From assembly GCA_027078545.1 (NCBI GenBank), contig JALWXN010000004.1, positions 737,100 to 801,099 of the forward strand: a DNA stretch of 64,000 nucleotides, in the 5' to 3' direction. The notes beneath the pieces are model-generated. The model had not been told where the DNA came from, ran no database searches, and worked only from the letters and a program-made list of their open reading frames with translations. A program made the translations under genes and the position numbers. The DNA is from Nitrososphaeria archaeon. Its GTDB lineage: Archaea; Thermoproteota; Nitrososphaeria; Geothermarchaeales; JDFR-13. Positions 1 to 64,000 of this stretch are shown piece after piece (the first letter of the stretch is position 1; every line of letters begins with the position of its first letter).

Positions 1-1
1 C

Positions 2-604
2 AAGGTTAGGAGCTATGGGAGGAGGGCGCCTGAGGGGGATGGAGACATGCTGCTAGTAGCGCTATCCGGAGACGTTGAGAGGGCGATGGAGATTATAAAG
101 ATGGGTGGGGGCAGGATAGTAGCCTATGCAGAATCGATGGCCGAGGCGGAGGAGATGGGTATCTACGAGGTTAGACGGGGCTTCTACCCGGTCTTGATCG
201 ACGAGGCTGTAGAGAGGACTGGGGGAGACCCAGCCATATATATTGAGGATGTCTCAGTCCCCCCAACCAGGCTTCCGGAGGCCCTCCCAAGGATAGTCAG
301 GCTCCTAGAGGATGAGGGGATAAGCTACGGCCTAGCGGGTCATGTGGGTGACGGTAATATACACCCAACTATGTGGGCCAGCCATGAGGATATGGAGCAT
401 CTATACCGTGTAGGCGAGAAGATCATGGATATAGCCCTCGAGTATGACGGTGTCGTCAGTAGTGAGCATGGGATCGGGATCGTGAAGAAGAGGGCGTTGA
501 TGCGGAGCCTTAGGCGTAGAGGCCCGAAGGCACTTGAGATTATGAGGGGGATCAAACGGCTCTTCGACCCTAGGAACATCCTTAACCCTGGGAAGGTGGT
601 CTAG
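2..604 (+). CDS. FAD-linked oxidase C-terminal domain (GlcD / D-lactate dehydrogenase type), 5' truncated by window edge
   Basis: The reading frame is open to the left edge, so the N-terminal FAD-binding (PCMH) half lies outside the window. The visible part has the C-terminal signature of the GlcD/DLD family: a GHVGDGNIHP motif, then SSEHGIGIVKK, then the terminal LFDPRNILNPGK block. Members oxidise 2-hydroxy acids such as glycolate or D-lactate with FAD and pass electrons to an Fe-S partner. The next gene starts 3 nt downstream and encodes such an Fe-S protein, which supports a shared complex. The family is clear. The substrate cannot be told. Confidence 0.9.
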   Translation, partial: KVRSYGRRAPEGDGDMLLVALSGDVERAMEIIKMGGGRIVAYAESMAEAEEMGIYEVRRGFYPVLIDEAVERTGGDPAIYIEDVSVPPTRLPEALPRIVRLLEDEGISYGLAGHVGDGNIHPTMWASHEDMEHLYRVGEKIMDIALEYDGVVSSEHGIGIVKKRALMRSLRRRGPKALEIMRGIKRLFDPRNILNPGKVV

Positions 605-607
605 AAG

Positions 608-883
608 ATGATTGGCTATGAGAAGTGTAGCTACTGCGGCTTCTGCGAATATGTATGCCCCACCTATCTCGAGACGGGCGACAGATCCCTAGGGCCGAGG
701 GGGAGGGTATGGGCGGCTAGGGAGGTGCTTATCAAGGGGGTCCTAACCAAGACGATTGAGGTCTCCCTCTACACATGCCTCCTATGCAGGGCCTGTGAAC
801 CAGAGTGTCCAAGCAGCGTCCCAATAGTAGATGTTATCCTCAGGGCGAGGAGAAGGATTGCGGAGGTGTCCCCAGCCAGATGA
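608..883 (+). CDS. Short 2x[4Fe-4S] ferredoxin-type protein, GlcF N-terminal-like
   Basis: A 91-residue protein with two classical cluster motifs: CSYCGFCEYVCP near residues 7-18 and CLLCRACEPECP near residues 58-69. This matches the N-terminal domain of GlcF/HdrD-like subunits. Those proteins usually run to about 400 residues and carry C-terminal CCG domains, which are absent here. It probably takes electrons from the flavoprotein encoded 3 nt upstream. Its stop overlaps the start of the next gene (ATGA), so the genes are translationally coupled. It is unclear whether it is an intact short electron carrier or a GlcF that has lost its catalytic half. Confidence 0.85.
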   Translation: MIGYEKCSYCGFCEYVCPTYLETGDRSLGPRGRVWAAREVLIKGVLTKTIEVSLYTCLLCRACEPECPSSVPIVDVILRARRRIAEVSPAR

Positions 884-1977
884 GTGTGGAGGGCTTCGAG
901 AAGTATATCTCTAAGGTAAGGAGGCATCTCAAGAGTCGGCTCGGCTCTGGCCCAAGGGCGGTGTATATACCCCCATCGATAGACCAGTCGGTACTCCTGG
1001 GGATACTGGGCCTACCAGGCATAGACATGAGGGATGCGGTGTATAGATACCCCTCAACCATGATCGACAGGCTGGTAGAGAGGATAACTGGTAGGGACGA
1101 CATACTGGTGGCCAACCTACACATGCTCTACCGCCTATACCCCCGTGGGAGGGAGGCGTACTACAGGATCCTTGAGAGGAGCGGCTCGATACTCATGATT
1201 GGGGAGTGGGAGCTCTATAGAGAGGCGGTTGAGAAGATGGGTGTCCGTGGAGACATTATCGACGAGGCTGGATTGATGGAGCTGGGGAACCCACTGGGTA
1301 GGGAGGTCTTCCTCTCAGAGGGTAGCCCCACCGCTGCCCTGGCCATCGCAAGGGGGTTGGACGGCTACTCACCAGATCCATACATGCTCAGGGATAGTAA
1401 TGAGCGGTACATCCTATACTACATGACGCTCTATAGGGGTGTAGGTAGGCTGGCCAGGATCCTCGGGCCCGGTGTAGGCATGTATATCAATAGGCTGGTT
1501 AGGAGGGGGCTACTGGTTAAGGTCGGTAGGAGGCGCGGGGTATACATGGTTAGGGATCCCCTGACTAGGCTCTACATATGGAGGAGGTTCATCCGGTCAG
1601 GTGATCCCGAGAAGTATGCCGGCTACACCTACCTCCTCAGGAAGGCGTTGGAGGGAATAGTGGGGGGTATGAGGATACCTGGCTATGAGAGGGACGTCCA
1701 CATATCTGAGCCTATACGCTTCGCCTATATCGATAGGCTTACAATGGCCGTGGCAGACTCCTCAGGCGGGAAATACCTCTTCCGGATACTCACGGGTGAG
1801 AAGGCTGAGAAGAGGCTGTTCGAGTCCTATCCCTCCATGACAGGTGTAGGGGTTGATATAGGGGTGGCTAGCAATAGGCATATTAGGGAGCTGGCCAGGA
1901 TGGGTGTTAGGATAGTTAAGTATCAGGACCTAGCCCTACTCCTGACGAAGACGGCCGGCTTCCCAAGGAGGCTCTGA
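880..1977 (+). CDS. Cysteine-free protein with DUF234/winged-helix-like middle region, in glcD operon
   Basis: The ATG at 880 overlaps the preceding stop as ATGA, so I prefer it to the longer reading beginning at 805. The 365-residue product has no cysteine, so it is not a CCG-domain GlcF remnant. Around residues 175-245 it reads like the winged-helix/DUF234 tail of archaeal AAA ATPases: YILYYMTLYRGVGRLARIL, then a recognition-helix-like stretch, then VYMVRDPLTRLYIWRRF. I see no P-loop. The flanking N- and C-terminal thirds match no family I recognise. The position inside a GlcD/Fe-S operon suggests a regulatory or assembly role, which is inference. Confidence 0.75.
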   Translation: MSVEGFEKYISKVRRHLKSRLGSGPRAVYIPPSIDQSVLLGILGLPGIDMRDAVYRYPSTMIDRLVERITGRDDILVANLHMLYRLYPRGREAYYRILERSGSILMIGEWELYREAVEKMGVRGDIIDEAGLMELGNPLGREVFLSEGSPTAALAIARGLDGYSPDPYMLRDSNERYILYYMTLYRGVGRLARILGPGVGMYINRLVRRGLLVKVGRRRGVYMVRDPLTRLYIWRRFIRSGDPEKYAGYTYLLRKALEGIVGGMRIPGYERDVHISEPIRFAYIDRLTMAVADSSGGKYLFRILTGEKAEKRLFESYPSMTGVGVDIGVASNRHIRELARMGVRIVKYQDLALLLTKTAGFPRRL

Positions 1978-1978
1978 G

Positions 1979-2434
1979 ATGAGGGATGTGGCGAAGCCTC
2001 TAGCCATAGGCCTGGTACTAGCCATCGCCCTGGCACTCGTCGTCTCAACCCTCCTCAGGAATGTTGAGCCTAGGCTGGTTGGGAGCATGTATATAAACGA
2101 CGCCGGCATGCCTCCGGGCCTAGCCGGCTTCGAGTGGGTGGGGGAGTACAACGTCAGCACTGAGGATGGATACCTAGTGATCCGGCAGGTCAGGGGGCTC
2201 GGCGACTACCTGGAGAAGCATAGGTATAGGATCATCGACATAAGGATGGATGGTAATAGGCTTGTCCTAGAGATCGAGACTGGGAGGATCGTCATGGTTA
2301 GGAGTGGGGAGATGTATGTAGCGGCATACTCGATAAGTGAGAGGTTCTCTATAGGGGAGATAAGCCCTGAGTACTTCCCCGGCCTACCCAGCCACTTCTA
2401 CGTCGAGCTTAGGCTTAGGCCTGTTGAGGCCTAG
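1979..2434 (+). CDS. Membrane-anchored hypothetical protein, last gene of the glcD-type operon
   Basis: A 151-residue protein that begins 1 nt after the preceding stop, so it belongs to the same transcript. Residues 7-27 form one hydrophobic segment (PLAIGLVLAIALALVVSTLL), which is a signal anchor or signal peptide. The rest looks like a small beta-rich extracytoplasmic domain with alternating charged and hydrophobic residues. I recognise no family. Its stop shares the tetranucleotide CTAG with the stop of the convergent gene at 2431. Confidence 0.7.
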   Translation: MRDVAKPLAIGLVLAIALALVVSTLLRNVEPRLVGSMYINDAGMPPGLAGFEWVGEYNVSTEDGYLVIRQVRGLGDYLEKHRYRIIDIRMDGNRLVLEIETGRIVMVRSGEMYVAAYSISERFSIGEISPEYFPGLPSHFYVELRLRPVEA

Positions 2435-2667
2435 ATATCCGTCAGTAGGATACAGCAACTACAGATCCCCTCGCCCGAGTCGTCTATAAACTTGATCACC
2501 AGGTAGTCGTCCTGCACCTCAGTCCTGACGAGGTGTGGCTTCTTAACCATCTTAGGGATGTCCAGCTCCCTGGTCTTCCCATCCCTAGTTATCCTGACCC
2601 TGACCTTGTAGTGGCCATCCACCTCCTCTATATTGACGATATCCACCGTTATCTCCTGCCTCACCAC
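2431..2667 (-). CDS. Small hypothetical protein with C-terminal CxCC cluster
   Basis: I place the start at a GTG (about 78 residues). A TATA-like box (AATATTTAT on the minus strand, around 2711-2720) would put the transcript start near 2690, so the longer reading to 2820 is unlikely. An in-frame GTG at 2685 is an alternative. The product is a compact alpha/beta-looking domain with repeated charged strands that ends GEGICSCC. Those closely spaced cysteines could bind metal or form disulfides. No family recognised. Confidence 0.55.
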   Translation of the reverse strand: MVRQEITVDIVNIEEVDGHYKVRVRITRDGKTRELDIPKMVKKPHLVRTEVQDDYLVIKFIDDSGEGICSCCILLTDI

Positions 2668-2832
2668 TCCTGACCACCCCTCCACATAGTCTTGCTTCTG
2701 GCTGGGGTGATAAATATTGTTTTTCCCAGAGCCGCGATACATATACAACATATATCCATGCCTCGGGCTACAGGGGGGAATATACCCCTGCATATAGGGA
2801 TACGATACGGATATATCCATGGTGCAGATGAG

Positions 2833-4878
2833 ATGCCGAATAGGCTGGCAAGGGAGAAGAGTCCATATCTAAGGATGCATGCTGACAACCCTATCGACTG
2901 GTATCCATGGGGTGAGGAGGCTTTTAGGAAGGCCCGTGAGGAGGATAAGCCCATCTTCCTAAGCATCGGCTACTACACCTGCCACTGGTGCCACGTGATG
3001 AACCGGGAGAGCTTCATGGATCCCGAGGTCGCCCGTGTGATCAACCGTGTATTCATCCCGATAAAGGTTGATAGGGAGGAGAGGCCCGACATAGACAGTA
3101 TCTATATGAAGTATGCGATGGCCGTTCTTGGGAGTGGGGGCTGGCCATTGACAGTCCTATTGACGCCTGATAAGAAGCCCTTCTTCGTGGCTACCTATCT
3201 TCCTAAGCAGACCCTTATAGAGCTCGCCGAGCGTGTCGAGAAGCTCTGGAGGACTGACCGTGGCCAGATACTTAGGTATGCCGACTCACTGGTTAGCAGT
3301 GCGTTACAGTCCCCACTCTTCAACGTGGGGGGCGTGTATAAGGAGCTTGATAGGGGGATCGTCTACGAGTTGATGAGGAGGCTCTCCCATACATATGACC
3401 CTATCTATGGGGGCTTTGGCCAGGCCCCGAAGTTTCCGAACCCCCATAGACTACTATTCCTACTACGTCTATACTGGCTGGAGGAGGAGCACCACCTCCT
3501 CGAGATGGTTCTCAAGACCATCGATGCGATAAGGTTCGGCGGGATATATGACCAGGTGGGCGGGGGCCTACATAGATACTCCACCGACGCGAAGTGGAAG
3601 CTCCCACACTTCGAGAAGATGCTCTATGACCAGGCATGGATGCTCAGGGTCTATACAGAAGCCTACCAGCTGACTGGTGACTGGATATATAGGGAGACGA
3701 TAGGCGAGATCGTGGACTTCCTGAGGCGTGAATTGTGGAGCGGCGAGGCGTTCCACAGCGCATTGGACGCGGAGTCGGAGGGGATGGAGGGGCGTTTCTA
3801 CGTATGGAGCGCCGATGAGCTGAGGAGTGTCCTAGGTGATCTATATGGCTTCGCCGAGAAGGTCTTCAACATTTCCGAGGAGGGTAACTACCTGGATGAG
3901 GCGACTGGTAGGAGGCTGGGCTACAACATACTATACCCAGGCAGGAGGTGGGAGGAGAAGGCATGGGAGCTGGGGATGGGGCTGGAGGAGTTCCTATCCA
4001 CCCTCGGAGAGGTTAGGCGGCTACTCTTCAAGGCTAGGGAGGAGAGGGTGAGGCCCAACACTGATACTAAGATACTGACGGACTGGAACGGCTACATAGC
4101 CGCGGTCCTCGCCTATGCCGGGAGGGTTCTAGGCAGTGACGATATGGTCTCACTGGCGGTGGATATCGCGGGCTTCATCAGGAGGAGGCTGTGGATAGAT
4201 GGTCTTATGCATGTCTATATAGATGGTGAGCCAGGTGTCAAGGCCCTCCTCGACGACTACTCCTCCCTGATCTACATGTTCAACGAGCTCTACATGGCTA
4301 CCTCGGGGGAGGAGTATCTAGGCTATGCATTGGAGGCCGCTGATGAGATGGTGAAGAACTTCTATAGCAGGGATCTAGGGGTCTTCCTACACACCCCTAT
4401 AGATGCTGGTGATGTGCCCCACCCGAATATCGAAGTATTCGATGGGCCGTATCCAGGGGGCCTATCACTGGCTATCCATGAGTTGATGAGGCTTGCCCGC
4501 CTCACCGGTGAGGATCATCTATGGGACCTGGCACTGGATGTGCTGAAGACAGCCCTCCCAAACATTGAGAGGAATCCTGAGGCGGCTCCATACCTGGTCC
4601 TAGACGTTGCATATGCACTCACAGGCGGTGGCGAAGTAGTTGTGGATGCCCGGGGCGGCTCAGATGAGCTGAGGGCCTTGCTGAGGAGCTATCTACCATT
4701 CCACGTCGTCCATTACATTGCTGATGAGCCCCCTAGGATCGGCTATGTAAGGGATATGCTCGTGGCTGATCCACCCAAGATCTATGTCTGCCAGGGATAC
4801 ACATGTAGGGAGCCTGTCACCAGCCTGGAGGACTTCCACCGGGAGGTCTACCAGCTCAGGAAGAGGTGGTCGCCCTAG
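2833..4878 (+). CDS. DUF255 / spermatogenesis-associated-protein-20-like thioredoxin-domain protein (YyaL family)
   Basis: 681 residues from the ATG at 2833 ([13 protein letters not shown]), the usual start of this family. The longer frame from 2692 adds unrelated sequence. An N-terminal thioredoxin-fold domain carries the hallmark CHWCHVM, with the downstream GGWP motif. It is followed by a long alpha/alpha-barrel resembling N-acylglucosamine 2-epimerase/glycosidase folds (for example [14 protein letters not shown] and [15 protein letters not shown]). The family is widespread with no settled biochemical role; a redox-linked sugar activity has been suggested. It overlaps the convergent MFS gene by 23 nt. 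Confidence 0.93.
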
Positions 4879-6034
4879 CCCTACAAGCCATCCTGAGGAG
4901 TATGTATAGAGCTGTGCTGGCAGTGAAGAGTATAATGGCCATAGCGACATAGCTCGCGTTGAATCCCAGCTCACCCGCTATGTAGGAGAAGCCTATCACA
5001 CCGGCTGTACCCCCTATGTCGAAGCCAGTAGCGTAGAAGGCTGTAGCCGTGTTCCTAGTGTCCTCGGCGACGTTGCTGAGCAGGATGTACTGTCCACTCG
5101 GGACTGTGAGGCCTATCCCCCAGCCGAAGAGGCCCATAGAGATCAGTAGCTGTACTAGGTCGCCGCTCCACGGGACGAGTATAGTCATCCCCACAGCCTC
5201 TAGGAGGACGCCTAGGGATAGCGTGGCTACAGAGCCTATCCTATCTATGAGCTTGACGGCGTATAGCCTTGAGACTAGGCCGGTCAGCCCAGCTACGAAC
5301 AGCGCCTTACCAATCGTGATCGAGGGCTGTCCAAGGGTGTATACATGGTCCTGGAGCAGGCTGTTGAGGGCGAAGAAGACGCCTCCATTCACCAGTGGGA
5401 GGATGAGTAGTGTGGCCACCACCCCATTTCTGATCACCTCGAGGATCCTGGGTGCTGATCCGCGTCCACGGTAGAGCTTCTTATCCGGGAGGAGTGCCGA
5501 GGCCACGATTGACGATACACCGAAGACTGCTAGGAGGTAGAAGGCAGCTGCATAGCCATATAGGTCGACGAAGCTAGTGGCTATAAGGGGGCCTATCAAC
5601 GCTGATAGTGATATCACCGCCGCCCTATAGGAGAGGAGTTGCCTTAGATACTCTATGTATCCATAGATGGAGACGGCGGCTATCGAGGCTGAGATGAAGA
5701 GGCCCATGGAGAGGCCCTGTAGAGCCCTGACGAGGTAGACCTCACCTGGGCTGGAGACCGTCGAGGCGTAGAGGGCCGAGACGGTCACGGCTAGGCCTCC
5801 GAGCATCATGAAGTATTTACTCCCGTACCTATCCGCTAATACCCCGGTCGGTAGCCTGGTTAGGACGCCTATCATGGGGCCAAGGGAGAATATTAGGCCA
5901 GTCTCGAAGGTGGCTGCACCGAGTTCACGGCTGAAGCGTGATATGACAGAGCCTATCCCGCCAAGCGCTGTGAAGTATAGGAATACCGCGGCGATGATGA
6001 GCGCTACCTCCCTGTTAAGCCCTTTAATCTCCAA
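4856..6034 (-). CDS. Major facilitator superfamily transporter
   Basis: A 392-residue polytopic protein with about 12 hydrophobic segments, typical of MFS. The loop between segments 2 and 3 carries the family motif ([16 protein letters not shown], near residues 61-76), and the second half repeats it weakly around LIDRIG. It probably exports or imports a small solute by secondary transport. The substrate cannot be deduced. Its 3' end overlaps the DUF255 gene by 23 nt, and it stands alone on its strand. Confidence 0.9.
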
Positions 6035-6093
6035 TCCCTACACCCGGAATCTTGGGGATTCGCCCTGGAATACTTATAAATCGGTATATCCAG

Positions 6094-7119
6094 CTATGGC
6101 TTGAGCCTATCCAGGATATACTCTGCAATGGCTGGGGCCGCTGTGAAGCCGGGTGTAGATATGCCATATGTCATCGCGAAGCCCTTCCTAATCCTTATTA
6201 TCCAGTCCCCACCAGGATAGTTTATCACCCTGGGTACGCAGTGTACCGAGATGATGTCTGGTCTCATCTTAACCATCTCGGATCCGACATCAAGTGCCTG
6301 GGATATTAGGCTATAGTCGGCGTCGTAATCCTCCTTTGCGGGGGTCCATGAGAAGGTCGCCCCGAATACAGAGCCTATCCCCTTATAGTAGGGGGCGAAC
6401 CCATACCCCCTCGTGTATTTCCAGCTGGTGACCCTGAACCTCACCAGTATATAGTCTATCTCGAGGGAGGTCACGGCGTATATTCCCTTTCCAAACCTCT
6501 GCCTAGGTGGCTTCGGATCTATGTTTCGTGAGAGCTCCCTTGTATGTGGCCCGGCTGCCACCACCACGGCGTCATACTCCACACCGTTGATCACCTTGTC
6601 ATGTAGGGGTGGTACGCGGTAGCCGAGGAATACTCCTCCACCCATCTCCACTATCCTCTCCTGGAGCCTGAGTAGTGTGTCTAGAGGATCTATTAGTCCG
6701 AACCCCTCCATCCTGACCGCCCCTATAAATTCATCACTTATCTCTGGGTACCGCCTCCTAAGCTCCCCATCCCTTACAACCTCTATCTCGAAGCCGAAGT
6801 ACTTCATGTAGAGCTTTGCTATCCACATGAGCCTGTCTAGTAGGCGGGAGTCATATGGGAGGACTAGGTCGATATCCCTGATCTCATATCCTATCTCCCT
6901 CGAAAGCTCCCTGTGTAGCTTCATACCCCTCATTACGAGCCGGTTCTTAAAGCTGTGGAAGGGCCTATCGATAGCCATTAGGAGGCCGGGCATCCTGCCC
7001 GATGCCGAGTCGCCTATCCTGGTTCTAGCCTCGTAGAGGTCAACCTTATGCCCCTTTTTGAGTGCCATGTATGCCGTGTAGAGCCCTATAGCCCCACCTC
7101 CCACGACGGCTATCCTCAC
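6094..7119 (-). CDS. FAD-dependent oxidoreductase, DAO (D-amino-acid oxidase/glycine oxidase/glycerol-3-P dehydrogenase) family
   Basis: Starts at GTG 7119 with a GGAGG-like ribosome site and a TATA-like box (AAATTATAA, about 7134-7142) upstream. The N-terminus has the Rossmann dinucleotide motif VGGGAIGLYTAY followed by the acidic end of strand 2 (VDLYEA). A second FAD-binding strand appears as VVVAAGPHTREL, and the C-terminus has the usual YGISTPGFTAAPAIAEYI block. It likely oxidises an amine or hydroxy acid. Neighbours give no substrate clue beyond the general amino-acid context. Confidence 0.88.
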   Translation of the reverse strand: MRIAVVGGGAIGLYTAYMALKKGHKVDLYEARTRIGDSASGRMPGLLMAIDRPFHSFKNRLVMRGMKLHRELSREIGYEIRDIDLVLPYDSRLLDRLMWIAKLYMKYFGFEIEVVRDGELRRRYPEISDEFIGAVRMEGFGLIDPLDTLLRLQERIVEMGGGVFLGYRVPPLHDKVINGVEYDAVVVAAGPHTRELSRNIDPKPPRQRFGKGIYAVTSLEIDYILVRFRVTSWKYTRGYGFAPYYKGIGSVFGATFSWTPAKEDYDADYSLISQALDVGSEMVKMRPDIISVHCVPRVINYPGGDWIIRIRKGFAMTYGISTPGFTAAPAIAEYILDRLKP

Positions 7120-7155
7120 GGAACCGCCTCCGACATTATAATTTATTCCTATGTC

Positions 7156-7623
7156 TCACCCCTTAAGATGAGCCTTCGACCTGTCGTATAGTATGTACCA
7201 TGTCCCAATCGATACTGCTGAGAGTTTCCCCTCTGAGTCGTAGATACGGCCCATCACGACTATGGTTGTCCTGCCGCTTCTAAGTACTTCTCCCTCCAGT
7301 GTATAGGGGCTGTTCCCACTGTGGAGAGGCCTCATGAAGTTTATCTTTAGCTCGATCGTCACCTGCTCCTCCCCAGGGTTTACAGTGGCCGCGGCTACCC
7401 CAGACACCTCGTCTAGCATACCCATTATAGCCCCGCCGTGGAGTATTCCTCCGCTCCTGGCCAGCTCCTCCCTATACTCTGCAACCGCCTTTGCATAGCC
7501 TTTTCTAATCTCCACGTATCTAGTCCCTATCAGCCTGCTGTAGTTGCTGACCTCTTTGAAGAGCTGGTTAAACCTCTCCAGGTCTACCTCTCCCTCGTCG
7601 ATGATGTCTTTGAGTGTCGTCAC
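7156..7623 (-). CDS. PaaI-type hotdog-fold thioesterase
   Basis: 155 residues with the hotdog-fold signature of the PaaI/4HBT group: LHGGAIMGMLDEVSGVAA near residues 61-78, where the HGG and the following acidic residue form the active-site region, then strand pairs ending in VVMGRIYDSEGKLSAVSIG. Such enzymes hydrolyse acyl-CoA thioesters. The gene overlaps the upstream OsmC gene by 4 nt, so the two are co-transcribed, OsmC first. Confidence 0.9.
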   Translation of the reverse strand: MTTLKDIIDEGEVDLERFNQLFKEVSNYSRLIGTRYVEIRKGYAKAVAEYREELARSGGILHGGAIMGMLDEVSGVAAATVNPGEEQVTIELKINFMRPLHSGNSPYTLEGEVLRSGRTTIVVMGRIYDSEGKLSAVSIGTWYILYDRSKAHLKG

Positions 7624-8033
7624 TCCTCCTCCACCCTATACTCCCACTCCAGCTTGGCCCCTGCACGTACAAGTGTTATCGTGGCGCTGCAGTACTTGTT
7701 GAGGCTGAGCTGGATAGCCTTCTCAACATCCTCCGGCTTTATCCCCCTCCCCCTGACTATGTATCGATACTTGATGTACTCCCATATCTTTGGGTGCTCT
7801 TCCCTCCTCCTACCCTCTATCTCCATTATGAGCTCCCTCACCTCGTATCGCTTCTTGGTGAGGATGACCAGCACATCTATCGCTGAGCAGCCGGCCGCCG
7901 CGAATAGCATGGTCTCCATGGGTGAGAGGCCGCTCTTCTCAGGCTTCTCCCTGAGGTCGAGCGTGTTGTACCTCCCATCCTCGGTCTTCACGAGGAATAT
8001 CCTGTCCTCCACAGTCCTGAGTATCCCCTTCAT
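7620..8033 (-). CDS. OsmC-like redox protein
   Basis: 137 residues with OsmC fold features: GLSPMETMLFAAAGCSAIDVL near residues 34-54 supplies the conserved first cysteine, and VEKAIQLSLNKYCSATITL near 106-124 supplies the second. OsmC/YhfA proteins reduce organic hydroperoxides or bind small acyl groups. It is the first gene of a two-gene operon with the thioesterase, overlapping it as ATGA. Confidence 0.88.
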   Translation of the reverse strand: MKGILRTVEDRIFLVKTEDGRYNTLDLREKPEKSGLSPMETMLFAAAGCSAIDVLVILTKKRYEVRELIMEIEGRRREEHPKIWEYIKYRYIVRGRGIKPEDVEKAIQLSLNKYCSATITLVRAGAKLEWEYRVEEE

Positions 8034-8152
8034 GTCATATAGCTAAAGTGGGTTGGACGTAAATATAGGTGTCTACCAGTCGTGTGCCGGGCTCGGCGGT
8101 TTAGCAGGCCTATCCCCCGATATATCGCATTGGAGGCATTATTTATACTGGG

Positions 8153-9061
8153 ATGTCCCAGCAAGAGGAGGATATTATAGAGGTCTCGGTATGGTATGGC
8201 GACGCCGAGATACGGCTGGCCATGGAGTGGGAGCCGGGATACCTGATTAGGAAGGCTATATATAGGAGGGGTGGGGAGGAGCTCGACCTAGGGGATTTCC
8301 ACAGCCTCCTCCGCGACGATAGGCCCGAGGCGAGGAACACCCTTGTCGCCCATGTAGTCTGGCTCCTCCACAACTTCAACCGTGAGATGTCCCTCGTGAA
8401 GAAGGAGGGTATGAACCTCTGCGACAAGATCACGATATGGATCGATATGCTGGAGGAGGCTAAGAGTAAGACCCTCCTAGCCGTCTCGATAAGCCCCCAT
8501 AGGACTGATATCATCGTGAACGACCTGGAGCCCTTCATAAAGGGACTATACGAGATCGTGGACTATCTCTACCAGACCGTGGCTAGGCACTGTAAGAGGA
8601 TATCGAAGTTCCTCAAGGGGCTGAACCATTATAAGAAGCATCCCCGTGGACGTGAGATTGTATATGATGTCTATAGCAGCTGGATAACTAGCGACCTGAG
8701 GAAGAAGAGTCTGGAGGAGTATGAGGACTACGGCCTGGAGAAGGTCAACCGTAGCCTGTTGAAGATTGCTAACCCATTCATCAAGAAGAGGCTTATGGAG
8801 ATCAATGCAGATCCCTTCGCGAAGGTAAACTTCTTGGCAGCGGTGAATCTTAGGATATGTGACGACGTCAACCTATACATCTCTGTCCTCAACACCTCCC
8901 TGAACCTCTTGGAGTATATCAGGGACAACGTGGCTAGGGCGAAGGACATGACCGCGGCTGATATTGAGCATATCTATGAGAAGCTGAGCGATGTGGGGGA
9001 TGATCTATACAAGCTAGTGGTGAATATAAGGAGTCTATACATGAATCTCGAGCCTCTCTAG
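8153..9061 (+). CDS. Hypothetical alpha-helical protein
   Basis: 302 residues, almost entirely predicted helix after a short N-terminal strand region, with many Lys/Glu pairs and no transmembrane segment or signal peptide. Two cysteines (CDKIT near residue 88 and HCKRIS near 144) are isolated. A gatatat box near 8120 lies about 30 nt upstream of the ATG, consistent with a leaderless transcript. No family recognised. It stands alone, and its stop shares CTAG with the convergent gamma-glutamyltransferase gene. Confidence 0.7.
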   Translation: MSQQEEDIIEVSVWYGDAEIRLAMEWEPGYLIRKAIYRRGGEELDLGDFHSLLRDDRPEARNTLVAHVVWLLHNFNREMSLVKKEGMNLCDKITIWIDMLEEAKSKTLLAVSISPHRTDIIVNDLEPFIKGLYEIVDYLYQTVARHCKRISKFLKGLNHYKKHPRGREIVYDVYSSWITSDLRKKSLEEYEDYGLEKVNRSLLKIANPFIKKRLMEINADPFAKVNFLAAVNLRICDDVNLYISVLNTSLNLLEYIRDNVARAKDMTAADIEHIYEKLSDVGDDLYKLVVNIRSLYMNLEPL

Positions 9062-10533
9062 CCTATACTGAGTGCACCCATACCCTTCCTAGGGTCAGAG
9101 ACGAAGATGTTGTCCGGCGGGTCTATCTCCACGGCCTCGACATCCCCCATCTGTAGGCTCAGCCCCTTCCTATAGGGGCTTGGATACCTTGTCGAGGCGT
9201 TCACTATCGGCTTCCCCATCTCCCTAGCAGCCTCCACCGCCTCCTCCGTATATCTCGACGGCTCGTAGAGGAATGCATCCCTCCTAGCCTCGTAGTGGAT
9301 ACGCCTCCACTCAACAGAGGCTGGTAGGTCTAGCCCCCTGAATAGCCTGTTATATATTGTCTGGGCCACAGCAGTCACTATCCTCGTCCCACCCGAGGAT
9401 CCAAGGGCGAGTATCGGCGTCGACCCTTGATAGACTATTGTTGGGGACATGCTACTCCTCGGTCTCGCACGGGGTCTAAGCCTATTCCTATCGCCCCTTG
9501 TGGAGAAGTCGTGGAGCTCGTCATTCAGTATGACTCCCAGCTTCTTCGAGACTACTCCGGAGCCCATTACACACTCTATCGTAGTGGTTGATGAGACGAT
9601 CATCTCCCCATCATATACCGTGAACTGGGCCGTCTCATGGGGATACCCAAGGCCTATGTCGGGATCCTCGATCAACTCCCTCTCCCTATGGATCTCCACG
9701 AGTATGCTGGGCTTCGTCCGGGGATCATCACCCGTCCTGACCATCTCCTCTAGGAGCCTAGCCATAGAGTATCCACTACCCGGTGGGGGCGAGGTCGCTA
9801 TGCTATACCCACGTATCGAGGCTCTGTACGGCGTCCTCCACACTGGCCTATAGCTCTCCAGGTCTTCAAGGGTGATCACGCCCCCTAGAGATTCTAGCTC
9901 CGCCACTAGCTCCCTCGCCAAGCTCCCTGTATATAGGGACTCGAGGCCCTCCCTCGATACCCGTCTAAGAGTCTCTATGTATCGTGAGACCCGTAGAGGG
10001 CTACATATCCCGGGCGGCTCAGCCCCTACCCCCAGAATCCTACCCCCATGCCTCGCCAGCTTCTCCAGGTCCCTCCTATATGTCCTGAGGCTACCCTGTA
10101 GCAGTGGTGTCGCCCTTACCCCTCTCTCCAACGCCTCCACAACGGTCTCTATGATCCTGCTTAGTGGGATGGAGCCGTATCTCCTATGTAGCTCCTCCAG
10201 GCCACGCCCCATCCCAGGCACCGCTATGGAGTGGACACCCTCCATTAGTACTTGGTCAGGCTCGACAACCTCCAGGATCCTGGATGGGGCTGTCTCCCGA
10301 TAGTCTAGGAAGCGTGGCCCCGACCCATCATCTATCAGTGTGAAGCCCCCTCCCCCGAGGCCTGTCCAGCCAGGCTCATACGCCTCCATAGCCAGCTGAG
10401 CCGCTATGAAGGCGTCGAGAGCGTTTCCACCCATCCTTAGAATCTCTATCCCGAGCCTGGAGGACTCGTAGGAGAATGTGGATATCCCCATCCCACCGAT
10501 ACTCACCATATAGTGCCGAGAGCCATGTACCAT
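9058..10533 (-). CDS. Gamma-glutamyltransferase family protein, paralogue 1
   Basis: 491 residues with the GGT layout. An N-terminal GGNALDAFIAAQLAMEAYEP block leads to the autocleavage site at His-Glu before Thr301 (TAQFTVYD), the expected nucleophile of the small subunit. Then come TTTIECVMGSGVV, LNDELHDF and the GSSGGTRI region. The residues after the nucleophile (Ala-Gln-Phe) differ from the usual Thr-His-Phe/Tyr. No signal peptide is visible, so it is probably cytoplasmic. A second GGT gene lies 1 kb upstream on the same strand. Confidence 0.9.
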   Translation of the reverse strand: MVHGSRHYMVSIGGMGISTFSYESSRLGIEILRMGGNALDAFIAAQLAMEAYEPGWTGLGGGGFTLIDDGSGPRFLDYRETAPSRILEVVEPDQVLMEGVHSIAVPGMGRGLEELHRRYGSIPLSRIIETVVEALERGVRATPLLQGSLRTYRRDLEKLARHGGRILGVGAEPPGICSPLRVSRYIETLRRVSREGLESLYTGSLARELVAELESLGGVITLEDLESYRPVWRTPYRASIRGYSIATSPPPGSGYSMARLLEEMVRTGDDPRTKPSILVEIHRERELIEDPDIGLGYPHETAQFTVYDGEMIVSSTTTIECVMGSGVVSKKLGVILNDELHDFSTRGDRNRLRPRARPRSSMSPTIVYQGSTPILALGSSGGTRIVTAVAQTIYNRLFRGLDLPASVEWRRIHYEARRDAFLYEPSRYTEEAVEAAREMGKPIVNASTRYPSPYRKGLSLQMGDVEAVEIDPPDNIFVSDPRKGMGALSIG

Positions 10534-10574
10534 CGATACCTACCCAGATATCCAGACTAGGACAAACTAGTAGT

Positions 10575-10590
10575 AAAAAGGGTTTTTGGG
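10575..10590 (-). terminator. Candidate transcript end after the DUF4234-like gene
   Basis: On the minus strand the sequence just past the stop at 10607 reads CCCAAAAACCC followed by five T. T-runs of this kind terminate archaeal transcription. The short C/G repeats give no strong stem. Confidence 0.35.
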
Positions 10591-10606
10591 TCGAGGGCCT
10601 ACCCAG

Positions 10607-11431
10607 CTACTCTGTCTTAGCCTGTTTATTGACTAGCTCCTCCAGACCCGCGAGTAGGTCTGGCTCGATCTTGGCGTGGGCCATGAAATGCTCATTCGGG
10701 TCCTTGGCCAATGTATAGATCCAGTAGATCGTGAAGATACCAAAGGTGATTATCGAGAGTATCAGGTAGAGTATGGTGCTCCTCTCCTGGACGGGTACAT
10801 AGCTCCTGAGATCAATTGTCCTGACCCCCGCCTCCTCGAAGACCTTGTTAACCTCCTCTAGGATGCCCTGCTCATACTTGCTATGCCTGTAGAAGTCCTT
10901 GTTCAGGAAGTGGTAGACGTAGAAGGCTATTAGGCTTATCAGGAATACTAGGACCACCCAGAGTATGGCGCTCTTCTCACCTCCAACCTCGAACTGCATC
11001 TCCCTTACATATCTCCTCACAGCCTCGGCCCTCTCCTTGAAGCCGAGGTCATCAAGTATCTGGGCAACGTCCTCATACATCATCTGTGTCCTCTTAATGT
11101 GCTGGTTCCTCCTATCGATGAACTTGTATAGGACGTATAGCTGGATCACCAGTGCGACTAGGCCGAGCATCATGGCTAGCGTGGTCATTGCGAGGAATGC
11201 CGCGATCGCTGCACCCATCCCTGGGGGTACATCGCCATTGATTGTTGGGCCCATCGTTGCTCCTGGCATAACGACTAGTAGTGAGCCTACGGCTGCTAGG
11301 AATATGATACCTACCAATGCGCCTAGGATGGCTGGTAGTAGTGCTAGCCAGGTAGGTACTATCGCATCTGTATGTTGAGCCTCCCTGACGGCCCTCCTGA
11401 CGCCCTCAAGCGCTGCAAGTGCCTTGGACAT
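10607..11431 (-). CDS. Multi-pass membrane protein with C-terminal DUF4234-like segment
   Basis: 274 residues with about five hydrophobic segments: two near residues 28-55, one or two near 85-115, one near 157-175 and one near 220-242. The last segment (LYLILSIITFGIFTIYWIY) has the pattern of DUF4234, found in small prokaryotic membrane proteins of unknown role. A charged loop between the third and fourth segments is probably helical and cytosolic. It lies between the two gamma-glutamyltransferase paralogues on the same strand, with about 75 nt on each side, so it need not share their operon. Confidence 0.75.
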   Translation of the reverse strand: MSKALAALEGVRRAVREAQHTDAIVPTWLALLPAILGALVGIIFLAAVGSLLVVMPGATMGPTINGDVPPGMGAAIAAFLAMTTLAMMLGLVALVIQLYVLYKFIDRRNQHIKRTQMMYEDVAQILDDLGFKERAEAVRRYVREMQFEVGGEKSAILWVVLVFLISLIAFYVYHFLNKDFYRHSKYEQGILEEVNKVFEEAGVRTIDLRSYVPVQERSTILYLILSIITFGIFTIYWIYTLAKDPNEHFMAHAKIEPDLLAGLEELVNKQAKTE

Positions 11432-11506
11432 TGCATATATGTAGATAATATCAATGGCCTTATAAAGACTTGGATATCTTTAAATCGGGCCGTATATACT
11501 CCACAA

Positions 11507-12976
11507 CTATAGGGCCTGTGCAGTCCCGCCTCCCCTGGCGTCGGCGAATACCTCTATGTATCCGTCCCTACTTCTGAGTGCCTGGACTACGCCTACATAT
11601 GTCGCTGGGTAGGGAATCCTCTCCTCCCCAACCCCGATCTCGGTCTCAGAGACTATCCTCCTCTCACTCCCCCAGGACATCAGCATGGCCCTAGGCTCCA
11701 TAACGGCTCTCCCAATATCCATACCCCTGTCGACGATGTTGCTGAAGACCTGTGTATGGATCTGGGGCCTCAGGTCACCCCCTGCACAGCCGACTATGCC
11801 TAGGTCATCATCCCCACGGTATAGGAGTATCGAGAGTGTATGTAGCGGCCTCTTAAGTGGGGCTGGGCTGTTGGGATATCCAGGCTCTGGCCTGAAGCCT
11901 ATCAGCCTGTTCTGGAAGGGGATCTCAAGCGCGACCAGTCCGCTCCCGAAGGGGTGGAAGAGGCTCTGTATGAAGCCGAGCCTATTTCCGTATCGATCCG
12001 CCAGGGTGAAGAATGTCGTGTCGCCCCCGCCTAGCTTGAAGCTGGATATATGGCTCGACACATGCCTATCCTCGAGTAGGGTGTATGGGTTTATACTCAT
12101 GTGGTCGGAGTCGCCTATATAGTTGTCCCTATCGCTATAGGCATGGGCGGATGCCTCGAAGTATAGTCGCCACCAATCCCTATCCCTCTGCCTATTGTCG
12201 AGCTCGAGGATATCCATGAACCTGAGTATCTCCAGTGTCGTGACTCCCTGTGTGTTGGGTGGCAGCTCATACACCTCGTAGCCGTTGTACTCGATCTTCA
12301 TAGGCTCCATGGGCTCCCCACTATGCTCCTCCAGGTCCTGGGTAGATAGGTGTGCACCCTCCCTACCAAGCTCCTCCACGATCTCCTCGGCAACCCTTCC
12401 ACTGTAGAAGCCTTCCCATCCCTTCCTAGCTATCTGCCTCAAGACCCATGCATGCCTCCTCTGCCTCAGGAGCTGTGCCTCGCCTACCACTCCATATGTC
12501 CTCCTCCAGGACTCGTACTGGGAGAGCTCGTCCCAGAGCCTCTTGACCGCCGCTACGAGCTGTCTAGGCGGGTGGAAACCGTTCTCAGCGAGGGATATCG
12601 CTGGCTGGAGCAGCCTCTTCAGGTCTATGCTTCCATACTCCTCCCATATGTGGATCCATAGGTCTACCAGTCCGGGGACGGATATGGTTAGGCCGCCCCT
12701 CTTCGGTCTCTCCTCCATAAACTTATCCGCCGGGAAGTCTCTGGGGGCCCTCCCAGAGCCGTTATAGGCAACTATCTCCCCATTGGATAGCTGGCCCAGT
12801 ATGAAGCCGTCCCCACCAAGGCCCCCGGTGTGGGGGATCACGAGTGAGAGTACGGCGCTAGTGGCTACTGCCGCGTCGAAGACGTTTCCACCCTCCTTGA
12901 GAACCTCGAGACCGATGTGGGTAGCTATGTGTATCCTAGTGGCTATCCCGTAGCTACCGACGGCTGGGAACCACAT
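11507..12976 (-). CDS. Gamma-glutamyltransferase family protein, paralogue 2
   Basis: 489 residues. It opens with the family block GGNVFDAAVATSAVLSLVIPHTGGLGGDGF, continues through PNTQGVTTLEILRF, and has the autocleavage site before Thr320 (DTTFFTLAD), keeping the nucleophile and the following Thr. Later come GSGLVALEIPFQNR and the GCAGGDLRPQIH substrate-loop region. Sequence divergence from paralogue 1 is large, so they are not a recent duplication. It probably acts on gamma-glutamyl peptides or as an acylase-like member. It follows a RAM-domain regulator gene by 9 nt. Confidence 0.92.
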   Translation of the reverse strand: MWFPAVGSYGIATRIHIATHIGLEVLKEGGNVFDAAVATSAVLSLVIPHTGGLGGDGFILGQLSNGEIVAYNGSGRAPRDFPADKFMEERPKRGGLTISVPGLVDLWIHIWEEYGSIDLKRLLQPAISLAENGFHPPRQLVAAVKRLWDELSQYESWRRTYGVVGEAQLLRQRRHAWVLRQIARKGWEGFYSGRVAEEIVEELGREGAHLSTQDLEEHSGEPMEPMKIEYNGYEVYELPPNTQGVTTLEILRFMDILELDNRQRDRDWWRLYFEASAHAYSDRDNYIGDSDHMSINPYTLLEDRHVSSHISSFKLGGGDTTFFTLADRYGNRLGFIQSLFHPFGSGLVALEIPFQNRLIGFRPEPGYPNSPAPLKRPLHTLSILLYRGDDDLGIVGCAGGDLRPQIHTQVFSNIVDRGMDIGRAVMEPRAMLMSWGSERRIVSETEIGVGEERIPYPATYVGVVQALRSRDGYIEVFADARGGGTAQAL

Positions 12977-12985
12977 CTCAGATAA

Positions 12986-13216
12986 CTACTCCGAGACAGC
13001 TACGAATGTGAGTGTACCCCTGACGCCCGGTAGGCCCTGTAGCTTCTGACCAACGATCTCTGCGATCTTCTCAGGCTTCTCAACCTCCATACATGCTATG
13101 ATGTCCCACTCACCGGTTATGGCGTATGCCTCGAGCACGTTTGGGACGTTCTTGACCTCGTTGAGGACGTCGAAGAGCCTACCTACATCCACCTTTAGCA
13201 GGACGAAGGCCTTCAT
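12986..13216 (-). CDS. Stand-alone Lrp/AsnC ligand-binding (RAM/SAM) domain protein
   Basis: 76 residues forming only the alpha/beta ligand-binding half of Lrp/AsnC regulators: KAFVLLKVDVGRLFDVLNEV, then GEWDIIACMEV, then a closing strand. There is no DNA-binding helix-turn-helix. Such SraA/RAM proteins bind amino acids and may pair with full-length Lrp regulators. It sits 9 nt upstream of the second gamma-glutamyltransferase, so it could sense the amino-acid product or substrate of that enzyme (inference). Confidence 0.9.
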   Translation of the reverse strand: MKAFVLLKVDVGRLFDVLNEVKNVPNVLEAYAITGEWDIIACMEVEKPEKIAEIVGQKLQGLPGVRGTLTFVAVSE

Positions 13217-13249
13217 GATAAAAAGTATTGTGGCCCGGGAGTATATATC

Positions 13250-13675
13250 CTACTTGACGACCTCCTTAACAGTCTCTATACTCTCCTCCACCTTCCGGCC
13301 AGGCTCGTCGAAGAGGACTACTACCCCCTCAGACATGAAGAACTGGTAGCTCGTCTGGCATGCTCCTCCACATAGCACTACATCTACGTCGGGCAGGACA
13401 TTCTCCTTCAGCCAGTTATACTTGGGTATCCCGTGTAGGGGTATGTTGAGCTCGTTCAGCATCTCCATAGCCTCGTGTGGATTGTCAAAGTCGGGTAGCT
13501 TGCCCAGGGGGTTCTCCCTCTCCTCCAAGAACTTCACCTCACCCTTCTCAGGGTCGAAGGCGTAGATCCTGAACTTCTTGGCATGTGCGAAGTGTCCACC
13601 GAAGATGGTCTCGCCATCGTTTGTAGCCACCGCTATCTTCAACATACCGGGTTTCACCAAACGTCTATACCTCAT
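13250..13675 (-). CDS. NifX/NifB-type dinitrogenase iron-molybdenum cofactor-binding domain protein
   Basis: 141 residues from an ATG that lies about 30 nt downstream of a TATA-like box, supporting a leaderless start; an internal ATG at 13645 would begin at the conserved LKIAVATNDG. The RNase-H-like NifX fold is shown by IAVATNDGETIFGGHFAHA at the N-terminus and DVDVVLCGGACQTSYQFF later. In most family members the region after the strand holds the cofactor-binding loop. In archaea without nitrogenase these proteins are thought to handle Fe-S or Mo clusters. No nif gene is nearby. Confidence 0.88.
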   Translation of the reverse strand: MRYRRLVKPGMLKIAVATNDGETIFGGHFAHAKKFRIYAFDPEKGEVKFLEERENPLGKLPDFDNPHEAMEMLNELNIPLHGIPKYNWLKENVLPDVDVVLCGGACQTSYQFFMSEGVVVLFDEPGRKVEESIETVKEVVK

Positions 13676-13699
13676 GGGGGAATTATTGGAGGAGGTATC

Positions 13700-13712
13700 A
13701 ACTCTTTATATT
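13700..13712 (-). promoter_or_regulatory. TATA-like promoter of the NifX-type gene
   Basis: The minus-strand sequence TATAAAGAG is centred about 30 nt upstream of the ATG at 13675. This is the distance expected for a leaderless archaeal transcript. Confidence 0.5.
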
Positions 13713-13757
13713 CTAGACATGGCTGTATATACCTATATAGGCCGTGGATAGGCCCCG

Positions 13758-14657
13758 ATGAGTATGGGCCCAAGGGGCCTTGGAAGTGGTTCGATGACTG
13801 GGCTGGAGAGACATGTATTCATACTTAGGCCCGAGCCGCCCTATGAGGTGAGGAGGTTCTTCGAGAGGCTTGGACGTGGACCGTATCCACATCTATACAT
13901 GGAGGATCCCCCACGTGTCACGAGGCTCTTCGACACTGGTGAGGAGCATGTCCCAGTCAGGATTTTCCTTAGGGGTGATAAGTGGCGTCCGGAGCTGAGG
14001 ATAGAGATATATGCTGATGACTTCCCGGTTGTGAGGAGGGTCCTCCCACTCGTGAAGAGGTTCCTCAGCATGGACATCGACTATCGTGGATTCATCAGGG
14101 CCTGTATCGACCATGAGGGTATCCGGGGCCTACTTATGAGGCGTATGGGTGAGAGGCCGGCTGGCCACTACTCAAGGGTCGAAGCATTCATGGAGGCGGT
14201 TATAATCAGTGGTGGAAGGTTCAGGCCGGATTATAAGGGGCTGAGGAGGTTCATAGAGGCCTTTGGACGGCATCTCGAGGTCGATGGCGAGGAGTACTGG
14301 GGCTATCCCAGTAGGGAGGATATCCGCTCCACCCCGGTGGATGAGCTTAGGAGGGTTCTGCACAGCAGGGTGAGGGCCTGGGCAGTCAAGGAGGTATGCT
14401 GCTCCGAGGAGGGTGGGGAGGATGAGGTGTTTGGAGTGGGTAGCGTGGCTAGGGACTATGCATTCTCCCGGCTTAGCGGTATCGGCTGCACCGATACAGA
14501 TGCGGCTAAGCTCCTAGCCAAGACCGACTGGGCTGGTGAGGCGGGTATAACCCGGGAGGAGCTCGAGTCCTTCCTCCTCCATAGCCGTGAGTACTGTGGC
14601 CTCCTATACTACCTAGTAATGTCTGAGCATATGGATAATCATCCCCCTACCCGTTGA
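13758..14657 (+). CDS. Divergent AlkA-like HhH-GPD DNA glycosylase homologue
   Basis: 299 residues. The middle reads like AlkA: a cap helix region (DYRGFIRACIDHEGIRGLL), then FIEAFGRHLEVDG, a W/YGYPSREDI match to the usual FGFPTPE segment, and DELRRVLHSRVRAWAVKEVC. It then has a helix-hairpin-helix core LSGIGCTDTDAAKLLAKTDW. The canonical catalytic aspartate downstream of the hairpin is not obvious, and the sequence after GIG is unlike the usual GxWTA. It may remove alkylated bases or only bind DNA. In-frame starts at 13758, 13764 and 13794 are possible. It overlaps the convergent amidohydrolase by 19 nt. Confidence 0.6.
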   Translation: MSMGPRGLGSGSMTGLERHVFILRPEPPYEVRRFFERLGRGPYPHLYMEDPPRVTRLFDTGEEHVPVRIFLRGDKWRPELRIEIYADDFPVVRRVLPLVKRFLSMDIDYRGFIRACIDHEGIRGLLMRRMGERPAGHYSRVEAFMEAVIISGGRFRPDYKGLRRFIEAFGRHLEVDGEEYWGYPSREDIRSTPVDELRRVLHSRVRAWAVKEVCCSEEGGEDEVFGVGSVARDYAFSRLSGIGCTDTDAAKLLAKTDWAGEAGITREELESFLLHSREYCGLLYYLVMSEHMDNHPPTR

Positions 14658-16207
14658 TACATCATCAGCCCGTCGACAAAGGTGGCTACCACCCTGGTAT
14701 CGAGGATATCCCTACCGGATAGCCTCTCCACCTCCCTGTCGAGGAGGACTGCGTCGAACCTCTTACCCCTCTCCAGCGTCCCTATCAACTCCTCGTCATG
14801 GGAGAGTTTGGCCGCCTCCTCGGTATAGTATTTGAGGGCCTCAACCGTGCCTAGACACTCGTCAGGCGTGAGTAGCCCTAGTGGGACATTATCGCCACGT
14901 CCCCTCGTCACTGCCGCGTAGACCCCCATGACTGGGTCGGGTATCTCGACTGGGCAGTCGCTCCCGAAGCCCATTAGTACACCCCTCCTGGCCAGAGTGC
15001 CTAGTGGATATGTGTATCTGGCACGCCTCTCGCCGAGCCTATCCACCACCCATGTGTCTGATGTTATGAACTGGGGCTGGGTAGAGACCGCTATACCCAG
15101 ATCCACGATCTTATCAATCAGGTCGGGCCTAAGGACCGATGCGTGCTCGATCCTATCCCTCCTACGCCTAACCTCCTCACCGATCTCCTCCCCATATGCC
15201 TTGATAATGTTCTCGATAGCCGCGTCTCCGATGCCGTGGATAGCGAGTTGAAAACCGTGTGTAAACGATGCCTTTACCACCCTGCGTAGCTCTTCAAAGG
15301 GGACTATCAATACTCCCCTCGTGGACGGGTCGTCGCTATAGGGCTGGCTTAGGTAGGCGGTCCTCCCACCCAGACTGCCATCCGTGATTATCTTGATCCC
15401 CATGAATCGGAGCCTCTCATCGCCATCACCCCTCCTAAAACCCTTCTCTACAAGCCAGTCCAGGTATCGATAGTCGAAGTAGACCCTAACCCTCATCCTG
15501 AGCCTACCCATCCGATTAAGCTTCTCAAGCACCATCAACTCCTCCGGCGTGGCCGATACGAGGTGGGCAGTAGTGACACCCCTGGAGAGCATGTCCTCAA
15601 TACCAGCCTCAGCCGCCTTCATCAACATCTCCTCATCGGGCTGGGGGAGTATCTTCTCTATAAGCTCCATCGCCCGCTCCCTAAGTATCCCGGTAGGCTC
15701 ACCAGTCTCGTCCCTATCTATGGCTCCGCCCTCGGGGTCCGGGGTATCCCTATCTATCCCCGCCAGCTCAAGGGCCTTGCTGTTGGCCGCCGCTATGTGG
15801 CCACATACCCTCTTGATGTAGATAGGCACCTCTCTAGATACCTGGTCGAGGACGTCCCTAGTTGGGTACCTCCTCTCCACCATCTTGTCCTGGTCCCACC
15901 CCCTCCCCAGGAGCCAGCCCATGTATAGCCTGTCCAGCCCAGCCCTGAGCCTCTCTACTAGCTCATCTAGGCTCTCCACCCCTCGGAGATCGACGGTGAA
16001 TAGGCTTAGGCCATATCTCACAAGGTGGGTGTGGCAGTCTATGAAGCCTGGGTATAGGTGGCCCCCCTCAATATTGATGTACTCGTCGGCCTCAGGTAGG
16101 GGGCCCACGCCATAGTCCCTAACCACCCCATCCTCAACGAGTATCCACTCTGCCTTCTCGCCTCCAGGCCTGATGTGTATAACGCCTCCGTAGAAGACCC
16201 TCCTCAT
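14639..16207 (-). CDS. Amidohydrolase family 3 protein (YtcJ-like)
   Basis: 522 residues. The N-terminal beta-sandwich leads to GFIDCHTHLVRYG, which holds the first metal-binding HxH (residues about 59-61). The barrel then shows DGSLGGRTAYLSQPYSD, AIHGIGDAAIENIIKAY and RIEHASVLRPD, and ends with GSDCPVEIPDPVMGV, the terminal Asp. This order matches the YtcJ/amidohydrolase-3 group of metal-dependent hydrolases acting on C-N bonds. The substrate cannot be fixed. No signal peptide is seen. Confidence 0.9.
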   Translation of the reverse strand: MRRVFYGGVIHIRPGGEKAEWILVEDGVVRDYGVGPLPEADEYINIEGGHLYPGFIDCHTHLVRYGLSLFTVDLRGVESLDELVERLRAGLDRLYMGWLLGRGWDQDKMVERRYPTRDVLDQVSREVPIYIKRVCGHIAAANSKALELAGIDRDTPDPEGGAIDRDETGEPTGILRERAMELIEKILPQPDEEMLMKAAEAGIEDMLSRGVTTAHLVSATPEELMVLEKLNRMGRLRMRVRVYFDYRYLDWLVEKGFRRGDGDERLRFMGIKIITDGSLGGRTAYLSQPYSDDPSTRGVLIVPFEELRRVVKASFTHGFQLAIHGIGDAAIENIIKAYGEEIGEEVRRRRDRIEHASVLRPDLIDKIVDLGIAVSTQPQFITSDTWVVDRLGERRARYTYPLGTLARRGVLMGFGSDCPVEIPDPVMGVYAAVTRGRGDNVPLGLLTPDECLGTVEALKYYTEEAAKLSHDEELIGTLERGKRFDAVLLDREVERLSGRDILDTRVVATFVDGLMMYQRVGG

Positions 16208-16264
16208 GATACAGAGTATTCCCGGGGGAGACTCATATTTCGGAGGTGATGGGATATATTCACT

Positions 16265-17524
16265 ATGCGTTGTGAGCCGAACAACATCGATACAGAGCTC
16301 AGGGTGGTGGATGGGTCACTAGAATTATCGGGGAAGCCTGTAGAGAGCATCGTTGATGAGACTCCTACATACATCTACTCAATGGCTGTCTTGGAGAAGA
16401 ATGTCGAGGCCCTCCGGGAGATATGTATGGAGGCCGATGTAGAGCCTTTCTACGCCGTGAAGGCGATGTCACACCCAGCCATCCTCGAGAGGCTTGTGGA
16501 ACTAGGGATGGGGCTGGAGACCGTATCAATGGGAGAGGTGGAGAAGGCCCTAGCCACGGGAATAGATCCTAAGAGAATAATCTACAACGGGATCGGGAAG
16601 AACAGATGGGTGGTTAAGAATCTACTCGATATGGGTATCGGGATAGTAAACCTGGACAGTGAGTATGAGTTCAGGGAGGTTGTGGAGCTGGGATCTGTCG
16701 ACTGGAGCAGGATAGGTGTCAGGCTCAACATGGATATTTCTAAGCAGGTCCTCGACACGGCATCGAGGACCTCCAAGTTCGGTGTAGAGCCAAAGATCCT
16801 CTACAGACTCCTAGAGAGGCATGGTGTCAAGGAGATCGGGATACATATCCATCTCGGAAGCCAGATAAGCGAGAGGAGCCTCCTTAGACGCTACATGGAG
16901 GCCATCGAGAGAGTCCTCAAAGGCCTCGAGTCACGGGGGGTCAGGCTAAGCTTCCTAGACATAGGGGGTGGGCTCCCCAAGAACTACCTGTGGAGCCCCG
17001 TCACCCTGCCTCATACCGGGCTGGACACCAAACTATTCTCACCAGAGATCTGTATGCATGCCTATAGAGGATTCCTCATGAGGATAAGGAGGCTGGTTGG
17101 GGAGGCCCCCCTCTACATAGAGCCTGGCAGATACGTGGTTGGTGACGCGGGTATCCTGGCCACGAGGGTGGTCGGGATGAAGGAGCGGCTCGACGGGACT
17201 AGGTGGCTCATACTCGACGCTGGCTTCACCCACCTCCTCAGCGGGGCGCTCTATAAATGGTACTTCCCACTGGTGAACGCCACTAGGATAGGGGATCCTC
17301 ACGACACACCCTATAGGGTCTCCGGGCCGCTATGCGACTCTGACGACGTCTTCCATGACTATGAGGGTGAGAAGATGGGTAGGCCTAGGCTACCAAGGTA
17401 TAGATACCTGCCTGGAGAAACATCGGTGGGCGACCTACTCGTATTCCTCCATGTGGGGGCGTATAACTATGAGGAGGCCTCTGAGTACAACTCCATACCA
17501 AGGCCTAGGGCCGTCTTCGTCTAG
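16265..17524 (+). CDS. lysA: Diaminopimelate decarboxylase
   Basis: 419 residues of the fold-III PLP decarboxylase family. Lys66 in FYAVKAMSH is the Schiff-base lysine. It is followed by GMGLETVSMGEVEKAL, the HLGSQI strand, the phosphate-binding LDIGGGLP and EPGRYVV. The dimer-interface motif CDSDDVF supplies the partner-site Cys/Asp, and the C-terminal block is DLLVFLHVGAYNYEEASEYN. It makes L-lysine from meso-diaminopimelate; related substrates cannot be excluded. A near-perfect ribosome site (GGAGGTGAT, 16242-16250) lies 14 nt before the ATG, farther than usual. A TATA-like box near 16231 would instead give a leaderless start. Confidence 0.88.
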   Translation: MRCEPNNIDTELRVVDGSLELSGKPVESIVDETPTYIYSMAVLEKNVEALREICMEADVEPFYAVKAMSHPAILERLVELGMGLETVSMGEVEKALATGIDPKRIIYNGIGKNRWVVKNLLDMGIGIVNLDSEYEFREVVELGSVDWSRIGVRLNMDISKQVLDTASRTSKFGVEPKILYRLLERHGVKEIGIHIHLGSQISERSLLRRYMEAIERVLKGLESRGVRLSFLDIGGGLPKNYLWSPVTLPHTGLDTKLFSPEICMHAYRGFLMRIRRLVGEAPLYIEPGRYVVGDAGILATRVVGMKERLDGTRWLILDAGFTHLLSGALYKWYFPLVNATRIGDPHDTPYRVSGPLCDSDDVFHDYEGEKMGRPRLPRYRYLPGETSVGDLLVFLHVGAYNYEEASEYNSIPRPRAVFV

Positions 17525-18237
17525 ACTATTCCGAGGTACATCTTACCGAAGTCTGGATGGTTCAACAGCTCCTTGGCGTCACCCTCATACCTGACGCTCC
17601 CAGAGACTAGGAGGTAGGCCTTCTCAGCTATCTCTAGGGCCAGCTTTACGATCTGCTCAACAATCACGATAGTTACACCGAGCTCATCCCTAAGCCTCTT
17701 AACCTCACTGACCACCTTCCTAGCCAGTATTGGAGCTAGGTTGGCGCTGGGCTCGTCGAAGAGCATGACGTCCGGGTCCCTTATCAGGGCCATCCCCATA
17801 GCGACCATCTGCCTCTCCCCACCGCTTAGCCTACCCACCTTTCTATCGAGGTAGTCCTTCAGGACTGGGAAGAACTCGAGGACCCACTCCATCCTCTCCT
17901 CGATCTCGTCGGGTGGGAGTGTATAGCCCGCCAGCCTAAGGTTCTCCCTCACGGTGAGTGTTGTGAAGACGTTGCCGACCTGTGGGAGGTAGGCTATCCC
18001 CTGCTTAGATACGTAGTGTGGAGGCTTCCCAGTTATGTCGCGGCCCTTGTAGAGGATCTTCCCGTTATAGACATTGGTGAAGCCCATGATCGTCTTGAGC
18101 AGTGTAGACTTCCCACTACCATTGGGGCCGACGATAGCCGTTATACCCTTCTCCTCGAAGGTGGCGTTGACCCCAAAGAGTATCTGGAGCTTCCCATAGC
18201 CAGCATCCACATTCCTGACCTCGAGTATACTGCTCAA
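17521..18237 (-). CDS. livF: Branched-chain amino-acid ABC transporter ATP-binding protein LivF
   Basis: 238 residues, starting at TTG 18237 behind a GAGGGGT-like ribosome site. Walker A is GPNGSGKST, the signature is LSGGERQMVAMGMAL and Walker B is VMLFDEPSANLAP. AGYGKLQILFGV at the N-terminus and the APILARKV segment after Walker B are characteristic of LivF. It should pair with LivG. Its partner genes livMH and livJG lie 12-17 kb away in this window, so the transporter genes are split. It shares CTAG with the stop of lysA. Confidence 0.92.
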   Translation of the reverse strand: MSSILEVRNVDAGYGKLQILFGVNATFEEKGITAIVGPNGSGKSTLLKTIMGFTNVYNGKILYKGRDITGKPPHYVSKQGIAYLPQVGNVFTTLTVRENLRLAGYTLPPDEIEERMEWVLEFFPVLKDYLDRKVGRLSGGERQMVAMGMALIRDPDVMLFDEPSANLAPILARKVVSEVKRLRDELGVTIVIVEQIVKLALEIAEKAYLLVSGSVRYEGDAKELLNHPDFGKMYLGIV

Positions 18238-18339
18238 GCCGGACCCCTCAAAACAATATGCTTATCCCCCATCAGTATATATTCTCTAGATTGGGGAGAT
18301 ACACATAGTTTTTTAGGGGTCTAAATACAATCTATTTTC

Positions 18340-20295
18340 ATGTCCCATGTTAGGCTGTACAGCCTCATACTCCTAATCCTCCTCGCCTCGCCACTGGTAT
18401 CAGTCTCAGAGGCCGCGAGGCCAGCCGTCCCCGAGCCCGAGGGCTCACTGATCCTATGGATGGAGACAAATGTCTCTGAGTACCCCCTCGTGATTAGGGA
18501 TCCTGGTTCAACCATCAGGCTTAGGCCGGATGCACACCACAACATCACTGTATACGCATTGGGCTATATCCAGGAGGTTGTGAATCTCTTCCAGCCGGAT
18601 CCTGGGGACACGTTGTCGGTTAGCCTATCACCTGCGGAGCTCCTAGTGATAGACGTGTTTGGGAGCAGTGTACCCGACCTCTCCGGAGCCTATGTAGATA
18701 TAAGGGGTGAGGAGGGGAGGATAACGACCATAACATCGAGGTCGGGGAAGGCATATGTATACAACATATTCGAGCCGGGGCAGAGGCTGAGGATACATAT
18801 TAACCCACCACTGGAGGGGGAGCTGTTGAAAGCCCTGCTGGAGGCTGGTGAGTATGAACCTAGCCTCAGGTCTAGGTGGATGGAGTACATCTCCTACGAG
18901 AGCCTCTCACCCATATATCCCGAGCCGATCCATACATCGCCTCTGGAGGCCGATAGGGACATCTATATACTGGGTTCTGACCCGGTGCAGACACGCACGG
19001 TATACCTCTCCAGGTCCCCACTCCTAGCCGGGTATGTCAAGACTGTATCTGGGGATCCGCTTCCCGGTGCGATTGTCGCTGTTAAGCCGGACAGGTTCGG
19101 TAGGTACATATATACGGTGGCGGATGACGAGGGGCGGTACGAGTTCGTGGATATAACTAAGCGTGGCCTAAACAGGTATGGAGTAATATATAGGGGCCTG
19201 ATGTTCCCAACATCCTCGGTATACACCACACTTGATAGGGACAACTTCAACATAACTGTGCCGGACATCTATGAGGTTAGGGGCGTGGTCACGGATCTCA
19301 ATGGTAGGCCGATACCTAACGTCAGGATAATATCATCCGATGTAGACTTCCTAAGCATCACATATAGCAACGAAGATGGGGAGTACGTGATGTACCTACC
19401 CGTTGGGAAGGGTAGCTATATACTCGGCTTCTCACTGGGCGACGTCGCATTCCCAAACATCGTGCTTAACGAGGCCGATATAGCAGACGGCGTGGAGAAC
19501 CTAGTCCTAGAAGCGGAGATGATCAGTCTGAGCGGCGTTATACAGGACCCCGACGGATTCGTGGAGACACCCATAGTCAGGCTCTTCGGGAGGGCAGACG
19601 TAGTCAACAGGTTCTACAGGATAGACATAACCGTTGGTGAGGACGGCTCCTTCACGGCCCTGGTCCCCAAGAGGATCAAGATAGCTGGTGAGTATAGAGA
19701 TGTCTACTGGTCGGTTCAGACGGTTAGCTACTACTACGCCGGCCAGCTATCAACGCCTGAGAACTACTACTCGGTGGACACTGATCTAGGTGTCTTCACC
19801 GTCTCCCCGGCGGCCACGGTGGAGGTCTCACTAAGCATAACGACGACGGGTTCGCCGCCCTCTAGGCCGGTTGAGACATATGTGTTGGGGGCGTGGTACA
19901 ACGATACCTTCTTCAGGATCGGTGTTGAGACAGATGCATTCATATTCGGATTCACCGTTGGGAGCTTCGTGGTTGATGGTGGGGAGGGTGTCTTCACAAT
20001 ACGTCTAGCAGCCCCCTATGGCGAGACGGCGATAGTCAGGGTCACGATACCCAAGGAGATCATGTCGACCTCGGTCTCGGTCGATGACGATGGCTCCCCA
20101 CTGAGCTTCAACATCGTCTCGGAAAACGCTACACACTATACTGTGGAGTTCACGATAAGTGGTGAGGCGTTGATAAACATACGCTCCGCAGAGGTTATAC
20201 CGGAGTTCGGCCTGTCATACCTACTCCCATTGATAGCCGTTCCAACCGTTTTACTTATCCACCTCCTGAGGAGAAGGTATAAAGTGGAAGCCTGA
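18340..20295 (+). CDS. Large secreted surface protein with carboxypeptidase-regulatory-like repeats and C-terminal membrane anchor
   Basis: 651 residues. A signal peptide spans residues 1-26 (SLILLILLASPLVSVSEAA). The middle holds at least two CarboxypepD_reg-type beta domains, each with GxV/T...GxPLPGA...DxEGRYEF spacing near residues 228-265 and 310-355. The end, AEVIPEFGLSYLLPLIAV plus an Arg-rich RRR tail, is an archaeal surface anchor. The protein at 37327 has the same general build and a similar C-terminus. A TATA-like box (TCTAAATAC, about 18320) precedes the ATG. The glycosyltransferase gene overlaps it by 1 nt, suggesting glycosylation of the surface protein. Confidence 0.8.
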   Translation: MSHVRLYSLILLILLASPLVSVSEAARPAVPEPEGSLILWMETNVSEYPLVIRDPGSTIRLRPDAHHNITVYALGYIQEVVNLFQPDPGDTLSVSLSPAELLVIDVFGSSVPDLSGAYVDIRGEEGRITTITSRSGKAYVYNIFEPGQRLRIHINPPLEGELLKALLEAGEYEPSLRSRWMEYISYESLSPIYPEPIHTSPLEADRDIYILGSDPVQTRTVYLSRSPLLAGYVKTVSGDPLPGAIVAVKPDRFGRYIYTVADDEGRYEFVDITKRGLNRYGVIYRGLMFPTSSVYTTLDRDNFNITVPDIYEVRGVVTDLNGRPIPNVRIISSDVDFLSITYSNEDGEYVMYLPVGKGSYILGFSLGDVAFPNIVLNEADIADGVENLVLEAEMISLSGVIQDPDGFVETPIVRLFGRADVVNRFYRIDITVGEDGSFTALVPKRIKIAGEYRDVYWSVQTVSYYYAGQLSTPENYYSVDTDLGVFTVSPAATVEVSLSITTTGSPPSRPVETYVLGAWYNDTFFRIGVETDAFIFGFTVGSFVVDGGEGVFTIRLAAPYGETAIVRVTIPKEIMSTSVSVDDDGSPLSFNIVSENATHYTVEFTISGEALINIRSAEVIPEFGLSYLLPLIAVPTVLLIHLLRRRYKVEA

Positions 20296-21449
20296 TGAGC
20301 CTCTCCATAGCAGTCGTAACCGAGACCTTCCACCCATTCAAGGGGGGCTCTGCAAAGAGGTATCTCGAGGTATTTAGACGCCTCGCGAGGAGGGGCTGGG
20401 ACATAGACATATACACCGTGAGGCTAGACCCGTCCTGGCCGGCGGAGGAGGAGTATGAGGGGCTGAGAATAATAAGGAGCAGCCTACCAATACCCGAGTA
20501 CATAACTCCAGACGGTTTCAGGAGCATGTCCGGGATCTATAAATACCTCTCATGGCTCATGAGGAGCGTGGATCTACGGGGCTACGACGTAATAGAGGCG
20601 AACCACTGCCCAATATTCCCAGTATTCGCCTCATGGCTCAAGAGGAGGAGCCGTGCACCACTAGTCTCCACGGTCCACGAGGTCTGGCACAGCGACTGGT
20701 ATAGATACGCCCCCACCACGCTTCACGTCCCACTAGGCATCCTGCTCGAGAAGGCTATGATGCACCTGCCTGATAGGATCATATCGGTGAGCAGCTTCAC
20801 CACGGATAGGCTTACAAGGATACTAGGCGTATCTCCAAGCCTGATAACCACGATACCCAACGGTGTAGACCTGGACCTCTACCGTGGGATAGATGTGGAG
20901 AAGGAGTATGGGAGGATAGTCTATGGCGGGAGGCTAAACCCACATAAGAGGCTGGACATACTGCTCAGGAGCTTCGAGGAGCTCCACCGGAGCCTAGACG
21001 TCAAGCTAGACATCTTTGGAGACGGCCCTATGAAACAGTATGTCAAGAGCTTCATATCGAGGAACGGGTTCTCGAGGAGCGTCACCCTACATGGAAGGGT
21101 GGACGACCATAGATTCGCATACCTGATGAAGAGGGGCTATATATATACCCTCCCATCGATAAGGGAGGGGCAGAGCATAACAACGCTAGAAGCTATGGCC
21201 GCAGGCACTCCACAGGTCACGGTCTACAGCGACAACAACGCAGCCTACAAACTAGTCCTAGAGGCAGGGAGTGGACTAGTCACCAGGCCGGAGCCGAGAG
21301 AATACGCAAGAGCTATTAAAAAACTTCTTGTTGAGAAGGATGTATGGATGGAGTACTCCTTAAATGGATCCAGTTATGTGAAAAGCTTTGATTGGGACGT
21401 CATATCTCAAAAGCATAAAATTGTATATGAGAAATTGTCAAAAAGATGA
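20295..21449 (+). CDS. GT4-family glycosyltransferase (GT-B fold) with AT-rich 3' end
   Basis: 384 residues. The acceptor half begins AVVTETFHPFKGGSAKRYLEVF. The donor half carries GGRLNPHKRLDILLRSFEEL, then LHGRVDDHRFAYLMKRG, then the E-x7-E nucleotide-sugar motif in REGQSITTLEAMAAGTPQV. This is typical of GT4 retaining transferases making surface glycans. It starts on the stop of the surface-protein gene (TGATG overlap). From about 21300 the codons change abruptly to AAA/TTT-rich use, while the frame stays open through the last 50 or so residues. The 3' end may therefore have been replaced by recombination. Confidence 0.9.
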   Translation: MSLSIAVVTETFHPFKGGSAKRYLEVFRRLARRGWDIDIYTVRLDPSWPAEEEYEGLRIIRSSLPIPEYITPDGFRSMSGIYKYLSWLMRSVDLRGYDVIEANHCPIFPVFASWLKRRSRAPLVSTVHEVWHSDWYRYAPTTLHVPLGILLEKAMMHLPDRIISVSSFTTDRLTRILGVSPSLITTIPNGVDLDLYRGIDVEKEYGRIVYGGRLNPHKRLDILLRSFEELHRSLDVKLDIFGDGPMKQYVKSFISRNGFSRSVTLHGRVDDHRFAYLMKRGYIYTLPSIREGQSITTLEAMAAGTPQVTVYSDNNAAYKLVLEAGSGLVTRPEPREYARAIKKLLVEKDVWMEYSLNGSSYVKSFDWDVISQKHKIVYEKLSKR

Positions 21450-23165
21450 AGACATTTGTCTAAAAACCTAAATTTTCTTTACCATTAAACTTTTGTTTTT
21501 TCTGAAAATATATATTCCTCAAAATAAGGGTTCAAAACACGGGATTTAGCGAAATGAATTTGAAACTTACTAAAGTTATGTTGCTATTAGTACTGTTGCT
21601 TCTTTTACAGATAGAGACTGACTACACCGCTGCTCAGAGTATCATAGTTCCAATTGATTACCCAGATCTTCAAACTGCCATAAACAATGCGTTACCGGGC
21701 ACATCGATTTATGTCGATACTGATCTGACCATCAGTTCTCCAATCACTATTATCGGTAAGGATAACTTGTACATAGTCCTCAGATACGGTTCCAAAATAA
21801 TTGCAGATTCGGGCTTCGTAGGTCAAGAAATAGTTTTGATCGACAGAAGTAGCAAAATCATTCTTACTGACTTCACTATATCCTATGAAGGGAGTTCCGC
21901 CTTACCGGCACTAGATTTCCTAAGAATAAAATCTTCCAACAACATTGCTGTGAAAAATCTTTCTGTATCCATAGATACAAATACCCATCCTGTTGCCCTG
22001 AGATTTATCAGTATCGATGACGGTTCGATAAATATAACGATAACAAACGTCACTGGTGTTGACATGGCTCTAACATCCTTAAGTGTAGTAGGCGTCTTTG
22101 CCAATATCCAGTTCATGAGTGGTGGCTATATTACAATGGATAGTCTGCTTTTCGAAGATATAGCCCTCGGATCTCCTGGTAGCTTTGAAGGAGTAAAAAT
22201 AGAGCTCATGCGGGTCACCGGACTGGACATTAAGGTATCAAACGTGGCTGTTAAAAGGGTGTATTCTACATGGGTTCAAGGAATAAACAGCACGTATCTA
22301 AGGCAAGTGAGAAACATTGAGACACAGTATACCAATGTAACACTAACAAACATTGTCGGCTCAGGAGGGGGTATATCATTCAGAGGATTGACCTTTAGCC
22401 GTTTTACAGTACCTGTCATACTTGACTCCATAGTTACAATTCGAAACTTAATGCTATCTTCATGGATAGAGCCTAACATGCCTATGCCTTACAAGTTTGA
22501 TGGGGTGATCATAGAGGCACCATACTTCTACAACTTGACGGTAAAGATCGATGAAGTAACAATCAAGGATATCAATAGTCCAGATATATTGTCAGGGCTC
22601 TATACTGGAGAAGCACATGGAATACATATAGACGTTAGCTACTTTATATTGGAAGCATTTGGATTGCCCACTTATGACATTAAAATCGATATTGACAGGG
22701 TATCGATATCACGTCTATACTCATGGGGAACAATAGGTATATTTAGTGATTTCGAAGGGTTCTACATGTCTAGGATTAGATACACCATCAACAATGTAAA
22801 TATTACTGACGTAGGGATATATGACTTTGGCATAATCGGATACGGCAAGGTTCTCAGGGCTAACTCTCTTTTCGATTACCGGGTATGGATAGAGGAATTC
22901 TTTTTTAACGACAGGGAGGGCATTGGTGCGGGTATTTGGCTCCGCAGAGCAGATGATATACATCCAATAAATACACCCAGAAATCTAAATGAGTTGAGGC
23001 AGAGTGAGGATCTGTACTTTGCATACAGCATATTATGGCGTGTATATGCGGCCAGCGCATGGACGAATTCCATGACACTTTTCGAGACTGTTGTTGACGA
23101 ACTTAACTCACGTATTGCACTTTTGATGCGCGTTAGAAACGTCTGGACACTGGAAACTTTCGTCT
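21300..23165 (+). other. AT-rich mosaic block spanning two genes
   Basis: From about 21300 the local sequence loses the AGG/CTA/GCC-rich style of the region and becomes rich in A and T. This includes the last 50 or so codons of the glycosyltransferase, the intergenic gap and the first 535 or so codons of the next gene. From roughly 23165 the native style returns inside the same reading frame. The edges are judged by eye and could move by tens of bases. Confidence 0.6.
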
Positions 23166-23803
23166 ATAGTAGTATAACATCACTACCAATACCAGGCGTC
23201 TACGTAGAGTATCTCTACCCAACTCCCAGCCAGTACTCCTTCGGATTTACCGATTCATCTGGGCGTTACGCATATATTATGGATTACTACATGACCAACC
23301 CACCCATCGTCCAGGTGGGCCTGATACAGGTGGCCGTCTCCTCTGGGTACTTCTCATCATCCGTCATGCTACCCAGCTATATAAGTGTGACGGAGGGCCT
23401 CCCACTCTCAGAGTCTTACTATACCCTGCCGGCATGGTTCGGTGAGGTGGTGTTCACCATCCCACTTGTCTCCCTAAGGGCTATGGGCTTCAGCCATGAC
23501 ATGGGGACGACATACCTATTCATCGCTGGGACGGTAGGCTGGTTCGCTGGCTACTACAGCTATACTCCTGACGAGCTTTGGAATGGAGACATAGCAACTC
23601 CCGGCACCAACAATACATGGGTGAAGAGCCCCTACAGGAATTATCAGCTCCGAGGTCTGAGGGTCTCATGGACAGGCTCGGTCATCCAGATACGTGGAGA
23701 GATATTCTACGATGGGTACTGGCAACCAGTAACAATATACGTAGATCCGGAGAGGAGGGTTGTCTGGAGCCCAGGACCTGTGGACTTCAGGGGCTGGTTC
23801 TAG
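21554..23803 (+). CDS. Chimeric secreted protein: parallel beta-helix-like N-terminal part, carboxypeptidase-regulatory-like C-terminal part
   Basis: 749 residues. A signal peptide covers residues 1-28 (KVMLLLVLLLLLQIETDYTAAQ). It is followed by YPDLQTAINNALPGTSIYV, the usual entry to right-handed beta-helix (pectin-lyase-like) domains, then many short strands rich in Asn, Ile and Val up to about residue 530. From about residue 540 a CarboxypepD_reg-like unit begins (SITSLPIPGVYVEYLYPTPS, FTDSSGRYAYI). The C-terminus has no membrane anchor. The DNA switches from AT-rich to native style at this domain boundary. It is probably a surface or secreted glycan-binding or cleaving protein; no catalytic residues can be assigned. 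Confidence 0.75.
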   Translation: MNLKLTKVMLLLVLLLLLQIETDYTAAQSIIVPIDYPDLQTAINNALPGTSIYVDTDLTISSPITIIGKDNLYIVLRYGSKIIADSGFVGQEIVLIDRSSKIILTDFTISYEGSSALPALDFLRIKSSNNIAVKNLSVSIDTNTHPVALRFISIDDGSINITITNVTGVDMALTSLSVVGVFANIQFMSGGYITMDSLLFEDIALGSPGSFEGVKIELMRVTGLDIKVSNVAVKRVYSTWVQGINSTYLRQVRNIETQYTNVTLTNIVGSGGGISFRGLTFSRFTVPVILDSIVTIRNLMLSSWIEPNMPMPYKFDGVIIEAPYFYNLTVKIDEVTIKDINSPDILSGLYTGEAHGIHIDVSYFILEAFGLPTYDIKIDIDRVSISRLYSWGTIGIFSDFEGFYMSRIRYTINNVNITDVGIYDFGIIGYGKVLRANSLFDYRVWIEEFFFNDREGIGAGIWLRRADDIHPINTPRNLNELRQSEDLYFAYSILWRVYAASAWTNSMTLFETVVDELNSRIALLMRVRNVWTLETFVYSSITSLPIPGVYVEYLYPTPSQYSFGFTDSSGRYAYIMDYYMTNPPIVQVGLIQVAVSSGYFSSSVMLPSYISVTEGLPLSESYYTLPAWFGEVVFTIPLVSLRAMGFSHDMGTTYLFIAGTVGWFAGYYSYTPDELWNGDIATPGTNNTWVKSPYRNYQLRGLRVSWTGSVIQIRGEIFYDGYWQPVTIYVDPERRVVWSPGPVDFRGWF

Positions 23804-23911
23804 CCCCATACCCCCACCCTTTATACCGGCCCGGGGCATAGGTATCCCCCCGAGAAGGATGAATAGACCACTGGGTTTGAGATAATCTGCCTGTCCCCTA
23901 GAATCTACATA

Positions 23912-23934
23912 CACTTATAAGTGCATGTATACAT
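23912..23934 (+). promoter_or_regulatory. Tandem palindromes over the vapBC promoter (candidate autoregulatory operator)
   Basis: Two perfect palindromes lie next to each other: CACTTATAAGTG (23912-23923) and ATGTATACAT (23925-23934). The first contains the likely TATA box, about 35 nt before the vapB ATG. Toxin-antitoxin operons are usually repressed by the antitoxin at such sites. Confidence 0.5.
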
Positions 23935-23953
23935 TTACATGTTGGTGTAGTGG

Positions 23954-24181
23954 ATGGGGGTGAAGACGATAACCATATCGCTCGAGGCGTATAAAGCCTT
24001 GCTACGCCTCAAGAAGCCCGGGGAGAGCTTCTCAGACGTGATACTGAAACTTGTTAGGAAGCATCGCAGCATAAAGGAGCTGGCAGGAGCGTGGAGCGAT
24101 GTGGATGACGTGGAGATCAATGAGATCATGCTGGGGATTAGGGAGGCCTGGTCTAGGTGGGGTATGAGGGAGGCAAGGTAG
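23954..24181 (+). CDS. vapB: VapB-type antitoxin (DUF217 family)
   Basis: 75 residues. The N-terminus VKTITISLEAYKALLRLKKPGESFSDVILKLV matches the archaeal DUF217 antitoxin family, whose first strand and helices form a DNA-binding ribbon-helix-type dimer. The acidic C-terminal part should bind and neutralise the PIN toxin. The toxin gene overlaps its 3' end by 25 nt. The tandem palindromes upstream suggest autorepression. Confidence 0.88.
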   Translation: MGVKTITISLEAYKALLRLKKPGESFSDVILKLVRKHRSIKELAGAWSDVDDVEINEIMLGIREAWSRWGMREAR

Positions 24182-24567
24182 TTGTAGACACGGATGTACT
24201 GATCGATTATCTAAGGGGGAGGAGGCCGGCCGTCGACGAGTTAGTGAGGATGATGGATCAGGGAGTTGTACTGGCTACGACGGTCGTCAACATATTTGAA
24301 CTCTCCTGGGGAGCCTATAGACTCGGCAGGACGAGGGAGGTTGAGGATCTGGTTGAGGCCTTGACAATCCTAGACCTAACAGTAAGGGAGGCTGTAAAGG
24401 CGGGTGAGGAGATAGCCCATCTCACATCGATAGGCCAGATAATAGAGATACGAGACCTACTGATAGGCGTCATGGCGAGGGAGAACGGCTATGCAGTCTA
24501 CACGGGCAATACAAAGCATTTCGGGATGATAAGGGGCTTAAGAGTGATCCCATATAGACGTGGATAA
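24157..24567 (+). CDS. vapC: VapC-type PIN-domain ribonuclease toxin
   Basis: 136 residues from a GTG inside the antitoxin gene. The acidic PIN residues are visible: Asp in VVDTDVLIDYL, Glu in NIFELSWGAYR and Asp in EIRDLLIGVMA, with YTGNTKHF in place of the usual TxD near the end. VapC toxins cleave tRNA or rRNA when released from VapB. The start is forced by the overlap; no ATG exists in this frame before the first catalytic Asp. Confidence 0.9.
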   Translation: MGYEGGKVVVDTDVLIDYLRGRRPAVDELVRMMDQGVVLATTVVNIFELSWGAYRLGRTREVEDLVEALTILDLTVREAVKAGEEIAHLTSIGQIIEIRDLLIGVMARENGYAVYTGNTKHFGMIRGLRVIPYRRG

Positions 24568-24585
24568 CCCCTGTCAGGCAGCCCC

Positions 24586-25581
24586 CTACCTAAGGACCCT
24601 CCTGAACACCCTTTCAGCATTCCTATATGCCAGCCTCTCCAGCCGCTCACGTGTCCATCCAAGCCCCTCCAACGCCCTGTAGAGGTTGGTGATCATCTCG
24701 ATCCTCTTGAGATCGTCCGGGGGATTACATCCGAATAGGTCCGTCCCAACAGCGACGACCTCGTCTCCGAAACGCTCCGCAACTGTGTCTATATGCCTAG
24801 CCAGGCTCTCGGCACTAGGCTTCTCCCCAATTGTCTGCCGGATATATGTGAAGCCTATCACCCCGCCGTTGCTAGCCAGTCTATCCAGGACCTCGTCATC
24901 AACATTCCTCTGATGCTTAACAAGGCCTGCATAGTTGCTATGGCTTATCAACACCGGGTCGGAATGTGTCTCCAAGACCTCCAACATCGTATTCCTACTG
25001 CTATGGGCGAGGTCGATGACTATTCCCTCCGCCTCCGCCAGGCTGAGGAGTGCCTCCCCACTGCCAGTCAAGCCATAATCCCTCCTAGACATACAAGATG
25101 CAGCATACCTGGTATCGTAGTTCCACGTCAGCCCTATCAGCCTGACACCTAGATCCTTGTAGAGATAGATGTCCCCCGGGTCGTCTAGGTACTCCGTACC
25201 CTCAAGGCCTAGGATGATCCCGATACCCTCGCCGTCAAGGTCTGAGCGGTTCGTTACGAGGCGGAACTCCCCATACCTCCTAACGAGCCATTTATAGATC
25301 GTGATCACGTCGAGGGCCGCGGCCTTGGGGGAGGATGGTCTTATATAGATGTCGCCAGCCCCCTCCCCATAGCCCTTCATAACCTCGCCACCCATCGAGG
25401 CATATCCCCTCTGGAGGGCGAATACGGCGCCTACCAAGAGCTTCACATTGGCCTCTAGGTAGCCAGGGATGTCTCCATGCCGATCCTTCCTCTTAACCTC
25501 CATGTCGTGCTTACCGCCTAGGTAGATGTAGTAGCCGATATCCTCGTGGAGATCTATGAGTGGCGGGTTTAGACCTTCCAT
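24586..25581 (-). CDS. Membrane-dipeptidase-type peptidase (M19 / renal dipeptidase family)
   Basis: 331 residues. The metal-binding order of the M19 barrel is present: IDLHED near the start (His and Asp), EGTEYLDD (bridging acidic residue), LAHSSRN, LISHSNYAG (second site His) and GTDLFGCNPPDD near the end. The enzyme should cleave dipeptides, including those with D-residues. No signal peptide is seen. A cttatatc box about 30 nt upstream of the ATG suggests a leaderless transcript. The surroundings include other peptidases. Confidence 0.92.
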   Translation of the reverse strand: MEGLNPPLIDLHEDIGYYIYLGGKHDMEVKRKDRHGDIPGYLEANVKLLVGAVFALQRGYASMGGEVMKGYGEGAGDIYIRPSSPKAAALDVITIYKWLVRRYGEFRLVTNRSDLDGEGIGIILGLEGTEYLDDPGDIYLYKDLGVRLIGLTWNYDTRYAASCMSRRDYGLTGSGEALLSLAEAEGIVIDLAHSSRNTMLEVLETHSDPVLISHSNYAGLVKHQRNVDDEVLDRLASNGGVIGFTYIRQTIGEKPSAESLARHIDTVAERFGDEVVAVGTDLFGCNPPDDLKRIEMITNLYRALEGLGWTRERLERLAYRNAERVFRRVLR

Positions 25582-25645
25582 GGTTAATAGGTATTATGGC
25601 AAGGGGCATCGATATAAGTAGTATGTTTGGAACTATTACTATGTT

Positions 25646-25915
25646 GTGCGTACCGCGACACTACTAATCCTACTTCTCCTCCTCGGTATGGTCACAATTG
25701 ATGCATTAGCCACGCCTCTACACCCCGACATCGACGACTCCACTAGACAGGCGCTGGATCTCTACGAGGATGACGATGAGGAGGATGATGATGAGGGCGG
25801 TGTCCTCGGCGGCTCCCTAGATATGATCACCCTAGCCCTATATGCAGCACTCGTGGTGGCAATCGTAGCATCGATAGCCCCATATGTGGTGAAGAGGCTC
25901 AGGGCTAGGAGGTAG
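25646..25915 (+). CDS. Small membrane protein with signal peptide, very acidic linker and C-terminal transmembrane helix
   Basis: 89 residues from a GTG that follows a gatataag box by about 30 nt. Residues 4-20 are a hydrophobic signal segment (ATLLILLLLLGMVTIDA). An external stretch with an unbroken acidic run follows (DLYEDDDEEDDDEGG near residues 42-56). Residues 65-83 form a second membrane helix ending in basic KRLRARR, which gives an outside N-terminus and a cytosolic tail. The M20 peptidase gene lies 48 nt downstream on the same strand. No family recognised. The acid run could bind divalent cations. Confidence 0.7.
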   Translation: MRTATLLILLLLLGMVTIDALATPLHPDIDDSTRQALDLYEDDDEEDDDEGGVLGGSLDMITLALYAALVVAIVASIAPYVVKRLRARR

Positions 25916-25963
25916 GATCCATAGACTGTGAGATATTAACGCCCCGCCACACTAACTATTTAT

Positions 25964-27205
25964 ATGACTAGCCTCGAGACACTCCTGGAGAAGGCCAGGC
26001 AGTATGAGGAGGACCTGATCAACTTCCTAAGCGGCTTCGTACAGATCCCCTCCGTCAACCCCCCGGGCGACATGTCAGAGGCAGCTGGATATGTGGAGGA
26101 GTTCCTGGAGAAGTGGGGCCTACCAACCCGTAGGATAGAGCCGGAGAAGGGGGTTATAACGGTCTACAGCAGCGTGGGAGATGGTGATGACTATCTCATG
26201 CTCAACGGACATATGGACGTGGTTCCCGAGGGCGACCATGACAAGTGGAGTATCCCCCCATTCTCGGGAAGGGTGGTGGATGGCTACCTATATGGAAGGG
26301 GGGCGAGCGATATGAAGGGCGGCCTCTCAGCACTCATCTATGCCTACGCAGTCTTCACCCAGTACGTCGATAGCCTAGACAAGAAGCTATCACTAGCCGC
26401 CGTCGGTGATGAGGAGGTTGGGGGGAGGCTCGGTAGCCTATACATGGCGAGGGAGCTAGGTATAAGGCCTCGATACGTACTCCTGGGGGAGCCGTCAACC
26501 CTAGGCTACTACAACATTGGTGAGAAGGGGATCGTATGGTATAGGGTTCACATCAGTGGCGAGCCCGCCCATGCCAGCGTCTCACCCTATGTGGGTAGGA
26601 ACGCGATAAAGGTGGCTACAGAGGTGATCAACAGGATCTATGGCCTGGCAGAGCTAGACTTCGACGTCCCAGAGGAGTTGGTGGAGGTGGCTAGGAAGAG
26701 TGGGGAGAAGGCCAGGAGGATGGTCGGTGCTGAGGGGCTCGAGAAGATATTCTTCCGCCTCTCATGCAACGCCGGCATGATTAATGGTGGGGTAAAGACC
26801 AACGTGGTGGCTCCGAACTGTACGGTCGAGTTCGATATGAGGATTCCGCATGGATTGACCGTTGATAGGGTCATCGAGATGGTTAGGGAGAGGCTCTCAG
26901 ACATCGATGGCGTCGAGATAGAGAAGGTGGCTGGTGAGGATCCCAACTACACCAGGCCGGACACCTATCTAGGGAAGGTTGTGGAGGAGTCCGCCGTCGC
27001 CGAGGCTGGTATCAGGCCGGAGCCCTCACTAGTCATGGGCGCTACAGATGGTAGGCACTTCAGGGCCTATGGATCGGAGGCCGTCGTCTATGGCCCTGGG
27101 GAGTGGGAGAGGATACATGGATACGACGAGAGGATAAAGGTGGATGACGTTAAGCTGGCATATAGGGTTTATCTCAGGACGCTCTACAAGATGTTTATCG
27201 GCTAG
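25964..27205 (+). CDS. M20 family metallopeptidase (ArgE/DapE/ACY1 group)
   Basis: 413 residues. Zinc ligands of M20 appear in order: LMLNGHMDVVPEGD (His, Asp), YGRGASDMKGG (bridging Asp), VGDEEVGG (Glu pair), LLGEPS (Glu/Asp site) and a C-terminal GPGEWERIHGYDE (His). The family removes N-acyl groups or cleaves dipeptides, as in arginine and lysine biosynthesis. The window also holds argG, argF and lysA, but none is adjacent, so ArgE or DapE cannot be assigned. It overlaps the convergent DUF393 gene by 11 nt. Confidence 0.92.
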   Translation: MTSLETLLEKARQYEEDLINFLSGFVQIPSVNPPGDMSEAAGYVEEFLEKWGLPTRRIEPEKGVITVYSSVGDGDDYLMLNGHMDVVPEGDHDKWSIPPFSGRVVDGYLYGRGASDMKGGLSALIYAYAVFTQYVDSLDKKLSLAAVGDEEVGGRLGSLYMARELGIRPRYVLLGEPSTLGYYNIGEKGIVWYRVHISGEPAHASVSPYVGRNAIKVATEVINRIYGLAELDFDVPEELVEVARKSGEKARRMVGAEGLEKIFFRLSCNAGMINGGVKTNVVAPNCTVEFDMRIPHGLTVDRVIEMVRERLSDIDGVEIEKVAGEDPNYTRPDTYLGKVVEESAVAEAGIRPEPSLVMGATDGRHFRAYGSEAVVYGPGEWERIHGYDERIKVDDVKLAYRVYLRTLYKMFIG

Positions 27206-27605
27206 CCCATATCCCCCTCCACACTTTATATAATGGGCCGAGTAGGACTAGGGAGAGGAACACCCCCAGTAGTTTGAGCGGTATCCTCCCACGCCCAAGG
27301 TAGGGTACTGGATGGAGTCCCCGGCTCCTCAGAGCCATGTATATCCGTGATATCCTATACCCCGCTATCAGGGAGGATAGGAGTATCCTCCTAGGACCCA
27401 CCGCCATCACCAGCGGCGGAACCCATCGATAACCCCTTATGTAGCCGATGCCCGGGACGTAGAGGTAGACGTCGTGGACCAGCCCCTGGCTAGAGGAGTA
27501 TCTCTCTACCGCCTCGGATCTGAGGTCTAGGGTGGCCTCCAAGGTCCTGGCGAACCCCCTACATACGAAGCAGCCCCCGTCGTACAGCAGCTTCTCCCCA
27601 GTCAT
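27195..27605 (-). CDS. DUF393 thiol-disulfide oxidoreductase DCC-family protein
   Basis: 136 residues. The N-terminus has the signature LLYDGGCFVCRGFARTLE, with the D-G-x-C-x-x-C motif of the DCC family (a thioredoxin-like fold). The later Leu-rich, Arg-rich half ends in a hydrophobic stretch (LLGVFLSLVLLGPLYKV), which probably touches the membrane. The role is unknown; a redox function is inferred from CxxC. Confidence 0.85.
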   Translation of the reverse strand: MTGEKLLYDGGCFVCRGFARTLEATLDLRSEAVERYSSSQGLVHDVYLYVPGIGYIRGYRWVPPLVMAVGPRRILLSSLIAGYRISRIYMALRSRGLHPVPYLGRGRIPLKLLGVFLSLVLLGPLYKVWRGIWASR

Positions 27606-27646
27606 CCCTAGTAAGCTATTATGCCTATCCAGGCTTAACAGATGGG

Positions 27647-28789
27647 CTATATCTTGGAGAGCGCCCTATCAAGCTCGGCTATAAGGTCATCCACATCCTC
27701 TATACCCACTGAGAACCTTATGAGGCCCCGTGTAATCCCGATCCTCCTCTTCTCCTCATCCGACAGCGCCGCATGGGTCATGGTGTAGGGCTGCTGTATC
27801 AATGACTCAACCCCGCCAAGGCTCACCGCCTTAGTGATTATCTCGAAGCTGTCTAGGAACCTGTCGATCCTATCCTGGTCCTCCGTGGCTAGGCGGAAGC
27901 TTATCATCCCACCACCCATACTCATCTGCCTCTTAGCCAGGCTGTGCTGTGGGAAGCTCTCGAGGAATGGGTATAGTACCTCCTCCACCTTTGGGTGCTG
28001 CTCGAGCCACCTCGCTATCTCATAGGCATTCCTCGAGTGCCTCTCAACCCTTAGGCCCAGGGTCTTGATGCTCCTTATGAGTAGGTAGGAGTCGAAGGGG
28101 TCTAGTGAGCCTCCAAGCCTACTCCTAACCATCTTGGCCTCCCTGTAGTGCTCCTCCTCCCTGAAAACCGCTACGCCCGCTATGATGTCGCTGTGGCCTG
28201 AGAGGTATTTAGTCGCGCTGTGGATACTTATGTCTGCACCCAGCTCCAGAGGCCTCTGTAGATATGGGGAGGCGAAGGTGTTGTCAACCACTAGGATAGC
28301 CCCGTTCTCATGGGCTATACGCCCCATCTCCCTGATATCCGTTATCCACATCAGGGGATTGGTGGGTGTCTCGATATATAGGAGCCTAGCCCCATCCATC
28401 GCCTCCTCCACTTTGGAGGGGTCACGGGTATCCACATATACAGCCTCTATACCGAGGCGGGGCAGTATGTTGTTGAGGAGCTGCTTAGTCCCACCGTATA
28501 GATCCTCCGTGAAGACTGCCTTGTCACCCTTGGATAGGAATGTTAGGAGCACAGTCGATATCGCTGCCATACCACTGGAGAAGGCTAGTCCATACCTCCC
28601 ACCTTCGAGCTCGGCAACCTTATATTCAAGTATCCTCCTCGTAGGGTTGTCCGTCCTTGTGTAGATATACTCCTGGTCCTCCGACTCTATCCTGAATGTG
28701 CTTGACAGGTGTATAGGCGGGACGACGTCGATACCTATGTCCTCCTCACCAGCATGTATAGCACGTGTGTTGAAGCCCTTAGTAGCCAT
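27647..28789 (-). CDS. Cys/Met-metabolism PLP enzyme (cystathionine gamma-synthase / gamma-lyase type)
   Basis: 380 residues of fold-type I. YTRTDNPTRRILE near residue 45 and GLAFSSGMAAIS form the cofactor-phosphate region. VDNTFASPYLQRPLELGADISIHS leads to the PLP lysine in SATKYLSGHSD, and the C-terminus has SLGGVESLIQQP, the family substrate loop. It could make or break cystathionine, or act as a methionine gamma-lyase. It is divergent from the saccharopine-dehydrogenase-like gene, with 68 nt between the starts. Confidence 0.92.
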   Translation of the reverse strand: MATKGFNTRAIHAGEEDIGIDVVPPIHLSSTFRIESEDQEYIYTRTDNPTRRILEYKVAELEGGRYGLAFSSGMAAISTVLLTFLSKGDKAVFTEDLYGGTKQLLNNILPRLGIEAVYVDTRDPSKVEEAMDGARLLYIETPTNPLMWITDIREMGRIAHENGAILVVDNTFASPYLQRPLELGADISIHSATKYLSGHSDIIAGVAVFREEEHYREAKMVRSRLGGSLDPFDSYLLIRSIKTLGLRVERHSRNAYEIARWLEQHPKVEEVLYPFLESFPQHSLAKRQMSMGGGMISFRLATEDQDRIDRFLDSFEIITKAVSLGGVESLIQQPYTMTHAALSDEEKRRIGITRGLIRFSVGIEDVDDLIAELDRALSKI

Positions 28790-28857
28790 ACATCAGTATT
28801 AACCCATCTATCCATGATAAACCCGTTTTAATTCACTCTACATGGCAAGATAGTTGT

Positions 28858-29979
28858 ATGAGGGTCGACGTAGCAATACTGGGTGCCGGTAGGGTTGGAC
28901 AGGCAGCTGCCTACGACTTTCTAAGGATGGGCTACCGAGTAGCACTCCTAGACATCTCCAAGGAGAGCCTGGATAAGGCGTCGGAACGGCTTGGAGATGT
29001 ATATACCTATATGATACCCCCAGACACTGGCTGGATATCCAGCCCACCTATCGAGGCCGGGCTCTACGCCATGGCCCTACCCCTGAAATACACCCTAAGA
29101 TACATGGAGCCACTACTGAAGAATGGATATAGCGTGGTCGACGCCACATCAGTCCCGTCTGAGGAGCTTGGCAGGGTAGAGGGATGGGCAAAAGAAGGGG
29201 GTGGGAAGGCATTCCTATACGCTGGGCTAGCCCCCGGCATGGCCCAGACACTCGCCGGTGCGTTAGAGAGGGAGCTGGGCGGGGCTGAGAAGATAGATAT
29301 CTATGTAGGCGGTGTCCCGGAGAAGCCGGAGGGCCTCCCACTACTAAGCGGGATAACCTTTGAGGCTACCGCATTCCTTAGACAGTATAATAGGCCGACA
29401 CGTAAAAGAGTGGGTGGAGAGGTCGTCACTACCGACCCCTTCGACGATATCGGGAGGATAACCCTACCCAATGGGGAGGAGTATGAATACTTCCTAACCG
29501 ACGGACTCAAGAGCCTCCTACATACCCTTGAGACACCAAACCTGGCCGAATACACCCTGAGGATACCTGGGCATATAGAGAAGATGAGGCTGCTTAGGAG
29601 CATAGGCCTCCTAGACTGGGAGCCGATAGAGGTGGAGGGGTGCAGCATAGTCCCGATAGAATTTACCGCCAAGATCCTGGAGAGGAGTGTCGGCCAGGGA
29701 GGTAGGGATAGGGTGGTACTGGCTGTCTATGGATATAGGGGGGATCGTGTAACCATCCTGTACAGCATAATTGAGTACTCGGAGGAGGGATTCACCGCTA
29801 TGCAGAGGGCCACCGGCTATAACCTTGCTAGATACGCCTCCATGGTGCTTGACGGCCTCGTTGAGTGGAGGGTAGGGCTCCCAGAATACGTTGGGCTAGA
29901 TGGAGATCTATTCAACAAGTATTTGAAGAGAATTGGGGAGGCGGGTATAGAGGTTAGGAGGGTTGTCACTACTCCCTAG
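28858..29979 (+). CDS. Saccharopine dehydrogenase-like NAD(P)-binding protein
   Basis: 373 residues. The Rossmann motif VAILGAGRVGQAAAYDF opens the protein, and strand 2 ends with an acidic ALLDIS. The catalytic-type domain shows DATSVPSEEL, FLYAGLAPGMAQTLAG, then the C-terminal domain typical of saccharopine or lysine-6-dehydrogenases. It probably acts on an amino acid in lysine metabolism; the exact reaction is unknown. It overlaps the convergent livM by 11 nt. Confidence 0.85.
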   Translation: MRVDVAILGAGRVGQAAAYDFLRMGYRVALLDISKESLDKASERLGDVYTYMIPPDTGWISSPPIEAGLYAMALPLKYTLRYMEPLLKNGYSVVDATSVPSEELGRVEGWAKEGGGKAFLYAGLAPGMAQTLAGALERELGGAEKIDIYVGGVPEKPEGLPLLSGITFEATAFLRQYNRPTRKRVGGEVVTTDPFDDIGRITLPNGEEYEYFLTDGLKSLLHTLETPNLAEYTLRIPGHIEKMRLLRSIGLLDWEPIEVEGCSIVPIEFTAKILERSVGQGGRDRVVLAVYGYRGDRVTILYSIIEYSEEGFTAMQRATGYNLARYASMVLDGLVEWRVGLPEYVGLDGDLFNKYLKRIGEAGIEVRRVVTTP

Positions 29980-31084
29980 GCAGCTCATGCACCCCCTTCA
30001 GTCTAAATGGCTTCTCCGGGAATAGGCCGTACGGCTTGAAGATCATGATCACCAGGAATGCCACACCCAACGCTATCCTCTCCAGCCATATAACATCGAA
30101 GGGCAGTAGGCCGGAGAATGAGTGTTTATACACCGATATGACCCTCCTGAGACTCATTATCCCGGCAGCCCCGACCACAGCACCTATCTCGCTACCCCTA
30201 CCGCCGAGGAGTAGCATGAGCCATGGCCAGAAGGTCCAGTCATACCTCGTGTAGCTAGTCGGTACGACGTTGCCGAGATAGAAGCTGTATATCGCCCCAG
30301 CCAGAGCCGCTACAGCCGTACCTATAATCATCGCCTCGATCTTGATCCTATTCACGTCTATACCCACTGCCAGTGCGGCGTCCTCACTCTCCCTCACAGC
30401 CTTCAACAGCCTTCCATAGGGGCTCCTAAGCATGAGGTATATCAGAGCCATAGTCACCACTGTTGCAGACATCACTAGGATAAAGCTCTGGACAGTCCTG
30501 GGGAGACCTAGCATAGGCTCCATCCAACCTAGCAGCGCAGGGACGGTGACGCCAAGCGTCCCACCGGCTAGTGGCTCATAGTTCTCACCAACTATCCTGA
30601 CGCCCTCAGCAATGGCTATCAGGCTCATCATTAGGAAGTCTACCCTAAGCCTGATGGCTGGGACAGATGCTAGGAGGCCCATGAGGGCTCCTGCACCGAT
30701 AGCTATTACGAGGGTGAGTAGTAGGAGGGCAGTGCTTAGACCTGGCTCGGCCTTGATTATCTCGTTGAGGGCGTTCCTCACGAATATGTTACACCTTATG
30801 TAGGCCTGGTCAGGATTCTCGAGGATCGCTGGGCACATCGTCTGTATCTTAGCCTTCACCTCCTCGAAGTACATGGAGTATAGTAGCCTCCCCGGTACAT
30901 ACCCAGTTACATAGGCTCCTACAGCCACCCCGAAGGCCAGTCCGAAGTTCGGTATACCTGTATATCCATACTGGATGTTCAGCGCCGTAGCTACAAGTAT
31001 GTACACCGCCACGAAAAAGACCAGGTTTACTATGAAGTTTATGACTCCCTCGAGTGGGAGTTGGAGAACAAGGTCCTGGATCAT
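29969..31084 (-). CDS. livM: Branched-chain amino-acid ABC transporter permease LivM
   Basis: 371 residues with about ten hydrophobic segments. ALNIQYGYTGIPNFGLAFGVAVGAY is the LivM hallmark, the EAA-like loop is GVDVNRIKIEAMIIGTAVAALAGA (SEDAALAVGID before it), and the C-terminus continues LLGGRGSEIGAVVGA. It pairs with LivH to form the membrane pore. Its ATG overlaps the livH stop by 1 nt. Confidence 0.93.
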   Translation of the reverse strand: MIQDLVLQLPLEGVINFIVNLVFFVAVYILVATALNIQYGYTGIPNFGLAFGVAVGAYVTGYVPGRLLYSMYFEEVKAKIQTMCPAILENPDQAYIRCNIFVRNALNEIIKAEPGLSTALLLLTLVIAIGAGALMGLLASVPAIRLRVDFLMMSLIAIAEGVRIVGENYEPLAGGTLGVTVPALLGWMEPMLGLPRTVQSFILVMSATVVTMALIYLMLRSPYGRLLKAVRESEDAALAVGIDVNRIKIEAMIIGTAVAALAGAIYSFYLGNVVPTSYTRYDWTFWPWLMLLLGGRGSEIGAVVGAAGIMSLRRVISVYKHSFSGLLPFDVIWLERIALGVAFLVIMIFKPYGLFPEKPFRLKGVHELPRE

Positions 31085-32115
31085 CAGACTATCCCCTCCG
31101 TACGGGCCTTAATCTTCCTCTCCCTATACTTCTCGAGGAGGCCATAGATACCCTCAGGGATGAACATGAGGGCGAATATTAGGAGTAGTAGGGGGATTAG
31201 GGGCCTATAGGAGGCTGTAGAGACACCACCTATCTCGGGGATGATCGTTGATATCCACGCGGTACCCATGATCTCGACATATCCAATAATATATGTGGCG
31301 ATGATGGCCATTGATAGGCTCCTGACCCCTCCTAGTATAGAGGCGGCGAAGACGTTGATGATGATTAGTGAGCCTATGGCCGGGTAGCTCCTGAACCATA
31401 GTGGTAGGAGTGCACCCGCCACACCGGCCATGCCGCCTGTTAGGAACCATGAGACTAGGTTGACCATATCTACGTTTACACCGACCACCTCGGCCAGGTC
31501 AGGATTTTCAACCGTCGCCCTCATAGCCATGCCGAACTTAGTCTTGTATAGCAGGAAGAGGAAGAAGAGGGTGAAGCCTAGGAGGAGGATAGGCGCCACG
31601 ATTAACACACCGGGTGCGGTGCTGGGCGGGATCAGGGGGATGTTCAGCAGAATATCTACGCCCTCCTCGAGGGCGATCTCCTGGTCAAGGTTGAACCCGA
31701 TAACTATATCCTCCTCCCTGAGTAGGAACCCCCTACTGTTGAGCTTATGGACATTCTGTATATAGTCAGCCTGGATGTTGAGGACGGCTATCAATATGAT
31801 GTCCACTGCTATAGTCGAGATGAGGAGTAGGATCTCAGGCGCACCGGCCCTCTTCAAAGTATAGATGACCCCCAGGTATACGGCGACCCCTATAAGTGCA
31901 ACCACTATGAAAGAGAAGATAACTGAGTAGTAAGTGGGCATCTCCCATACACGAGTCACCCATAAAGTCATGAATACACCCACAGCTGCGAATGTCCCAT
32001 GTGCCCAGTTAGGTATCCTAGCAGTTTGATAGGTAAGGTTGAAACCCATCGTCAAGAACGCTATTAGGGTCGAGTAGATGAAGGCCTGTACAGCTACCGC
32101 TCCCCATGCAACCAT
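31084..32115 (-). CDS. livH: Branched-chain amino-acid ABC transporter permease LivH
   Basis: 343 residues with eight or more hydrophobic segments. GFNLTYQTARIPNWAHGTFAAVGVF near the start, MAMRATVENPDLAEVVGVNVDMV in the coupling loop and NVFAASILGGVRSLSMAIIATYIIGYVE later are typical of LivH. It is the first gene of livHM, divergent from the livJ gene across 186 nt that contain a candidate operator. Confidence 0.93.
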   Translation of the reverse strand: MVAWGAVAVQAFIYSTLIAFLTMGFNLTYQTARIPNWAHGTFAAVGVFMTLWVTRVWEMPTYYSVIFSFIVVALIGVAVYLGVIYTLKRAGAPEILLLISTIAVDIILIAVLNIQADYIQNVHKLNSRGFLLREEDIVIGFNLDQEIALEEGVDILLNIPLIPPSTAPGVLIVAPILLLGFTLFFLFLLYKTKFGMAMRATVENPDLAEVVGVNVDMVNLVSWFLTGGMAGVAGALLPLWFRSYPAIGSLIIINVFAASILGGVRSLSMAIIATYIIGYVEIMGTAWISTIIPEIGGVSTASYRPLIPLLLLIFALMFIPEGIYGLLEKYRERKIKARTEGIV

Positions 32116-32189
32116 ATTCTACTGCCCTCCACTCAAGGGGGAATTATAATTATTTCTCTCACACCGCATCGCTATTAAATCCATCCCTT

Positions 32190-32222
32190 CTATGTAGGGG
32201 ATCTATCCCTACTATGTGGGGG
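32190..32222. promoter_or_regulatory. Inverted and direct repeats in the livH/livJ divergent promoter region
   Basis: GTAGGG (32194-32199) and CCCTAC (32207-32212) form an inverted repeat with a 7-nt centre. CTATGTAGGGG (32190-32200) is repeated directly as CTATGTGGGGG (32212-32222). The site is about 75 nt from the livH start and 80 nt from the livJ start, so one regulator could control both directions. Confidence 0.4.
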
Positions 32223-32301
32223 AAATCTCCAAAATCTCGGGAACTATTTTTAATCTCTACACGGGTTATAGATTATCTTATAACATACTCGGGGTGGTTC
32301 A

Positions 32302-33615
32302 ATGGACAACAAGTCACTCCTGATAGCGGTAGCAATACTGATGCTACTCATCGGATTCTCTGCGGGGTACTTCTTCGGAATGTCCAGCGTAGCCCCAGCT
32401 GAGGAGGCCATGGAGCCAGGGGCTGGTGAGGAACAGCCAACAGCCCCTACAGAAGAACCCACAGGTTTGACCGGCACAATCAAGATCGGAGTAGTAATGA
32501 TTGGTAGCATCGCCCCTAGGGAGCTGCCACCACTTGAGGAGTGGGTGGAGGAGGAGGTCAACGACTTCCTCAAGGAGATTGGCTACGACTTCGAGATAGA
32601 CCTGCTATACGAGAATGCTGAGAGGAGCTCTGACCTAGCTGTAGAGAAGGTGCAGACCCTACACGCACAGGGTGTCCAGGTAATCCTCGGTATGAGGTGG
32701 AGCAGCTCTATACAGAAGTCCTATGACTATGTCGTTGAGAACAACATCGTAGTCATAAGCGAGGGTTCCACTAGTCCACTCCTCGCTATACCTGGCGACA
32801 CCGTATTCAGACTGCCACCTAACGATCTCCTACAGAGCAGGGCGCTTATCCAGCTCCACAAGGATCTAGGTACTGAGGCGGTAGTCCTCCTCTACAGGGG
32901 CGATGCCTGGGGTGATGGACTTAGGAACGAGTTTAGGAGGTTGGCTCAGCAGGAGGGCATAGTTGTATTTGACGAGATTAGGTATAGTCCAGAGGCCACA
33001 GAGTTTAGCGGTGAGGTGGCTAGCCTAGCCGACAAGGTCAGCCAGGCACTCCAGCAGTACGACAAGGTAGCTATACAGACTTTCGTCTTCGACGAGCTGG
33101 CAAATATCCTACAGCAGGCACAGGACTACGACGTACTCTTCCAGGTTCCATGGATCGGTAGCGATGGCACATCTGGAGTAGACATTATCATTGAGGACGC
33201 AGGAGAACTAGCTGCCCAGACGATACAGCTCAGCACGATATTCGCACCAACTGAGAGCCTTAAGCACCAGCAGTTCGTGGAGAAGTACGTCGAGCTAACC
33301 GGCTTCGAGCCCGGCGTGTATACAAAGTGTTTCTACGACTCTGTATGGCTGGCAGTCCTATCTATAGCGGCCGCCGGCGAGTATGACGGCGCCAAGATAG
33401 CCGAGAAGGTACCGCTAATAGCTGAGAAGCTCTTCGGCGTCACCGGCTGGCTACTCCTAGATGAGGCTGGTGACAGGGCAGCTGCATCCTACACCGTCCA
33501 GATGGTTGTTGAGATCGACGGCGGCTACGAGTGGGTGAGGGTTGCCTCCATAGACGCATTGACTGGCGCCGTCTCCTGGGTTCAGAAGCCTGACTTCAGC
33601 CAGTTCGGCTGGTGA
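32302..33615 (+). CDS. livJ: Branched-chain amino-acid type ABC substrate-binding protein
   Basis: 437 residues. An N-terminal membrane anchor (residues 5-26, LLIAVAILMLLIGFSAGYFF) is followed by a Pro/Glu/Thr-rich linker, then the Peripla_BP_6 fold beginning IKIGVVMIGSIAP. Recognisable parts are VILGMRWSSSIQKSYDYV, VVISEGSTSPLLAI and VVLLYRGDAWGDGLRNEF. It catches the ligand outside the cell and feeds LivHMGF. The start has a GGGGTGG ribosome site 5 nt away. The ligand may be an amino acid or another small organic solute. Confidence 0.92.
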   Translation: MDNKSLLIAVAILMLLIGFSAGYFFGMSSVAPAEEAMEPGAGEEQPTAPTEEPTGLTGTIKIGVVMIGSIAPRELPPLEEWVEEEVNDFLKEIGYDFEIDLLYENAERSSDLAVEKVQTLHAQGVQVILGMRWSSSIQKSYDYVVENNIVVISEGSTSPLLAIPGDTVFRLPPNDLLQSRALIQLHKDLGTEAVVLLYRGDAWGDGLRNEFRRLAQQEGIVVFDEIRYSPEATEFSGEVASLADKVSQALQQYDKVAIQTFVFDELANILQQAQDYDVLFQVPWIGSDGTSGVDIIIEDAGELAAQTIQLSTIFAPTESLKHQQFVEKYVELTGFEPGVYTKCFYDSVWLAVLSIAAAGEYDGAKIAEKVPLIAEKLFGVTGWLLLDEAGDRAAASYTVQMVVEIDGGYEWVRVASIDALTGAVSWVQKPDFSQFGW

Positions 33616-33666
33616 TAACCCTATCCACACCCCCCAACTTTTTATTGATACTCTGGGTGTAGGGGG

Positions 33667-34437
33667 ATGGCGGCGATACTAAGCACTAAGGGGGTTACCA
33701 AGAGGTTTGGAAACCTCGTGGCTGTGGACAATGTATCGATAGATGTGGAGGAGAGGAAGCTCTCAATGATCATAGGCCCCAACGGGAGTGGTAAGACCAC
33801 CCTGATAAACTGTATAACCGGCTACCTCAAGCCTGACGGTGGACGCGTCATATACAAGGGAAGGGATATCACTAGGATCCCGCCCCACAAGAGGGTGGAG
33901 CTAGGCCTAACAAGGACATTCCAGATACCTAGCCCCTTCCGCAAACTACCGGTTCTCGACAACCTACTGATCTCATATAGCAGGTTCAACCCTGGTGCAA
34001 AGGTCTACAACAGTATCTTTAGACCCCGCTGGCTAAGGAAGGAGAAGGAGGCCGTCAAGAAGGCCTACGAGGTCTTGAAGCTCCTGAACCTCCTACACGT
34101 GGCTGAGCAGCCGGCTGAGAACCTTAGCGGTGGACAGCTGAAGCTACTGGAGATAGGGAGGACTTTGATGACCAATGCGGAGACCATAGTCATGGACGAG
34201 CCGGTGGGCGGTGTAAACCCAACCCTTGCACACCAGATCTTCAGGCATATTAGGGACTTGATCGAGAATCATGGTAAGACCTTCCTGATAATTGAGCACC
34301 GCCTAGAGGTGGCTAAGCAGTATGTCGACCATGTATATGCCATGGCCTATGGCAAGCTGATAGCGGAGGGGAGGCCAGAGGAGGTCCTCACCAACGAGAG
34401 GGTCGTGGAGAGCTATCTAGGGACTACCGAGATCTAG
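33667..34437 (+). CDS. livG: Branched-chain amino-acid ABC transporter ATP-binding protein LivG
   Basis: 256 residues. Walker A is GPNGSGKTT, the Q-loop region TRTFQIPSPFRKLPVLDNLL is typical of LivG, the signature is LSGGQLKLLEIGRTLM, Walker B is IVMDEPVGGVNP and the switch His is LIIEHRLEV. It lies 51 nt after livJ. The gap contains a short T-run (33639-33643) that could be a partial terminator or a TATA box for livG. It overlaps the convergent membrane-protein gene by 14 nt. Confidence 0.93.
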   Translation: MAAILSTKGVTKRFGNLVAVDNVSIDVEERKLSMIIGPNGSGKTTLINCITGYLKPDGGRVIYKGRDITRIPPHKRVELGLTRTFQIPSPFRKLPVLDNLLISYSRFNPGAKVYNSIFRPRWLRKEKEAVKKAYEVLKLLNLLHVAEQPAENLSGGQLKLLEIGRTLMTNAETIVMDEPVGGVNPTLAHQIFRHIRDLIENHGKTFLIIEHRLEVAKQYVDHVYAMAYGKLIAEGRPEEVLTNERVVESYLGTTEI

Positions 34438-36553
34438 CCCTATATATCACTACACCACCGTTGAAGTAGACCGGCTCATAGAGGTTCCTGAGGAAATAGT
34501 TCCTAGCGCCTGGGTCTCCATAGCTACTCCCCGGGGCCACTATATAGTCAACCCCATAGAGCTCTATCAGGCTATCAACGCCGAGTATCGTTATACCCTC
34601 CTCACCCGAGTCCTCACCCACGATCTCGAACCCTATCGAGAGCCCTCCCTCCGAGAGGAATAGCAGCTTATCCCTCTCCCATGGAACCTCATAGACGTCT
34701 ATGACTCCTTCGGAGGAGGCTACCACGTAGGATCCCCTAGCCATTATCATGGCGTCACCCTCCACAAGCCTGAAGCCCCGGTACTCACTACTCATCTTGA
34801 GGGGTATACCATACACTGAAGTGTTGATATCGAGCTCTGGATCGACCCATATCTTGAAGCCTGTCTCCGTGAAGCCGTAGATATATAGGTCTACATAGCC
34901 CTCCTCAAAGTAGAACCTATAGCCCAGCTCGCCAAGCCTCTCAGTGGAGAGGACAGGTGATAGTGGGAGGTGCCCACCAGTCCCCGGCTCGACACCAACG
35001 ATATCGGGTATTGGGAGGCTGAAGACCTCTCTATAGGCACCATATCCATAGGCCTCGAGTATCAGGCTGTGCCTAGGCCCTAGGTCACCCTGTATCAGTA
35101 GCCGGTAGTATGGGGTCGTAACGGCTAGATATGCATTCAGTATTGCGCTGGCTACGTAGTACTCCTCCACCTGGCCCTCCCTGAAGAGCCACCTGGGATG
35201 GATACTGATCAGTGTATCCCTCAGTGTATAGCCCTCTATCCACCTCCCCATTACCTCGTCAGCGACAAAAACGCTCCCTATATCCGTATAACTATCTATC
35301 CATTCGAGGGCATCTAGTCTGCTCCACGGGTCGTAGGGATCTATGACCTGGTACCAGGCATCGATGCTTGGAACTGTTGATACACCAGCCTCCACCGTGG
35401 CTGCTAGGGAGGCGGCTAGGAGTATTATCAATGTGATCGAGACCAGCTTCCTTCTCCAGTGTGCTACGATCTCAAGCCAGTGCCTAATATCTATCATCGA
35501 GACTCCCACGCCCAGCGCGAGTGTCACGGGCTGGGCCAGGAAGAATATGAACCTGGCGAAGTCTATGGAGACTCCTATGAGGTATGCCTGGCTAAGTATT
35601 AATGGGGTCGCTATCCATGAGAATAGTAGTGGAAAGAGCTTGGCATCGTCTAGCGAGAGGTATAGTATGTAGAGTACAGTGGCTGTAACCAGGAGGGCCA
35701 GGATATTCGTCTTATAGGCGTAGAGGAAGGTCTCGACTATATCGACCCGTAGGTCGTAGTAGGCCGCCTCGTTGAACCATACATAGTCCGAGAGGTATGA
35801 GAGGCCATATCTATAGAGCATGAAGGCTCCGAGTACGGATAGGCCTACCGCCCCAGAACCTATTGCGGCCCTCTCCTCACCTATCAGTAGGTAGATGACG
35901 GCCATGCCGATGAGCATCGTGATTAGGATGGCTGTTGAGAGGTGGTGAGTCATAACGACAAGGATGCCTAGCAAAACGGATCTGTAGATCCCCTCCCCAC
36001 CCCTGATCCATCTATAGAGGTGTTTAACGGCGAGGGGTATGATAAGCAGGGCCGTCAGGTTTGGGTAGCCCCCCCAGGAGAACATCTCCATATAGATCGG
36101 GGCGAAGGATGTGACTATCCCCGAATAGATAGAGGCCTTCCATGACCCGGTGACCTCATAGACCAGGCTATACATCGGGATGGGTAGGAGGATGTATACG
36201 AGGATCCCATATAGATGGACACCCATTACATCTCCAAAGACATGTCTAAAGACGGCTATGCCTAGGAGGGAGAGGGGTGGGTATCCGAATACACTCTGAC
36301 CACCCATAACCCGCTCAACAGCCTCCACAAACTCGTTGTTGACCCCTAACATCCTTAGGAACAGCGCTTCATAGGCCTTTGAGTATTTCAGCCACTCGCC
36401 AGGGTCGGACCATAGGGGCATAGGCTTCATGATGGATAGTGGGTAGATGAGGGCTAGGGATATGAGTGGCAGGACTAGGTATGGCCTCACCCTTAGGAGG
36501 CCTATGAGGGTCTCGGCCACACTATCAACTATCTGCCTAGGTCTCAACGCCAT
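34424..36553 (-). CDS. Large polytopic membrane protein, GT-C / PTPS-related type
   Basis: 709 residues. The first 410 or so contain about ten to twelve hydrophobic helices, with a loop after the first holding SDPGEWLKYSKAYEALF. The last 300 residues form a soluble extracytoplasmic domain. This layout matches the archaeal PTPS_related/GT-C-like membrane proteins, which are thought to transfer lipid-linked sugars. The acidic pair expected in the first outer loop could be Asp-Pro-Gly-Glu, which I cannot confirm. The gene runs divergently from the metallo-beta-lactamase gene. Confidence 0.75.
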   Translation of the reverse strand: MALRPRQIVDSVAETLIGLLRVRPYLVLPLISLALIYPLSIMKPMPLWSDPGEWLKYSKAYEALFLRMLGVNNEFVEAVERVMGGQSVFGYPPLSLLGIAVFRHVFGDVMGVHLYGILVYILLPIPMYSLVYEVTGSWKASIYSGIVTSFAPIYMEMFSWGGYPNLTALLIIPLAVKHLYRWIRGGEGIYRSVLLGILVVMTHHLSTAILITMLIGMAVIYLLIGEERAAIGSGAVGLSVLGAFMLYRYGLSYLSDYVWFNEAAYYDLRVDIVETFLYAYKTNILALLVTATVLYILYLSLDDAKLFPLLFSWIATPLILSQAYLIGVSIDFARFIFFLAQPVTLALGVGVSMIDIRHWLEIVAHWRRKLVSITLIILLAASLAATVEAGVSTVPSIDAWYQVIDPYDPWSRLDALEWIDSYTDIGSVFVADEVMGRWIEGYTLRDTLISIHPRWLFREGQVEEYYVASAILNAYLAVTTPYYRLLIQGDLGPRHSLILEAYGYGAYREVFSLPIPDIVGVEPGTGGHLPLSPVLSTERLGELGYRFYFEEGYVDLYIYGFTETGFKIWVDPELDINTSVYGIPLKMSSEYRGFRLVEGDAMIMARGSYVVASSEGVIDVYEVPWERDKLLFLSEGGLSIGFEIVGEDSGEEGITILGVDSLIELYGVDYIVAPGSSYGDPGARNYFLRNLYEPVYFNGGVVIYRARSR

Positions 36554-36620
36554 ACACCTAGTATTTACACCCCCTTGTTTAATACTCGGTGTATCCCATG
36601 CTTCTAGGAGGCATATGGCT

Positions 36621-37277
36621 ATGAGGAGCGTGGAGATCGCCAGATGGGTAATGGGGCCTCTGAAGACGAACTGCTACATGCTCAGGAGTGGCGAGGAGGT
36701 CATCCTCATAGATGTAGGATTCCCACGAGAAGCCCTGGAACTAGCTGAGTTCCTCCTTGAGAGGGGGTGGATACCGAGGTATATAGTCGCCACCCATGGC
36801 CACTTCGACCACGTAATGGGTGTCGACGCACTCCGTAGACGAATTAAGCGTGAGATCCCCCTATACATACATATAGCCGACGTAGAGCTCCTCGCAAGGG
36901 CTGGGGAGGCCCTAAACAAGTATTTCGGGATCGAGATGGAGCCGCCCAGGCCCAACCACCTACTAGAGGATGGTGAGATCCTAAGGGTTGGGGAGCTGGA
37001 GATCCAGGTCATACACCTCCCGGGCCATACGCCAGGAAGCATAGCCCTATACCTCCCCAGCGAGGACATCGTCTTCACCGGGGACACACTGTTCCGGAGA
37101 TATGTGGGGAGGTGCGACTTCCCGGAGAGCAGCTGTAGAGACCTGGCCAACAGCCTCAGACGCCTCTTCCAACTCCCACCCCAGACAAGGGTTTATCCAG
37201 GCCACATGGAGGAGACGATCCTTGGTGAGGAGATGCATATAAACCCATTCGTAAAGGAGCTTCTGGAGCGGTACTAG
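36621..37277 (+). CDS. Metallo-beta-lactamase fold hydrolase (glyoxalase II-like)
   Basis: 218 residues. I chose the ATG at 36621, which lies 9 nt after a full AGGAGG ribosome site at 36606-36611 (the ATG at 36615 is an alternative). The zinc motif THGHFDH sits near residues 64-70, followed by HLPGHTPGS, FTGDTLF and the terminal PGHME histidine, as in YcbL/glyoxalase II-type enzymes. It should hydrolyse a thioester or related bond. A tttaatac box upstream may be its promoter. Confidence 0.92.
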   Translation: MRSVEIARWVMGPLKTNCYMLRSGEEVILIDVGFPREALELAEFLLERGWIPRYIVATHGHFDHVMGVDALRRRIKREIPLYIHIADVELLARAGEALNKYFGIEMEPPRPNHLLEDGEILRVGELEIQVIHLPGHTPGSIALYLPSEDIVFTGDTLFRRYVGRCDFPESSCRDLANSLRRLFQLPPQTRVYPGHMEETILGEEMHINPFVKELLERY

Positions 37278-37326
37278 ACGTTCCAAACGATTGACTTATT
37301 ATATACTCCCCCATGAAATAAGGTGT

Positions 37327-39384
37327 ATGAAACAACAATTCCTAACACTGATCCTAGTGGCCCTATTACTAGTCCCAGTCATCACCATCACGCCTGGAAA
37401 CCCGGTCCCGGTCAGTGCACAGCAGGACGCAGTCCCCGGTGCAGAGGTATCCATAAGGGCTGGGAATCCTGACTCTAGCTACGAGATGTCGATGTATACA
37501 GATGAGACTGGATCCATATCAGTGGATATCGCCCCTATTGATAACCACTTTATAAGGGTAGATGCTAGGGGCTATATGCCAGTTACACAGATGGTTGCTC
37601 CCAATGGGACTCAGCCTATAAACCTCGCTATACAGCTGAACCCACTACCAATGGTGGAGGGATATGTCAGAACCCCTGACGGCCGCCCAGTATCCGGCGC
37701 GCTCATCCGGTCATCTGTAGATAGCGTTCTCACGGATGAGAGAGGGTATTATGCCCTATATGTACTCCCCAATGAGACCAGCCTAGCCGTAACCACACCT
37801 CTGGCCAATACCCTCCCACTAGCGGTTGCAATAATAATGAACCAGTTCCAGTATAGAGACGTCGAGAGGGTATGGGCATTCAACCTGAACGCTCATAATG
37901 ATAACGTGGTATCCAGGATTGTGAATATCAATGTCAATGGGCCTGTGACCAATGTCGACATAACCCTCGACTGGAGCGCAAGGATAACGGGTACAGTCAC
38001 ATTCCAGAATGGGACGCCCGTTGTGGGAGCTGGGGTATCGGCATTCCCAGACGATGTTAGCAACCTATTGATGATTCCACTCGGCTCAACAGATGAGAAC
38101 GGTAGGTATGTACTCGATAATGACGTTACAAACGGTAGGTTCAACCTAAGTGTGACCATCCCTACGCATAATGGGAGTGGATCACTACACTTCTCCAATA
38201 TCGGGACGATATACATCAATACCAGCAACCCACTCAACGACACCTTCAACCTAGATATCACATTGCCAGAGGTGGTTAGGATAACAGGTAGGGTCTTATC
38301 ATCCAACGGTAGGCCCTTCGAGAACTTCATGGTAATGTTTATAAGGAATAATTATGACCCACCCTTCTGGACCGCCATAGACTATACTGACTCTGATGGC
38401 AACTTCGAGCTGCTGGTCCCCAAGGGGGCTGATGGAAACATCGTAGTGGCTGCAGGTACATTAGTCACAGCCTATGTCACCAGTATACCGGTAACAGCTA
38501 ACGCCAATATGGATCTAGGCACGATAAACACCAATGTCGGCCTCTACTACGTCAGTGGTATCGTATCGCCATACGACCCTAATGACCCGATGTTCCGTGG
38601 TATGAACGTAGTAGTGGAGACCGTGGTATCACTAGGCTTCTTCCAGACAACATATAAAATGGTGGCCACCATAGAGGAGGACGGAAGCTTCACCGGCTAC
38701 GTATTAACCGGCCTTACAGGGCCTGGTGACCAGCAGCTCCAGGTAAGCCATAGGATCAGGCTAGAGGGCGGCTACCTAGCCGGCGATGGGATGAGGATTC
38801 CTCCCCAGGATCTAGGCACAGTTAATAGTGACACCTCAGGGGTTAACATCAATGTCCCACTGCCGCCCGAGAGGGCTAGGCTGACAGTAACTGTGACCAA
38901 GAGTGGGGATGCACAGAGAGCCGGTAGCCAGGTCTTCGTCTTTAGGACGGTCGTCAATGGTGAGGAGTTCTTTGTAACTATAAGAAAGGCTGCCGGCGAG
39001 TATCCACTACCAGGTATAGGTATGGTCCTGGCCAAGAGGACCAACACTGGTATGCTCAACCTCTTCATGGAGCCAGTCGCTGGTAGCATGACCCTAAACA
39101 TAACTATTCCTAAGAGGCTTCTAGCACCGCCATTCGCAGTCAGCACTATAGACCCCAATACAGGTACTCTCGAGCCTACACAGTTCTCTACACAGGATCT
39201 CGGTGACTCGGTATCGATAATGGTGACGGTCTCAGGTACTGTTATGCTACAGATCGAGAGCCCCAACGTAATACCTGACCTCCCGGCACCGATACTGCTA
39301 GTGGCTTTGGTGGCTGGGGCAGTAGTGGCTACTAGGGTCGTGAGGAATAGGCTGGCCCTAAGGTCTCTCAGCGGGAGGCCCTAG
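37327..39384 (+). CDS. Large secreted surface protein with carboxypeptidase-regulatory-like repeats, paralogue of the 18340 protein
   Basis: 685 residues from the ATG at 37327; the longer frame from 37291 puts non-signal sequence first. A signal peptide covers residues 1-32 (FLTLILVALLLVPVITITP). Several CarboxypepD_reg-type units follow, for example VEGYVRTPDGRPVSGALI, ITGTVTFQNGTPVVGAGV and ITGRVLSSNGRPFENFMV. The end shares its order with the 18340 protein: a TIPK segment, a VSGT/SGE strand, then VIPDLPAPILLVALVAGA and a basic tail. It is probably anchored in the membrane and exposed outside. Confidence 0.8.
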   Translation: MKQQFLTLILVALLLVPVITITPGNPVPVSAQQDAVPGAEVSIRAGNPDSSYEMSMYTDETGSISVDIAPIDNHFIRVDARGYMPVTQMVAPNGTQPINLAIQLNPLPMVEGYVRTPDGRPVSGALIRSSVDSVLTDERGYYALYVLPNETSLAVTTPLANTLPLAVAIIMNQFQYRDVERVWAFNLNAHNDNVVSRIVNINVNGPVTNVDITLDWSARITGTVTFQNGTPVVGAGVSAFPDDVSNLLMIPLGSTDENGRYVLDNDVTNGRFNLSVTIPTHNGSGSLHFSNIGTIYINTSNPLNDTFNLDITLPEVVRITGRVLSSNGRPFENFMVMFIRNNYDPPFWTAIDYTDSDGNFELLVPKGADGNIVVAAGTLVTAYVTSIPVTANANMDLGTINTNVGLYYVSGIVSPYDPNDPMFRGMNVVVETVVSLGFFQTTYKMVATIEEDGSFTGYVLTGLTGPGDQQLQVSHRIRLEGGYLAGDGMRIPPQDLGTVNSDTSGVNINVPLPPERARLTVTVTKSGDAQRAGSQVFVFRTVVNGEEFFVTIRKAAGEYPLPGIGMVLAKRTNTGMLNLFMEPVAGSMTLNITIPKRLLAPPFAVSTIDPNTGTLEPTQFSTQDLGDSVSIMVTVSGTVMLQIESPNVIPDLPAPILLVALVAGAVVATRVVRNRLALRSLSGRP

Positions 39385-39397
39385 GGTCGGCACCCCC

Positions 39398-39405
39398 TAT
39401 TTTTT
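39398..39405 (+). terminator. T-run terminator after the surface-protein gene
   Basis: Six consecutive T (39400-39405) preceded by a C-run lie 16 nt after the stop at 39384, in the short gap between convergent genes. Confidence 0.45.
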
Positions 39406-39418
39406 AGACATTGTTAGT

Positions 39419-40498
39419 CTACAATATGGCCTTACCAGTCGCCTTGTCAAATATATGTATCCTCCGGAGGTCGAAGTCGAAGGGTATCTCACGCCCCTCG
39501 GATATCCTGCTCCTCGATGATGTCAATGCCCTTATGTTGAGGCCGTCGACGTCTAGGTGGACGATCTTCTCCCGGCCCATAGGCTCCACGATGACTACCC
39601 TGCCTGTGTACGACCCCTTACCCAGCCTTATATGCTCAGGCCTCACACCTATGACGACGCTGGACATGTCTAGGTGGCTGGGTATAGCCTCGGCATAGCC
39701 ATCCCTAAGCCCGATCTTAAGTGGGCCGGCGTCTATCAATACCGTGCCATCCACCCTCTTGAGGTAGCCCTCGATCAGGTTTATCGGGATGTTTCCTATG
39801 AAGCCCGCCACGAATAGGTTTGCAGGCCTGTTGTAGAGATCCTCGGGCGGAGCATACTGCTGTAGACGCCCCTCGTTAAGCACGGCTATCCTATCAGCCA
39901 TCGTCATGGCCTCGAGCTGGTCATGAGTCACGTAGATAGTCGTTATTCCAAGCTCCCTCTGAATCCTCTTGATCTCAGCCCTCATCATCACCCTGAGCTT
40001 TGCGTCTAGGTTGGAGAGCGGCTCATCCATCAGGAAGACGTCCGGCTGCTTCACGATCGCCCTCGCTAGGGCGACCCTCTGCTGCTGGCCACCGCTGAGC
40101 TGGCTGGGCTTCCTGTCTAGGAGCTTGTCTATCCCAAGTATCTTGGCGACCTCTTTAACCCTTCTCTCAATCTCCTGTCTAGGCACCTTCTTCAGCTTTA
40201 GTGGGAAGGCTATATTGTCGAATACCTTCATATGTGGGTAGAGGGCGTAGCTCTGGAAGACCATCCCGATATTCCTATCCTTGGGTGGTACGTCGTTCAT
40301 CACCCTGTCGTCGAAGTAGATGTATCCCGATGTGGGCTTGTATATCCCGGCTATCATCAATAGCGTGGTGGTCTTCCCACATCCACTAGGCCCTAGGAGG
40401 GCCACGAACTCCCCATCCCTAATATCTAGGTTTAGATTATCAACTGCAACAACATCGCCGAATCTTTTATTTAGGTTCTCCAGCCTAATCCTAACCAT
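39419..40498 (-). CDS. ABC transporter ATP-binding protein, MalK/UgpC (sugar) type, orphan
   Basis: 359 residues. Walker A is GPSGCGKTT, the Q-loop region is GMVFQSYALYPHMKVFDNIAF, the signature is LSGGQQQRVALARAI, Walker B is VFLMDEPLSNLDA and the switch His is VTHDQLEAMT. The C-terminal 120 residues (VIGVRPEHIRLG) form the OB-type MalK domain. It would power sugar uptake, but no permease or binding protein lies next to it, so it may serve several transporters as MsmK does. Confidence 0.93.
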   Translation of the reverse strand: MVRIRLENLNKRFGDVVAVDNLNLDIRDGEFVALLGPSGCGKTTTLLMIAGIYKPTSGYIYFDDRVMNDVPPKDRNIGMVFQSYALYPHMKVFDNIAFPLKLKKVPRQEIERRVKEVAKILGIDKLLDRKPSQLSGGQQQRVALARAIVKQPDVFLMDEPLSNLDAKLRVMMRAEIKRIQRELGITTIYVTHDQLEAMTMADRIAVLNEGRLQQYAPPEDLYNRPANLFVAGFIGNIPINLIEGYLKRVDGTVLIDAGPLKIGLRDGYAEAIPSHLDMSSVVIGVRPEHIRLGKGSYTGRVVIVEPMGREKIVHLDVDGLNIRALTSSRSRISEGREIPFDFDLRRIHIFDKATGKAIL

Positions 40499-40851
40499 TA
40501 TTGGACACCCCCCCTAGAAGGTGGATATGGGAAACATGGGGAACGGGGCTTATAGGGGGTCTATTCAAAACCCCCTCTAATGACAAATAACTACTACTTA
40601 CATTCTACGAGGAGACCTATAAATCCATCCCCTGATCAGAGTGGGAGGTACGGCTATCTATCCACCCATAACTATCTCCTCCTCTATGTCCTAACCTGTT
40701 ATGTCATGGGCATGGCCAATGCCGTGGATGGGTTATATGTTGCATATACATCTGTGTAGCCCCATCCTCAAAGGGTTATGGAGATACATATTGACCTATA
40801 CATCGTGACTTGTGTATATACAGATTATACTATACCCGGGGGTGGTGAGAA
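40499..40851. other. 353-nt gene-free region
   Basis: No credible gene. It contains a minus-strand copy of a repeated motif (40564-40583) and, near the right end, a TATA-like gtatatacag and the strong ribosome site GGTGGTGAG just before the ATG at 40852. Confidence 0.5.
40564..40583 (-). repeat. Repeated intergenic motif, looser copy C
   Basis: On the minus strand the sequence reads TCATTAGAGGGGGTTTTGAA, sharing TCATTAG, the G-run and TTxTGAA with copies A and B, with one inserted A and a T for C. It lies in the gap between the MalK-type gene and the membrane module. Confidence 0.35.
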
Positions 40852-41325
40852 ATGGCGGCACCACCCGGACTAGCATCTGACCTACACGTCTTCTTCGCTC
40901 TCATGGGTATGCTAGCCTCCTCCGCGGGGCTAGGCGTGTTGTTGGCTGGCTCTGATACGAGATGGGTTAGGAGGTTCGCCTTATTGGCTACACTCTTCAT
41001 ATGGCTCTCCTGGATATCCTCCGCACCCGTATACATGTACGAATATGGTGTGGATAAGGCTGTAATCAAGTCTTATGAGGAGCTTAGGGCTGCCCACTCA
41101 ATAGGTATGGAGACGAAGGAGCATATCTTCTACACCGGGCTGATGCTCTCCACAGCCCTAGGCCTGATCGCATATGTCCTCGACCCCCTGGACCCCTTCT
41201 CCCGTAGGCTCTACCTAGCCATCTTCATCATAATTATCGTTGGCGGGATACTCCTAGACGCGCTGGGCGCCTGGATAGGGATCTCAGCCAAGCTCGGCTG
41301 GTACTACGGGGGTGGTGGGGGATGA
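40852..41325 (+). CDS. Small polytopic membrane protein, first gene of a two-gene module
   Basis: 157 residues with about four hydrophobic segments: near 10-32, 40-62, 96-114 and 122-145. A His (SDLHVFF, residue 11), a YEYGVDK loop and HSIGMETKEH between segments 2 and 3 give conserved-looking polar sites that might hold haem or metal, which is only a guess. A glycine-rich tail (YYGGGGG) precedes the stop. The start has a strong GGTGGTGAG ribosome site. The next gene overlaps it as ATGA. Family unknown. Confidence 0.75.
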   Translation: MAAPPGLASDLHVFFALMGMLASSAGLGVLLAGSDTRWVRRFALLATLFIWLSWISSAPVYMYEYGVDKAVIKSYEELRAAHSIGMETKEHIFYTGLMLSTALGLIAYVLDPLDPFSRRLYLAIFIIIIVGGILLDALGAWIGISAKLGWYYGGGGG

Positions 41326-41639
41326 GGGAGAAGGTTGTATATGGAGCCGGCCTAGGATTCTTCGTCAGTAGTATGGTGAACGCCCTGCTTGTCATAGCCA
41401 AGGAGTATGACGAGGGGTTTAAGGAGTGGCTCAAGACAGTCTTTACCCACCACTGGCTTGGACATGGGATACTGGTGATACTCACATTCATAGTCTTCTA
41501 CCTACTAGGCTATGCAGCCTATCGAGGCGGCTTGGGAGTGGCTGTTGGTAGGACCTATGTATATGTGATCCTAGGATCTATACTCAGCCTAGTAATTATC
41601 TGGGGCTTCTACATCCTCCACTTCCTAGGGGTGGCCTAG
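41322..41639 (+). CDS. Small polytopic membrane protein, second gene of the module
   Basis: 105 residues with three hydrophobic segments (near 6-24, 47-67 and 78-100). Between the first two lies EWLKTVFTHHWLGHGI, which puts three histidines (THHWLGH) at the membrane face. It overlaps the preceding gene by 4 nt, so the products probably work together. Family unknown. Confidence 0.75.
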   Translation: MREKVVYGAGLGFFVSSMVNALLVIAKEYDEGFKEWLKTVFTHHWLGHGILVILTFIVFYLLGYAAYRGGLGVAVGRTYVYVILGSILSLVIIWGFYILHFLGVA

Positions 41640-41654
41640 CCACCCAACCCCTCT

Positions 41655-41662
41655 CCCTTTTT
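41655..41662 (+). terminator. T-run terminator after the membrane module
   Basis: CCC followed by five T at 41658-41662, about 20 nt past the stop at 41639 and before the convergent NikR-like gene. Confidence 0.4.
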
Positions 41663-41686
41663 ATAGGCTTTTGGATAGGCCCCGTG

Positions 41687-42070
41687 CTAGAGAGTCACTG
41701 TATAGACCTTCTTTATCCCCCTAAGGCTCCTCAGCCTCCTAACCAGGCTCCTCCACTCCTCTCCATCATCCCTCGTTATGGCGACGGTTATACAGTACGA
41801 CCCGTCTAGGAGCTGGTGGTAGAGTCCCTTTAGATCCTCGCTGTAGCCGTGTAGGAGGGTCACTATATTCCTATCGACATACATCGTCTCCCCATGGTCG
41901 CTCAGCACTGCTATGAATCGATAGCTCCCATTGCTATCCCCCTCGTCCTCTAGGAGCTTCTCCACCGCATGTCTGATCAGGTCCGACCTACTGCTGAAGC
42001 CACCCTTATGTACAGCCTCGTCCAGCCTCTTCAGTAGCCTATCTGGTATGGAGACTGATATTACCGCCAT
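41687..42070 (-). CDS. NikR-like ribbon-helix-helix metal-responsive regulator with three of four nickel ligands
   Basis: 127 residues. Residues 1-42 form the ribbon-helix-helix domain (ISVSIPDRLLKRLDEAV, FSSRSDLIRHAVEKLL). The rest is the NikR-type ACT domain. Aligning to E. coli NikR spacing, His74, His85 and Cys93 match the ligands His76, His87 and Cys95. The fourth ligand (His89) is Leu87. Classical NikR represses nickel uptake. Here the divergent neighbour is a P1B metal-exporting ATPase, which suggests control of that gene by some metal. Inverted repeats lie between the two genes. Confidence 0.85.
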   Translation of the reverse strand: MAVISVSIPDRLLKRLDEAVHKGGFSSRSDLIRHAVEKLLEDEGDSNGSYRFIAVLSDHGETMYVDRNIVTLLHGYSEDLKGLYHQLLDGSYCITVAITRDDGEEWRSLVRRLRSLRGIKKVYTVTL

Positions 42071-42091
42071 ATTATCAACCCATTATTAATA

Positions 42092-42122
42092 GTTTGTAGA
42101 AGGGTTTTTAATAAACAAACCC
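42092..42122. promoter_or_regulatory. Inverted repeats between the NikR-like gene and the P1B ATPase (candidate operator)
   Basis: GTTTGT (42092-42097) and ACAAAC (42115-42120) form an inverted repeat with 17 nt between the arms. The known E. coli NikR site, GTATGA-N16-TCATAC, has a similar layout. A second, nested repeat is GGGTTT (42102-42107) with AAACCC (42117-42122). The site overlaps the likely promoter of the regulator gene and lies upstream of the ATPase TATA box (gcttaaatag, about 42148). Confidence 0.5.
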
Positions 42123-42182
42123 CTAAAAAGGCCGGATTCTTATTAATGCTTAAATAGTCTAGAGAGTCCTGTTATTAAGGAA

Positions 42183-43970
42183 ATGAGTGGAGAAGGTAGG
42201 ATATTCATAATGCTTGGGCTCGCCTCTATAGCTGGTGTTGCCCTATACCTGTTGGGACAGGAGACCCTGGCTCTAGGCCTATACCTACTCGGTATTGGGC
42301 TATTGACACTGGCTAGTCTGAGGGAGCTCATCCTCGAGCGGCACCTCACGGTCGAGCTGCTAATGGCTATCGTAGGATATATCCTCGTCTTCCATGGTGT
42401 CGTGTTTGAGGGTCTAATCATCTATGTGTTGTACTCGATAGCCGAGACGATGGAGGTACAGGTTAAGAGGCTCGCCCTACGGAAGATCGAGAAGGCTAAG
42501 AAGCTTATACCGCGTAGGGTCAGGGTATACCGCGACGGCGGATATGTAGAGGTGGACGCTTCCGAGGTTGCCCCTGGTGAGAAGATACTTGTGAGGAGGG
42601 GTGAGGTCGTCCCAGTCGATGGAGTCCTCCTGGGCAGGGGTGTCTTCGACACCAGCCTCATCACGGGTGAGTCTGTACCTATAGAATATGACGAGGGTGA
42701 GCAGGTTGAGAGTGGATATATAAACGTGGGTGACCCCGTCGAGGTACGTGCGGTGAAGAGCCCGGCGGAGTCTACTCTCCAGCAGCTTATTCTCAGGGCT
42801 ACCGAGCTGTTGGAGAACAAGGGGCGGGTGCAGAGGCTTATAGAGAGGCTTAGCCCCTACATGATAGTGACGGTTCTAGGGGTATTTGCACTCACATATT
42901 TCTTTGCCCAGGAGAGGGCTGTAGCTGTGCTCCTTGCTGGGTGTCCAAGCGCCCTGATCATAGACTCGGCAGCCACCACATCATATACAGTCTCCCTACT
43001 AGCCGGGCGTGGAGTAGTCGTCAGGGGAGGGGCAGCCCTCGAGTCGGGCTCCAAGGTGGGGAGGATAATCATCGATAAGACGGGTACACTGACGATGGGA
43101 GTCCCTAGGCCGGTCAGGGTAGTTCCGCCCGACGGGATGGATGTGGAGGAGTTTAAGGCCCATGTATCCGCAGTGGCGACGACCAGTCTACACCCAATAT
43201 CCCGGGCAATAGCCACGAGTTGGCACGACTCACTAGTAGCTGAGGAGGCTAGGGAGTATCCTGGGAAGGGTGTCGAAGCCAGGGTGAACGGTAAGAGGGT
43301 ATACCTTGGGAGTAGGGAGTTCATCTCAAACCTAGGGGTGGAGCTCCCCGGTGAGGAGGCCTGTGGAGACGCGGATCTAGTGGTATATGCATATGTAGAG
43401 GGGTATGGGGCCGCCGGAGCAATATGCCTCGAGGAGTCTATAGATGAGGGGGTAGCCAACGCCGTAAGGGAGCTTCGTGGTATGGGTGTTGAGGTGGCTA
43501 TAGCGAGTGGAGATAGGGAGGAGCGTGTTGCCAAGGTTGCTGAGAGGCTGGGTATAGAGGAGTACTATGCCCAGCTGAAGCCCTGGGAGAAGACCGAGCT
43601 TGTGAGGAGGATGAGGAAGGAGTGTGGATGTAAGGTCTCGATGGTGGGCGACGGGGTCAACGACTTAGAGGCATTGGCTGAGAGCGACTTTGGAGTGGCT
43701 ATAGGCAATATAGACGCGGTGTCCAGCGTCTCCGACGCCGTATTGATCCATGGCTTCAAGGACCTTCCAAGCCTGCTGAAGAGGGCGAGGGCATATGTCT
43801 CTGGCCTATATGTCGGGTTCGCCGTGGCTACGGCTGTGAAGATCGTCACCATCGTCTTCGGACTCACAGGGATATTCCCACTATGGCTCGTAGCCCTGAT
43901 GGGGGATGATGGCTCCACACTGCTCTCAACACTTGCCTCGGTGTTGACGGTCTATCTCCGTGGGAGATAG
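42183..43970 (+). CDS. P1B-type heavy-metal-transporting ATPase with a CPS transmembrane motif
   Basis: 595 residues with no N-terminal metal-binding domain. The actuator loop has TGES (161-164). Membrane helix 6 reads AGCPSALIID with CPS at 254-256, where most family members have CPC, CPH or SPC. The phosphorylation site is DKTGTLT (Asp298), the nucleotide-binding HP is His337-Pro338 and GDGVND follows. The last helices hold LMGDDGSTLLSTLAS. It pumps a transition metal out of the cell; the metal is unknown. A TATA-like box 30 nt before the ATG and the divergent NikR-like gene suggest metal-dependent control. Confidence 0.92.
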   Translation: MSGEGRIFIMLGLASIAGVALYLLGQETLALGLYLLGIGLLTLASLRELILERHLTVELLMAIVGYILVFHGVVFEGLIIYVLYSIAETMEVQVKRLALRKIEKAKKLIPRRVRVYRDGGYVEVDASEVAPGEKILVRRGEVVPVDGVLLGRGVFDTSLITGESVPIEYDEGEQVESGYINVGDPVEVRAVKSPAESTLQQLILRATELLENKGRVQRLIERLSPYMIVTVLGVFALTYFFAQERAVAVLLAGCPSALIIDSAATTSYTVSLLAGRGVVVRGGAALESGSKVGRIIIDKTGTLTMGVPRPVRVVPPDGMDVEEFKAHVSAVATTSLHPISRAIATSWHDSLVAEEAREYPGKGVEARVNGKRVYLGSREFISNLGVELPGEEACGDADLVVYAYVEGYGAAGAICLEESIDEGVANAVRELRGMGVEVAIASGDREERVAKVAERLGIEEYYAQLKPWEKTELVRRMRKECGCKVSMVGDGVNDLEALAESDFGVAIGNIDAVSSVSDAVLIHGFKDLPSLLKRARAYVSGLYVGFAVATAVKIVTIVFGLTGIFPLWLVALMGDDGSTLLSTLASVLTVYLRGR

Positions 43971-44015
43971 CTATAGATCCACGATTTATCAGTATATATC
44001 GACTATATTATCCAC

Positions 44016-44894
44016 ATGATCCTGTTCGACTGGGGCACATATAACGGGCTCTCGAAGCTCAGGACGGCGGCACTACTCGGGACTAGGCTTACAGAGATAC
44101 CCCCTAGGGACTTCAGCAGGAAAGCCATAGACAAGTCCTACTTCGAGAGGTATAGGGAGGCGGCCGAGGGGGTCTTCACAACCATAACGGCCCACGCACC
44201 ATACTACAACGTCGTCTCCCGAGACCCAGGAGTTATGAAGAGGAGCCAGGAGGCCCTCCTAAAGGCGGCCGAGATGGCCGTCGTGGCTGGCGCCGAGATC
44301 TACAACCTACACCTCGGGTGGCGGGCCGGTAGGGAGGAGGACGACCTGAAGAGCGTCATAGACTTCGTCAACCAGGTCCTGGAGATCAATAATGACCTCG
44401 TAGTGAGTATAGAGGTTCCATACACCCCATCGATGCTAGGTACATGGGAGGAGATAGAGATGATTAGGAGGGCTACGGATAGGGAGCGTGTAATAGCCAG
44501 TCTACAGCTAGAGAATGTATGGATGCTGGAGAAGGGTGTCTATAGCAGCGGACTCTTCGAGGCTATGGATAGGGAGACGGACAAGGCCTTCTGGATGGGG
44601 ATATTTGAGAGGCTTACTGGCCTGACCCCCCACTACCTATCCCTACGCTTCAGCCAGATAATAGGCTTCGCAGTTGGGAGCAAGATCCTGAAGAAGCGTG
44701 TACCACTTGGTAGGGGATACCCGTCACTCGAGCCGTTGGCCGAGGCCCTTGCAGAGTATATGGTGCGTAGGATGAGGAGTGGGGAGGAGCCTCTTAGGAT
44801 GCATATAATCTACACGGGCCCCACTGAGACCAAGTATGCCGACACATTGAGGCTATACTCAGAGATCATGTCACGGGCAGTGGCACATCTATGA
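44016..44894 (+). CDS. Endonuclease IV-like TIM-barrel protein, altered metal site
   Basis: 292 residues with the xylose-isomerase/endonuclease IV barrel layout. Recognisable ligand positions are His60 in TAHAPYYNV, His99 in YNLHLGW and Glu133 in VSIEVPYTP. The later endonuclease IV motifs (the D-x-x-H and D-x-H of metal sites 2 and 3) are not seen; the region reads LQLENVWML and YLSLRFSQI instead. It could be a reduced or specialised AP endonuclease or a sugar-acting homologue. Its stop overlaps the helicase start by 4 nt, so a linked DNA repair role is likely. Confidence 0.72.
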   Translation: MILFDWGTYNGLSKLRTAALLGTRLTEIPPRDFSRKAIDKSYFERYREAAEGVFTTITAHAPYYNVVSRDPGVMKRSQEALLKAAEMAVVAGAEIYNLHLGWRAGREEDDLKSVIDFVNQVLEINNDLVVSIEVPYTPSMLGTWEEIEMIRRATDRERVIASLQLENVWMLEKGVYSSGLFEAMDRETDKAFWMGIFERLTGLTPHYLSLRFSQIIGFAVGSKILKKRVPLGRGYPSLEPLAEALAEYMVRRMRSGEEPLRMHIIYTGPTETKYADTLRLYSEIMSRAVAHL

Positions 44895-46618
44895 AGAGGA
44901 TTGAGAGGAGGAGGTATCAGGAGGAGGCCTTGGAATGGGCCCTTAGACACGACGGAGCAGTAATATGTATGCCCACCGGGACGGGGAAGACGGTCATAGC
45001 CGGGCTATGGATAAAGAGGATACTCGACAGGGGAGGTAGGAAGGTACTTGTACTAGAGCCTACGAGGATCCTGGTGGAGCAGACGAGCAGGGTCTTCAGG
45101 GATATGGGTATCCCGGCCAAGCCGCTACACGGTAGCCTAAGCAGGGGGCTGAGGAAGGAGGCTAGGAAGGCTAGGGTGGTTGTAGCCACGCCCGAGATAA
45201 TCGTCTCGGAGGGCCTGGAGGAGGAGCCCGACGCACTAGTCGTCGATGAGTGTCACCACACGACTGGGCAGGACCCATATAGGATAGTGGTGGAGCGCAT
45301 CAGGCCCAGGAGGAGGCTCGGCCTCTCGGCATTCATACCCCCTAGTAGGAGGGGCCTGATAGAGAGGAGCATAGGCGTGATACGCTGCTGGAGCTGGGAG
45401 GATGAGGAGATACGTAGATACATGCCGCCCCTCGTGGCTGAGGTCTACGAGGCCCCACTGAACCAGGAGGAGTCGAGTCTCTACAAGACCCTCGAGAAGA
45501 TGTGGATCATGAGTAGTGGGAGGGAGAGGATGATGCTCGGGAACAGCCTGAGATGGTACGTCAGGGACGGTGCAGAGGCCCTCAGGGAGACCTATAGATC
45601 CTCGAGGAATATCCGGGAGATACTGGAGCCGCTGGGGGAGCAGCTCTTCAGCCCCGGGGTCAGGCCTGCACATAAGCTTGAACACCTGATCCGGGTGCTC
45701 TCTGACCATGAGGGCTTTAATAAGGCATATGTATTCGTGGACCGGGTGGTCATAGCGAGGCTCATCAGGGATAGGCTTGGTAGAGACTCGACTCTACTCA
45801 TCGGTAGGAGGCATGGGAGCATAGCCGCTAGGCTGGAGGAGGTAAGGTCTAGTGAGAAGAGGGTAGTGATATCCACCAGCGTGGGTGAAGAGGGGATCGA
45901 CCTACCTGAGGCGGATCTCCTAGTCGTTTGGAGCCAGGTCGCCAGCCCACTACGATTTATACAGCGTATGGGCCGTCTGCTACGGCCTGGGCAGACAGGT
46001 CAGAAATACCTAGTATTCATAGCTACGCCCGACACCATCGATATGGACAGCCTGGTCGACGGCCTAGCAACGGTGGAGAGGCTGGGCGTAGCCACACCAG
46101 TATCGAGGGAGGTCCTCGAGGAGCTAATCATGATGAGTAGCCGACGCAGAGTACTGGAGGCCCTTGAGGATAGGCCCATGACCCTTGAGGAGCTGGCAGA
46201 AGCCACCGGTGGCGACACCGCCAGGACTAGGCAGGCCCTTAGGAGCCTATTGGAGGCCGGGATGGCAATCTACATATATACTGATCGGGGCAGGCTATAC
46301 ACGGCGAGGCATGGGCTGGAGAGGCTCTACCAGGAGTATCGGGAATATCTGAGCCCTAGCCACGAGCTCGAGGCATATATAAACTATGAGGGTGCGAGCC
46401 AGGGTATAACGGGGAGGTATGACAGGGGGTGGAGCCGTCTACGCAGGGCCCTCCAGAGGCACGGCGTCCTAAGGAATATACATGGATATGTGAAGATTCT
46501 TAGGGGAGGGGTTCTACACCTGGCTAGGTATAGGTATTCATACCCGGTCTCGGAGGCGGAGGTTCTCGACGTGATCATCGACAACATCTACTCCGCGGAC
46601 AAGTGGTTCAGGAGGTGA
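44891..46618 (+). CDS. Superfamily 2 helicase, Hef/FANCM-like or XPB-like
   Basis: 575 residues. Motif Q-like RRRYQEEALEWAL is followed by Walker A PTGTGKT (28-34), VLEPTRILVEQT, TPEI, DECHH (motif II), then ISTSVGEEGIDLP (motif V) and QRMGRLLRPG (motif VI). The last 150 residues look like a winged-helix pair (LEELAEATGGDTARTRQALR) and a second, basic domain. No nuclease motif such as the ERKxxxD of Hef is seen, so cleavage may be supplied by the EndoIV-like partner encoded just upstream. The order suggests branched-DNA or repair-intermediate remodelling. Confidence 0.88.
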   Translation: MKRIERRRYQEEALEWALRHDGAVICMPTGTGKTVIAGLWIKRILDRGGRKVLVLEPTRILVEQTSRVFRDMGIPAKPLHGSLSRGLRKEARKARVVVATPEIIVSEGLEEEPDALVVDECHHTTGQDPYRIVVERIRPRRRLGLSAFIPPSRRGLIERSIGVIRCWSWEDEEIRRYMPPLVAEVYEAPLNQEESSLYKTLEKMWIMSSGRERMMLGNSLRWYVRDGAEALRETYRSSRNIREILEPLGEQLFSPGVRPAHKLEHLIRVLSDHEGFNKAYVFVDRVVIARLIRDRLGRDSTLLIGRRHGSIAARLEEVRSSEKRVVISTSVGEEGIDLPEADLLVVWSQVASPLRFIQRMGRLLRPGQTGQKYLVFIATPDTIDMDSLVDGLATVERLGVATPVSREVLEELIMMSSRRRVLEALEDRPMTLEELAEATGGDTARTRQALRSLLEAGMAIYIYTDRGRLYTARHGLERLYQEYREYLSPSHELEAYINYEGASQGITGRYDRGWSRLRRALQRHGVLRNIHGYVKILRGGVLHLARYRYSYPVSEAEVLDVIIDNIYSADKWFRR

Positions 46619-46622
46619 TTAG

Positions 46623-47828
46623 ATGGGTTCACCCTTCCCCACATCGAGGATAACTATGTCGATACTCCTCCTTACAGCCCCACTCCTCATATACGGGGTA
46701 TACGTCGGGATGATGTGGCTAGCCAACTTCTGGGGCCTGGCACCTGTGGATACGAGGATCATCCCTACACATCCCTCCACCATGCTATACCCAGTCCTCA
46801 CACTATTCGTGATGGGAGTTGCATATACACTCCTACCCGGGTTCTGGGGATATAGGCCTAGTAGGGCTGTGGCATCCATATCAATAGCCCTATTTCTAGC
46901 GGGGGAGGCTGGGGCGCTCCTCCTATACCTACTGGGGAACCCGGCACCCCATCCACTGGTACTGGGCTTCCTAGGAGTCCTCGTCTACGCATCCTATATA
47001 GCGAGCCGGGTGAGGCTTAGATACCCGGTCTTCACATATGCCGATCTATACATCCTCCTATCGATAGCTATGCTCCTCCTCGTCTATGGATACAGGCTAT
47101 GGATAGCCTTTGATAGGGGGCTGGTCTTCCCCACAGGCCTAGACTCCTACCACCTAGCCGTGATACTCGGCTTCGCCGCACCCATGATCTATGGGGTATC
47201 GGTCAGGACTATGAAGTTCAAGTTCACAGTCGTTGATAACAGGCTCCTAGCCCCATCCCTACTACTACATCTGGCAGGCCTCACGGCGCTACTTCTAGAC
47301 ATGACCGGCTCCAGGCCGCCGTCACCACTAGCTATGACACTCCTACTGGGCTCCTCAGCACTCTATGCACTGGCCTACAACGTCTTCGAGCATAGGCCCG
47401 GGAAGCCCTATGAGGATAGGATGTCCCATAGGGACTGGAAGAGATATCTCTATTTCCGGAGGCATATAAATATGGGTGGGGCCTGGCTACTGGCCAGCCA
47501 TCTACTCCTACTCCTATACAGCCTTGGTGGGGACAGATATCTCTGGGACGCCGGGCTCCACAGCCTGACCCTCGGCTTCATAGCCAACTACATCGTGGCC
47601 TATGCAGGTGTGATGCTACCCCCAATAACCGTTAGGAGGGCTCCCTACAAGGCCCTGAACCCCATACCCCTCGCACTTCTAAACATGGGAGTGGCCCTGA
47701 GAGTGTCTATAGACCTGCTCCCGCCCCTAAGGACTATGCAGGCCGCCCATCTACACGCGATGCTGATATACCTAGCCTATGCAGCCTTCATAGCCACTAT
47801 GATCCTCCTTTACAGGGAGGAGACCTAG
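46623..47828 (+). CDS. NnrS-like polytopic membrane protein
   Basis: 401 residues with about twelve hydrophobic segments. The signature LHSLTLGFIANYIVAYAG around residues 318-335 resembles NnrS and related haem/copper membrane proteins, and several histidines lie at helix ends. It starts 4 nt after the helicase stop, so it may be on the same transcript although its function looks unrelated. A second protein with the same build is encoded at 58964. Its stop shares CTAG with cutA. Confidence 0.75.
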   Translation: MGSPFPTSRITMSILLLTAPLLIYGVYVGMMWLANFWGLAPVDTRIIPTHPSTMLYPVLTLFVMGVAYTLLPGFWGYRPSRAVASISIALFLAGEAGALLLYLLGNPAPHPLVLGFLGVLVYASYIASRVRLRYPVFTYADLYILLSIAMLLLVYGYRLWIAFDRGLVFPTGLDSYHLAVILGFAAPMIYGVSVRTMKFKFTVVDNRLLAPSLLLHLAGLTALLLDMTGSRPPSPLAMTLLLGSSALYALAYNVFEHRPGKPYEDRMSHRDWKRYLYFRRHINMGGAWLLASHLLLLLYSLGGDRYLWDAGLHSLTLGFIANYIVAYAGVMLPPITVRRAPYKALNPIPLALLNMGVALRVSIDLLPPLRTMQAAHLHAMLIYLAYAAFIATMILLYREET

Positions 47829-48148
47829 CCCTGGGAGACGCTATCCAAGACCCAGTTCAGATACTTCTCATAGATGTGTATAGGCTCCAGGACGATTATC
47901 TCGGGAACCTCATAGGGATGTATCTCAAGGATCCTCCTCTCCAGCTCACCAGCCATGTCGCGGGAGGTCTTGATGATCAGTAGGCTCTCCTCATCGTCAT
48001 GGACCTCCCCCTCCCACCAGTAGATACTCCTGATATCCACGATGTTTACACATGCAGCCAGCCTCTCCCCAACCAGCTTCCCAGCCAATTCCCTAGCCAC
48101 GTCCCTAGGGGCTGTGCATAGGACGACTACACCCTTACCACTCGTCAT
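47825..48148 (-). CDS. cutA: CutA1 divalent-ion tolerance protein
   Basis: 107 residues with the CutA trimer signature: LVGERLAACVNIVDIRSIYWWEGEV, EESLLIIKTS and HPYEVPEIIVLEP, then YLNWV. The fold is PII-like. CutA has been tied to copper tolerance but its mechanism is unsettled. It overlaps the NnrS-like gene's stop by 4 nt (shared CTAG). Confidence 0.95.
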   Translation of the reverse strand: MTSGKGVVVLCTAPRDVARELAGKLVGERLAACVNIVDIRSIYWWEGEVHDDEESLLIIKTSRDMAGELERRILEIHPYEVPEIIVLEPIHIYEKYLNWVLDSVSQG

Positions 48149-48185
48149 GGGTAATTGGTTCGGCTTCCCGAGGATATAAAGCGGA

Positions 48186-49610
48186 TTAGAAGAGCCCCGC
48201 TCTAAAGCTCTTTACGAGGCTGTTCCCTGTCTCCAGGTACTCCGACCCAGCCTTCTCCACCAGGTCCTCCCCAGCCTTCTGAGCCTCCTCCAAGACCTCC
48301 TCCTCATCCATAACCAGTACCCTACCCTCCTCCACATAGGGCTTGCCGTCGATGAAGACGTGGGTAACCTCGGATCCATATATGCTGTAGACCAGGTTCG
48401 AGGTGTAGTTCCTGATAGGCCTGCTGAGGATGGGCATCGTGTGGGGCCTCCATAGATCCACGATAACCAGGTCACCGGCATAGCCCTCCTCGATAACCCC
48501 GTTCCCAAAAGCCCTGACAACCCTGCTAGAGTCGGCAGTCGCCAGGCGTAGAAGCCTCCAGTGGGGCATAACGGTCGGGTCGGACTCATACACCTTGCTC
48601 AGCAGGGCTACATAGCCAAGCTCCTTGAAGATACTCTGGTTACCCGGTCCCACAGCGTTGTCGGTACCTAGAACAGCTCTACCACCCAGCTTTAGAAACT
48701 TGGTGAGCGGGGGGACGATCCCGTCTATCGAGGCTATGGAGCGGTGGCAGCTCACCATAGTGGCCCCCATAGAGACGACCTTGGCCAACTCCTCATCCGT
48801 AGTGTCGTGGAGATGGGCAGCGAATAGTAGGGGGTTTAGGAGGCCCTCCCTAGCCATGAGGTCTACGGTCGAGGCGCCGTAGCGACGCATCATCTGCCTC
48901 CTCTCCCTACCACCCTGGGCAACATGCATATGGACATATGTGCTGTTTTCAGCCGCCCTCATAAAGCTGTTCCTAACCACCTCGAGGGGGACCATATCCA
49001 TCGCCTGGGGCCCATAGAGGATACGGATATTCCTATCCCCCCGATACTTCCTGATCAACCTATCCGTCTCGTCGAGAGCCCTATATCCCAGCTCAGCATC
49101 TAGGGGATACAGCTTACCAGCCACCCTATGCATAGGCTCCGAGATAGCGTTGAAGAGATAGGCCCCAAAGACCTTCAGCCCGATAGGCCTATACACCTCG
49201 TCGATCTGCCTCTCAAGGTGGCGGCTATACTCGCCATAAACAACTGTCCCACCACGTAGAGCCTCGAGGACAGCTAGCCTAGTAGAGGCCTTGATATGCC
49301 TCCACTCCATCTGGCTCCTCAGGGGAGAGACGCCAAGCTCCATCCACTCACTCTCAGGCATATCATTGGCGAACCCCTTGAGGAGATTAATATCGGTATG
49401 CATATGGAGGTCGTAGAACCCGGGGAGGACCACCCCGGAACGGCTAACATTAATGTAGTAGTCATCCTTAGAGGCATGCTTAATCACATCTCCATACCTA
49501 CCCACACAGGTTATGATACCATCCTCCACATAGACAGCGCCATAGTCAATCACGCCGAGACCCGGGCCCGACATCGTAACAACGGCCCTAGCCCTGATCA
49601 ACAGCCTCAA
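48186..49610 (-). CDS. Amidohydrolase, ATZ/TRZ (MTA/SAH deaminase-like) family
   Basis: 474 residues. Metal ligands are seen in order: LPGFYDLHMHTD (HxH), HMHVAQGG (His), FAAHLHDTTDEE (His) and GTDNAVGPGN (Asp), inside a TIM barrel with an N-terminal beta-sandwich. The group deaminates or dechlorinates ring compounds such as S-adenosylhomocysteine, guanine or cytosine. The usual glutamate that follows the second His region is not clear, so the substrate remains open. Confidence 0.88.
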   Translation of the reverse strand: MRLLIRARAVVTMSGPGLGVIDYGAVYVEDGIITCVGRYGDVIKHASKDDYYINVSRSGVVLPGFYDLHMHTDINLLKGFANDMPESEWMELGVSPLRSQMEWRHIKASTRLAVLEALRGGTVVYGEYSRHLERQIDEVYRPIGLKVFGAYLFNAISEPMHRVAGKLYPLDAELGYRALDETDRLIRKYRGDRNIRILYGPQAMDMVPLEVVRNSFMRAAENSTYVHMHVAQGGRERRQMMRRYGASTVDLMAREGLLNPLLFAAHLHDTTDEELAKVVSMGATMVSCHRSIASIDGIVPPLTKFLKLGGRAVLGTDNAVGPGNQSIFKELGYVALLSKVYESDPTVMPHWRLLRLATADSSRVVRAFGNGVIEEGYAGDLVIVDLWRPHTMPILSRPIRNYTSNLVYSIYGSEVTHVFIDGKPYVEEGRVLVMDEEEVLEEAQKAGEDLVEKAGSEYLETGNSLVKSFRAGLF

Positions 49611-49991
49611 ACCACCATCCCCTCACAACCCCAGGGAATTCGTGAACACACCCTATACACTACAGAGAAATACTTAATACTATATAATGTACCCAGGATA
49701 GACACGATGCCCATATACCACCAGCCTAAGACCCCCTCCACCACAAGGAGCGACACACTAGAGATCAGCTCCCTAGACACTGATTGACAACGCTACTTCA
49801 GGGCAAACCCCCATTCTGACGTCGAGGCTCCCCCGGTAAAGCCAGATTTCTATGCCCGATATCTTTTTTACCATATAGTTTATAGCTAAGAAGTAAAAAA
49901 CATGATGAGGCTCAGACCAATTTAGGGGCCTATTTCCCGACCCCTGGCCACGGGTTTAATCAGTTGGAGACAGTTATTCATTGGGTCTGGG
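49611..49991. other. 381-nt gene-free region upstream of ogt
   Basis: I found no credible gene or tRNA here. Short frames read as non-coding. The left part is CA-rich, and 49860-49905 is AT-rich. Near 49954 a gggtttaatc box lies about 35 nt before the ogt ATG and may be its promoter. Confidence 0.5.
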
Positions 49992-50459
49992 ATGGCTGTG
50001 GAGACTGTGTGTCTCGAGCTTGGGTTCTTCCCTGGCTATCTCAGGCTGGAGGTGGAGGGTGATAAGTTGTTGGGGAGTGATTATGAGCCCCAGTGTATGG
50101 GCAGTCGCTCCACCAGCTCAGTAGTCGTGGAGAAGTTCCGTGTATACCTTGCTGGCCGTGACCCGGGCTTCACTCTGGAGGAGCTGGATATGGATCGCCA
50201 TGCCCTGCCCAGCTATACCAGGAGGGTCTTGGAGCTCGTCGCGACTATACCCTTCGGCGAGGTGAGGACCTATAAATGGGTAGCCCAGCTTGTAGGCGGA
50301 TCTCCAAGGGCTGTTGGGCAGGCACTGGCTAGGAACCCCTTCCTGATCGCGATACCCTGCCACAGGGTTGTCTCAAGTAATGGCCTTGGAGGCTTCACCT
50401 CGCTGGGCGGCCTCGACCTGAAGAGGGCGCTCCTACGCCACGAGGGTATAGAGATATAG
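49992..50459 (+). CDS. ogt: Methylated-DNA--protein-cysteine methyltransferase
   Basis: 155 residues. The active-site block AIPCHRVV has the acceptor cysteine at residue 123. The helix-turn-helix region IPFGEVRTYKWVAQLVGG and AVGQALARNPF, with the Arg that flips the base, precede it, and LGGFTSLGGLDLKRALLRHEG follows. It repairs O6-alkylguanine by irreversible transfer of the alkyl group. The N-terminal half is short and variable, as in other archaeal Ogt. Confidence 0.95.
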   Translation: MAVETVCLELGFFPGYLRLEVEGDKLLGSDYEPQCMGSRSTSSVVVEKFRVYLAGRDPGFTLEELDMDRHALPSYTRRVLELVATIPFGEVRTYKWVAQLVGGSPRAVGQALARNPFLIAIPCHRVVSSNGLGGFTSLGGLDLKRALLRHEGIEI

Positions 50460-50498
50460 CGTGGCGAAGCCTCGGGAGGCCTCTGGGACGCAGAATTG

Positions 50499-50522
50499 TT
50501 TTCATTAGGGGGGGCTTCTGAA
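50499..50522 (+). repeat. Repeated intergenic motif, copy A
   Basis: TTTTCATTAG, a G-run, then TTCTGAA. The first 14 nt and the last 7 nt match copy B at 61054-61074. It lies 40 nt past the ogt stop and is followed by the perfect palindrome GGGTCAGACCC (50526-50536), which could be a terminator stem. The gap to 50630 holds nothing else I can name. Confidence 0.5.
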
Positions 50523-50630
50523 ACTGGGTCAGACCCTTTACATAACCCTCTGTTTTGAAGCGGTTTCCTATCATTTCCCCCATATGAAGATTCAAGGCCC
50601 CTGATCCATGATCCCCGGGGTATGGATGCC

Positions 50631-51311
50631 TCACCTCACATCCCTGGCCAGTGTCTTGGCAGTCTCTATATGCTCCATCAGGAGGGTGAAGGCCTTCTCC
50701 ATCTCGTGTCTATCCACGATGAGGATCGTGTCTGTGTAGCATGACTCGATGTGGATTATGTTGATATTGTTTAGTGCTAGTAGGTTGGATATGTAGGCTA
50801 TGATGCCCGGGACCTTCATCACGTCTTCTGGACTGACTATGACGATTGCTGCGTAGCCCCTCCCCATCCCGAGGAGCTGATCCCGACCGATCTCCCCGAG
50901 TATCCTCTCCACAAGTGTGTCGTCAATAGCTAGGGTCACGGCTAGTACGCTGTGCATCACGGCGAAGAACCTCGCCCTCGGAGCTATCTCGGGTAGGAGT
51001 GGGTAGAGCCTCGGGAGTGCGTCGGGCCTGAGGCTCAGTACAGATACTCCCGTCCTCACCTCTATGCTCGAGCCTGCCAGAACCCTGAGCACGTCATCCC
51101 CGGGGTATTCACCTGCACCTATCCTCTGGGCGAGGCGTATCAGCGCCATCTTTATCGAGTCGGTCGAGACCTCCCTACCCAGCTCCCTGGAGACGGGTCT
51201 CCTGAGTAGCCTCGCTATCCTCGAGTAGTTGGCTATCCCCCTAGCCAGGCATTGGCGCAGCACTGGGTCTCCAAGCACCAGTTCCTCCACAACTTCTGCC
51301 ACTGACCTCAT
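50631..51311 (-). CDS. ACT-domain protein, probable amino-acid sensor
   Basis: 226 residues. I chose the ATG at 51311, which has a gatataac box about 30 nt upstream (leaderless); the longer frame to 51398 would run into the argG promoter. The N-terminal 90 residues are helical (VAEVVEELVLGDPVLRQCLA) and may bind DNA. The C-terminal part contains ACT-type folds, clearest in PGIIAYISNLLALNNINIIH and DTILIVDRHEMEKAFTLL, similar to aspartokinase ACT domains. It is divergent from argG with overlapping promoter space, so it may sense an amino acid and control argG (inference). Confidence 0.8.
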   Translation of the reverse strand: MRSVAEVVEELVLGDPVLRQCLARGIANYSRIARLLRRPVSRELGREVSTDSIKMALIRLAQRIGAGEYPGDDVLRVLAGSSIEVRTGVSVLSLRPDALPRLYPLLPEIAPRARFFAVMHSVLAVTLAIDDTLVERILGEIGRDQLLGMGRGYAAIVIVSPEDVMKVPGIIAYISNLLALNNINIIHIESCYTDTILIVDRHEMEKAFTLLMEHIETAKTLARDVR

Positions 51312-51418
51312 GTTCCAGGTATAACAATCTATGTTCCCACCGTTATATCTGGATTCGGGGCTTGATTGGACTGTTCCATGTAAAGCATTATTTCCCACGG
51401 GCTGTACGGGGTGGACCG

Positions 51419-52615
51419 GTGTTGAAGGTTGTGCTTGCCTATTCCGGCGGTCTCGACACCTCGACCATCCTCGTCCTACTCAGGGAGGAGTATGGCGCCG
51501 AGGTGGTTACCGTCACCGTAGATGTTGGGCAGGAGGAGGAGCTGGAGGGTGTTGAGGAGCGTGCCTATGAGCTGGGCGCCTCTAAGCACTACCTGATCGA
51601 TGCTAAGGATGAGTTTGCCAGGAACTATCTCTTCCCGGCGGTGAAGGCCAACGCCCTCTACGAGGGGAAATACCCGTTGGGAACAGCCCTGGCGAGGCCC
51701 CTGATAGCCTCTAAGCTGGCGGAGGTTGTGTTGAAGGAGGGTGCCGACGCTGTTGCCCATGGATGCACTGGGAAGGGGAATGACCAGGTCAGGTTCGACA
51801 TAACCCTGAGGGCTCTCCTGGGGGATGACGTTAAGATCATCGCGCCCGTGAGGGAGTATAACCTGACCCGTGCGAAGAGTATGGAGATACTGGCTAGGCA
51901 TGGATACAGCGTTCCTAGCATCCATAAGAAGTATAGCGTCGATGAGAACCTCTGGTCTAGGAGTGTCGAGGGCGGCGTCTTAGACGACCCAATGGCCGAG
52001 CCTCCTGAGGAGGTCTTCCAGTGGACTAAGCCGCCGAGCGAGGCGCCTGACGAGCCGCTATACCTAGAGATAGGGTTTGAGGAGGGTGTCCCAAAGACGC
52101 TGGACGGTGTGGATATGGATCCTGTGGAGATAGTTAAGACCCTGAACAGCCTGGTCGGGAGCCATGGATATGGGAGGATAGACTATATCGAGAGCAGGGT
52201 TGTCGGCCTCAAGAGTAGGGAGGTCTATGAGGCGCCCGCAGCCCTAACCCTCATAGAGGCTCATAAGGAGCTTGAGAGGATGGTCCTCACACCCGGCGAG
52301 CTCAGGCTGAAGTGGATGCTAGACGCCATGTGGAGCGACCTTGTATATCAGGGGCTATGGATCGACCCGTTGAAGAGCCACATCGACAAGGCTATAGACT
52401 CGATAAACAAGTATGTAACCGGGACGGTAAGGGTCAAGGTGTATAAAGGCGGACTATCCATCGTGGGGAGGGAGAGCCCATACAGCCTATACTCAGAGAA
52501 GCTCATAGACTACGACAAGGGCTGGTACCCAGACCCCAAAGAGGCAGAAGGCTTCATAAAACTCTACAGCCAACACCAACTAACAGCACTCAAAACAAGG
52601 AGAAAGAACACATAG
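51419..52615 (+). CDS. argG: Argininosuccinate synthase
   Basis: 398 residues from the GTG at 51419, which puts VLKVVLAYSGGLDTST at the N-terminus as in all ArgG proteins; the longer frame to 51362 lacks support. The P-loop-like SGGLDTS, then DVGQEEELEGVEERA, AHGCTGKGNDQVRFD and NLWSRSVEGGVLDDP follow in the family order. It joins citrulline and aspartate in arginine synthesis. A gcattattt box about 30 nt upstream is the likely promoter. argF lies 9 kb away. Confidence 0.96.
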   Translation: MLKVVLAYSGGLDTSTILVLLREEYGAEVVTVTVDVGQEEELEGVEERAYELGASKHYLIDAKDEFARNYLFPAVKANALYEGKYPLGTALARPLIASKLAEVVLKEGADAVAHGCTGKGNDQVRFDITLRALLGDDVKIIAPVREYNLTRAKSMEILARHGYSVPSIHKKYSVDENLWSRSVEGGVLDDPMAEPPEEVFQWTKPPSEAPDEPLYLEIGFEEGVPKTLDGVDMDPVEIVKTLNSLVGSHGYGRIDYIESRVVGLKSREVYEAPAALTLIEAHKELERMVLTPGELRLKWMLDAMWSDLVYQGLWIDPLKSHIDKAIDSINKYVTGTVRVKVYKGGLSIVGRESPYSLYSEKLIDYDKGWYPDPKEAEGFIKLYSQHQLTALKTRRKNT

Positions 52616-52768
52616 CCACGGATCAGGAAAACCCCTTTATAAGGGTTTAAATACTTTTCTGCGTCACATCTTTATAAACCCCCTGCAGGATCAGAGGTTT
52701 GACACACACAAAACTTAAATAAAAGAAACACAAGAAATACCTATATAGAAACAGAAGAAAACCCACGG
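52616..52768 (+). promoter_or_regulatory. CRISPR leader
   Basis: AT-rich and purine-rich sequence between argG and the first repeat. An imperfect palindrome AAACCCCTTTATAAGGGTTT sits at its left end (about 52630-52649) and may also end the argG transcript. A TATA-like cttaaataaaag near 52714-52725 would start the precursor RNA about 25 nt before the first repeat. Confidence 0.7.
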
Positions 52769-55700
52769 GTTAAAACCAGACTAGGAAGGGTTGAAAGCTT
52801 GACGATGAAGACATAGAGCCACTCCTAATCAACGCAAAGTTAAAACCAGACTAGGAAGGGTTGAAAGTTTTTCTGTCTATTCTATATAGAAGGTATATTA
52901 TGACGGAGGTTAAAACCAGACTAGGAAGGGTTGAAAGTGAGAAAGTTTATAAAGCTCTTGTGGTCAGGAAACTCGGCAGTTAAAACCAGACTAGGAAGGG
53001 TTGAAAGTGTTGCCGTACTGGCTCTGGCAGTACTGGATGACATCATCGTTAAAACCAGACTAGGAAGGGTTGAAAGGGCCACCAGGCCGCCTCCTTCCAC
53101 ACTACTTTCCAGGCCGTGTTAAAACCAGACTAGGAAGGGTTGAAAGTGAACTTTACCAGCAGGTCCAGTAACTCCTTTATGTCAAAGGTTAAAACCAGAC
53201 TAGGAAGGGTTGAAAGGATCTCTGTTGCGTTTACGTAGATGTTGCTTAGCGAGACCAGTTAAAACCAGACTAGGAAGGGTTGAAAGGTATATGGATACTC
53301 GACAACGTATCGACAACACTAAAAGTTAAAACCAGACTAGGAAGGGTTGAAAGTAGACAAGCGCCAGAAACATCCCAGCCAACATCAACACAAGTTAAAA
53401 CCAGACTAGGAAGGGTTGAAAGCAAAGTACTTTCTGAGCATGTTTGCGACAGCGTAGGCGGTGTTAAAACCAGACTAGGAAGGGTTGAAAGAGTACTGCT
53501 GGTCTCCAAGCAACGCTTGGGTGGATAATTCTGGTTAAAACCAGACTAGGAAGGGTTGAAAGGCTCCTCGACGAAGAGGGAGTACCACTCGAGAAGGTCA
53601 TACAGGTTAAAACCAGACTAGGAAGGGTTGAAAGACAGGCGATTAGTCTAGTCGTCCCAAGCACCATAACCATGTTAAAACCAGACTAGGAAGGGTTGAA
53701 AGAGTGTTACTAGACCTTGGGCTGGTGGATGGCGTATTCTACCGTTAAAACCAGACTAGGAAGGGTTGAAAGACAGCATAAGCGGTGGGACACATCAGGT
53801 AAATGTGAGGAGTTAAAACCAGACTAGGAAGGGTTGAAAGCCCATATATCATGTACATTACTGTGTCATATGTGTCGACACGTTAAAACCAGACTAGGAA
53901 GGGTTGAAAGTCACCGATCCATGCTGCAAAGTCCTCAGACGCCCATGATTCAAGTTAAAACCAGACTAGGAAGGGTTGAAAGCCACGAAAAATGCGTGAT
54001 AGTTTATGCTCACAGTTAAATTGTTAAAACCAGACTAGGAAGGGTTGAAAGGCAAGACCCAGCCCCCCAGCCTCAGAAGTGGTCTGAGGAATAGTTAAAA
54101 CCAGACTAGGAAGGGTTGAAAGCTCGATTGCTTGTGAGCAAAACGAGTGTTTAGAGGCGTATTCATGTTAAAACCAGACTAGGAAGGGTTGAAAGGTAAC
54201 TCAGTCACATCCCGTGACTCATTCTTCACCATGTTAAAACCAGACTAGGAAGGGTTGAAAGATTCGGAATATGGAGGACTACATAGCATACATGAGTCTA
54301 ATGAGTTAAAACCAGACTAGGAAGGGTTGAAAGGAGTCTGGGGCGGTCTATGGAGTCGTCAGCAACACGGGGCGTTAAAACCAGACTAGGAAGGGTTGAA
54401 AGCCACTCCCTGATGACTAGTGGTATGTTGATGTAGAACACGTTAAAACCAGACTAGGAAGGGTTGAAAGAGTTCAGGGTCGACAGGGATACAGAGGCCA
54501 ACACACAGGTGTTAAAACCAGACTAGGAAGGGTTGAAAGCATATTTTGCACCTCCCTATTGAGTTCCGTCCTCGATCGATGGTTAAAACCAGACTAGGAA
54601 GGGTTGAAAGACTTGTATTTTGACATGATTTCGCTGACATCCATACCAGTTAAAACCAGACTAGGAAGGGTTGAAAGTGTCTTCCTAGCATCGCTTCTCC
54701 TCTTAGCTATATTTGTTAAAACCAGACTAGGAAGGGTTGAAAGAGTCGCAAAAAGACCGAACCAACCGTCAAAGTAGCAAGACCCAAGTTAAAACCAGAC
54801 TAGGAAGGGTTGAAAGGTAGTTGCGTGGTAGCTCTATCGTCCCCCGTGAATTCGGCAAAGTTAAAACCAGACTAGGAAGGGTTGAAAGTCCCTGGGGGGT
54901 GGGGGTGACGTTCTCTTCACTACCTCGGTGTTAAAACCAGACTAGGAAGGGTTGAAAGGGGAAACGCCACGATCAGCGTGAACACTGGGAACGCCATCGG
55001 TTAAAACCAGACTAGGAAGGGTTGAAAGAGCACAGCCAAGAAACTCATAAAAGCCCTTGAAGAGATGTTAAAACCAGACTAGGAAGGGTTGAAAGGATAG
55101 ACTACCTCAGAACCCTGACACTCAACGAGATCATCGTTAAAACCAGACTAGGAAGGGTTGAAAGTAGGGCTCATCCATCTAAGCACCCCTATCTTTTTAT
55201 ATGTTAAAACCAGACTAGGAAGGGTTGAAAGGAACTCTATGACTAGGTTCATGGTGTTGGTGATGATGGGGGTTAAAACCAGACTAGGAAGGGTTGAAAG
55301 ATGAGCTTATACCCCCCGACCTCGCTGGGGGGTAGCTCATGGTTAAAACCAGACTAGGAAGGGTTGAAAGCTCTACAGCCTATATGTTGCTGGCGACTTC
55401 ATATCAGAGTTAAAACCAGACTAGGAAGGGTTGAAAGTGACGATCATTTCCTCGCCGTGCTCCTCACACCAGAGCTCAGTTAAAACCAGACTAGGAAGGG
55501 TTGAAAGTTTTGATAGCACTATCCACTCGAGCCTATCTTCGTCACGATGTTAAAACCAGACTAGGAAGGGTTGAAAGTGTCTCTATTTGGCTGTCTTTTG
55601 CAAGGCTTCTCGCCCATGTTAAAACCAGACTAGGAAGGGTTGAAAGCATTCCGCAAAAAGAGACCGATTCCACCTAGGAGACCCATCAGAATAGTTAAAA

Positions 55701-55995
55701 CCAGACTAGGAAGGGTTGAAAGGGTCATCAATGAACTCTCGAACAACGCCGAGATAACTATGTTAAAACCAGACTAGGAAGGGTTGAAAGGCTCCTCGCA
55801 TCAGCGTACCATGTCGCATCACAGATCCTGTTAAAACCAGACTAGGAAGGGTTGAAAGTTACATACTCTATGATGTCTGGTAGGAAGATGAATGCTAGGT
55901 TAAAACCAGACTAGGAAGGGTTGAAAGCAAGCTCAGAGGCTACACGGGATACGAGGCGGGATGTGAGTTAGAACCAGACTGGGAAGGGTTGTTTG
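52769..55995 (+). CRISPR. CRISPR array, 47 repeats of 29 nt and 46 spacers
   Basis: The repeat begins GTTAAAACCAG and ends GGGTTGAAAG, which is 29 nt long. I count 46 identical copies, starting at 52769, 52839, 52909 and so on to 55899. A 47th copy at 55967-55995 is degenerate: it has two A-to-G changes and ends TTTG instead of AAAG. Spacers are 37-47 nt, mostly 39-42. The leader lies on the left and the decayed repeat on the right, so new spacers enter on the left and transcription runs rightward. The GTTGAAAG end is typical of archaeal type I/III repeats. No cas gene is in the window, so the array depends on proteins encoded elsewhere. Confidence 0.98.
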
Positions 55996-56024
55996 TTGGA
56001 TCTTGATTGTTGTTTGGCTTGGGT

Positions 56025-56039
56025 GTATTTTTTATTTTT
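56025..56039 (+). terminator. T-rich terminator after the CRISPR array
   Basis: Two T-runs (56028-56033 and 56035-56039) split by one A, about 30 nt past the last repeat, are a likely end of the precursor crRNA. Confidence 0.45.
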
Positions 56040-56082
56040 GTTGGTGGGTTTACCTTTTGGTAGTATATTGGGGGTGACCGTT

Positions 56083-56304
56083 TTGGGCTACGTTACTGTG
56101 TCCGCCAAGATCCCTAGGGAGTTGAAGAGGTTGTTAGAGAGGTATGGTATACGTCCCGGCCCTGTTATCCGTGAGGCTTTGGAGGAGGCTGTCCGGAGGA
56201 GGATGGCTGAGGAGCTTGAGAGCCGTGCAAGGAGGCTTGCCGGTAAGGCTGGGGCTGGGGATGAGGATGTAGCTAGGTATATCAGGGAGGATAGGGAGAG
56301 GTGA
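56083..56304 (+). CDS. vapB: VapB-type antitoxin, second pair
   Basis: 73 residues from TTG 56083, which has a GGGGGTGA ribosome site 5 nt away and gives the usual N-terminus GYVTVSAKIPRELKRLLERYG. The longer frame from 55993 would start inside the last CRISPR repeat and is not credible. A ribbon-helix-type first part is followed by a charged helix (EEAVRRRMAEELESRARRL) that should wrap the toxin. The toxin gene overlaps as GTGA. Confidence 0.85.
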   Translation: MGYVTVSAKIPRELKRLLERYGIRPGPVIREALEEAVRRRMAEELESRARRLAGKAGAGDEDVARYIREDRER

Positions 56305-56711
56305 GTGGATACCTCTTCGACACCAGCTCCATAATAAACATCCTCCTGAGGGGGCGTGTAAAGCCCCTCGTGAACGGCTATACACTCGACCTGGCACGGT
56401 ACGAAGCGCTCAACACTGTGTGGAAGATGGTTAGGAGGAGGGAGGGCTTAACACCAGGGGAGGCGGGTGAACTCGTCTCCATACTTGTCGAGCTCCTAAG
56501 CAACATAATGAGGATCATATCGATAACTGGTCATGAGGAGAGGGTCTACCAACTAGCATTGGATGAGGGTCTAACCGTCTACGACGCGGCATACCTATAC
56601 ATGGCTATGGAGAAGGGCTTAACACTAGTCACGGACGACGAGAAACTGCTCCAGAAGGCTGAGAAGCATGTAGAGACGATGACCACGAAGATATACCTTG
56701 GCGAAGAATAG
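56301..56711 (+). CDS. vapC: VapC-type PIN-domain toxin, second pair
   Basis: 136 residues from GTG 56301. All four acidic PIN positions are visible: Asp in LFDTSSIINIL, Glu in ARYEALNTVWK, Asp in TVYDAAYLYMA and Asp in LVTDDEKLL. This sequence is not close to the first VapC at 24157 and belongs to a different PIN subgroup. It probably cleaves RNA when its antitoxin is lost. Its position directly beside the array could help keep the locus. Confidence 0.92.
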   Translation: MSGYLFDTSSIINILLRGRVKPLVNGYTLDLARYEALNTVWKMVRRREGLTPGEAGELVSILVELLSNIMRIISITGHEERVYQLALDEGLTVYDAAYLYMAMEKGLTLVTDDEKLLQKAEKHVETMTTKIYLGEE

Positions 56712-57306
56712 TAGAGAGCATTACAAAGCCTAGGATTGAACTTGAATCAAATGACACAGTTAGGAATCCTGTCAGAGGACATCCAGCCACACAAAGCCAT
56801 TAAGCTACAAAGACACTCCGAAGAATGACGAGTAAAGTCTAGAGTCAAGCGAAAAAGAGAGGGTCGTGTAATATTGATCTCACAAAAATACTGGAGGAAA
56901 CCAGTTATTAAACCCTGAAAACAGGAAAATATCGTACTAAAAACATAGATCACGAGAAATATACATCGACACCACCCCAATAATAAGAAAGTAACTACTA
57001 TCTCACTCCGCCACGAAATATCCGTAGATATCAACCGAAAAACAAAAACTATGGGAAATTTTCGAACATTTCCAACACCAATGTGTCAGGCTCCCCTAGT
57101 GGGTAATATTATACCATTGGGGGTTGGCGATCTAGATTTTAATGTCGGGAGTTAATTTTACTTTTTAGTTTTAAACTATATGATTTAAAATTTACTATGG
57201 CCTCCACGGAAAAGTGGGGACATTGGGAGGTGGATGGGTAGGGGATGAGCGTTGGATTACCAACGGGGGTATATGCTGTTTGTGCTTTGGCTGTGGGTCC
57301 TGGTGT
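56712..57306. other. 595-nt AT-rich gene-free region
   Basis: I see no credible gene. A minus-strand frame of 95 codons (56747-57034) has an odd, cysteine-rich composition and reads as noise. AT-rich stretches at 57100-57200 could include promoter or origin-like sequence, but I can name no element. It may be a remnant of lost genes. Confidence 0.5.
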
Positions 57307-58905
57307 TTATCTGTTTCCCATGCTTCTTCTTTGGAGTTTCCTCCGGGTTGATATGAGCCTTTCCCTTAACCTTGTCTTCCCTGATGTGTATTTGGGCTTA
57401 CGGTCTCTTAATAGCTGCTTGTCTATATGGTCGGTTGGGAGTCTTCCGTCGATGTCCTCGGGTATGGGTGTGTCGGCCAGGTATAGTATTAGGGGGGCTA
57501 TGTCCATTATCGACAGTTTCCCTCCTAATCCCTTCCTGAACCCTCTCCCTCCAAATGCGTAGAACCCCTCTCTTATGTGGAAGGATGGGGCTATCCTTAT
57601 CGCTCTGAGATCGTTTACTTTGGAGAGGCTTGGCTGGCTGGGCTTGAATAGCTTCTTTCCCGTGCCTCTTGAGGCGAACCACAGTCTCTCATCTGGCTCT
57701 AGTAGGATGTCTGGGATGTCTGGCTCGGGATTTGGATTGCTTATAACCTGTTTAAAGAGCTTTACCCCGTCCACCTCCAGGTTCCGAAGCCTCTCCACAG
57801 CCTCATTTACAAGTTTTTCATGTTCCGATGCGTCTACGAATCCCTTTCTAAATATGCCTCTCAGGTTGGCTTTTAGACCCCCTACATTTACTAGGGGGAA
57901 TATCTCTGTTCTCTCCCAGTCCACCATTGTCTGCATCTCCCTCGCTGGACTCTCGAGTATCAAGACACGGTTTATCCCCACATTTAGCCTCCTTTTAATG
58001 CTTTGCGGTAGTATCCTCCATATCCTCCTGACGAGGCGGTTTCTCCTCAGCCATGTTGCCCTTATCCTCCTAGTCCTCCTCAACTGTAGATATCCTAGAT
58101 CCGCCAGTATCGTCAGCAGGTCTATAAGCTTGTCCTTCCTCCTATGTCCATGATCCGACATTATGATGTAGCCCGCCTCCTCCCCTAGATGATCCATATA
58201 TCTGCCTAGCCAGGTGTCGAGTCTCGCGAGGCATTTATAGACGTATTCCATGTAGTCGGGGTCGTCCATAAACATGTGGAGGAGGATGTCGGGGGTCATG
58301 GCTATGTAGAGGTGTAGGGTATAGTCCCCACGCCTCATCAATTCATACATTGCTCTGAGCCTCTCCTCCTCTACCTCCATCACCCTCCTGTAGTAGTCCT
58401 CAGGCCTACCGCTGTAGAATGGGTATCCGATCCTATAGCCCAGCCTGTTAAGGGTCTCGAGGATCTCGGCTGGGTAGATGTTCTCCGGCCTCGGCCTGGA
58501 GGGGCCTACGAATTCCTGCTCCTGCCCTATCCATACACCCTCCACCCTTGGTGCTGGGGTGCTTATAGGAATGTTCATGTAGAGCCCTCTATGCCCATGC
58601 CTACCGAGCCTCTCCCAGACCCCCTCTACACGTAGATCCTTTATCGACATGTATCGTAGGCTATAGTCCGTATCTATCACTACGAAGTTTATCAGGCCGT
58701 GCCTCGTAGGCCTATACCCGGTCAACGCTGCATACCAGTTCGCCGGCGTTACTATAGGTGGCTCCGCCAGTAAACCGTCCATACCACCCATCCCGACCAG
58801 GTCTCCCAGGTTGGGCGTATAGCCAGTCTCGACCGCCTCCCTAGCCACGCCGAGTGGCACACCGTCCCAGCCGAAGAATAGGATCTTCACCCCCTGCTTC
58901 ACCAC
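57307..58905 (-). CDS. Alkaline-phosphatase superfamily protein (type I phosphodiesterase/nucleotide pyrophosphatase-like)
   Basis: 532 residues. KILFFGWDGVP near the start supplies the first metal-binding Asp, VTPANWYAALTGYRPTRHG carries the Thr/Ser nucleophile region, and GYIIMSDHGHRRKDKL in the middle gives the D-H-G-H metal ligands. The C-terminal third, rich in Arg and Lys, is not typical of the group. It should hydrolyse phosphodiesters or phosphate-containing headgroups; related proteins act in surface-glycan and lipid metabolism. The last 700 nt of the gene (C-terminal coding part) are more T-rich than the rest. Confidence 0.85.
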   Translation of the reverse strand: MVKQGVKILFFGWDGVPLGVAREAVETGYTPNLGDLVGMGGMDGLLAEPPIVTPANWYAALTGYRPTRHGLINFVVIDTDYSLRYMSIKDLRVEGVWERLGRHGHRGLYMNIPISTPAPRVEGVWIGQEQEFVGPSRPRPENIYPAEILETLNRLGYRIGYPFYSGRPEDYYRRVMEVEEERLRAMYELMRRGDYTLHLYIAMTPDILLHMFMDDPDYMEYVYKCLARLDTWLGRYMDHLGEEAGYIIMSDHGHRRKDKLIDLLTILADLGYLQLRRTRRIRATWLRRNRLVRRIWRILPQSIKRRLNVGINRVLILESPAREMQTMVDWERTEIFPLVNVGGLKANLRGIFRKGFVDASEHEKLVNEAVERLRNLEVDGVKLFKQVISNPNPEPDIPDILLEPDERLWFASRGTGKKLFKPSQPSLSKVNDLRAIRIAPSFHIREGFYAFGGRGFRKGLGGKLSIMDIAPLILYLADTPIPEDIDGRLPTDHIDKQLLRDRKPKYTSGKTRLRERLISTRRKLQRRSMGNR

Positions 58906-58963
58906 CCTGTCCAGTAAGACCCACCAGTCATCACTACTAGATAGTTGTGCGGGGCATAATTAT

Positions 58964-60145
58964 TCACTGCCCAGTTACGATGCCTATAAACCTGCTGAAA
59001 ATAGCAGGGGCTATCTTGAGTGGTGGTACGGCGAGGACTGAGAGTCCACTTATCAGGGCTAGGATCGCGGCGGCCTCGAACGCACCTGTATATGACGTTG
59101 TGGAGGCGAGTATCCTGAGAATTATCCCAATGTTCAGCGCCACGGTTGCGAGGTAGCTCCTCCCGAGGTCTAGGCCGGTGACTGCTCTGAAGACTATTGG
59201 TGCATGGCCCAGCAGCATGTTCCCTATATATCCGAGTGCGGCTGTATGTAGCACTATGTCTGTGTAGAACCACTCGCGTGACAGTGAGGTGTAGAGGTAG
59301 GTTGCCAGGGAGATCGCAAGCCATAGGTAAGAGGCCATGAGATGGTTATGGAGGTATGGGTCGACCCCTGGACTCCCCCTTAGCCTATAGTCCCTATTGA
59401 TGAGTAGGAGTAGTAGGGCTGACATAACCACTATGTAGTAGCCCCTACCCAGCATAGGCATGTCGAGAACTGAGGAGGCCATGATCATGAGGGGGATGCT
59501 CGGCGAGGCTATGGAGAGCATCGTAAGTAGCCTCCCAGGGCCGCCTAGGAACCTGGTCAGCTCGACCCTCTCACCCATTATGAAGAGTATGGGGTATAGG
59601 AGGAGGATCGTCCCATAGAGGTCGTAGGGCAGGACCTGGAAGAGAACCATGTTGAGAATGGCGAGGAGTAGGGATAGGTATGCCGCTAGGAACAGGATGA
59701 GGCTTGGGAAAGGTGTGTAGCGCCTCAGACCTATGTAGAAATAGGCCATCGAGAGAGTGCCAAGCAGGAGTGGATAGGATAGTAGGGTCACGGGTAGGCC
59801 GAGCTCTAAGAAGCGGTTGGCGAGGAGTAGGAGTGTCCCCGATACGAAGGATACTAGGGCTATTAGGAGGATATACCTAAACATCTCCACACCCCTGGGG
59901 AGGCCGGAGATACGCTCAACAGTTATCAGTACTGCGATGAAGCCTATGATTATGAGGCTGGAGTGGTAGTCATACACCATGTAGAGCCTCTCATGTAGAA
60001 GACCTACTATCCCCCCTGTGTATCCCGGCGAGTATATGGTGACTAGCCTGGGCAGACCCACCAGGATGCCTAGGACCATGGATATTACCGCTACGCCCAT
60101 GGCGGGGAATATCTTCCTATCGATCCGTCTCCACGGGGTGACCAT
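58964..60145 (-). CDS. NnrS-like polytopic membrane protein, paralogue of the 46623 protein
   Basis: 393 residues with about twelve hydrophobic segments. LHTAALGYIGNMLLGHAPIV around residues 304-323 aligns with LHSLTLGFIANYIVAYAGVM of the first copy, and the helix layout is the same. A His-x-His near DPYLHNHLM may hold haem or copper. The function is unknown; NnrS relatives are linked to nitric-oxide stress and haem-copper chemistry. Confidence 0.72.
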   Translation of the reverse strand: MVTPWRRIDRKIFPAMGVAVISMVLGILVGLPRLVTIYSPGYTGGIVGLLHERLYMVYDYHSSLIIIGFIAVLITVERISGLPRGVEMFRYILLIALVSFVSGTLLLLANRFLELGLPVTLLSYPLLLGTLSMAYFYIGLRRYTPFPSLILFLAAYLSLLLAILNMVLFQVLPYDLYGTILLLYPILFIMGERVELTRFLGGPGRLLTMLSIASPSIPLMIMASSVLDMPMLGRGYYIVVMSALLLLLINRDYRLRGSPGVDPYLHNHLMASYLWLAISLATYLYTSLSREWFYTDIVLHTAALGYIGNMLLGHAPIVFRAVTGLDLGRSYLATVALNIGIILRILASTTSYTGAFEAAAILALISGLSVLAVPPLKIAPAIFSRFIGIVTGQ

Positions 60146-60200
60146 GACACTCTATATAAGGGTCACACCGAGGAAATAACCGTGTTATAAGTAATATTAT

Positions 60201-60227
60201 CAATGACATATTGCCCAATAAGTATTG
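60201..60227. promoter_or_regulatory. Tandem inverted repeats upstream of an AbrB gene (candidate autoregulatory site)
   Basis: CAAT-GACAT-ATTG (60201-60213 region) and CAATA-AG-TATTG (60216-60227) are similar inverted repeats spaced 15 nt apart, start to start. They end 18 nt before the AbrB ATG at 60246. AbrB/SpoVT proteins often bind their own promoters. Confidence 0.45.
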
Positions 60228-60245
60228 TTAAGAGGTGTCACACAG

Positions 60246-60407
60246 ATGGATGTCGAGATCCTTAAGGTAGGTGTTCGGGGCGAGATCTACCTGAAGAAGA
60301 GTCTGAGGGAGGAGCTGGGGATAGAGCCTGGGGAGTATGTCAAGGCCTATGTGGAGGACGGGAGGCTTATCATAGTCCCCCTTAAAGAGATCTTGAAGCC
60401 CCTCTAG
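60246..60407 (+). CDS. AbrB/SpoVT-type swapped-hairpin protein
   Basis: 53 residues from the ATG at 60246, behind a GAGGTG ribosome site. VEILKVGVRGEIYLKKSLREE matches the AbrB fold (strand, loop, LRxxLGI-like helix), then GIEPGEYVKAYVEDGRLIIVPL. Stand-alone AbrB proteins are transcription regulators or antitoxins. No toxin follows; the convergent neighbour shares CTAG with it. Confidence 0.88.
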   Translation: MDVEILKVGVRGEIYLKKSLREELGIEPGEYVKAYVEDGRLIIVPLKEILKPL

Positions 60408-60781
60408 CCCATTGCCCGGCTGAAGATAACGTGTATCACCATCGAGGATATCCATAGCGTGGGTATCAGTATAATGAGTAGGGAGGTGGCTAGGCTTAGC
60501 CCCCTACCAACCATGTCCTGGGCCAGGTAGTATATCAGCGTTACAGCCACGGGTATAAATGTGGATACGGCTAGGCATAGGAGGAGCGTCCTAGGCCTCT
60601 CACTGGCCATCCCGAGTAGGAAGCCTATGAAGACGGTGGCCATAACCAGTGGGACCGGGCCGAAGAAGAAGTACATCGCCAGTATGACTATGCTCCCCAC
60701 CAGTGAGAGGGCTAGTGGCAGGGAGCTGTCCAAACCCCTCCTCACCTCCGCCGAGACTCCCTCATAAACTTCTTTGTCCAC
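60404..60781 (-). CDS. Small membrane protein with four hydrophobic segments
   Basis: 125 residues. After a charged N-terminus (MDKEVYEGVSAEVRRG) there are hydrophobic segments near residues 22-42, 45-60, 68-88 and 95-118. No family recognised. Its start lies within the end of the second AbrB gene (40-nt overlap), so the two are probably co-transcribed. Confidence 0.7.
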   Translation of the reverse strand: MDKEVYEGVSAEVRRGLDSSLPLALSLVGSIVILAMYFFFGPVPLVMATVFIGFLLGMASERPRTLLLCLAVSTFIPVAVTLIYYLAQDMVGRGLSLATSLLIILIPTLWISSMVIHVIFSRAMG

Positions 60782-60972
60782 TTACCCCTTAGGCTGGGGG
60801 TTATCTTCACATCCCTAGCTATATCCCTCTCAACCCTGACCATTGCGACGCCCGCCTCCTCATCGACCTCCCACACCAGTATATCCCCGACCTCGATCCC
60901 CAGCGCATGCCTAACCTCGGAGGGGACTACAGTGGCCCCATTGCCGTAGACCCTGCTCCACGACTCGGCCAT
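60742..60972 (-). CDS. AbrB/SpoVT-type DNA-binding protein, second copy
   Basis: 76 residues. I chose the ATG at 60972, which lies 27 nt from a tttatta box (leaderless); the frame to 61026 lacks a promoter. SRVYGNGATVVPSEVRHALGIEVGDILVWEVDEEAGVAMVRV is the AbrB hairpin domain, and a basic tail (KWTKKFMRESRRR) follows. It precedes and overlaps the small membrane-protein gene, which may be its partner or target. Confidence 0.85.
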   Translation of the reverse strand: MAESWSRVYGNGATVVPSEVRHALGIEVGDILVWEVDEEAGVAMVRVERDIARDVKITPSLRGKWTKKFMRESRRR

Positions 60973-61053
60973 GTATAACGAGATTATACCGCCGCTGTAA
61001 TAAAGACCTCTCGATGTACCTCCCATGCCTACACGGGGGTTACAGGCCCAATA

Positions 61054-61074
61054 TTTTCATTAGGGGGTTCTGAA
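61054..61074 (+). repeat. Repeated intergenic motif, copy B
   Basis: TTTTCATTAGGGGG directly followed by TTCTGAA, located just upstream of the serine-recombinase gene. See copy A. Its position could make it part of that gene's promoter region or an element end. Confidence 0.5.
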
Positions 61075-61092
61075 TTCTAGGTGGGGAGGCCG

Positions 61093-61821
61093 ATGAAGGC
61101 GGTGGTATACAGCAGGGTATCCACCGAGGAGCAGACACCCGAGTCCCAGCTACAGGTGGTCCTCGACTATGCCAGGAACAGGGGCTACGAGATAGTCAAG
61201 ATATTCGAGGAGAACATCTCTGGGAGTGTCGACCCCCTGGAGAGGCCCGTCTTCAAACAGGTCCTAAGCTACCTCCGTGAGCATGAGGTGGATCTCCTAC
61301 TCCTCCACGACATGACCCGTTTCTACAGGCCTCCCCCCGGCCAGGCGTCGAGGGCGCTCAGCATTATGAGGCGTATAATGGATGAGTATAACGTGTTGAT
61401 CGAGTTCGTCAGCGAACCTCAGATCGATGATCCTATGCTCTCGGAGCTGTGGCGCTTCCTGAAGAGCTGGATCTCCGCCTATGAGAGGCTCCAGATAAGT
61501 CTACGTACACGCTACGGCCTCCTAAGGGTTAAGAGGGAGGGCCGGCTATACCATAAGCCAGACATAGTTTACTACTACGCCGCATGGATATTCAACAAGG
61601 ATTTGAAGGATGTTTCGAGGACGGAGTATGAGGTTGCTAAGAGGCAGCTGACCGAGATAGTCTCGAAGTACTGGCGGGACTCGGCACTAAAGAAGACGAG
61701 GATCGGTGAGCTCCTGAGGAAGAATGAGCTTAACGGGCTATACTTGAGGTTTCCACACGCCCCTAAGAGCTACCTAACGTTCTACAGGCTGGTTATGGAT
61801 AAAAAGGCTGTGGGTAGCTAG
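61093..61821 (+). CDS. Serine recombinase (resolvase/invertase N-terminal domain) with an unusual C-terminal part
   Basis: 242 residues. With the ATG at 61093, Arg8 and Ser10 of YSRVST take the same numbers as in gamma-delta resolvase, and TEEQTPESQLQVVLDYA and LLLLHDMTRFYR complete the catalytic domain. The GTG at 61081 would add four residues. The C-terminal 110 residues have no clear resolvase helix-turn-helix; they are basic and helical (KRQLTEIVSKYWRDSALKKT, IGELLRKNELNGLYLRF). It may act as a resolvase or integrase of a lost element. No inverted ends or attachment sites are visible. Copy B of the repeated motif lies just upstream. Confidence 0.85.
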   Translation: MKAVVYSRVSTEEQTPESQLQVVLDYARNRGYEIVKIFEENISGSVDPLERPVFKQVLSYLREHEVDLLLLHDMTRFYRPPPGQASRALSIMRRIMDEYNVLIEFVSEPQIDDPMLSELWRFLKSWISAYERLQISLRTRYGLLRVKREGRLYHKPDIVYYYAAWIFNKDLKDVSRTEYEVAKRQLTEIVSKYWRDSALKKTRIGELLRKNELNGLYLRFPHAPKSYLTFYRLVMDKKAVGS

Positions 61822-62756
61822 GGAACGACGAGGGAGAGGACGGCCTTCTCAGTATGCATCCTGTTCTCCGCCTGGTGGAAGACGACGCTGTTCGGCCCCT
61901 CGATTACCTCGTCCGTCATCTCCTCACCCCTGTAGCCCGGTAGGCAGTGCATGAAGATATAGTCCTCCTTCGCGACTGAGACGGTCTCGAGGTTGGCCTG
62001 GTAACCCCTCCAGTCTCTCAGCCTCTTCTCCTTCTCCATTTCCGGGCCGCCCATGCTGTGCCATGTATTGGCGTAGATCACATCTGCATCCCTGAATGCC
62101 TCATAGATATCCTCTGTGAAGACTATGTTTGCACCGGTCTTCCTCGACATCTCCTCCACGAAGTCTAGGATCCTCTTGTCTGGCTCGTAGCCCTTCGGCC
62201 TAGCTATCCACATCTCGTAGCCGAAGATGCTGGAGATGATCATTAGGCTATGGCAGACGTTCCATATATCCCCTACATAGCCTATCTTAACCCTCCTGTT
62301 ACGCCCTTTAAACTCCCATATTGTCATGAGGTCGGCTAATCCCTGCATCGGGTGTGTAAGGTCTGTCAATGCGTTGATAACGGGGTTCTCCATATACTCG
62401 GCATACTCCTCCACAATCTCCTGGCCGAAGGTCCTGATAACCAGTGCGTCGAGATACTTGTCAAGGACACGTGCCGTATCCTTAATCGGCTCTCCACGGG
62501 AGAGCTGCATAACATTCGGATTCAGCTGTAGCGGCGTAGCCCCGAGATGCGCAATAGCCGCCATGAAGGAGACCCTCGTCCTCGTAGAGGGCTTCTCGAA
62601 GAGGAGGCCTATCACACGGCCCTCCAACGACCTATGCGGGACACGTGAGCTCCACAGCCGCTTAAACTCCATAGCAACCTCGACTACGAACTCTATCTCC
62701 CTCCTACTGAAGTCCATGAGGGTTAGGAAGTCCCTACCCCTGAAACGTGTCCTCAT
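61818..62756 (-). CDS. argF: Ornithine carbamoyltransferase
   Basis: 312 residues. The carbamoyl-phosphate motif EKPSTRTRVSF sits near residues 54-64. NALTDLTHPMQGLADLMT marks the transition between domains, and the ornithine-binding FMHCLPGYRGEEMTDEV lies near the end. It makes citrulline, the substrate of argG in this window. A ctatttatatt box about 30 nt upstream of the ATG is the likely promoter. It shares CTAG with the recombinase stop. Confidence 0.96.
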   Translation of the reverse strand: MRTRFRGRDFLTLMDFSRREIEFVVEVAMEFKRLWSSRVPHRSLEGRVIGLLFEKPSTRTRVSFMAAIAHLGATPLQLNPNVMQLSRGEPIKDTARVLDKYLDALVIRTFGQEIVEEYAEYMENPVINALTDLTHPMQGLADLMTIWEFKGRNRRVKIGYVGDIWNVCHSLMIISSIFGYEMWIARPKGYEPDKRILDFVEEMSRKTGANIVFTEDIYEAFRDADVIYANTWHSMGGPEMEKEKRLRDWRGYQANLETVSVAKEDYIFMHCLPGYRGEEMTDEVIEGPNSVVFHQAENRMHTEKAVLSLVVP

Positions 62757-62905
62757 GGATAGTTACTGAATAGCAGGCCTATCAATATAAATAGGGATAT
62801 CTACACCCAAATCCATACATCCTCTCCCTAGAATTTAGCCGAATACCTAATTCGTACAACAGCTCTTCCAAAGCTTAAATATACCTCACAGGAAGTTACC
62901 TACCC

Positions 62906-63493
62906 ATGAGCTTCAACCTCGGTAATGAGTTGGCATCCCTCCCGATCGACGTCCTGATCGCGAGGCCACTCGACGCAGCGGTGAGGGCCCAGGCATTCGC
63001 AGCGGAGACCACTGTACGCTTCGTGAAGGAGGTCGGCCTAGATGATAACGGGAATGTAAGGATGACCACTATGAGGTTTAGCTACACCTATGTTACCGAC
63101 GAGGGTGAAGAGGAGGAGGTTGAGAGGGAGATATCCGTCCCGTTCCTCACGATGGTCCCAATACCCTTCATCAGGATCAGCGAGGTGGATATTGACCTCA
63201 GCTTCAGGATAAGGAATATCGTGGTTGACAGTAAAGAGAAGTCACTATCCGTCTCAGCCGGCGCAGAGGCCAACTGGAAGGTCTTCAAAGTATCGGTTAA
63301 CGCATCATACTCCTCAAAGAGGACTACCAAGAGCAAGATAGACAGGAGCGCCGAGGTCGATATAAGGGTGAAGGCTGTCCAGGACGAGATGCCGGAGGGG
63401 CTGAGGATACTGCTCAACATACTCAACGAGGGTCTACGTGCACAGGAGGTTGGAGCACCTGCTGGCCAAGGAGGAGGTGGCCAGACAGAGTAG
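62906..63493 (+). CDS. DUF2589-domain protein, first of a pair
   Basis: 195 residues. LPIDVLIARPLDAAVRAQAFAAETTVRFVKEVGL near the N-terminus is characteristic of DUF2589. Long strands follow (FSYTYVTDEG, EREISVPFLTMV, EVDIDLSFRI), then VNASYSSKRTTKSKID and a Gly/Gln-rich tail. The function of the family is unknown. A gcttaaatat box about 30 nt before the ATG is the likely promoter. A related gene begins 12 nt downstream. Confidence 0.85.
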   Translation: MSFNLGNELASLPIDVLIARPLDAAVRAQAFAAETTVRFVKEVGLDDNGNVRMTTMRFSYTYVTDEGEEEEVEREISVPFLTMVPIPFIRISEVDIDLSFRIRNIVVDSKEKSLSVSAGAEANWKVFKVSVNASYSSKRTTKSKIDRSAEVDIRVKAVQDEMPEGLRILLNILNEGLRAQEVGAPAGQGGGGQTE

Positions 63494-63505
63494 GTGTAGA
63501 GAAAA

Positions 63506-63973
63506 GTGGTCCGGGCAGGTGATATGGCCCAGCTCCTAGCAGGGATACTCAGAGCCGTCGTGGAGGCGGATACACAGGCCCGTGAAGCCTTCCTAGAGGA
63601 GCTGGGTAGATACTTCACGGAGACGGAGGAGGGGTTGGAACCGATATACCTGACCCTCAGATACTCCACACAATACGTCGACGACGAGGGACGTCTACAG
63701 AGGAGGAGGGAGAAGGTTGAGATCCCCCTACTGACACTGGTCAACCCCTCCCACATAGGTGTTGAGAAGGCGGAGATCGAGCTATACATGGACGTCGTGA
63801 CCACTAGGGAGGAGCAGGGGGTCCAGAGGCTCTTCACAGTCTTCAGAGCAGCGACAAAGACCAGGTCTGAGAGTGGGATGAGGATTAGGGTCTTGATGAC
63901 TAGGAGCGAGGTAGGCGAGGGCCTGGCCAACGTCATATCCACACTCGTCAATAAGGGGGTTGTTGTTGAGTGA
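63506..63973 (+). CDS. DUF2589-like protein, second of the pair
   Basis: 155 residues from GTG 63506, with a GGTG ribosome site 9 nt upstream (an ATG at 63524 is an alternative). LRYSTQYVDDEG, KVEIPLLTLVNPSHIGVEKA and EIELYMDV align with strands of the first protein, and the N-terminal helix is also similar. The two are tandem paralogues that may form a heteromer. The next gene overlaps it as GTGA. Confidence 0.75.
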   Translation: MVRAGDMAQLLAGILRAVVEADTQAREAFLEELGRYFTETEEGLEPIYLTLRYSTQYVDDEGRLQRRREKVEIPLLTLVNPSHIGVEKAEIELYMDVVTTREEQGVQRLFTVFRAATKTRSESGMRIRVLMTRSEVGEGLANVISTLVNKGVVVE

Positions 63974-64000
63974 GCGGTCCAAAGATACCTAAGAAGCCGG
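63970..64000 (+). CDS. Start of a third gene, cut by the window edge
   Basis: A GTG overlaps the preceding stop (GTGA) and is followed by an open frame, VSGPKIPKKP, to the edge. The overlap suggests a translationally coupled third gene in the DUF2589 operon, but ten codons cannot identify it. Confidence 0.4.
   Translation, partial: MSGPKIPKKP

Follow-up and report, generated by a model that had tools for sequence, protein, structure and literature searches.

An AT-rich composition mosaic with both edges inside open reading frames, shared by two sister species of hyperthermophilic archaea

Introduction

Transferred DNA fragments that ignore the borders of genes and of domains are known (Chan et al. 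2009, PMC2639706), and so is the variability of archaeal surface and glycosylation loci, as in the S-layer and the alternative glycosylation clusters of Haloferax (PMC5867893). Concerning protein structure, the right-handed parallel beta-helix is known from pectate lyase, NosD-like and tailspike proteins.

The locus considered here can be compared with each of these systems. It contains an AT-rich block that, like the intragenic lateral transfers of PMC2639706, has its breakpoints inside genes, so that the units are neither whole genes nor intact domains; in contrast with them, it was recognized from composition and codon usage with the help of one sister genome, and is accompanied by no significant topological conflict. 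The likeness to the Haloferax loci (PMC5867893) lies in a glycosyltransferase placed beside surface-type proteins, in a gene presence that varies by species, and in lateral transfer and recombination; the lineage and the protein families are different, and here the mosaic is a feature common to two species. The 749-aa protein encoded across the block has the same predicted fold as the pectate lyase, NosD-like and tailspike proteins; it differs from them in having no significant Pfam or NCBIfam model and a C-terminal region confined, in the genomes searched, to its own archaeal family. The mosaic is thus of an already known kind, while the family of putative surface proteins carrying it is undescribed.

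Sequences and genomes compared

The window, i.e. the whole stretch of 64,000 nucleotides analysed (G000:C4:737100-801099), belongs to the 1.24-Mb genome (G000; 52% GC) of a hyperthermophilic archaeon, to which MAGs carrying the name Candidatus Geothermarchaeota are the closest named relatives. Its main contig (1.14 Mb; GC 52.0%) was analysed in its whole length. The relatives compared, with one genome per species, were the sister species (G002), a third congener (G003), and also G001 and the AUK163 MAG. The window genome and the sister species have about 51-52% GC, compared with 37-44% in the relatives sampled within their genus and family, which suggests that being GC-rich is a derived condition of those two species.

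Limits and composition of the AT-rich block

Between roughly 21.3 and 23.15 kb of the window, the GC content falls from about 0.54 to 0.33-0.43. A two-changepoint model was fitted by maximum likelihood to the GC3 of the 651-aa gene, the glycosyltransferase, the 749-aa gene and the PIN gene, and yielded values of 0.66, 0.40 and 0.62 for the left flank, the block and the right flank, respectively, with a gain of 53 lnL units over the model of no change. The 2-unit support intervals of the edges were 21237-21312 (left) and 23183-23294 (right). The maximal-scoring segment for codon usage, an independent score, returned limits identical to those of the block in Table 1. The initial annotation had placed an abrupt shift near 21300 and a return near 23165, both of which were confirmed within 30 bases, and the sliding GC and codon-usage profile proposed as a check is sharp rather than smooth.

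Only 0.5% of the 1.8-kb segments of the 1.14-Mb contig are equally AT-rich. Among the 773 genes of this contig tested, the 749-aa gene has the largest internal GC3 step and the glycosyltransferase the sixth largest. The latter gene has a host-like composition as far as codon 334 or so, and a GC3 drop at the gene end as large as its own occurs in 0.2% of 497 genes. The block covers the end of the glycosyltransferase and the front three quarters (codons 1-547) of the 749-aa gene. Both frames stay open over the changes of composition, as had been claimed, with one stop apiece located at the end. The intergenic gap between them, with the TATA-like AAAATATATATT, is probably the own promoter of the 749-aa gene, as judged from its sequence; its counterpart in the sister species has equal length and 28% GC. 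The window contains no tRNA; neither Rfam elements in the surroundings of the block nor long repeats on its two sides were found.

Table 1. Positions in the window of the block and of the features related to it
Feature	Position	Strand	Basis
GT4-family glycosyltransferase, 384 aa	20295..21449	+	Pfam Glyco_transf_4 1.8e-25, Glyco_trans_1_4 6e-23
AT-rich block, foreign-like codon usage	21297..23194	.	GC3 changepoints, codon-usage maximal segment, codon table fits
AT-rich 3' end of glycosyltransferase, about 50 codons	21297..21446	+	GC3 0.35 vs 0.68
Intergenic gap, 104 bp, 27% GC	21450..21553	.	TATA-like AAAATATATATT
749-aa beta-helix protein with signal peptide, putative surface protein	21554..23803	+	AlphaFold model, Foldseek, family search
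Conserved C-terminal region of family, aa 487-749	23012..23800	+	Alignment A1, identity by segment
Host-composition 3' part of 749-aa gene	23195..23803	+	GC3 changepoint; DNA-level matches to paralogues
VapB-like antitoxin, 75 aa	23954..24181	+	Read from sequence
PIN-domain toxin	24157..24567	+	PIN 3.8e-9
M19 dipeptidase, right flanking gene	24586..25581	-	Adjoins glycosyltransferase directly in G003

The antitoxin-PIN toxin pair to the right of the mosaic (23954-24567) is one of two in the window, the other being at 55993-56711. A CRISPR array of 46 copies, with a repeat that contains GTTAAAACCAGACTAGGAAGGGTT and a spacing of about 70 bp, lies at 52769-55922.

The 749-aa protein and its family

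The AlphaFold model of the 749-aa protein (pLDDT 75.6, with low to moderate confidence at residues 250-470) consists of a right-handed beta-helix, at about residues 31-539, followed by a C-terminal Ig-like region. Foldseek matched it to beta-helices of the pectate-lyase and tailspike type, so that model and matches agree on a parallel beta-helix fold. The protein is probably exported, and its beta-helix may be displayed for glycan binding or cutting, or for adhesion. None of the Pfam or NCBIfam models, including Beta_helix/NosD, was significant for it, with single family members reaching E values of 0.07-0.09.

The initial annotation held that the right edge of the block lies exactly where the beta-helix gives way to a carboxypeptidase-regulatory-like domain. 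The structural side of this proposal stands, since in the model codon 547 falls between the last beta-helix strand (to 539) and the first Ig-like strand (550). The domain name, however, has no Pfam match behind it: CarboxypepD_reg (PF13620, PF13715) gave no match in the window protein and matched two of 13 family members, with a best E of 0.059; judged from the predicted fold, the label is plausible. The first 60 codons of the conserved C-terminal region, which is probably a conserved module of the protein, are still inside the AT-rich block.

At DNA level, it is only the 3' part of host composition that matches resident paralogues (75-88%), and the block matched only itself in blastn on the 1.14-Mb contig, the ten small contigs being covered by protein searches only.

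Full-length members of the two-domain family number seven on the main contig, about eight in the sister species and about four in the third congener, and none was found in G001. Other genera of the taxonomic family gave weaker matches. In the remainder of the phylum, the matches were confined to the generic beta-helix start, i.e. the N-terminal 'IVPxDYPDLQTAIxxAxPGxxIxV' that the 749-aa protein has in common with many archaeal beta-helix proteins. In the genomes searched, the C-terminal region was found only within its archaeal family. The two-domain architecture is family-wide, with near-uniform composition, and the idea that two domains were newly joined in the window gene finds no support.

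Two further observations concern other members of the family. One is a tandem pair (L040, G000:C4 814900-819317, and L046), in which the orthologues of the two species are 89% identical for one gene and only 55% for the other, which indicates a very uneven evolution. The other is an extra full-length member of the sister species, p34 (L042:5328-7442), 34% identical to the window protein, which sits between two genes that in the window genome are separated by 58 bp (58905-58964); this amounts to the gain or loss of a gene at a junction that is conserved.

Comparison with the sister species and other relatives

The sister species (contig WAKB01000002) has the same gene order as the window, from the glycosyltransferase to the beta-helix gene, the PIN gene and the M19 dipeptidase, with identities of 89% for the glycosyltransferase and 80% for the two-domain beta-helix protein, and it carries an AT-rich region at the same position. 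The composition step is at the same place in the gene, with GC3 of 0.30 in codons 488-547 and 0.49 in codons 548-640; the changepoints are loosely bounded there, and the valley is broader and shallower than in the window genome. As the same gene, block and step occur in both species, a recent or strain-level exchange, as had been supposed, finds no support. In the third congener, the glycosyltransferase (63% identity) runs straight into the M19 dipeptidase, and the beta-helix gene, the PIN gene and vapBC are absent from the locus, while G001 and the AUK163 MAG have the glycosyltransferase with other neighbours.

The pS between the two sister species was 0.59 for codons 1-537 and 0.58 for the rest of the 749-aa gene, 0.57 for the glycosyltransferase and 0.585 for the M19 dipeptidase. 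This equality of block and flanks places the event before the species split, with no sign of later import. Several genes further out from this tract have lower pS (0.31-0.42); nevertheless, the higher values of the tract are not taken as a separate event, because other nearby genes also display 0.55-0.63.

A strong composition step between the N-terminal and C-terminal parts was present in two of the 13 aligned family members, namely the window gene (p 4e-8) and its orthologue in the sister species (p 1e-4), the next strongest steps having p values of 0.04 and 0.05. Most same-genome paralogues of the same fold have GC3 of 0.53-0.61 throughout, the exception being t2 (0.42-0.48). Full-length two-domain homologues of the same composition had been named as a possible refutation of the mosaic: they do exist, and the sister orthologue has the same pattern, but the near uniformity of the paralogues sharpens the anomaly instead of removing it.

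Codon usage of the block and candidate donors

The codons of the block scored -784 with the host table, -702 with the host table tilted through six free parameters, and -691 with a table of AT-rich congeners (mostly G003), while the flanking 5' part of the glycosyltransferase and 3' part of the 749-aa gene strongly preferred the host table. A simple AT tilt of host codons was thus rejected, as it remained 11 lnL units behind the untuned congener table despite its six free parameters. The best-fitting table was that of the 25 most AT-rich genes of this same genome (-675), and the tables of many other archaea of about 41% GC fitted the block equally well, so no single donor stands out. No donor or AT-rich orthologue was found. 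A donor resembling the third congener was rejected, since the glycosyltransferase tail (residues 336-384) is only 39% identical to that of G003, below the rest of the protein; this tail shows poor conservation whichever pair is compared. In the tree of the N-terminal part, the placement of G003_b as sister was also rejected (p 0.027).

Neither the amino-acid composition of the beta-helix nor low expression accounts for the block: GC3 falls at degenerate codons and most paralogues of the same fold lack the drop, and low expression leaves a step inside one gene unexplained.

Other AT-rich islands occur in the genome, at G000:C4 178901-188100, 364801-368500, 420701-426000 and 510701-547500 (L063, L072, L075, L079-L081). 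The AT-rich islands elsewhere in the genome hold genes for a GmrSD endonuclease, a McrB-like AAA protein, a DNA methylase, cas proteins and radical SAM/ABC proteins, contents that are typical of acquired DNA.

Origin of the block

Starting from the observed edges and codon usage, the sharing with the sister species, the equal divergence of block and flanks, and the family architecture, the block is best explained, on a moderately favourable judgement, as an ancient intragenic recombination mosaic formed before the species split. Before the common ancestor of both species divided, AT-rich DNA would have come to lie between sequences of host composition, in a piece made up of the last 50 or so codons of the glycosyltransferase, the putative intergenic promoter and codons 1-547 of the beta-helix protein. 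Most probably, the allele of an AT-rich relative entered by homologous recombination, with a left crossover in the glycosyltransferase and a right one in the conserved C-terminal domain, near the structural linker; both lineages would have inherited the mosaic since. Of the replacement by foreign DNA originally proposed, there remain the sharp, foreign-like mosaic with both edges in open frames and recombination as its best explanation, and what is lost is its recent, strain-level character. The trees of the N-terminal, middle and C-terminal parts display no significant conflict. This agreement is what two alleles of one gene, as donor and recipient, would produce, and it leaves recombination likely rather than proven. 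The sole breakpoint signal at protein level was a MaxChi-type change of affinity near aa 624-666, not at 547, and some controls were positive too.

The AT bias has been kept through about one synonymous substitution per site, and this bears on the first alternative, namely that the locus has a low local equilibrium GC in both species, caused by mutation bias, low recombination or lack of codon selection, with no foreign DNA involved. If the block were ameliorating as fast as its neighbours, a GC3 of about 0.20 would be required at the species split (values of 0.15-0.25 stayed within 2 lnL units, for the grid used). This is below the 0.34-0.37 of the AT-rich congeners, and a start of 0.35 was worse by 12 lnL units. 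A very AT-rich donor would account for this, or else some factor holds the stretch AT-rich. A stationary model with local GC3 of 0.39 and 0.34 fitted perfectly the site pattern of the two species, at a rate of 0.68 per lineage, as in the flanking genes, and this equally good fit keeps a purely local explanation alive. It would also agree with the broader and shallower valley of the sister species, with the 43% GC that intergenic DNA has on average in this genome, and with the AT-richness of nearly all sampled family relatives (37-44% GC), by which the AT-rich state may be ancestral. However, it leaves unaccounted for an abrupt edge, the strongest on the contig, within a single gene whose parts share expression and selection, and most paralogues of the same genome and fold are free of any such bias. 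It seems reasonable to consider this explanation unlikely.

A second alternative starts from the acquisition of an AT-rich foreign gene in its entirety; gene conversion with resident paralogues would later have given its 3' end the host composition. In its favour, the paralogues matched at DNA level by the 3' part alone lie at C4:492 kb and 931 kb; identity to them is 53-54% over the C-terminal 100 aa, compared with 27-35% just upstream, and an excess of identical codons was found with one of them in aa 641-749 (30 versus 20.8 expected, p 0.005). Nevertheless, this excess came from a set of 44 comparisons, similar ones exist between other pairs, the paralogue matches begin about 280 bases to the right of the composition edge, and the AT-rich end of the glycosyltransferase is not accounted for by conversion itself. 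A later gene conversion of the gene's tail, at which the MaxChi-type signal also hints, is thus suggestive only, and as an account of the block it is decidedly improbable.

The initial suggestion of antigenic or phage-receptor variation, through a recent and strain-specific swap of the surface head domain, fits with the adjacency of a surface-type protein and a glycosyltransferase, and with the variation of the family between species (p34 only in the sister species; no member in G001). It is very hard to maintain against the presence of the block, at equal divergence, in the sister species. Variation by silent cassettes was rejected because there is no archived copy of the block on the 1.14-Mb contig, and a diversity-generating retroelement because reverse transcriptase (PF00078) is absent from the genome, the control genomes being positive. 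No relatives were found in the viral and phage collections searched either, so the suggestion is left without support. An assembly chimera can be dismissed, as the gene order, the open frames and the AT-rich block all recur in the separately assembled contig of the sister species.

Significance for the archaeon and the protein family

In an uncultivated hyperthermophilic archaeon, a clean intragenic composition mosaic has survived the split from its sister species. The persistence of its AT-rich codons provides a small test case either for how fast a foreign composition fades or for its local holding, and it can be said that composition islands are no evidence of recent transfer. The two-domain beta-helix family of putative surface proteins, undescribed so far, undergoes gains and losses of genes between congeners. 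A wider conjecture, which we consider quite doubtful, is that both its paralogous and its orthologous members recombine homologously with AT-rich relatives and so exchange their beta-helix heads, the C-terminal tail being conserved. If this were true, the tail domain would be where crossovers recur, diversifying the surface in this archaeal family.
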